NCBI GenBank assembly: GCA_903854795.1
Contig: CAINXF010000160.1
Location: 1-14,715, forward strand
Direction: 5' to 3'
Length of the DNA: 14,715 nt
Source of the DNA: Candidatus Kerfeldbacteria bacterium
GTDB taxonomy: Bacteria; Patescibacteriota; Patescibacteriia; SBBC01
Of the stretch, positions 1 through 14,715 are shown one piece after another (positions within the stretch are counted from its first letter, which is position 1; each line of letters starts with the position of its first letter). A model generated the notes under the pieces. It saw only the letters and a list, made by a program, of their open reading frames with translations, searched no databases and had not been told where the DNA came from. The translations under genes were made by a program, and so were the position numbers.

Positions 1-80
1 GCATGCTGATCGAGATCGATCCGGCGACCCGTCACACCGTCAACATCGAACGGATCGACCGAGAAGTCAACATTCCGTGA
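1..80 (+). CDS. C-terminal tail of an upstream gene (partial, unidentified)
   Basis: Reading from base 3, an open frame runs to a TGA at 78-80 and gives a 25-residue tail beginning MLIEIDPATRHT and ending IDREVNIP. The gene begins outside the window, so its start and fold cannot be seen. The pattern of a hydrophobic strand, an acidic Asp-Pro-Ala-Thr turn and a closing Ile-Glu-Arg-Ile strand would suit the C-terminus of a YmdB-type (TIGR00282) metallophosphoesterase, but 25 residues are too few to identify it. That it is coding at all is supported by the clean stop and by the HU promoter lying well downstream. Confidence 0.45.
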   Translation, partial: MLIEIDPATRHTVNIERIDREVNIP

Positions 81-86
81 TACTTT

Positions 87-185
87 CGGCGAGGCAACCT
101 ACGGTTTCCTCGTCCGACGCCACTCCTTCCCTATAAGGAGTCGCTCGTCGCGGCTCGTCTAGGGTCCCGTCCCCGCTGAGCGGGG
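87..185 (+). other. Structured intergenic stretch with three hairpins
   Basis: Three inverted repeats follow the stop codon at 78-80. CGAGG at 90-94 and AACC at 96-99 pair with GGTT at 103-106 and CCTCG at 108-112, with one mismatch and a TAC loop. ACTCCTT at 122-128 pairs with AAGGAGT at 135-141. CCCCGC at 171-176 pairs with GCGGGG at 180-185 around a TGA loop. None is followed by a T run, so they are not classic intrinsic terminators. They may end the upstream transcript, or belong to its 3' UTR or to a small RNA. All lie upstream of the HU promoter, so they are not in the HU leader. Confidence 0.4.
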
Positions 186-233
186 CCACCCTGATACTCG
201 CCGCCTCCTCGCGACGATGTTCTTTAACGATGG

Positions 234-262
234 TGGACAACTTATTCAATAGCTCGTACAAT
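234..262 (+). promoter_or_regulatory. Sigma70-type promoter of the HU gene
   Basis: TGGACA at 234-239 (-35) and TACAAT at 257-262 (-10) are separated by 17 bases. Transcription would start near 269, giving a leader of about 20 bases that contains the ribosome binding site. Confidence 0.65.
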
Positions 263-273
263 GGAGCCAGCTG

Positions 274-284
274 AAAGGAGGTGA
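274..284 (+). promoter_or_regulatory. Very strong Shine-Dalgarno that decides the HU start
   Basis: AAAGGAGGTGA is complementary to essentially the whole 16S anti-Shine-Dalgarno tail. It is correctly spaced for the ATG at 290 (8 bases after GGAGG) and overlaps the in-frame GTG at 281. That rules out the GTG and fixes the start at 290. Confidence 0.85.
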
Positions 285-289
285 GCACG

Positions 290-571
290 ATGAACAAGGC
301 AGATCTCATCGATTCCCTGTCCGCAAAGGTTGGCCTCGCAAAAAAGCAGGTCGAGGACCTGTTGGACGCGTTTGAGTCAACGGTCATTTCGACGCTGAAA
401 TCAGGCGGCGAGGTGACGCTCACCGGCTTCGGTACGTTCAGCTCGAAGCGCCGCGAAGCGCGCATGGGTGTCAACCCGCAACGGCCGACCGAGAAGATTC
501 AGATCCCGGCCGTCACTGTCCCGAAATTTAAAGCAGGAAAGACATTGAAGGATTCTTTGAAGAATCCGTAA
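290..571 (+). CDS. hup: HU-family DNA-binding protein
   Basis: This is a 93-residue nucleoid protein of the HU/IHF family, which binds and bends DNA as a dimer in the cytoplasm. It begins MNKADLIDSLSAKVGLAKKQ, the usual N-terminal helix pair. It continues with a GEVTLTGFGTF strand motif (about residues 43-53) and the beta-arm signature around REARMGVNPQ. Where most HU proteins have RxGRNPxT, this one has RMGVNPQRP; the intercalating Asn-Pro is kept. It ends with VPKFKAGKTLKD, the usual C-terminal helix. Length is typical for HU (about 90). The gene stands alone behind its own promoter and a near-perfect ribosome binding site, which suits high expression. Confidence 0.95.
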   Translation: MNKADLIDSLSAKVGLAKKQVEDLLDAFESTVISTLKSGGEVTLTGFGTFSSKRREARMGVNPQRPTEKIQIPAVTVPKFKAGKTLKDSLKNP

Positions 572-593
572 CGCGTAGGTCAACAGTCGTTTA

Positions 594-620
594 ACAACAC
601 CACCCTTGAGGTGGTGTTGT
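594..620 (+). terminator. Hairpin after HU (probable terminator)
   Basis: ACAACACCACC at 594-604 pairs perfectly with GGTGGTGTTGT at 610-620 (11 base pairs, loop CTTGA). No T tract follows, and the next promoter's -10 starts at 625. It may stop HU transcripts without a U run or protect their 3' end. Confidence 0.5.
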
Positions 621-621
621 G

Positions 622-630
622 TGATACAGT
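622..630 (+). promoter_or_regulatory. Extended -10 promoter placing the start codon at the 5' end
   Basis: TG-A-TACAGT is an extended -10 box (TG at 622-623, hexamer 625-630). The ATG at 637 lies exactly seven bases beyond the hexamer, where transcription would normally begin, so the message is predicted to be leaderless. No -35 is evident. Confidence 0.5.
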
Positions 631-636
631 ACAGAC

Positions 637-1812
637 ATGCAAAAGGTCATCAGCATCTCATCGTTCTCGCGCTCTCGGCTCGATCAGGATCCGATCAAGG
701 GAAGCTACTATGGTTGGCATAGTCAGTTCGCGCGCCATCTGGTAGGACACATGGACGCGGTGATCGAATCGTGGTCGATCGACGCGGCGTTGTCCTTGCC
801 GCAATCGTACGAACGCGAGGGCGTGACGTATCGGTTGTTCCCGTCGGGTTTTTTCCTGTCACCCGGACGCGAGTTATCGCTGCAGTTATTGAGTGCGTTG
901 AAACACGAGGCGCGTGAGCACGACATCGTGGTGCACCTGCACGACTACCACAACTGGCAGTCGTACGCGATCGCGTTGTCCGTTAATGCCCCGGTGGTCG
1001 CACATTACCATGGTGCTACACATCGGCCGATCGCCAATTTGCACATGCCTCGTCGTTGGTTTGCTGCGCCACTGTTCTTGATCGAACAATTGTTCGAAAA
1101 CATCGCAATGAAAAAGATGTGTCATTTTTTCCTTGTAAATCCGCGCGACAAGGAAACATATGAACGGTGCTCATTGCCGTATTCGTTCTGTCCTATGGCG
1201 CCGGAACCTGATGCGTTTTTGCCAATGGTGAGAACTGAGGCTCGAAAGACTCTTGGTATCAGTGAGCGCACAAAGGCGCTCCTCAACGTCGGCGGTTTTG
1301 CGCCGGTGAAAAACCTTGAACTTCTCGTGTCCACCTTCGCAGATCTTCGAAGAAAGACTGATGCCACCTTGTACATACTTGGACCGACGTACTCGAAGAA
1401 GTACGCGGCGCGCATAAGTTTATTGATCAAAGCACGCCATTTGGATGGCGCGATCAAGGTGATCGGTATGGTGCCGCGAGTCAAGCTGAACCTCTATTAC
1501 AATGCGGCAGATGCGCTCGTAGTGACGTCGACTGCTGGCGAGGGTGGACCAACGGTCATCCTCGAGTCGCTCGCTGTCGGGTTGCCCGTGGTATCGACGG
1601 CGGTTGGTTTCACCCGTGACATTCTGCCGAAAGCACAGGGACTTCTCACGGTCGTCGAAAGTGATGCCGCGTTGGTGCCTGAATTGGCGCGTGTGCTCAC
1701 CTCGGTCACCTCTCAACGAGTGGTGTGTCGGCCCTGGACGTGGGGCGATGTTATACAAGTGGTCACTGCGGTGTATACCTCTATAGTACCGCGATCAGAT
1801 ACGAACGCTTGA
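637..1812 (+). CDS. GT4-family glycosyltransferase
   Basis: A 391-residue retaining glycosyltransferase with the GT-B fold (Glycos_transf_1 C-terminal domain), expected to transfer a sugar from a nucleotide-sugar donor to a lipid, polysaccharide or protein acceptor at the inner face of the membrane. The N-terminal half (about 1-195) is the acceptor domain, with HLHDYHNWQSYA and VVAHYHGATHRP loops typical of the family. The C-terminal domain starts near KTLGISERTKALLNVGGFAP. It carries the EX7E donor-site motif, here Glu302 and Glu310 inside GEGGPTVILESLAVGLPVV. No signal peptide or membrane span is seen. The ATG at 637 is preferred because the family's first strand, MQKVISISSFS, begins there. 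No ribosome binding site precedes it, which fits leaderless translation. Acceptor and sugar cannot be deduced, and no other glycan gene lies next to it. Confidence 0.9.
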   Translation: MQKVISISSFSRSRLDQDPIKGSYYGWHSQFARHLVGHMDAVIESWSIDAALSLPQSYEREGVTYRLFPSGFFLSPGRELSLQLLSALKHEAREHDIVVHLHDYHNWQSYAIALSVNAPVVAHYHGATHRPIANLHMPRRWFAAPLFLIEQLFENIAMKKMCHFFLVNPRDKETYERCSLPYSFCPMAPEPDAFLPMVRTEARKTLGISERTKALLNVGGFAPVKNLELLVSTFADLRRKTDATLYILGPTYSKKYAARISLLIKARHLDGAIKVIGMVPRVKLNLYYNAADALVVTSTAGEGGPTVILESLAVGLPVVSTAVGFTRDILPKAQGLLTVVESDAALVPELARVLTSVTSQRVVCRPWTWGDVIQVVTAVYTSIVPRSDTNA

Positions 1813-1837
1813 CGCATGGTTTGGGGTCGGGTACAGT
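1809..1837 (+). promoter_or_regulatory. Promoter overlapping the glycosyltransferase stop codon
   Basis: TTGACG at 1809-1814 and TACAGT at 1832-1837 are spaced by 17 bases, a near-consensus pair. The -35 overlaps the TGA at 1810-1812. Transcription would start near 1844 and give the gene at 1982 a leader of about 138 bases. Confidence 0.5.
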
Positions 1838-1864
1838 ACTACCTTGCTCGTTTTCGTGATGTTG

Positions 1865-1885
1865 CCCTCATTTGCTGCATGAGGG
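1865..1885 (+). other. Hairpin in the leader before the pseudopilin-like gene
   Basis: CCCTCAT at 1865-1871 pairs with ATGAGGG at 1879-1885 around a 7-base loop. No T tract follows. It could be a weak terminator of the glycosyltransferase message or a leader element of the next gene. Confidence 0.35.
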
Positions 1886-1952
1886 GTGCGTTATGGCGAG
1901 ACGTGAGTCCCGTCAGAGTGCACATCTCGTGCATCGCATCTGCGATCGGCCG

Positions 1953-1974
1953 TATACTCATGGACAGAGGAGGG
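1953..1974 (+). promoter_or_regulatory. Second -10 box and Shine-Dalgarno for the gene at 1982
   Basis: TATACT at 1953-1958 is a good -10 but lacks a clear -35. AGAGGAGGG at 1966-1974 is a strong ribosome binding site seven bases before the GTG at 1982. It supports GTG as the start, and there is no ATG at that spacing. Confidence 0.5.
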
Positions 1975-1981
1975 AAAAAAG

Positions 1982-2443
1982 GTGACGTCGGAAACCAAGA
2001 TTGCCACCGTCGTCGGAACAGTGGTTTTGATCGCGGCGGCGGTCATGCTCGTGATCAACAGGGTGTCCGCTGAGGAGCAGACGAAGCAGTGCGAGGATCG
2101 CGCGCTCGCGCTTGCTGAGGCGTTCCAGGATCAGCTGGTGCAGTATGCAACAACGCACCACGGCTATCCGCCGAACGTAGAGGCGACAGACCTCATCAAG
2201 TGCATACCACCGTACGATAGCGTGCCGGTAAACGAGTTCGACGGCAAGCCGATCGTTTTGAACGGCACGGATCCCGGTGACCTCGTCTACGTGGACCGTG
2301 GGCCGACCGACTACCTGATCCTCGTGATCGGTGCGAATCAGAAGATCATCGGCAAGTATGCGCCGGAGCAGCCTCCGCTGCGAGAGGATGATGAAGAAGC
2401 TTCCGAAGTGGACCATCAGGTGGCCGAACAAGTGAGCGAGTGA
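1982..2443 (+). CDS. Small membrane-anchored protein with a pseudopilin-like outer domain
   Basis: A 153-residue protein I cannot name. A short N-terminus is followed by one hydrophobic segment (about residues 7-25, rich in Ala, Val and Ile), then an amphipathic helix (about 31-60). The stretch FQDQLVQYATTHHGYPP resembles the helix-to-loop junction of type II secretion/type IV pseudopilins. The tail (about 132-153) is very acidic and probably disordered. Cys37 and Cys74 lie outside the membrane and could form a disulfide. The Gly-Phe-Thr-Leu-Glu type prepilin peptidase site is absent, so it would remain anchored by its own span. The start is GTG with a strong ribosome binding site. It has its own promoters and terminator, so it is probably monocistronic. 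It may be an envelope protein that borrowed the pilin fold, but this is only a resemblance. Confidence 0.7.
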   Translation: MTSETKIATVVGTVVLIAAAVMLVINRVSAEEQTKQCEDRALALAEAFQDQLVQYATTHHGYPPNVEATDLIKCIPPYDSVPVNEFDGKPIVLNGTDPGDLVYVDRGPTDYLILVIGANQKIIGKYAPEQPPLREDDEEASEVDHQVAEQVSE

Positions 2444-2460
2444 GTTAGCAACATCGACAA

Positions 2461-2510
2461 AGGAGCGGGACGGCCAGCAAGGCGTTTCCGCTCCTGCTTC
2501 ATATTCATTC
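2461..2510 (+). terminator. Intrinsic terminator after the pseudopilin-like gene
   Basis: AGGAGCGG at 2461-2468 pairs with CCGCTCCT at 2488-2495. An inner GCC/GGC stem (2473-2475 with 2481-2483) continues the hairpin past a small internal loop. A T-rich tail follows (2496-2513). Confidence 0.65.
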
Positions 2511-2539
2511 TTTACTTTATTGAAAAAAAGTGATATAAT
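2511..2539 (+). promoter_or_regulatory. Promoter of the large secreted protein
   Basis: TTTACT at 2511-2516 and a consensus TATAAT at 2534-2539 are 17 bases apart. TG at 2531-2532 makes an extended -10. The start site would be near 2546, and AGAGAGG at 2568-2574 serves as ribosome binding site for the ATG at 2580. Confidence 0.7.
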
Positions 2540-2579
2540 ACGCAGGTAACACAAAAAATACTTAACGAGAGAGGCAAAT

Positions 2580-5500
2580 ATGTTGTACAATATGCACGTA
2601 CGACGTGGGTGGTACGCAGTGACCACCGGCGTATTGTTGTTTACCATAGCGTTTTCGATGCCTAGCATCGTTGCGGTGTTCGCCGATTCTGCGGTGGTCC
2701 AAGGTACCGTGACGCGGCAGGACGGGACAGGCGTCGTTGGGGCAACCGTCCAGCTTCATACGCCTGATGGGGTATTTTCGGTTGATACGACGACGAACGC
2801 AAGCGGACAATTCTCGTTTTCAAATGCGCTGACCACGGGAACTCACTATGTGGTTGAGCCGCGTGCGCTTGACGGCTATAACAGGGTTGGTGGTCAGGAT
2901 GCCAATAATTTCATTTATCAAAGCGGTGACGCTACGCGTACCATTGATTTTTCGCTTACACAAGCAGTCAAGCAGGTGAGTGGGAAGGTAGTAGACACAC
3001 AAGGCAATCTTATCACCGATGCCGATGTTATCTTTACGCCGTACAATATTCCGAACGTGCAGAGCGTCGGTGTTCATACGACGTCTGATGGTACATACCA
3101 TACGATGCTGGTCGGCGGATCATGGTTCATGCAGGCAAGCGTCAATCTGTCGGATACGAATTTCACTCAGCACTGGATTAATGAGCAGCCGCAGTATCGG
3201 ATCGATCTGAAGAACGACCTTTCCGTAGAGACAGTGACGCATGATTTTCAGGTAACGCCGGCGACCGGTAAGGTCACGGTTCAATTGTTGAACAGCGACG
3301 GGAGCAAATTGACCACCAGCGACTTCATTGCCGACATCGATTTCCGTCGCGCTGATGGTGTGGGTACGACGCGAAAGGTTCGTGCTTCCGACTCTGTGGT
3401 GAGCGTGTATTTGACCCCAGGCATCTATTCGATATCCGCATACCACAACGATCTCGTCGGTAAATCATTCGACCCGGCGAAGACGACGTTCGCCATGACG
3501 GAGAACGGCGACGTCGACCTCGGGACCATCCAGGCGATGGTCAACAGTGCGCACCTCAAGGGTACGGTCACCGATGCAATAGGCAGGGCGACGAGCAACG
3601 TCCATATCGTGGCACTACGGGACGGCGGCGCCGAGCGAGTGTCGGTGAACTCGCTGTCGGATGGCTCGTTCGACCTGACGGTCGGTCCGGGTACCTGGAA
3701 CATCGGTCTGGACGGCGTCGATATGACACACACACAGATGGCGCCAGTCATCGCGACGGTCGTCAACGGACAGACAGTCACCGGTTTAAAGATAATGATC
3801 AAGAATTATGATCGAACCGTGAGTGGTAACGTCGTGAGCGCGGCAGGCACAGTCATTAACGACTACGTCGGTAGCGCCTACGTCCGCACCTCGGACAAAA
3901 GGGCACGTGTATCCGCGCCGGTTGTGAACGGTACGTTTTCGATCAGTTACTCGTCGGCAGACATACCTGGTCCGACGGACGTGATTGGCGTCGAGGCAGC
4001 GGACAATTCACCGTATACCGGTGGCCGCGAAGCGAAGCTCACAATCAATGGAAGGACCGCTTCGAAAAATATCACCGTAAAGCCGTTCGATGCGATGCTT
4101 AAAGGAACGCTCACGCTCGAGTATACAAAAACTGCTGCCATCAACGTGGGATCACCGATAGACATCGAAGCGGTTGACGAGAGCGGAAACTATACGAGCG
4201 CGACCGTCGGCGCGGACGGCAGTTATTCGTTACCGCTCGCAGCGGGTACGTGGTATTACGATTATTCGATCCTCCATCCTGAGGAAACGGCGGGTCTTCT
4301 TAACACGCCTGCGGGACAGAACAGTGTGACGATCAAGAGTGGTCAGACGATCGTGCGAAACCTGACCGTACGTGAGGGGCGGAACACCATCAACGGTACT
4401 GTGACCGACGCGCTCGGTGTCGCGATCAAGGGTGCGGTAGTGAGCATCGACAACCGTTCGTCGCTCGAGGACAAGGCCGACACGAAAGGTGTGCAGATCA
4501 TAAGCACGACCGTGAATACCGATGAGAACGGTACATATGCGGCCCGTGTGCCTGACGGTACGTATATGATCTCGGTTGGTGATACGCCGGCGGTTACGGC
4601 AAGCCAGATCGCGCCGGATAGTAAGAGCGTGACCGTAAGTGGCGGCGCGACAGTGACGAAGAACCTTGCGTTCGAGAACGCCAACGCGACGATCAAAGGC
4701 AAAGTAACGCTTAATAATAAGACCGATGGTTACGGTACGATCACCGCGTATTCGGACAACGGTAAGCAAGAATCAGCGAGCGTCGCCAAAAACGGCACGT
4801 ATTCGATCCCCGTTACAAGCGGCGATGTCTGGCATGTCGTGGCGACCGATCTTCAGGGGAAGAACCTTCTTGAAAGTGAGGTAAAGGACGTCACGACTAA
4901 GAAGGGGACGAACACTGTCAACGTTTCGTTAAATGATACTGGTGTTGACGTGCCAGGTCCTGTAACTAAGACGTTCTCGGCAGATCAGGGTGGAACCGTC
5001 AGTCTCCCCGACGGCGCAAGTGTCACGATGCCGCCGTTTGCGATCGACGTGACCGGCACCGTGAGCGTCACGGTATCGCCGACCATCGACCTCGACCGAA
5101 CGACCTTAAGCGCGCCGGCGACCATCGGGTACGAGGTCAAGGCGATCAATGGTTCCGGCCAGGAGGTGAAACAGCTCAATAAACCGGCTGAGGTGACGGT
5201 GCCGTACAATCAGACCGTTGCCGAACAGAATGGGCTAATTGAAGGCCGTCTTGAGCCGACATACTTCGATCCGCAGACGCAGACGTGGGCAACTGCAGGG
5301 GCGTCGGGTCTCGTGGACACAAAGAACAATGTTGCGACGATCTCAACAACGCATCTGACTAAGTTTTCGGTGACTGGAACGACCAAACCATTACCGAAGA
5401 TTACGAACGTTTCGTCGAAAACAGCTACCGCGGCGACAGTGACGATCGAGATTGCAGGAAAGAACTTTGTCGGTAAGCCGAAGGTATCGTTCGGATCGGC

Positions 5501-5666
5501 GAAGGCGAGCAAGGTGGTTATGAAGAGCAACCTCCTGAAGGTGACGTTCACAACGAAATCGCTCAAGTCCGGAAATCAGACGTTGACCGTGACGAACGGC
5601 AACGGTCGAACGGCTAGCGTCGTCAAGAAGTTGACCGTCAAAGGCACGAACATTTCGATCAAATAG
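2580..5666 (+). CDS. Large secreted protein of carboxypeptidase-regulatory-like repeats with an IPT/TIG-like end
   Basis: A 1028-residue secreted or surface protein. Residues 1-35 form a Sec signal peptide: Arg8 and Arg9, a hydrophobic core from about 13 to 33, and probable cleavage after Val-Phe-Ala35. About eight beta modules of roughly 70-110 residues follow, many opening with patterns such as GTVTDALGVAIKGAVVSI and closing with GTYxxxVxxGTW-like turns. This is the signature of CarboxypepD_reg/Cna-B-like folds. Residues of about 800-935 form a different beta domain (FSADQGGTVSLPDGASVTMP to ISTTHLTKFSV). The last 85 or so residues resemble an IPT/TIG immunoglobulin-like domain. The protein contains no cysteine. 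No LPXTG motif, C-terminal membrane span or enzymatic motif is visible, so a structural or adhesive role is inferred. A strong promoter drives it and a hairpin ends it, so it is transcribed alone. Confidence 0.85.
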   Translation: MLYNMHVRRGWYAVTTGVLLFTIAFSMPSIVAVFADSAVVQGTVTRQDGTGVVGATVQLHTPDGVFSVDTTTNASGQFSFSNALTTGTHYVVEPRALDGYNRVGGQDANNFIYQSGDATRTIDFSLTQAVKQVSGKVVDTQGNLITDADVIFTPYNIPNVQSVGVHTTSDGTYHTMLVGGSWFMQASVNLSDTNFTQHWINEQPQYRIDLKNDLSVETVTHDFQVTPATGKVTVQLLNSDGSKLTTSDFIADIDFRRADGVGTTRKVRASDSVVSVYLTPGIYSISAYHNDLVGKSFDPAKTTFAMTENGDVDLGTIQAMVNSAHLKGTVTDAIGRATSNVHIVALRDGGAERVSVNSLSDGSFDLTVGPGTWNIGLDGVDMTHTQMAPVIATVVNGQTVTGLKIMIKNYDRTVSGNVVSAAGTVINDYVGSAYVRTSDKRARVSAPVVNGTFSISYSSADIPGPTDVIGVEAADNSPYTGGREAKLTINGRTASKNITVKPFDAMLKGTLTLEYTKTAAINVGSPIDIEAVDESGNYTSATVGADGSYSLPLAAGTWYYDYSILHPEETAGLLNTPAGQNSVTIKSGQTIVRNLTVREGRNTINGTVTDALGVAIKGAVVSIDNRSSLEDKADTKGVQIISTTVNTDENGTYAARVPDGTYMISVGDTPAVTASQIAPDSKSVTVSGGATVTKNLAFENANATIKGKVTLNNKTDGYGTITAYSDNGKQESASVAKNGTYSIPVTSGDVWHVVATDLQGKNLLESEVKDVTTKKGTNTVNVSLNDTGVDVPGPVTKTFSADQGGTVSLPDGASVTMPPFAIDVTGTVSVTVSPTIDLDRTTLSAPATIGYEVKAINGSGQEVKQLNKPAEVTVPYNQTVAEQNGLIEGRLEPTYFDPQTQTWATAGASGLVDTKNNVATISTTHLTKFSVTGTTKPLPKITNVSSKTATAATVTIEIAGKNFVGKPKVSFGSAKASKVVMKSNLLKVTFTTKSLKSGNQTLTVTNGNGRTASVVKKLTVKGTNISIK

Positions 5667-5680
5667 CAATGGTCAATAAC

Positions 5681-5712
5681 CACGCGGAGGGGTCGTACGG
5701 CCTCTCCGCGTG
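5681..5712. terminator. Bidirectional terminator between convergent genes
   Basis: CACGCGGAGGGG at 5681-5692 pairs with CCTCTCCGCGTG at 5701-5712 (12 pairs including one G-U, loop of eight). It lies between the stop at 5666 and the stop of the minus-strand decarboxylase at 5733, so it can serve both. T tracts are short on either side. Confidence 0.65.
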
Positions 5713-5732
5713 TTGAAGTTAACGGTGATACC

Positions 5733-6350
5733 TTAGAGGATCAGGACGGCGGCCGCGATGATGCAGGTCCACTGGCCGTTTTTGTCGCCGAGCGCCGACT
5801 GTGTGATGTTCGTCGTTTCGACGATCTTGCCGGACATCTTGTAGATCTTTTCACGTTCGTCCCAGTCGGTGTCGAGGTTGAAAGTGATGCCCAGGGTCGA
5901 CGCGAGCATCGATGCCGCGAGGTCTTCAGCATACTCGCCAGCCTTTTCCTCGGTCTGGCCGTAGGTGTGGTGTTCTGACAGGTAGCCGTACATGTTCGCC
6001 TTGTCCGTCGGTCGGGCGAGGCCGATCGATGACGCCATGAGCCGATTTGGCTCGTTCGTCTCGTTTCGTGCCATGACGCAGAATACGACCTGGCCTGGCG
6101 AGAGGCGCTTCAGGCCCTCTTCGCGCGAAATCCGTTTGCAGGATGGTGGAAAGATGCTCGAGACGTACACGAGGTTGAACCGCTCGATGCCCGCATCGCG
6201 GAGCGCAGCCTCGAATGACGCCAGTTTCTCGCGGTGTCGGCCGACACCCTTGGTGAAGAACATCATCCGCGGCACGAAGAAACCCGATTGGACCTCGACT
6301 GGCTCGGCCGGGATGATCGGCTGAGGCGCATGGTTGTTATTTTGTGACAT
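5733..6350 (-). CDS. pdaD: Pyruvoyl-dependent arginine decarboxylase
   Basis: A 205-residue proenzyme of the PvlArgDC family, which decarboxylates arginine to agmatine, the first step of polyamine synthesis by that route. Family members cleave themselves between two serines, turning the second into the catalytic pyruvoyl group. The site is visible as VYVSSIFPP with the Ser64-Ser65 bond, matching the Ser-Ser-Ile-x-Pro-Pro motif of the archaeal enzyme. Residues 24-60 give the small beta chain ([20 protein letters not shown], then [12 protein letters not shown]). The rest is the alpha chain, with AEDLAASML and a hydrophobic C-terminus ([10 protein letters not shown]). The family runs about 150-200 residues, so the length is normal. 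The protein begins with a polar, proline-rich extension of about 22 residues. It has its own promoter. No agmatinase or aminopropyltransferase gene is in the window, so the fate of agmatine is unknown. Confidence 0.93.
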
Positions 6351-6386
6351 CGCTGTGGATTACTTATCAGATAGAGAACATCGTTC

Positions 6387-6415
6387 AGTATAGGAGAAAT
6401 TCACCGGCGTAACAA
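6387..6415 (-). promoter_or_regulatory. Promoter of the arginine decarboxylase gene
   Basis: On the minus strand TTGTTA (6410-6415) and TATACT (6387-6392) are spaced by 17 bases. Transcription would start near 6380, about 30 bases before the ATG at 6350. It is downstream of the decayed operon, so the enzyme can be expressed independently. Confidence 0.6.
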
Positions 6416-6441
6416 GTGTTCTGTTGCCAGGACTCCTGAAC

Positions 6442-6978
6442 TTATCGTACGTCGACCGGAGGTCTGCCATGGTCATTCCATTCGACGTAAGCCTGAAGCA
6501 CGGGCAGTTGGAGCGAAAAGAACTGTTCTTGGTGGTCGGTGAGCATAGTTTTGAGCTTTGGCACGGTGACCCAGTGTGGATCCTTCGATTCTTCGGGATT
6601 CGCTTTTGGCGTACCGGTCACGCAACAGAGAAACACAAATCCGACCCATGGAAGGCCGTTATTGGTCTTAAGCGCCTGCTGACACATGAAAGGCCGGAAC
6701 ACGAACGAGGCATCTTGTGGCGAAGGTGAAGCGATCGAGTCGTGCTAGTCCTGCTGGAATGACATGATGGTGAGCCCTGATTCTTCCAAAACCTCGCGTG
6801 TTATCGCATCGTATACTGATTCGTACGCACGGAGCCCGCCAGCCGGGATTTCTAGAAGACCGGAATGTGTCGGACTCGTTTTCGGTTTCCAACGGGTTTG
6901 GAGAAACAGCGCGACCACACCATCTTCGTTGCGCTCAAGGAGCGCCGAAACAATGGGTATTGCAAGTTGTTCATTCAT
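6442..6978 (-). pseudogene. Nudix hydrolase broken by an in-frame amber codon
   Basis: From the ATG at 6978 the frame encodes 77 residues (MNEQLAIPIVSALL onward), reaches TAG at 6745-6747, and then continues in the same frame for 100 more coherent residues to TAA at 6442-6444. The whole 178-codon frame fits a Nudix hydrolase. Residues 47-68 form a perfect Nudix box (GX5EX7REUXEEXG): Gly47, Glu53, Arg61, Glu62, Glu65, Glu66, Gly68. The downstream half reads like the rest of the fold (LPWVGFVFLCCVTG). One point mutation therefore separates it from an intact gene. The family cleaves nucleoside diphosphates linked to another moiety; the substrate is unknown. Its ATG overlaps the stop of the methyltransferase pseudogene upstream (ATGAATGA), a sign of former translational coupling. 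The first 77 residues lack the C-terminal half of the fold and are probably inactive. Confidence 0.75.
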
Positions 6979-7627
6979 GAAGTTGTGCGATAAAGTGGAT
7001 AAAGTGTGTTTCAATATCCCGCCATTGTTTGATCGTCCTCCCCATATCGACGAGCCGCAGGTTAAGTTTATCAATAATATTGTGTTGTATGTATTCCTCG
7101 TCCCATACGCGACGGAGGTGACCATCATCGTCCATTCTTAAATTCGGCGCAACCTCGATTCCACGAGCGACGCGGGGATCGTCCGAAGGCTTTCCCTGCA
7201 TCATGAGATATCCGGTTTCTTTGAGCGACGGAAGAAGCGTCGTTAAAAAGCGCTCGAGATCTTCGTCTTAAAGATGGAGCGAAGACCGGGAATAGAAGGC
7301 ATTAAAAAGTATGAGACGCCATTATTGGGAGATGCTCGGCATCTGCAACTACTGGATGTAGCAGGTCGTTTGTGCCGTCTCGTTGTGCCGCTGCCATTAA
7401 TTGCGACAGTGCGACTTGAGAAAAATCGAGCGCCACTACTTCGGCGTGCTTCTTGCGTGCAAAGAACCGCACATCGCGGCCGTTTGCCGCGCCGAGCTCG
7501 AGGACGCTTCTGTTCTCGGGAATGAGCGGAAGACAACGTTCAGCAAAAAGGTTTGGGCGTGCTTCAAGTTCATTAAATTCCCCCTCGCGTTCCAGAATTG
7601 TTGCTGGTCAGGAACTCCTTCTTTCAT
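6971..7627 (-). pseudogene. Class I SAM-dependent methyltransferase, multiply disrupted
   Basis: Piecing the minus-strand frames together recovers a coherent protein of about 218 residues. From ATG at 7627 the frame gives MKEGVPDQQQFWNARGN and KHAQT. Near 7545-7555 it shifts into a second frame encoding FAERCLPLIPENRSVLELG, the SAM motif I (LELGAANGRDVRFFA), the motif II acidic strand (VVALDFS) and a VVADAEHLPIM strand. Near 7304-7310 it shifts back to the first frame (FNAFYSRSSLHL), meets TAA, and continues DEDLERFLTTLLPSLKETGY through to TGA at 6971-6973. Both shifts lie at runs of five A (plus strand) and they compensate each other. The family would be a Methyltransf_11/TehB-like small-molecule or RNA methyltransferase. 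It was the first gene of a coupled pair with the Nudix pseudogene. Two shifts and a stop make an assembly error alone unlikely. Confidence 0.75.
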
Positions 7628-7862
7628 GTATGTCCGTTACAATGATAATTATGACGTTAAGTATACAGAAAGAAGCTCTGCTGGGTACTCGGGGTACATC
7701 ATATGATAATAGAAATATCAGACGAAATATTGTTTTGTGAAGCGGTGTGAAATATCCAGGCACCATGTCATGACCAGTAGTAACATGGAAAATCGACCGG
7801 AAGCCTAATAATACAGAGCGTCATTGCACGTTTCGGGTCGGCTTATTATGCGAGACGCCTTG
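7628..7862. other. Divergent intergenic region
   Basis: An AT-rich stretch between the decayed minus-strand operon and the plus-strand nucleotide cluster; no gene is supported here. GAAATAT occurs three times in direct orientation (7712-7718, 7724-7730, 7749-7755), spaced by 12 and 25 bases, and ATCATATGAT (near 7698-7707) is a perfect palindrome. On the minus strand TATCAT (7642-7647) could be the -10 of the dead methyltransferase gene. Confidence 0.35.
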
Positions 7863-7871
7863 TGCTATCAT
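7863..7871 (+). promoter_or_regulatory. Extended -10 promoter, leaderless start
   Basis: TG-C-TATCAT (TG at 7863-7864, hexamer 7866-7871) is an extended -10, and the ATG at 7878 lies seven bases past the hexamer. This is the same geometry as the glycosyltransferase gene, again predicting a leaderless transcript. Confidence 0.5.
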
Positions 7872-7877
7872 ATGTGC

Positions 7878-8324
7878 ATGAAAGTCTTCTTCACGGCCTC
7901 ATCATCAGGTAGTCAAAAGGCGCATAGGGAGAATTATTTGCAGATTCTCGAGATATTGCAGTCGTTATCGCACAAGATAACAAATCCTTACTACGCCGCA
8001 ACGATCAAAGAAGACGGGCATGCTGATGGCGATGTCGTGCAAACCGACGATGTCTCCGACGCGCTACGGAAACGGATAGCCTACTCCGATTGCGTCATTG
8101 CCGAGATAACGGTACCATCAATCTCGTTAGGCATACAGATCGAGTATGCCCTTAACAAAAAGATACGCGTGTTATGTCTCTACAAGAAGGGTTGCAACGG
8201 GGATTTGCCGCTCATGGTGCGTGATGATAGGAATCCTCGGCTGTTCAAGGAGGATTATACGAGCGAGAGCGTCGCCGGTTTAATAAAAAAGTTCATTTCC
8301 CAAGTTCCTGGCAGTAGCACGTGA
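7878..8324 (+). CDS. DNPH1/RCL-like nucleotide N-glycosidase homologue (NDT superfamily)
   Basis: A 148-residue member of the nucleoside 2-deoxyribosyltransferase superfamily, closest in pattern to DNPH1 (RCL), which splits deoxynucleoside 5'-monophosphates, classically dGMP, into base and deoxyribose 5-phosphate. It opens with the strand MKVFFTASSSGS. The core reads SDCVIAEITVPS and then LNKKIRVLCLYKK, matching human DNPH1 (ADVVVAEVTQPS, then NKRILCLFR) without gaps. Oddly, at the position of the family's catalytic Glu (GYE in DNPH1) this protein has Gln (LGIQIEYA), with a Glu two residues later. It may use that Glu, have another activity, or only bind nucleotides. The ATG at 7878 is chosen over one at 7824 because the fold begins there and an extended -10 precedes it. 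It is separated from the next gene by 205 bases. Confidence 0.75.
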   Translation: MKVFFTASSSGSQKAHRENYLQILEILQSLSHKITNPYYAATIKEDGHADGDVVQTDDVSDALRKRIAYSDCVIAEITVPSISLGIQIEYALNKKIRVLCLYKKGCNGDLPLMVRDDRNPRLFKEDYTSESVAGLIKKFISQVPGSST

Positions 8325-8529
8325 ACCTCAGGTGTAGTGGTTATACACGAGGCCCGCGTCTTTCGAGTGTGTCGAGAAAGAAAAATATTTATACATCAGA
8401 CACTGTGAGACAACTTTGGCGAGAACAATCAGGGTCGGACACTAGGGTCTGTAGTTTGACCTTCATACCGTACAATCTGTGCAGGCCGACCGTAATGCTT
8501 CGATTATTCGATCGTCGTTAACGGGCATT

Positions 8530-9156
8530 ATGAAAAAAACGAACTTCCACGTTGAAAGGTCGCTTCTGGGTACACCGGGGGTCGTTAACTATTCCAGACA
8601 TAAATCGGTCGAAGTGAAACCCGGCGTGTTCTCACCGATTTACATCAACCTCAAGAACACACTTCCTAGTTATGAAGTGCGGCATTTCTTTGTCAGGAAA
8701 ATGTCCGAAATCATCGGTGACGAGCCTGACTACATTTGTGGCATCGAAAGTGGCGGCACGTACTACGCCGCTGCCGTGGCAGATACCCTCATCCGTCCGG
8801 TCATTCTGTATCGGAAAGAGAGGAAGGGGTACAACGACAAGAGAATGCTCGTCGGTATGACGCCGACAAAAGGATCCGTGGTGGCGGTCATCGACGACGT
8901 GTTCGCAACGGGTGCAACGGTGTCCGGTGTCGTCTGCTTTTTCAGGAGCATAGGTTGCACCGTGCGCCTATATTCCATCTTCAGTTACGGTTTTGAAAAG
9001 GAGATCGGCAAGAAGTTAGGCGTTGAGGCGCACTCGATGGCGAACTGCAAGGATCTTTGCAAAGTGGCGCTGCAAGAAAAAATCTTCACCAAAAATGACG
9101 TTAAATGTATTGCAAAGCACGTGTTGACCTACGGTGATTATTTGAGGAAATGCTAG
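8530..9156 (+). CDS. Orotate-phosphoribosyltransferase-like PRTase
   Basis: A 208-residue type I phosphoribosyltransferase, which joins a free base to PRPP to give a nucleoside 5'-monophosphate. The PRPP loop is clear: VVAVIDDVFATGAT with Asp122, Asp123 and the ATGAT loop at 126-130. The N-terminal part (KPGVFSPIYINLKN) and the flexible-loop region around Tyr94-Tyr101 (YRKERKGY) follow the orotate enzyme (PyrE). The base is uncertain: no other pyrimidine gene is nearby, and GuaA follows directly, so xanthine or another purine is an alternative. ATG at 8530 is preferred to an upstream GTG at 8479 because homology begins there. A TACAAT at 8471-8476 may be its -10. It starts the five-gene operon, and its end (AAATGCTAG) overlaps the first possible GuaA start. 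The upstream gap 8325-8529 holds no convincing gene. Confidence 0.82.
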   Translation: MKKTNFHVERSLLGTPGVVNYSRHKSVEVKPGVFSPIYINLKNTLPSYEVRHFFVRKMSEIIGDEPDYICGIESGGTYYAAAVADTLIRPVILYRKERKGYNDKRMLVGMTPTKGSVVAVIDDVFATGATVSGVVCFFRSIGCTVRLYSIFSYGFEKEIGKKLGVEAHSMANCKDLCKVALQEKIFTKNDVKCIAKHVLTYGDYLRKC

Positions 9157-9158
9157 CC

Positions 9159-10679
9159 ATGTTCATCATCCTTGATTTCGGAAGTCAGTATACCCATTTG
9201 ATCAAGGCATCGCTCGGAAAGCTTGGGTTTTCGTCCGTCATCCTTCCAGGCGACGAACGAGCTAAGCTGCATTCGGTTGAACGCTTGGATGGCATCATTT
9301 TTTCGGGCGGCGCATCCTCGGTCTATGATGGGAATATTCGGTTCGATGCAAGATGGCTCGAGCAGGGTGTCCCCATATTGGGCATTTGCTTTGGCCACCA
9401 ACTACTCGCACGCGCGACTGGAGGAAAGGTGAAGAAGATTAGCTCTGAATTCGGAAGAGCGACCTTGAAGGTGAGTAGTGGCAACGATCTGCTCAACGGA
9501 TTGCCGAAAAGGTTCTCCGTGTGGATGAGCCATCGTGATTCGGTCGATACGCTTCCTAAGGGTTTTTCAACGTCCGCGACTAGCGATTACTCAAGTTGCG
9601 CGGTGTTCCAGAACGTCAAGAGGAAAATGTACGGACTTCAATTTCATCCCGAAGTCTCGAACACAGAACATGGTCAACAAATTCTTAAGAACTTCTGTGT
9701 GAGGATCTGTGGGGCACGCGCGGGAACACCATGGAGCCCACGCGATTTCATCGGTTTAAAAGTGAAAGAGGTCCGAGAGCGGGTCGGCGGTGAAAAAGTC
9801 ATCTTTGGCCTTTCTGGCGGCGTCGACTCGTTGACCATGGCCGCATTGTTGCGGAAGGCATTACCGCGCAGGCAGCTTAAGGCCGTGTACATCGATACCG
9901 GCCTCATGCCCGATGTGACGATTAACGAGGTCATGGGGTTCTGTACGCGGATGGACATTCCATTGAAGGTGCTGAAGTCGCAGAAACAGTTTTTTGAATG
10001 CCTCGCCGGTATCGAGCATCCGACCGAGAAGGGTATGGCGATAGGGAAGGAATTCATCGATGAGTTCGAGGGATACGCGCGGACGTTCGGCGCCACGTTC
10101 TTCGCGCAAGGAACGATCTGGTCGGACGTGGTCGAGAGCGGTGTGACGAAGTTCTCTTCAAGGATAAAACCGCATCATAACGTGGGTGGGCTTCCGAAGA
10201 AACTTAATTTCAAGTTGCTCGAGCCGCTGCGGGAACTGTTCAAGAACCAGGTCCGTGAGGTCGCTGAGGAATTTGATCTACCGGGCTGGGTGGTTCGGAA
10301 AAAAGTTTTCCCCGGGCCGGGGTTTGCGATCCGCGTGCAGGGCGAGGTGACGCCTGCAAAGGTGGCACTCGTGCGGAAAGCGACCAAGATCATCGAAGAT
10401 GTCATCGAACGTTCCAGCATCAAGAACAAGATATGGATGGCGTTCGCGATCCTGATCGACGTGCCCAGTCTGGGAGTGAAAGGCGACGAACATGTCGAGA
10501 ACGAACACGCGATCGTCGTGCGGGTGGTGGAGTCGAAGAATTCGATGACTGCCAATTTTTCCAGGATAGTCATGCCTTATCTGCCCGAGATCTCAAAGAG
10601 GATCACTGACGAACTCGATATCGGAAGGCTCGTATACGACATCACCGATAAGCCACCGGCCACAATAGAATGGCAATAG
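9159..10679 (+). CDS. guaA: GMP synthase (glutamine-hydrolysing)
   Basis: A 506-residue GMP synthase, which converts XMP, ATP and glutamine to GMP in the cytoplasm. Residues 1 to about 190 are the class I glutamine amidotransferase domain, with Cys77 in LGICFGHQ and the His163/Glu165 pair in LQFHPEV. The ATP-pyrophosphatase domain follows, with the PP-loop SGGVDS at 219-224. The C-terminal dimerisation/XMP domain includes HHNVGGLPKK, FPGPGFAIRV and ends KPPATIEWQ. Length is close to the E. coli protein (525). Divergences are visible: the usual GDxRxY is GDEHVENEH, and DxMTA is NSMTA. ATG at 9159 is chosen over 9150 because GAGG at 9144-9147 is too close to the latter. The 9150 start would add three residues and overlap the PRTase stop. 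The kinase start lies inside the last codons of this gene. Confidence 0.93.
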   Translation: MFIILDFGSQYTHLIKASLGKLGFSSVILPGDERAKLHSVERLDGIIFSGGASSVYDGNIRFDARWLEQGVPILGICFGHQLLARATGGKVKKISSEFGRATLKVSSGNDLLNGLPKRFSVWMSHRDSVDTLPKGFSTSATSDYSSCAVFQNVKRKMYGLQFHPEVSNTEHGQQILKNFCVRICGARAGTPWSPRDFIGLKVKEVRERVGGEKVIFGLSGGVDSLTMAALLRKALPRRQLKAVYIDTGLMPDVTINEVMGFCTRMDIPLKVLKSQKQFFECLAGIEHPTEKGMAIGKEFIDEFEGYARTFGATFFAQGTIWSDVVESGVTKFSSRIKPHHNVGGLPKKLNFKLLEPLRELFKNQVREVAEEFDLPGWVVRKKVFPGPGFAIRVQGEVTPAKVALVRKATKIIEDVIERSSIKNKIWMAFAILIDVPSLGVKGDEHVENEHAIVVRVVESKNSMTANFSRIVMPYLPEISKRITDELDIGRLVYDITDKPPATIEWQ

Positions 10680-11305
10680 CACGCGCGCCAGTGATACCGA
10701 TGGTTGTTCCCATACCAAAGGCGCATTTCAGCCTTGAAGGGATTGACGGTGTCGGGAAGACCACGCAACTGTTAAGGTTAGAAAAAGAACTGACCCTGAA
10801 AGGTATTCCCGTTCAGATAGGCAGGTGCCCGAGCGCCACCCCGGTGGGTGAGTTTCTGCGCAGTAACATGGGCGTTCTCGGAACGTGGGAACGTAACACG
10901 CTGTTCCTCATGGACATGATCGAAACGTTGCGCACTAATGATAGCAGTGGAAAAATATTACTGTGGGACAGATATAAGGATTCAAATCGAGTGGCAAACA
11001 AGGACATGACGTTGCAAGATGCTGAGGCGTCGGTCGCGTGTTTACCGGAGACCACGAGGACGTTCTTACTAGATCTCGATCCGGAGACAATCATCGTCGC
11101 CCGCAAGGAATCGCTACATGGGGATTCGCTCGATCTAGAATGGCAGAGAGAGAAAAGGAGGCGGTACCTTCGCTTGGCAGAACGGGATCATCAAAGGGTC
11201 GTAGTTATCGATGCTGCGATGAAAGAGAGCGACATCACCACGCGCATCGTCCGATGCATTATTGAGGACCTTAAAAAATTTGACGCGTTTGATAAAAGTA
11301 TTTGA
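10670..11305 (+). CDS. Thymidylate-kinase-like P-loop nucleotide kinase
   Basis: A 211-residue kinase of the thymidylate kinase superfamily, which would phosphorylate a nucleoside monophosphate with ATP. The P-loop GIDGVGKT is at residues 24-31, and the DRY motif (WDRYKDS) is at 100-102. LLDLDPE and a basic LID-like helix (QREKRRRYLRLAERD) follow in family order. The acceptor pocket is altered. The family's GGTP segment reads SATP (55-58). The LFAADR segment whose Arg contacts dTMP reads LFLMDM (78-83). The SxAYQ stretch reads SNRVAN (105-110). dTMP is therefore doubtful, and GMP or a modified nucleotide is conceivable given the neighbour. The ATG at 10670 overlaps the last 10 bases of guaA. 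A start at 10700 (MVVPIPKAHFS) would better match the family's usual N-terminus, and neither has a clear ribosome binding site. Confidence 0.82.
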   Translation: MAIARAPVIPMVVPIPKAHFSLEGIDGVGKTTQLLRLEKELTLKGIPVQIGRCPSATPVGEFLRSNMGVLGTWERNTLFLMDMIETLRTNDSSGKILLWDRYKDSNRVANKDMTLQDAEASVACLPETTRTFLLDLDPETIIVARKESLHGDSLDLEWQREKRRRYLRLAERDHQRVVVIDAAMKESDITTRIVRCIIEDLKKFDAFDKSI

Positions 11306-11313
11306 ACTTCACC

Positions 11314-12006
11314 ATGGCAACAACATTCACCGATATCGATAGCGTAGGAAAAAGGTATCGTTTTTCAACGAAGTTGCCGATCATTGGAGACGAGGAGGGT
11401 GTATTACTCACGAGCTACCAGGCTGCGTCCGAACATACCGCAGCAAGAATCCTCGAAAAACTTGGCAAGGTGAATGTGTTCGAGATATGCAGCGGTGTGG
11501 GTGGTACAACGGTATTCCTGGCGAAGCGCATGGCGCATGTGTACGCATTGGACATCAATCCGGTACGGATCGAGGCGGCAAAGATCAACGCACGGACGTT
11601 CGACGTACTGACCAAGATCACGTATATCCAAGGTGACGCCCTCGACGACAAAATCATCGACCAACTGCGTGCCAAGGATATTGACGCAGTGGTGTCCGAC
11701 GTGGAATGGCGGGAAGACCTTTCACGGTCACTTTCCGAAACGACCCCGGACATCGACAAGACCATCCCAAATACGTCGGCTTTATATAGAAAGATGACAA
11801 CCGCGCTCACGCGTAACCTCATAATGCACATGGCCGCCAACACCGACAAACAGCAGTTGCGCCAGCTCGGCTCGTGCGAGATCGAGGAGATGACCTACCA
11901 AGGTCGCGTGAAATTCATCAACGTCTACTTCGGAGCATTAATCAATGCCGTTGGTGTGACGCGGTTCGATATGGACAACAGCGTAGACCAAACGCAGTTG
12001 TCATAG
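11314..12006 (+). CDS. TGS1-like (guanine-N2) methyltransferase
   Basis: A 230-residue SAM-dependent methyltransferase resembling trimethylguanosine synthase (TGS1, Methyltransf_15). That family methylates the exocyclic N2 of guanine, classically in RNA caps. Matching blocks in order are: GDEEGVLLTS (TGS1 FDxGIxLD); motif I at 57-64 with SGVGG (TGS1 CGVGG); LDINPVRIEAAKINA with Asp80 (TGS1 IDIDPVKIALARNNA); KITYIQGDAL with Asp108; and at the end KFINVYFGALI (TGS1 KTITAYFGDLI). Motif IV, normally SPPWGGP, is SDVEWRE at 128-134; the Trp seems kept but the Pro-Pro and Gly-Gly are lost. Substrate or activity may therefore differ. ATG at 11314 is chosen over an upstream TTG at 11302. It starts 8 bases after the kinase. 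A diverged RNA methyltransferase is the main alternative. Confidence 0.75.
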   Translation: MATTFTDIDSVGKRYRFSTKLPIIGDEEGVLLTSYQAASEHTAARILEKLGKVNVFEICSGVGGTTVFLAKRMAHVYALDINPVRIEAAKINARTFDVLTKITYIQGDALDDKIIDQLRAKDIDAVVSDVEWREDLSRSLSETTPDIDKTIPNTSALYRKMTTALTRNLIMHMAANTDKQQLRQLGSCEIEEMTYQGRVKFINVYFGALINAVGVTRFDMDNSVDQTQLS

Positions 12007-12022
12007 TAGAATAAGCTCACGT

Positions 12023-12466
12023 ATGGCAGACCTCGCAACGGACAAGACGCACCTGATACTCGTGAATGCTGTCGTCGAAAAAGATGGCAAGATCCTTGTT
12101 GCACAACGATCGTGGGAAGAAACCCATGAACCTGGGAAATGGACGATCCCAGGAGGAAAGGTCGAGCGGACAGCCGGAGACGTCTGGAACATTATCGAAG
12201 AAACTCTGAAAAAAGAGGTCATGGAAGAAACGGGTGTGGGCATCACCGACGATGCGCAGCTTTTGTCTAATAACACCTTTATCCGATCGACGGGTCAACA
12301 CGTCGTCGCGTTGATTTTCATGTGCCATTGGAAATCAGGTGCAGGCACGTCGTTGGAGGATACGATAGGTATCAAATGGATCACGCAGGAAGAACTTGGC
12401 CAAATGGAATTCGCCCCGAACGTCAAACACTACATTCAAAAAGGGTTCGACACGCTCAAAAAGTGA
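12023..12466 (+). CDS. Nudix hydrolase
   Basis: A 147-residue Nudix hydrolase, an Mg-dependent pyrophosphohydrolase acting on nucleoside diphosphates linked to another moiety, often for nucleotide sanitation or decapping. The start of the Nudix box is IPGGKVE at 42-48 and its end is KKEVMEETGV at 63-72, with the metal ligands Glu65, Glu68 and Glu69. The canonical Arg is Lys64. Between the two halves there are about seven extra residues (RTAGDVWNII, then EET), so the box does not fit GX5EX7REUXEEXGU exactly. The IPGGKVE pattern resembles MutT-like nucleotide hydrolases. It is the last gene of the operon, 16 bases after the methyltransferase, with no obvious ribosome binding site. It is not a copy of the decayed Nudix at 6442-6978, whose box is canonical. 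Confidence 0.88.
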   Translation: MADLATDKTHLILVNAVVEKDGKILVAQRSWEETHEPGKWTIPGGKVERTAGDVWNIIEETLKKEVMEETGVGITDDAQLLSNNTFIRSTGQHVVALIFMCHWKSGAGTSLEDTIGIKWITQEELGQMEFAPNVKHYIQKGFDTLKK

Positions 12467-12565
12467 AATGAGCGTAGGTACAATACGAGAAAGTCGAGAA
12501 GTAGTGCAATTGAATATAGGCCACTGACCGCGTAAGGGCCATTGGTAATTTCGTATACGTGGTAT

Positions 12566-12611
12566 AAGAAAATTCCCGGCCTAGCGGCTAGCCCGAGGAG
12601 GGCCCGCCGGG
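12566..12611 (-). terminator. Terminator of the tRNA-Lys transcript
   Basis: On the minus strand a GC-rich structure closed by CCCGGC/GCCGGG (12606-12611 with 12575-12580) is followed by AATTTTCTT (12566-12574). Inner small stems (GCCC/GGGC and CTAG/CTAG) fill the loop. The order, tRNA then hairpin then T tract, suits intrinsic termination. The rest of the 12467-12644 gap holds no supported gene. Confidence 0.6.
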
Positions 12612-12644
12612 CGGAACCGGGTCCGGAAATCATGGTATAAACCT

Positions 12645-12720
12645 TGGTGGGCACAGCAGGGCTCGAACCTGCGACCCGCTGCTTAAGAGGCAGCTGCTCT
12701 ACCAACTGAGCTATGTGCCC
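12645..12720 (-). tRNA. tRNA-Lys (anticodon CTT)
   Basis: Read on the minus strand, the 76 bases fold as a full cloverleaf: acceptor GGGCACA/TGTGCCC, D stem GCTC/GAGC, anticodon stem GCTGC/GCAGC with loop CTCTTAA, and T arm GCAGG-TTCGAGC-CCTGC. Bases 34-36 are CTT, which reads AAG (lysine). The discriminator is A and CCA is encoded. A five-base variable region is present, so it is a class I tRNA. Confidence 0.97.
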
Positions 12721-12788
12721 TCGTACCAATTCGAGGAGGAAAACATCGTTACTGTGAAGTGAGCTATCAGACCACGATAACGCCAGCT

Positions 12789-12817
12789 AGTGTAGTCGAA
12801 GTGTGGTAAAAAATCAA
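12789..12817 (-). promoter_or_regulatory. Promoter of the tRNA-Lys gene
   Basis: On the minus strand TTGATT (12812-12817) and TACACT (12789-12794) are 17 bases apart. Transcription would start near 12782, about 60 bases before the mature tRNA. The -35 overlaps the stop codon of the DedA-family gene. Confidence 0.55.
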
Positions 12818-13461
12818 GCCCTCGGCGTCCGTCGGAAGTATCCCGCGACCATTTGCCATACTCCACGTCTTCGTTCGGGCGTTTTTAGCATGTGCAGGAT
12901 GCCCGGCAGTACCGAAAAGATGATGATGAGCGCAATGATCGGAAGTATGTACTTATCGACGCCTGGCACCTTCGATCCGAGCCAGTACCCGCCGAGCGTG
13001 AGCCCACCGGTCCAGATCGCGCCGCCGATGACGTTGAACGAAAGGAATTTCCGCCAGTCCATCTTCGCGATTCCTGCGACGATCGGCGCGAACGTGCGGA
13101 CGACCGGCACGAATCGCGCGAGGACGATGGTCTTCGAGCCGTGTTTTCCATAGAATGTCTGGGCTTTATCGGCATTTTCCTTCTTGAAGAGCCGCGAGTC
13201 AGGGCGGTTGAACACGCGTGGGCCATACTTAAACCCGAACATGTAGCCGACCTGCGTACCGACGACCGAGGCGACGAAGACCAAGATCGCTAGCGGTGTG
13301 ATGCCGAGGAGTCCCTGTGACGCGAGAAAGCCCGCGGTGAAGAGCAGCGAGTCGCCCGGTAGGAAGAAGCCGACGAGAAGGCCGTTTTCGGCGAATATCA
13401 CCGTACCGACGCCGATATAGCCGACCGACCTGACGATTGATTCTGGATCGAGTAGGTTCAT
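12814..13461 (-). CDS. DedA-family integral membrane protein (SNARE-associated/VTT domain)
   Basis: A 215-residue inner-membrane protein of the DedA family, whose members act in lipid scrambling (undecaprenyl phosphate or phospholipid flipping) and membrane homeostasis. In order there are: an N-terminal re-entrant region with ENGLLVGFFLPGDSLLF; a long hydrophobic segment (GITPLAILVFVASVVGTQ); the family's Arg motif in ARFVPVVRTFAPIVAG; a second re-entrant/TM stretch (FLSFNVIGGAIWTGGLTLGG); and a final membrane helix (YILPIIALIIIFSVLPG) before a basic tail. Length is typical. The start MNLLDPESIV at 13461 is preferred to a Met 19 codons upstream, because a promoter and hairpin occupy that space. 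Which lipid it moves cannot be read from the sequence. Confidence 0.92.
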   Translation of the reverse strand: MNLLDPESIVRSVGYIGVGTVIFAENGLLVGFFLPGDSLLFTAGFLASQGLLGITPLAILVFVASVVGTQVGYMFGFKYGPRVFNRPDSRLFKKENADKAQTFYGKHGSKTIVLARFVPVVRTFAPIVAGIAKMDWRKFLSFNVIGGAIWTGGLTLGGYWLGSKVPGVDKYILPIIALIIIFSVLPGILHMLKTPERRRGVWQMVAGYFRRTPRA

Positions 13462-13464
13462 AAG

Positions 13465-13518
13465 ACAGCCGTCATGCGGCTGTAGGCGCAGTATAGCGCG
13501 CGGTGGAAAACTCGGCAA
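13465..13518 (-). promoter_or_regulatory. DedA gene promoter with a hairpin at the transcript 5' end
   Basis: On the minus strand TTGCCG (13513-13518) and TATACT (13490-13495) are 17 bases apart, which puts the start near 13483. From exactly there, ACAGCCG (13477-13483) pairs with CGGCTGT (13465-13471) around a 5-base loop. The hairpin ends three bases before the ATG at 13461 and leaves no room for a ribosome binding site outside it. Confidence 0.6.
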
Positions 13519-13527
13519 CCGTCCTTG

Positions 13528-13574
13528 TACGAAGAACAGCCCTTTTTCTAGGCTGTCCCTCGTATTTTGTTTTA
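13528..13574 (+). terminator. Terminator-like hairpin with T tract before the glycosidase gene
   Basis: TACGA at 13528-13532 pairs with TCGTA at 13560-13564, then after a 3x3 internal loop ACAGCC at 13536-13541 pairs with GGCTGT at 13551-13556. TTTTGTTTTATC follows at once. No plus-strand gene ends just upstream, so it is either an attenuator in the leader of the next gene or a barrier protecting it from transcription through the dedA region. A weak promoter (TTGTTT at 13567, TACGAT at 13590, 17 apart) may start after it. Confidence 0.5.
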
Positions 13575-13667
13575 TCGTCCGTTTCCGGATACGATTATGC
13601 TTTCATTGTAGCACTGGAGAATGAACGCTTCCATAGATGTGAAAGCCCATGGTACCATCACTTTACT

Positions 13668-14573
13668 ATGTCAGGACTTATCAAGTCGTGGTCGCCGTGG
13701 AAAAGTATACACACAATGCACACTGGTGCAATCAAAATTGCCGCGATTGTTGCCGTTACATTGTTATTGGTCAACGTGAGCCCTGCCCAGGCCGAATCCA
13801 CACACCCCTACGATTCCCACGCGAGAAAAACGGTGACGGTAGGTGTTACGAAATTCGATATCGACCTCGTGAAGATCGATCTCCGTAACCCGAAGCTCAA
13901 AGTAAAGACCTATACCGGTACGAACGGCACGGTGTGCTACCTCAAGTCGTGCCCGACGAAGTCATTAAAGGCGTATCTCGACGAAGGCAAGGGATTTGCC
14001 GCGATCAACGGAACATATTTCTGTCCGGCCGATTACAAAACATGCGGTCCGGCCGGTAACTACTATTGGACGGTGTTCAATTATCGGAACCGAAAGTACG
14101 TCAATCCCGCGCAAAACCGATTCAACCACCGTGGGGCGATGCTTACGTTCGATGCGAACGGCATCTTCAGGTTTTATCGTGACACCGGTACCTACCCGTA
14201 TTTGCCGCAACTCCATGGGCAGCCCGCGGTCGATCCAAACGCGTCCGTGTTGACCGCAGCGATCTCGAACGGCCCGACGTTCATTAACGACGGTGCCTAC
14301 GTGCTTACGCAAAGTGAAATCGACACACTCGACTATAAGTCACACTTCGTTAAGACGACCCGCGGTGGCATCGGGATCAGGGGTACGATGGTGTACCTCG
14401 TGATCGCGCGAAAGGCGACCGTCCCTGACTTGGGCAAGATCATGCGCTCGATGAAGCTGGATTACGCGATGAACCTCGATGGCGGTGGATCATCGGCATT
14501 GTGGTACCGCGGGGCGTACAAGGTCGGTCCCGGCAGGAATCTGCCGAATGCAATCGTGTTCAGCGAAAAATAA
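13668..14573 (+). CDS. Secreted phosphodiester glycosidase family protein (NAGPA-like)
   Basis: A protein of about 301 residues (285 from the alternative start at 13716) with a Sec signal peptide (core IAAIVAVTLLLVNVS, probable cleavage after Pro-Ala-Gln-Ala). The mature part matches the phosphodiester glycosidase/NAGPA family (PF09992), related to the enzyme that removes covering N-acetylglucosamine from mannose-6-phosphate and to bacterial exopolysaccharide and teichoic-acid exoglycosidases. The recurring blocks are present in order: GFAAINGTYF near residue 110, NRGAML-like HRGAMLTF, ISNGPTFI, RGGIGIRG and, near 270, MNLDGGGSSALWYRG. Cys in NGTVCYLKSC and in YFCPADYKTC may form disulfides. 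The open frame extends up to 13503 but that part covers promoter and hairpin sequence, so it is rejected. The start is uncertain: 13716 gives an ideal 26-residue signal peptide, and neither candidate has a strong ribosome binding site. Confidence 0.88.
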   Translation: MSGLIKSWSPWKSIHTMHTGAIKIAAIVAVTLLLVNVSPAQAESTHPYDSHARKTVTVGVTKFDIDLVKIDLRNPKLKVKTYTGTNGTVCYLKSCPTKSLKAYLDEGKGFAAINGTYFCPADYKTCGPAGNYYWTVFNYRNRKYVNPAQNRFNHRGAMLTFDANGIFRFYRDTGTYPYLPQLHGQPAVDPNASVLTAAISNGPTFINDGAYVLTQSEIDTLDYKSHFVKTTRGGIGIRGTMVYLVIARKATVPDLGKIMRSMKLDYAMNLDGGGSSALWYRGAYKVGPGRNLPNAIVFSEK

Positions 14574-14715
14574 TATAGGCGATTTCGAAGGTAATCGAGA
14601 ATTCAGGCAAGGTGAAGTTTCTGGAAGGCCGGAAATTATTTGTATTGATGGACATTGGGCACAGATGTCGTTCGGTCAGGGAACAAGTATGGTTAGGTAT
14701 CTTGATGATGGAATA
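14548..14715 (+). other. Open frame running off the window end, unresolved
   Basis: A frame open from ATG at 14548 (overlapping the glycosidase end by 26 bases) to the last base encodes 56 residues. It includes EVSGRPEIICIDGHWAQMSF and then GQGTSMVRYL. The MSFGQG piece resembles the MSFGQGISVT motif of FtsI-type penicillin-binding proteins, but the expected Thr-Pro-Leu-Gln does not follow. No ribosome binding site is seen. It may be a gene fragment, a decayed gene or chance. Confidence 0.2.

Follow-up and report, generated by a model that had tools for sequence, protein, structure and literature searches.

Organization of the locus

The window analysed here spans 14,715 nucleotides and makes up an entire contig (C160); the genome to which it belongs measures 1.07 Mb, is 97.6% complete and is distributed over 211 contigs. 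Five genes are packed in one run on the + strand between positions 8530 and 12466. They code for an orotate phosphoribosyltransferase (OPRT)-type phosphoribosyltransferase (PRTase), a GuaA-type protein, a thymidylate kinase (TMPK)-like kinase, a PF09445 methyltransferase and a Nudix hydrolase (Table 1). A sixth gene, coding for a DNPH1-like protein, ends 205 bases ahead of the PRTase ATG; it need not share a transcript with the run and may lie outside the operon. All six open reading frames are intact. The first-pass annotation had assigned these six identities, and the family scores agree with them, though weakly for the DNPH1-like protein. The tight packing that it had described from the PRTase gene onwards is confirmed by the coordinates.

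Intergenic spacing varies with the start codon chosen. The PRTase gene ends at 9156 and GuaA starts at 9150, the usual GuaA start being ATG 9159; GuaA ends at 10679 and the kinase gene starts at 10670 (or at ATG 10700); the kinase gene ends at 11305, with a methyltransferase start at TTG 11302 or ATG 11314; the methyltransferase gene ends at 12006 and the Nudix gene starts at 12023. Between positions 7200 and 12800, neither promoter-like sites (3, versus a shuffle mean of 5.4) nor terminator-like sites (5, versus 5.2) are enriched. A search for RNA families upstream of the run found none, purine riboswitches included. The GC content of the segment is 0.508, as compared to 0.54-0.59 in the 14 readable other contigs of the genome.

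Table 1. Genes of the locus and codons of interest in the GuaA-like gene
Feature	Position	Strand	Basis
DNPH1/deoxyribosyltransferase-like protein, 148 aa	7878..8324	+	weak PF05014 and PDB match
OPRT-type phosphoribosyltransferase, divergent subfamily; candidate step 1	8530..9156	+	family scores, AlphaFold model, subfamily residues
GuaA-type amidotransferase/ATP pyrophosphatase, altered XMP site; candidate step 2	9150..10679	+	family score, alignment
Gly295 codon of GuaA	10032..10034	+	Arg in 45/45 relatives and in M. jannaschii (Arg102)
His448 codon of GuaA	10491..10493	+	counterpart by alignment of M. jannaschii Arg249, which contacts the XMP phosphate
Thymidylate-kinase-like P-loop nucleotide kinase, Met83 for base-contacting Arg; candidate step 3	10670..11305	+	
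PF09445 (TGS1-like) SAM methyltransferase, SDVEW for SPPW	11314..12006; alternative TTG start 11302	+	
MutT-like Nudix hydrolase	12023..12466	+	PF00293

The PRTase is a divergent relative of orotate enzymes

The PRTase passes the PF00156 cut-off (30.9 bits versus 26.3) and stays under the cut-off of every NCBIfam model that it matches, among them TIGR00336 for pyrE (61.0 versus 106.8). Its closest relatives by sequence are OPRTs. With its AlphaFold model (mean pLDDT 87), the first 30 Foldseek matches were all OPRTs or UMP/OMP synthases. Fold and overall sequence are like those of PyrE. However, the window protein carries SPIYINLK in place of SPxYxDxR, VG in place of EG and DDVFATGAT in place of EDxxSTGGS. 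Asn40, Lys42 and Val108 replace an Asp, an Arg and a Glu, each of which is present in 18/18 OPRT-like homologues. These three residues are all shared with one distant homologue (31% identity) from Patescibacteria bacterium BroJett019 (L128). It was the sole other PRTase of the window type recovered from 84,980 species (one genome per species) with two short patterns, a scan that misses pattern-mismatched relatives and perhaps left out records of the window's genome. The BroJett019 gene stands alone, with no window-type GuaA, kinase or methyltransferase gene adjoining it.

Recognition residues are altered in the GuaA-like protein and in the kinase

The GuaA-like protein passes the curated full-length model NF000848 (546.8 bits, cut-off 400) and narrowly misses the C-terminal domain model TIGR00884 (324.5 versus 338.75). 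It was aligned with 45 homologues, comprising the 19 best of a class search and 26 more that a search of the phylum recovered with E values of 1e-90 or lower. The catalytic parts are retained: the GATase triad Cys80/His166/Glu168, the SGGVDS loop (222-227) and the motifs DxxES (as DVVES), FPGPG and KPPATIEW. Indeed, domain order, triad, ATP-pyrophosphatase loop, lid loop and C-terminal motif are those of GMP synthetase (PDB 2ywb, 6jp9). The lid loop reads IKPHHN, with Pro where 45/45 homologues carry Ser or Thr; the T387A substitution is almost neutral in effect according to PMC10526850.

In contrast, residues expected to contact the substrate differ from those of GMP synthetase. According to PMC10526850, xanthine O6 is contacted in the M. 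jannaschii subunit by Arg102, a key residue for distinguishing XMP from the remaining purine monophosphates, and the XMP phosphate is contacted by Arg249 from the adjoining chain. By alignment with chain 6jp9_A, where residue numbers were confirmed by counting along the chain, Arg102 corresponds to Gly295 and Arg249 to His448. Position 295 is Arg in all 45 homologues. At position 448, 34 of the 35 homologues aligned have Arg and one (L179) has His, the 10 others being gapped. Arg254 and Glu292, also present in 45/45 homologues, are replaced by Pro and Thr. Compared to GMP synthetase, the window protein departs at the Arg102 and Arg249 equivalents, at the GLxR Arg (Pro) and at the domain interface, where the alpha1 motif is altered and the alpha12 motif reads KNQVR for KD(D/E)V(K/R). 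The last residue, Glu in 45/45 homologues, is Gln, which is weak evidence because E555L is almost neutral in P. falciparum (PMC9312489).

Among 62 near-invariant columns, 8 are changed in the window protein, as compared to 3 in the next most deviant homologue. In a midpoint-rooted tree that also includes 34 homologues, the window protein has the longest of the 35 terminal branches (0.987, median 0.314, next 0.683). It clusters, with a support of 0.998, with five other GuaA proteins from the phylum. Given this grouping and the branch length, it appears to be a rapidly evolving descendant of a GuaA of that phylum.

The kinase passes PF02223 (54.2 bits, cut-off 27) and misses the dTMP kinase model TIGR00041 (49.9 versus 83.25). 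The 50 structural matches listed for its model (pLDDT 83.8) are all thymidylate kinases. The P-loop is present, as are Phe79, Arg101 and Asn106, equivalent by spacing to Phe70, Arg95 and Asn100 of M. tuberculosis TMPK. In that enzyme, Arg74 hydrogen-bonds thymine, according to PMC3619541. Its counterpart, matched by motif spacing, is Met83 in the window kinase and Arg in 19/19 aligned Tmk homologues. A second, more canonical Tmk that keeps this Arg is encoded on contig C7 of the same genome (76.4 bits against the general dTMP kinase cut-off of 83.25), so that the window kinase is predicted to be dispensable for dTMP.

The counts obtained for GuaA and the kinase bear out the deviation at key substrate positions signalled in the first-pass annotation. 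Since the base- and phosphate-contacting Arg residues are missing from GuaA and the thymine-contacting Arg from the kinase, the acceptor sites of both enzymes look remodelled.

Methyltransferase, Nudix and DNPH1-like proteins

The methyltransferase passes PF09445 (58.5 bits, cut-off 22) and the Nudix protein PF00293 (51.6 bits, cut-off 21.1). In the methyltransferase, SDVEW stands at the site of the SPPW motif of TGS1, and the initial proposal of a TGS1-type N2-methylation of guanine is not supported. Four other proteins from three genomes of the phylum have DPxW at this site. No GuaA- or PRTase-like gene was found within stretches of 13.7-16 kb around the methyltransferase relatives L012, L013 and L014 and a second copy in genome G328.

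The DNPH1-like protein scores 16.5 bits with PF05014 (cut-off 28.8), its best PDB match having an E value of 8.7e-6. The family has matches in 51 of 379 genomes of the phylum, the window's genome included. A Gln lies in register with the catalytic Glu of DNPH1, as in several relatives, and SSSGS replaces the GSIRGG stretch. We take this Glu and the GSIRGG stretch to be functional features of DNPH1. On these residues, the protein is probably not an active N-glycosidase, and the nucleotide-release step first ascribed to it was dropped.

Genome context and gene neighbourhoods

In the readable part of the window's genome, no IMP dehydrogenase (IMPDH) scored over cut-off, the lone match of the IMPDH model (23.1 bits) being a nitronate-monooxygenase-family protein. 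Neither OMP decarboxylase nor guanylate kinase was found there. These absences are provisional, and each could be a gap, because every sampled contig shorter than 3 kb (7 of the 17 sampled) consists of N, which amounts to 13,380 of 77,045 bases. Among nine genomes of the same family or order, IMPDH is over cut-off in 2, OMP decarboxylase in 4 and guanylate kinase in 0; being widespread in the lineage, such absences do not single out the operon. Microgenomatia are reported to be without guanylate kinase (PMC9166423). A PRPP synthase is encoded in the window's genome (113.5 bits). Another base-salvage route may exist in this genome because, on contig C113, a purine nucleoside phosphorylase-like gene adjoins a second OPRT-like PRTase gene.

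We then surveyed 45 guaA loci with flanks of at most about 1.5 kb per side, some of them truncated by contig ends. IMPDH was found in 28 of these neighbourhoods, a deaminase in 15 and an Xpt-like PRTase in 2. In none of the 45 was a PRTase, kinase, methyltransferase or Nudix gene of the window type the best match, so that the co-occurrence of these families expected across Patescibacteria was not seen. The window resembles the usual gua cluster of Patescibacteria (IMPDH, deaminase, GuaA) by its GuaA family and differs from it in having neither IMPDH nor deaminase.

In two other Patescibacteria, G221 and G251, the Xpt-like PRTase gene directly precedes guaA. The gene that comes third codes for a dNK-family kinase in G221 and for IMPDH in G251. 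Both PRTases score under the NF006671 cut-off of 177 (71.6 and 76.3 bits), so that neither is a curated match. The two genomes independently support a PRTase-GuaA link, and G221 also supports a kinase as third step. The G251 PRTase may supply IMP instead, because IMPDH belongs to the same cluster.

The genes of the run were not scattered in close relatives, an arrangement that would have spoken against the guanine-nucleotide operon first proposed; rather, at E 0.001, the PRTase had no match in any of the nine same-family or same-order genomes, and GuaA had none in the five of them covered by a second search. A second copy of the cluster was found neither in the genome searches, nor in the two-pattern species scan, nor in the 45 guaA neighbourhoods. 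The cluster is thus known as a single copy, and any case for conservation of, or selection on, the whole set would rest on one example. No literature describing this gene combination was found by title or abstract.

A mobile or defensive origin was also considered. Five scans found no relatives in viral contigs, and no PRTase relatives were found in phage records. Four plasmid records matched the PRTase, with identities of 27-31%, and three of these matches carry an orotate PRTase annotation; GuaA matched 39 phage records, all at less than 60% identity. With PADLOC, the methyltransferase matched mad2 with 60.3 bits, a little more than with PF09445, and the Nudix protein matched PDC-S07 (62.8 bits), which we take as general family similarity. 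For a possible integration at the 3′-end of the tRNA-Lys gene, positions 12601-12725 share no repeat of 13 or more bases with any other part of the window. A prophage, plasmid or defence island was rejected. A single 12-mer repeat at position 5567, outside the tRNA, was taken as chance.

A candidate route from a free base to a guanine-type nucleotide

The reading that we prefer, with a probability of slightly under one half, is that of a base-to-nucleotide assembly operon salvaging a xanthine-like base into a guanine-type nucleotide. The OPRT-type PRTase would use PRPP to turn a free oxo-purine-like base, with xanthine or a close analogue as the likeliest candidate, into a ribotide. Because its catalytic motifs are retained, the GuaA-type enzyme would adenylate a ring carbonyl of the ribotide and swap in an amino group from glutamine. 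The TMPK-like kinase would then phosphorylate the aminated product, giving a guanine-type nucleotide with neither IMPDH nor guanylate kinase being required. The methyltransferase and the Nudix protein might perform accessory or clean-up steps on the nucleotide or its triphosphate, which is the most speculative part of the scheme.

The order of the genes fits a progression from base to ribotide, aminated ribotide and diphosphate. The rebuild, aminate and phosphorylate logic of the first-pass annotation accordingly survives as a fit, with a partial parallel in G221 and G251, where the same order of steps would be achieved with other protein families. The assembly reading also draws on the tight gene arrangement, the retained GuaA motifs, the presence of PRPP synthase and the lack of IMPDH, OMP decarboxylase and guanylate kinase in the readable genome. 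Against it count the resemblance of the PRTase to orotate enzymes in sequence and fold, the second OPRT-like PRTase beside a nucleoside phosphorylase, and the failure to find another genome with the set. As in xanthine salvage by Xpt and GuaA, the PRTase would feed a ribotide to GuaA, bypassing IMPDH. However, the window PRTase is of the OPRT type rather than the Xpt type, its GuaA is without the XMP-contacting Arg residues and its kinase is of the TMPK type. The loss of the Arg residues for xanthine O6 and the XMP phosphate argues against plain XMP as the GuaA substrate and makes our initial model, plain xanthine-to-GMP salvage, less likely. Since the catalytic parts of GuaA are intact while the recognition residues of GuaA and of the kinase have changed together, we lean towards a functional set of enzymes whose substrate has shifted.

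It is possible, though doubtful, that the shift goes further and that the operon yields a non-canonical nucleotide, in which case the PRTase would load some base different from xanthine, the GuaA-like enzyme would aminate the resulting ribotide, the kinase would activate it and the methyltransferase would tailor it. The operon would then be a repurposed purine pathway, like those behind some nucleoside natural products. The number of deviating GuaA columns, its branch length and its two missing Arg residues are all consistent with this idea, as are the Met of the kinase at the thymine-bonding position (by spacing; PMC3619541) and the PRTase residues shared with BroJett019. The deviations may, however, reflect drift or a compensated use of XMP, and L179 likewise has His at position 448. 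The same long branch and the want of a second cluster copy would also be expected if the genes were mere neighbours without a common pathway, or if the GuaA-like gene were under relaxed selection, and the low GC of the segment fits a foreign insert. We consider this unlikely: all frames are intact across 3.9 kb, the changes in GuaA fall on recognition and domain-interface residues while catalytic motifs are kept, and PRTase-GuaA adjacency recurs in two genomes. Least probable is textbook nucleotide synthesis, with an ordinary orotate PRTase and dTMP kinase beside a GMP synthase. OPRTs and thymidylate kinases are indeed the nearest solved relatives by sequence and fold, but both proteins fall under curated cut-offs, no OMP decarboxylase is found in the readable genome, another Tmk is present and the recognition residues of GuaA are lost.

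GMP synthetase is generally considered to be specific for XMP. At its most ambitious, and this we hold as rather improbable, the assembly reading would describe a nucleotide-analogue line in an ultra-small bacterium, in which an OPRT-derived PRTase, a neofunctionalised GMP synthetase no longer recognising XMP, a TMPK-derived kinase and a tailoring methyltransferase would make a non-canonical nucleotide. If true, a GuaA paralogue that keeps its engine intact but has had its acceptor site remodelled would bring a new type of amidotransferase activity and offer access to an unknown metabolite. On the more modest reading, a scavenged base could give Patescibacteria their guanine nucleotides with no need for IMPDH or guanylate kinase; the reported lack of the latter in Microgenomatia (PMC9166423) is a gap in their metabolism.

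Base composition and gene neighbourhoods

The operon stretch of the window has a GC content of 0.508, as compared to 0.54-0.59 in 14 other contigs of the same genome, and values at window positions 7000-8500 go down to 0.46-0.50. This lower GC content hints at acquired DNA. On the reverse strand, a second Nudix gene matched PF00293 in two frames, one covering the first part of the domain (profile positions 6-59) and the other, weakly and under the cut-off, its last part (83-130). This gene is possibly frameshifted.

In two further genomes of the phylum, G221 and G251, guaA is abutted by an Xpt-like (xanthine-PRTase-like) phosphoribosyltransferase (PRTase) gene. Elsewhere in the window's own genome, a second OPRT-like (orotate-PRTase-like) gene, with pyrE_Therm as its top NCBIfam match (under cut-off), adjoins a gene that resembles purine nucleoside phosphorylases and scores 82.7 bits against PF01048. 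Another genome, G044, carries three consecutive PRTase-fold genes, one above the PF00156 cut-off and two weaker, with an adjoining APH-family gene.

Location of the features
Feature	Location	Strand	Remark
Pyruvoyl-dependent arginine decarboxylase	window 5733-6350	-	over curated cut-off
Second Nudix gene, seemingly split	window 6442-7128	-	PF00293
First part	window 6745-7128	-	
Last part	window 6442-6702	-	
Xpt-like PRTase/guaA, then dNK-family kinase	L170 (G221) 884-3675		
Xpt-like PRTase/guaA, then IMPDH	L180 (G251) 37-3611		
OPRT-like PRTase, phosphorylase-like gene	L139 (G000:C113) 1014-2746		
Three PRTase-fold genes, APH-family gene	L045 (G044:C18) 4530-7996		

DNPH1-like homologues

Glutamine repeatedly replaces the catalytic glutamate in DNPH1-like homologues of the phylum (L189, L207, L210). 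Such proteins are perhaps ligand-binding rather than catalytic.
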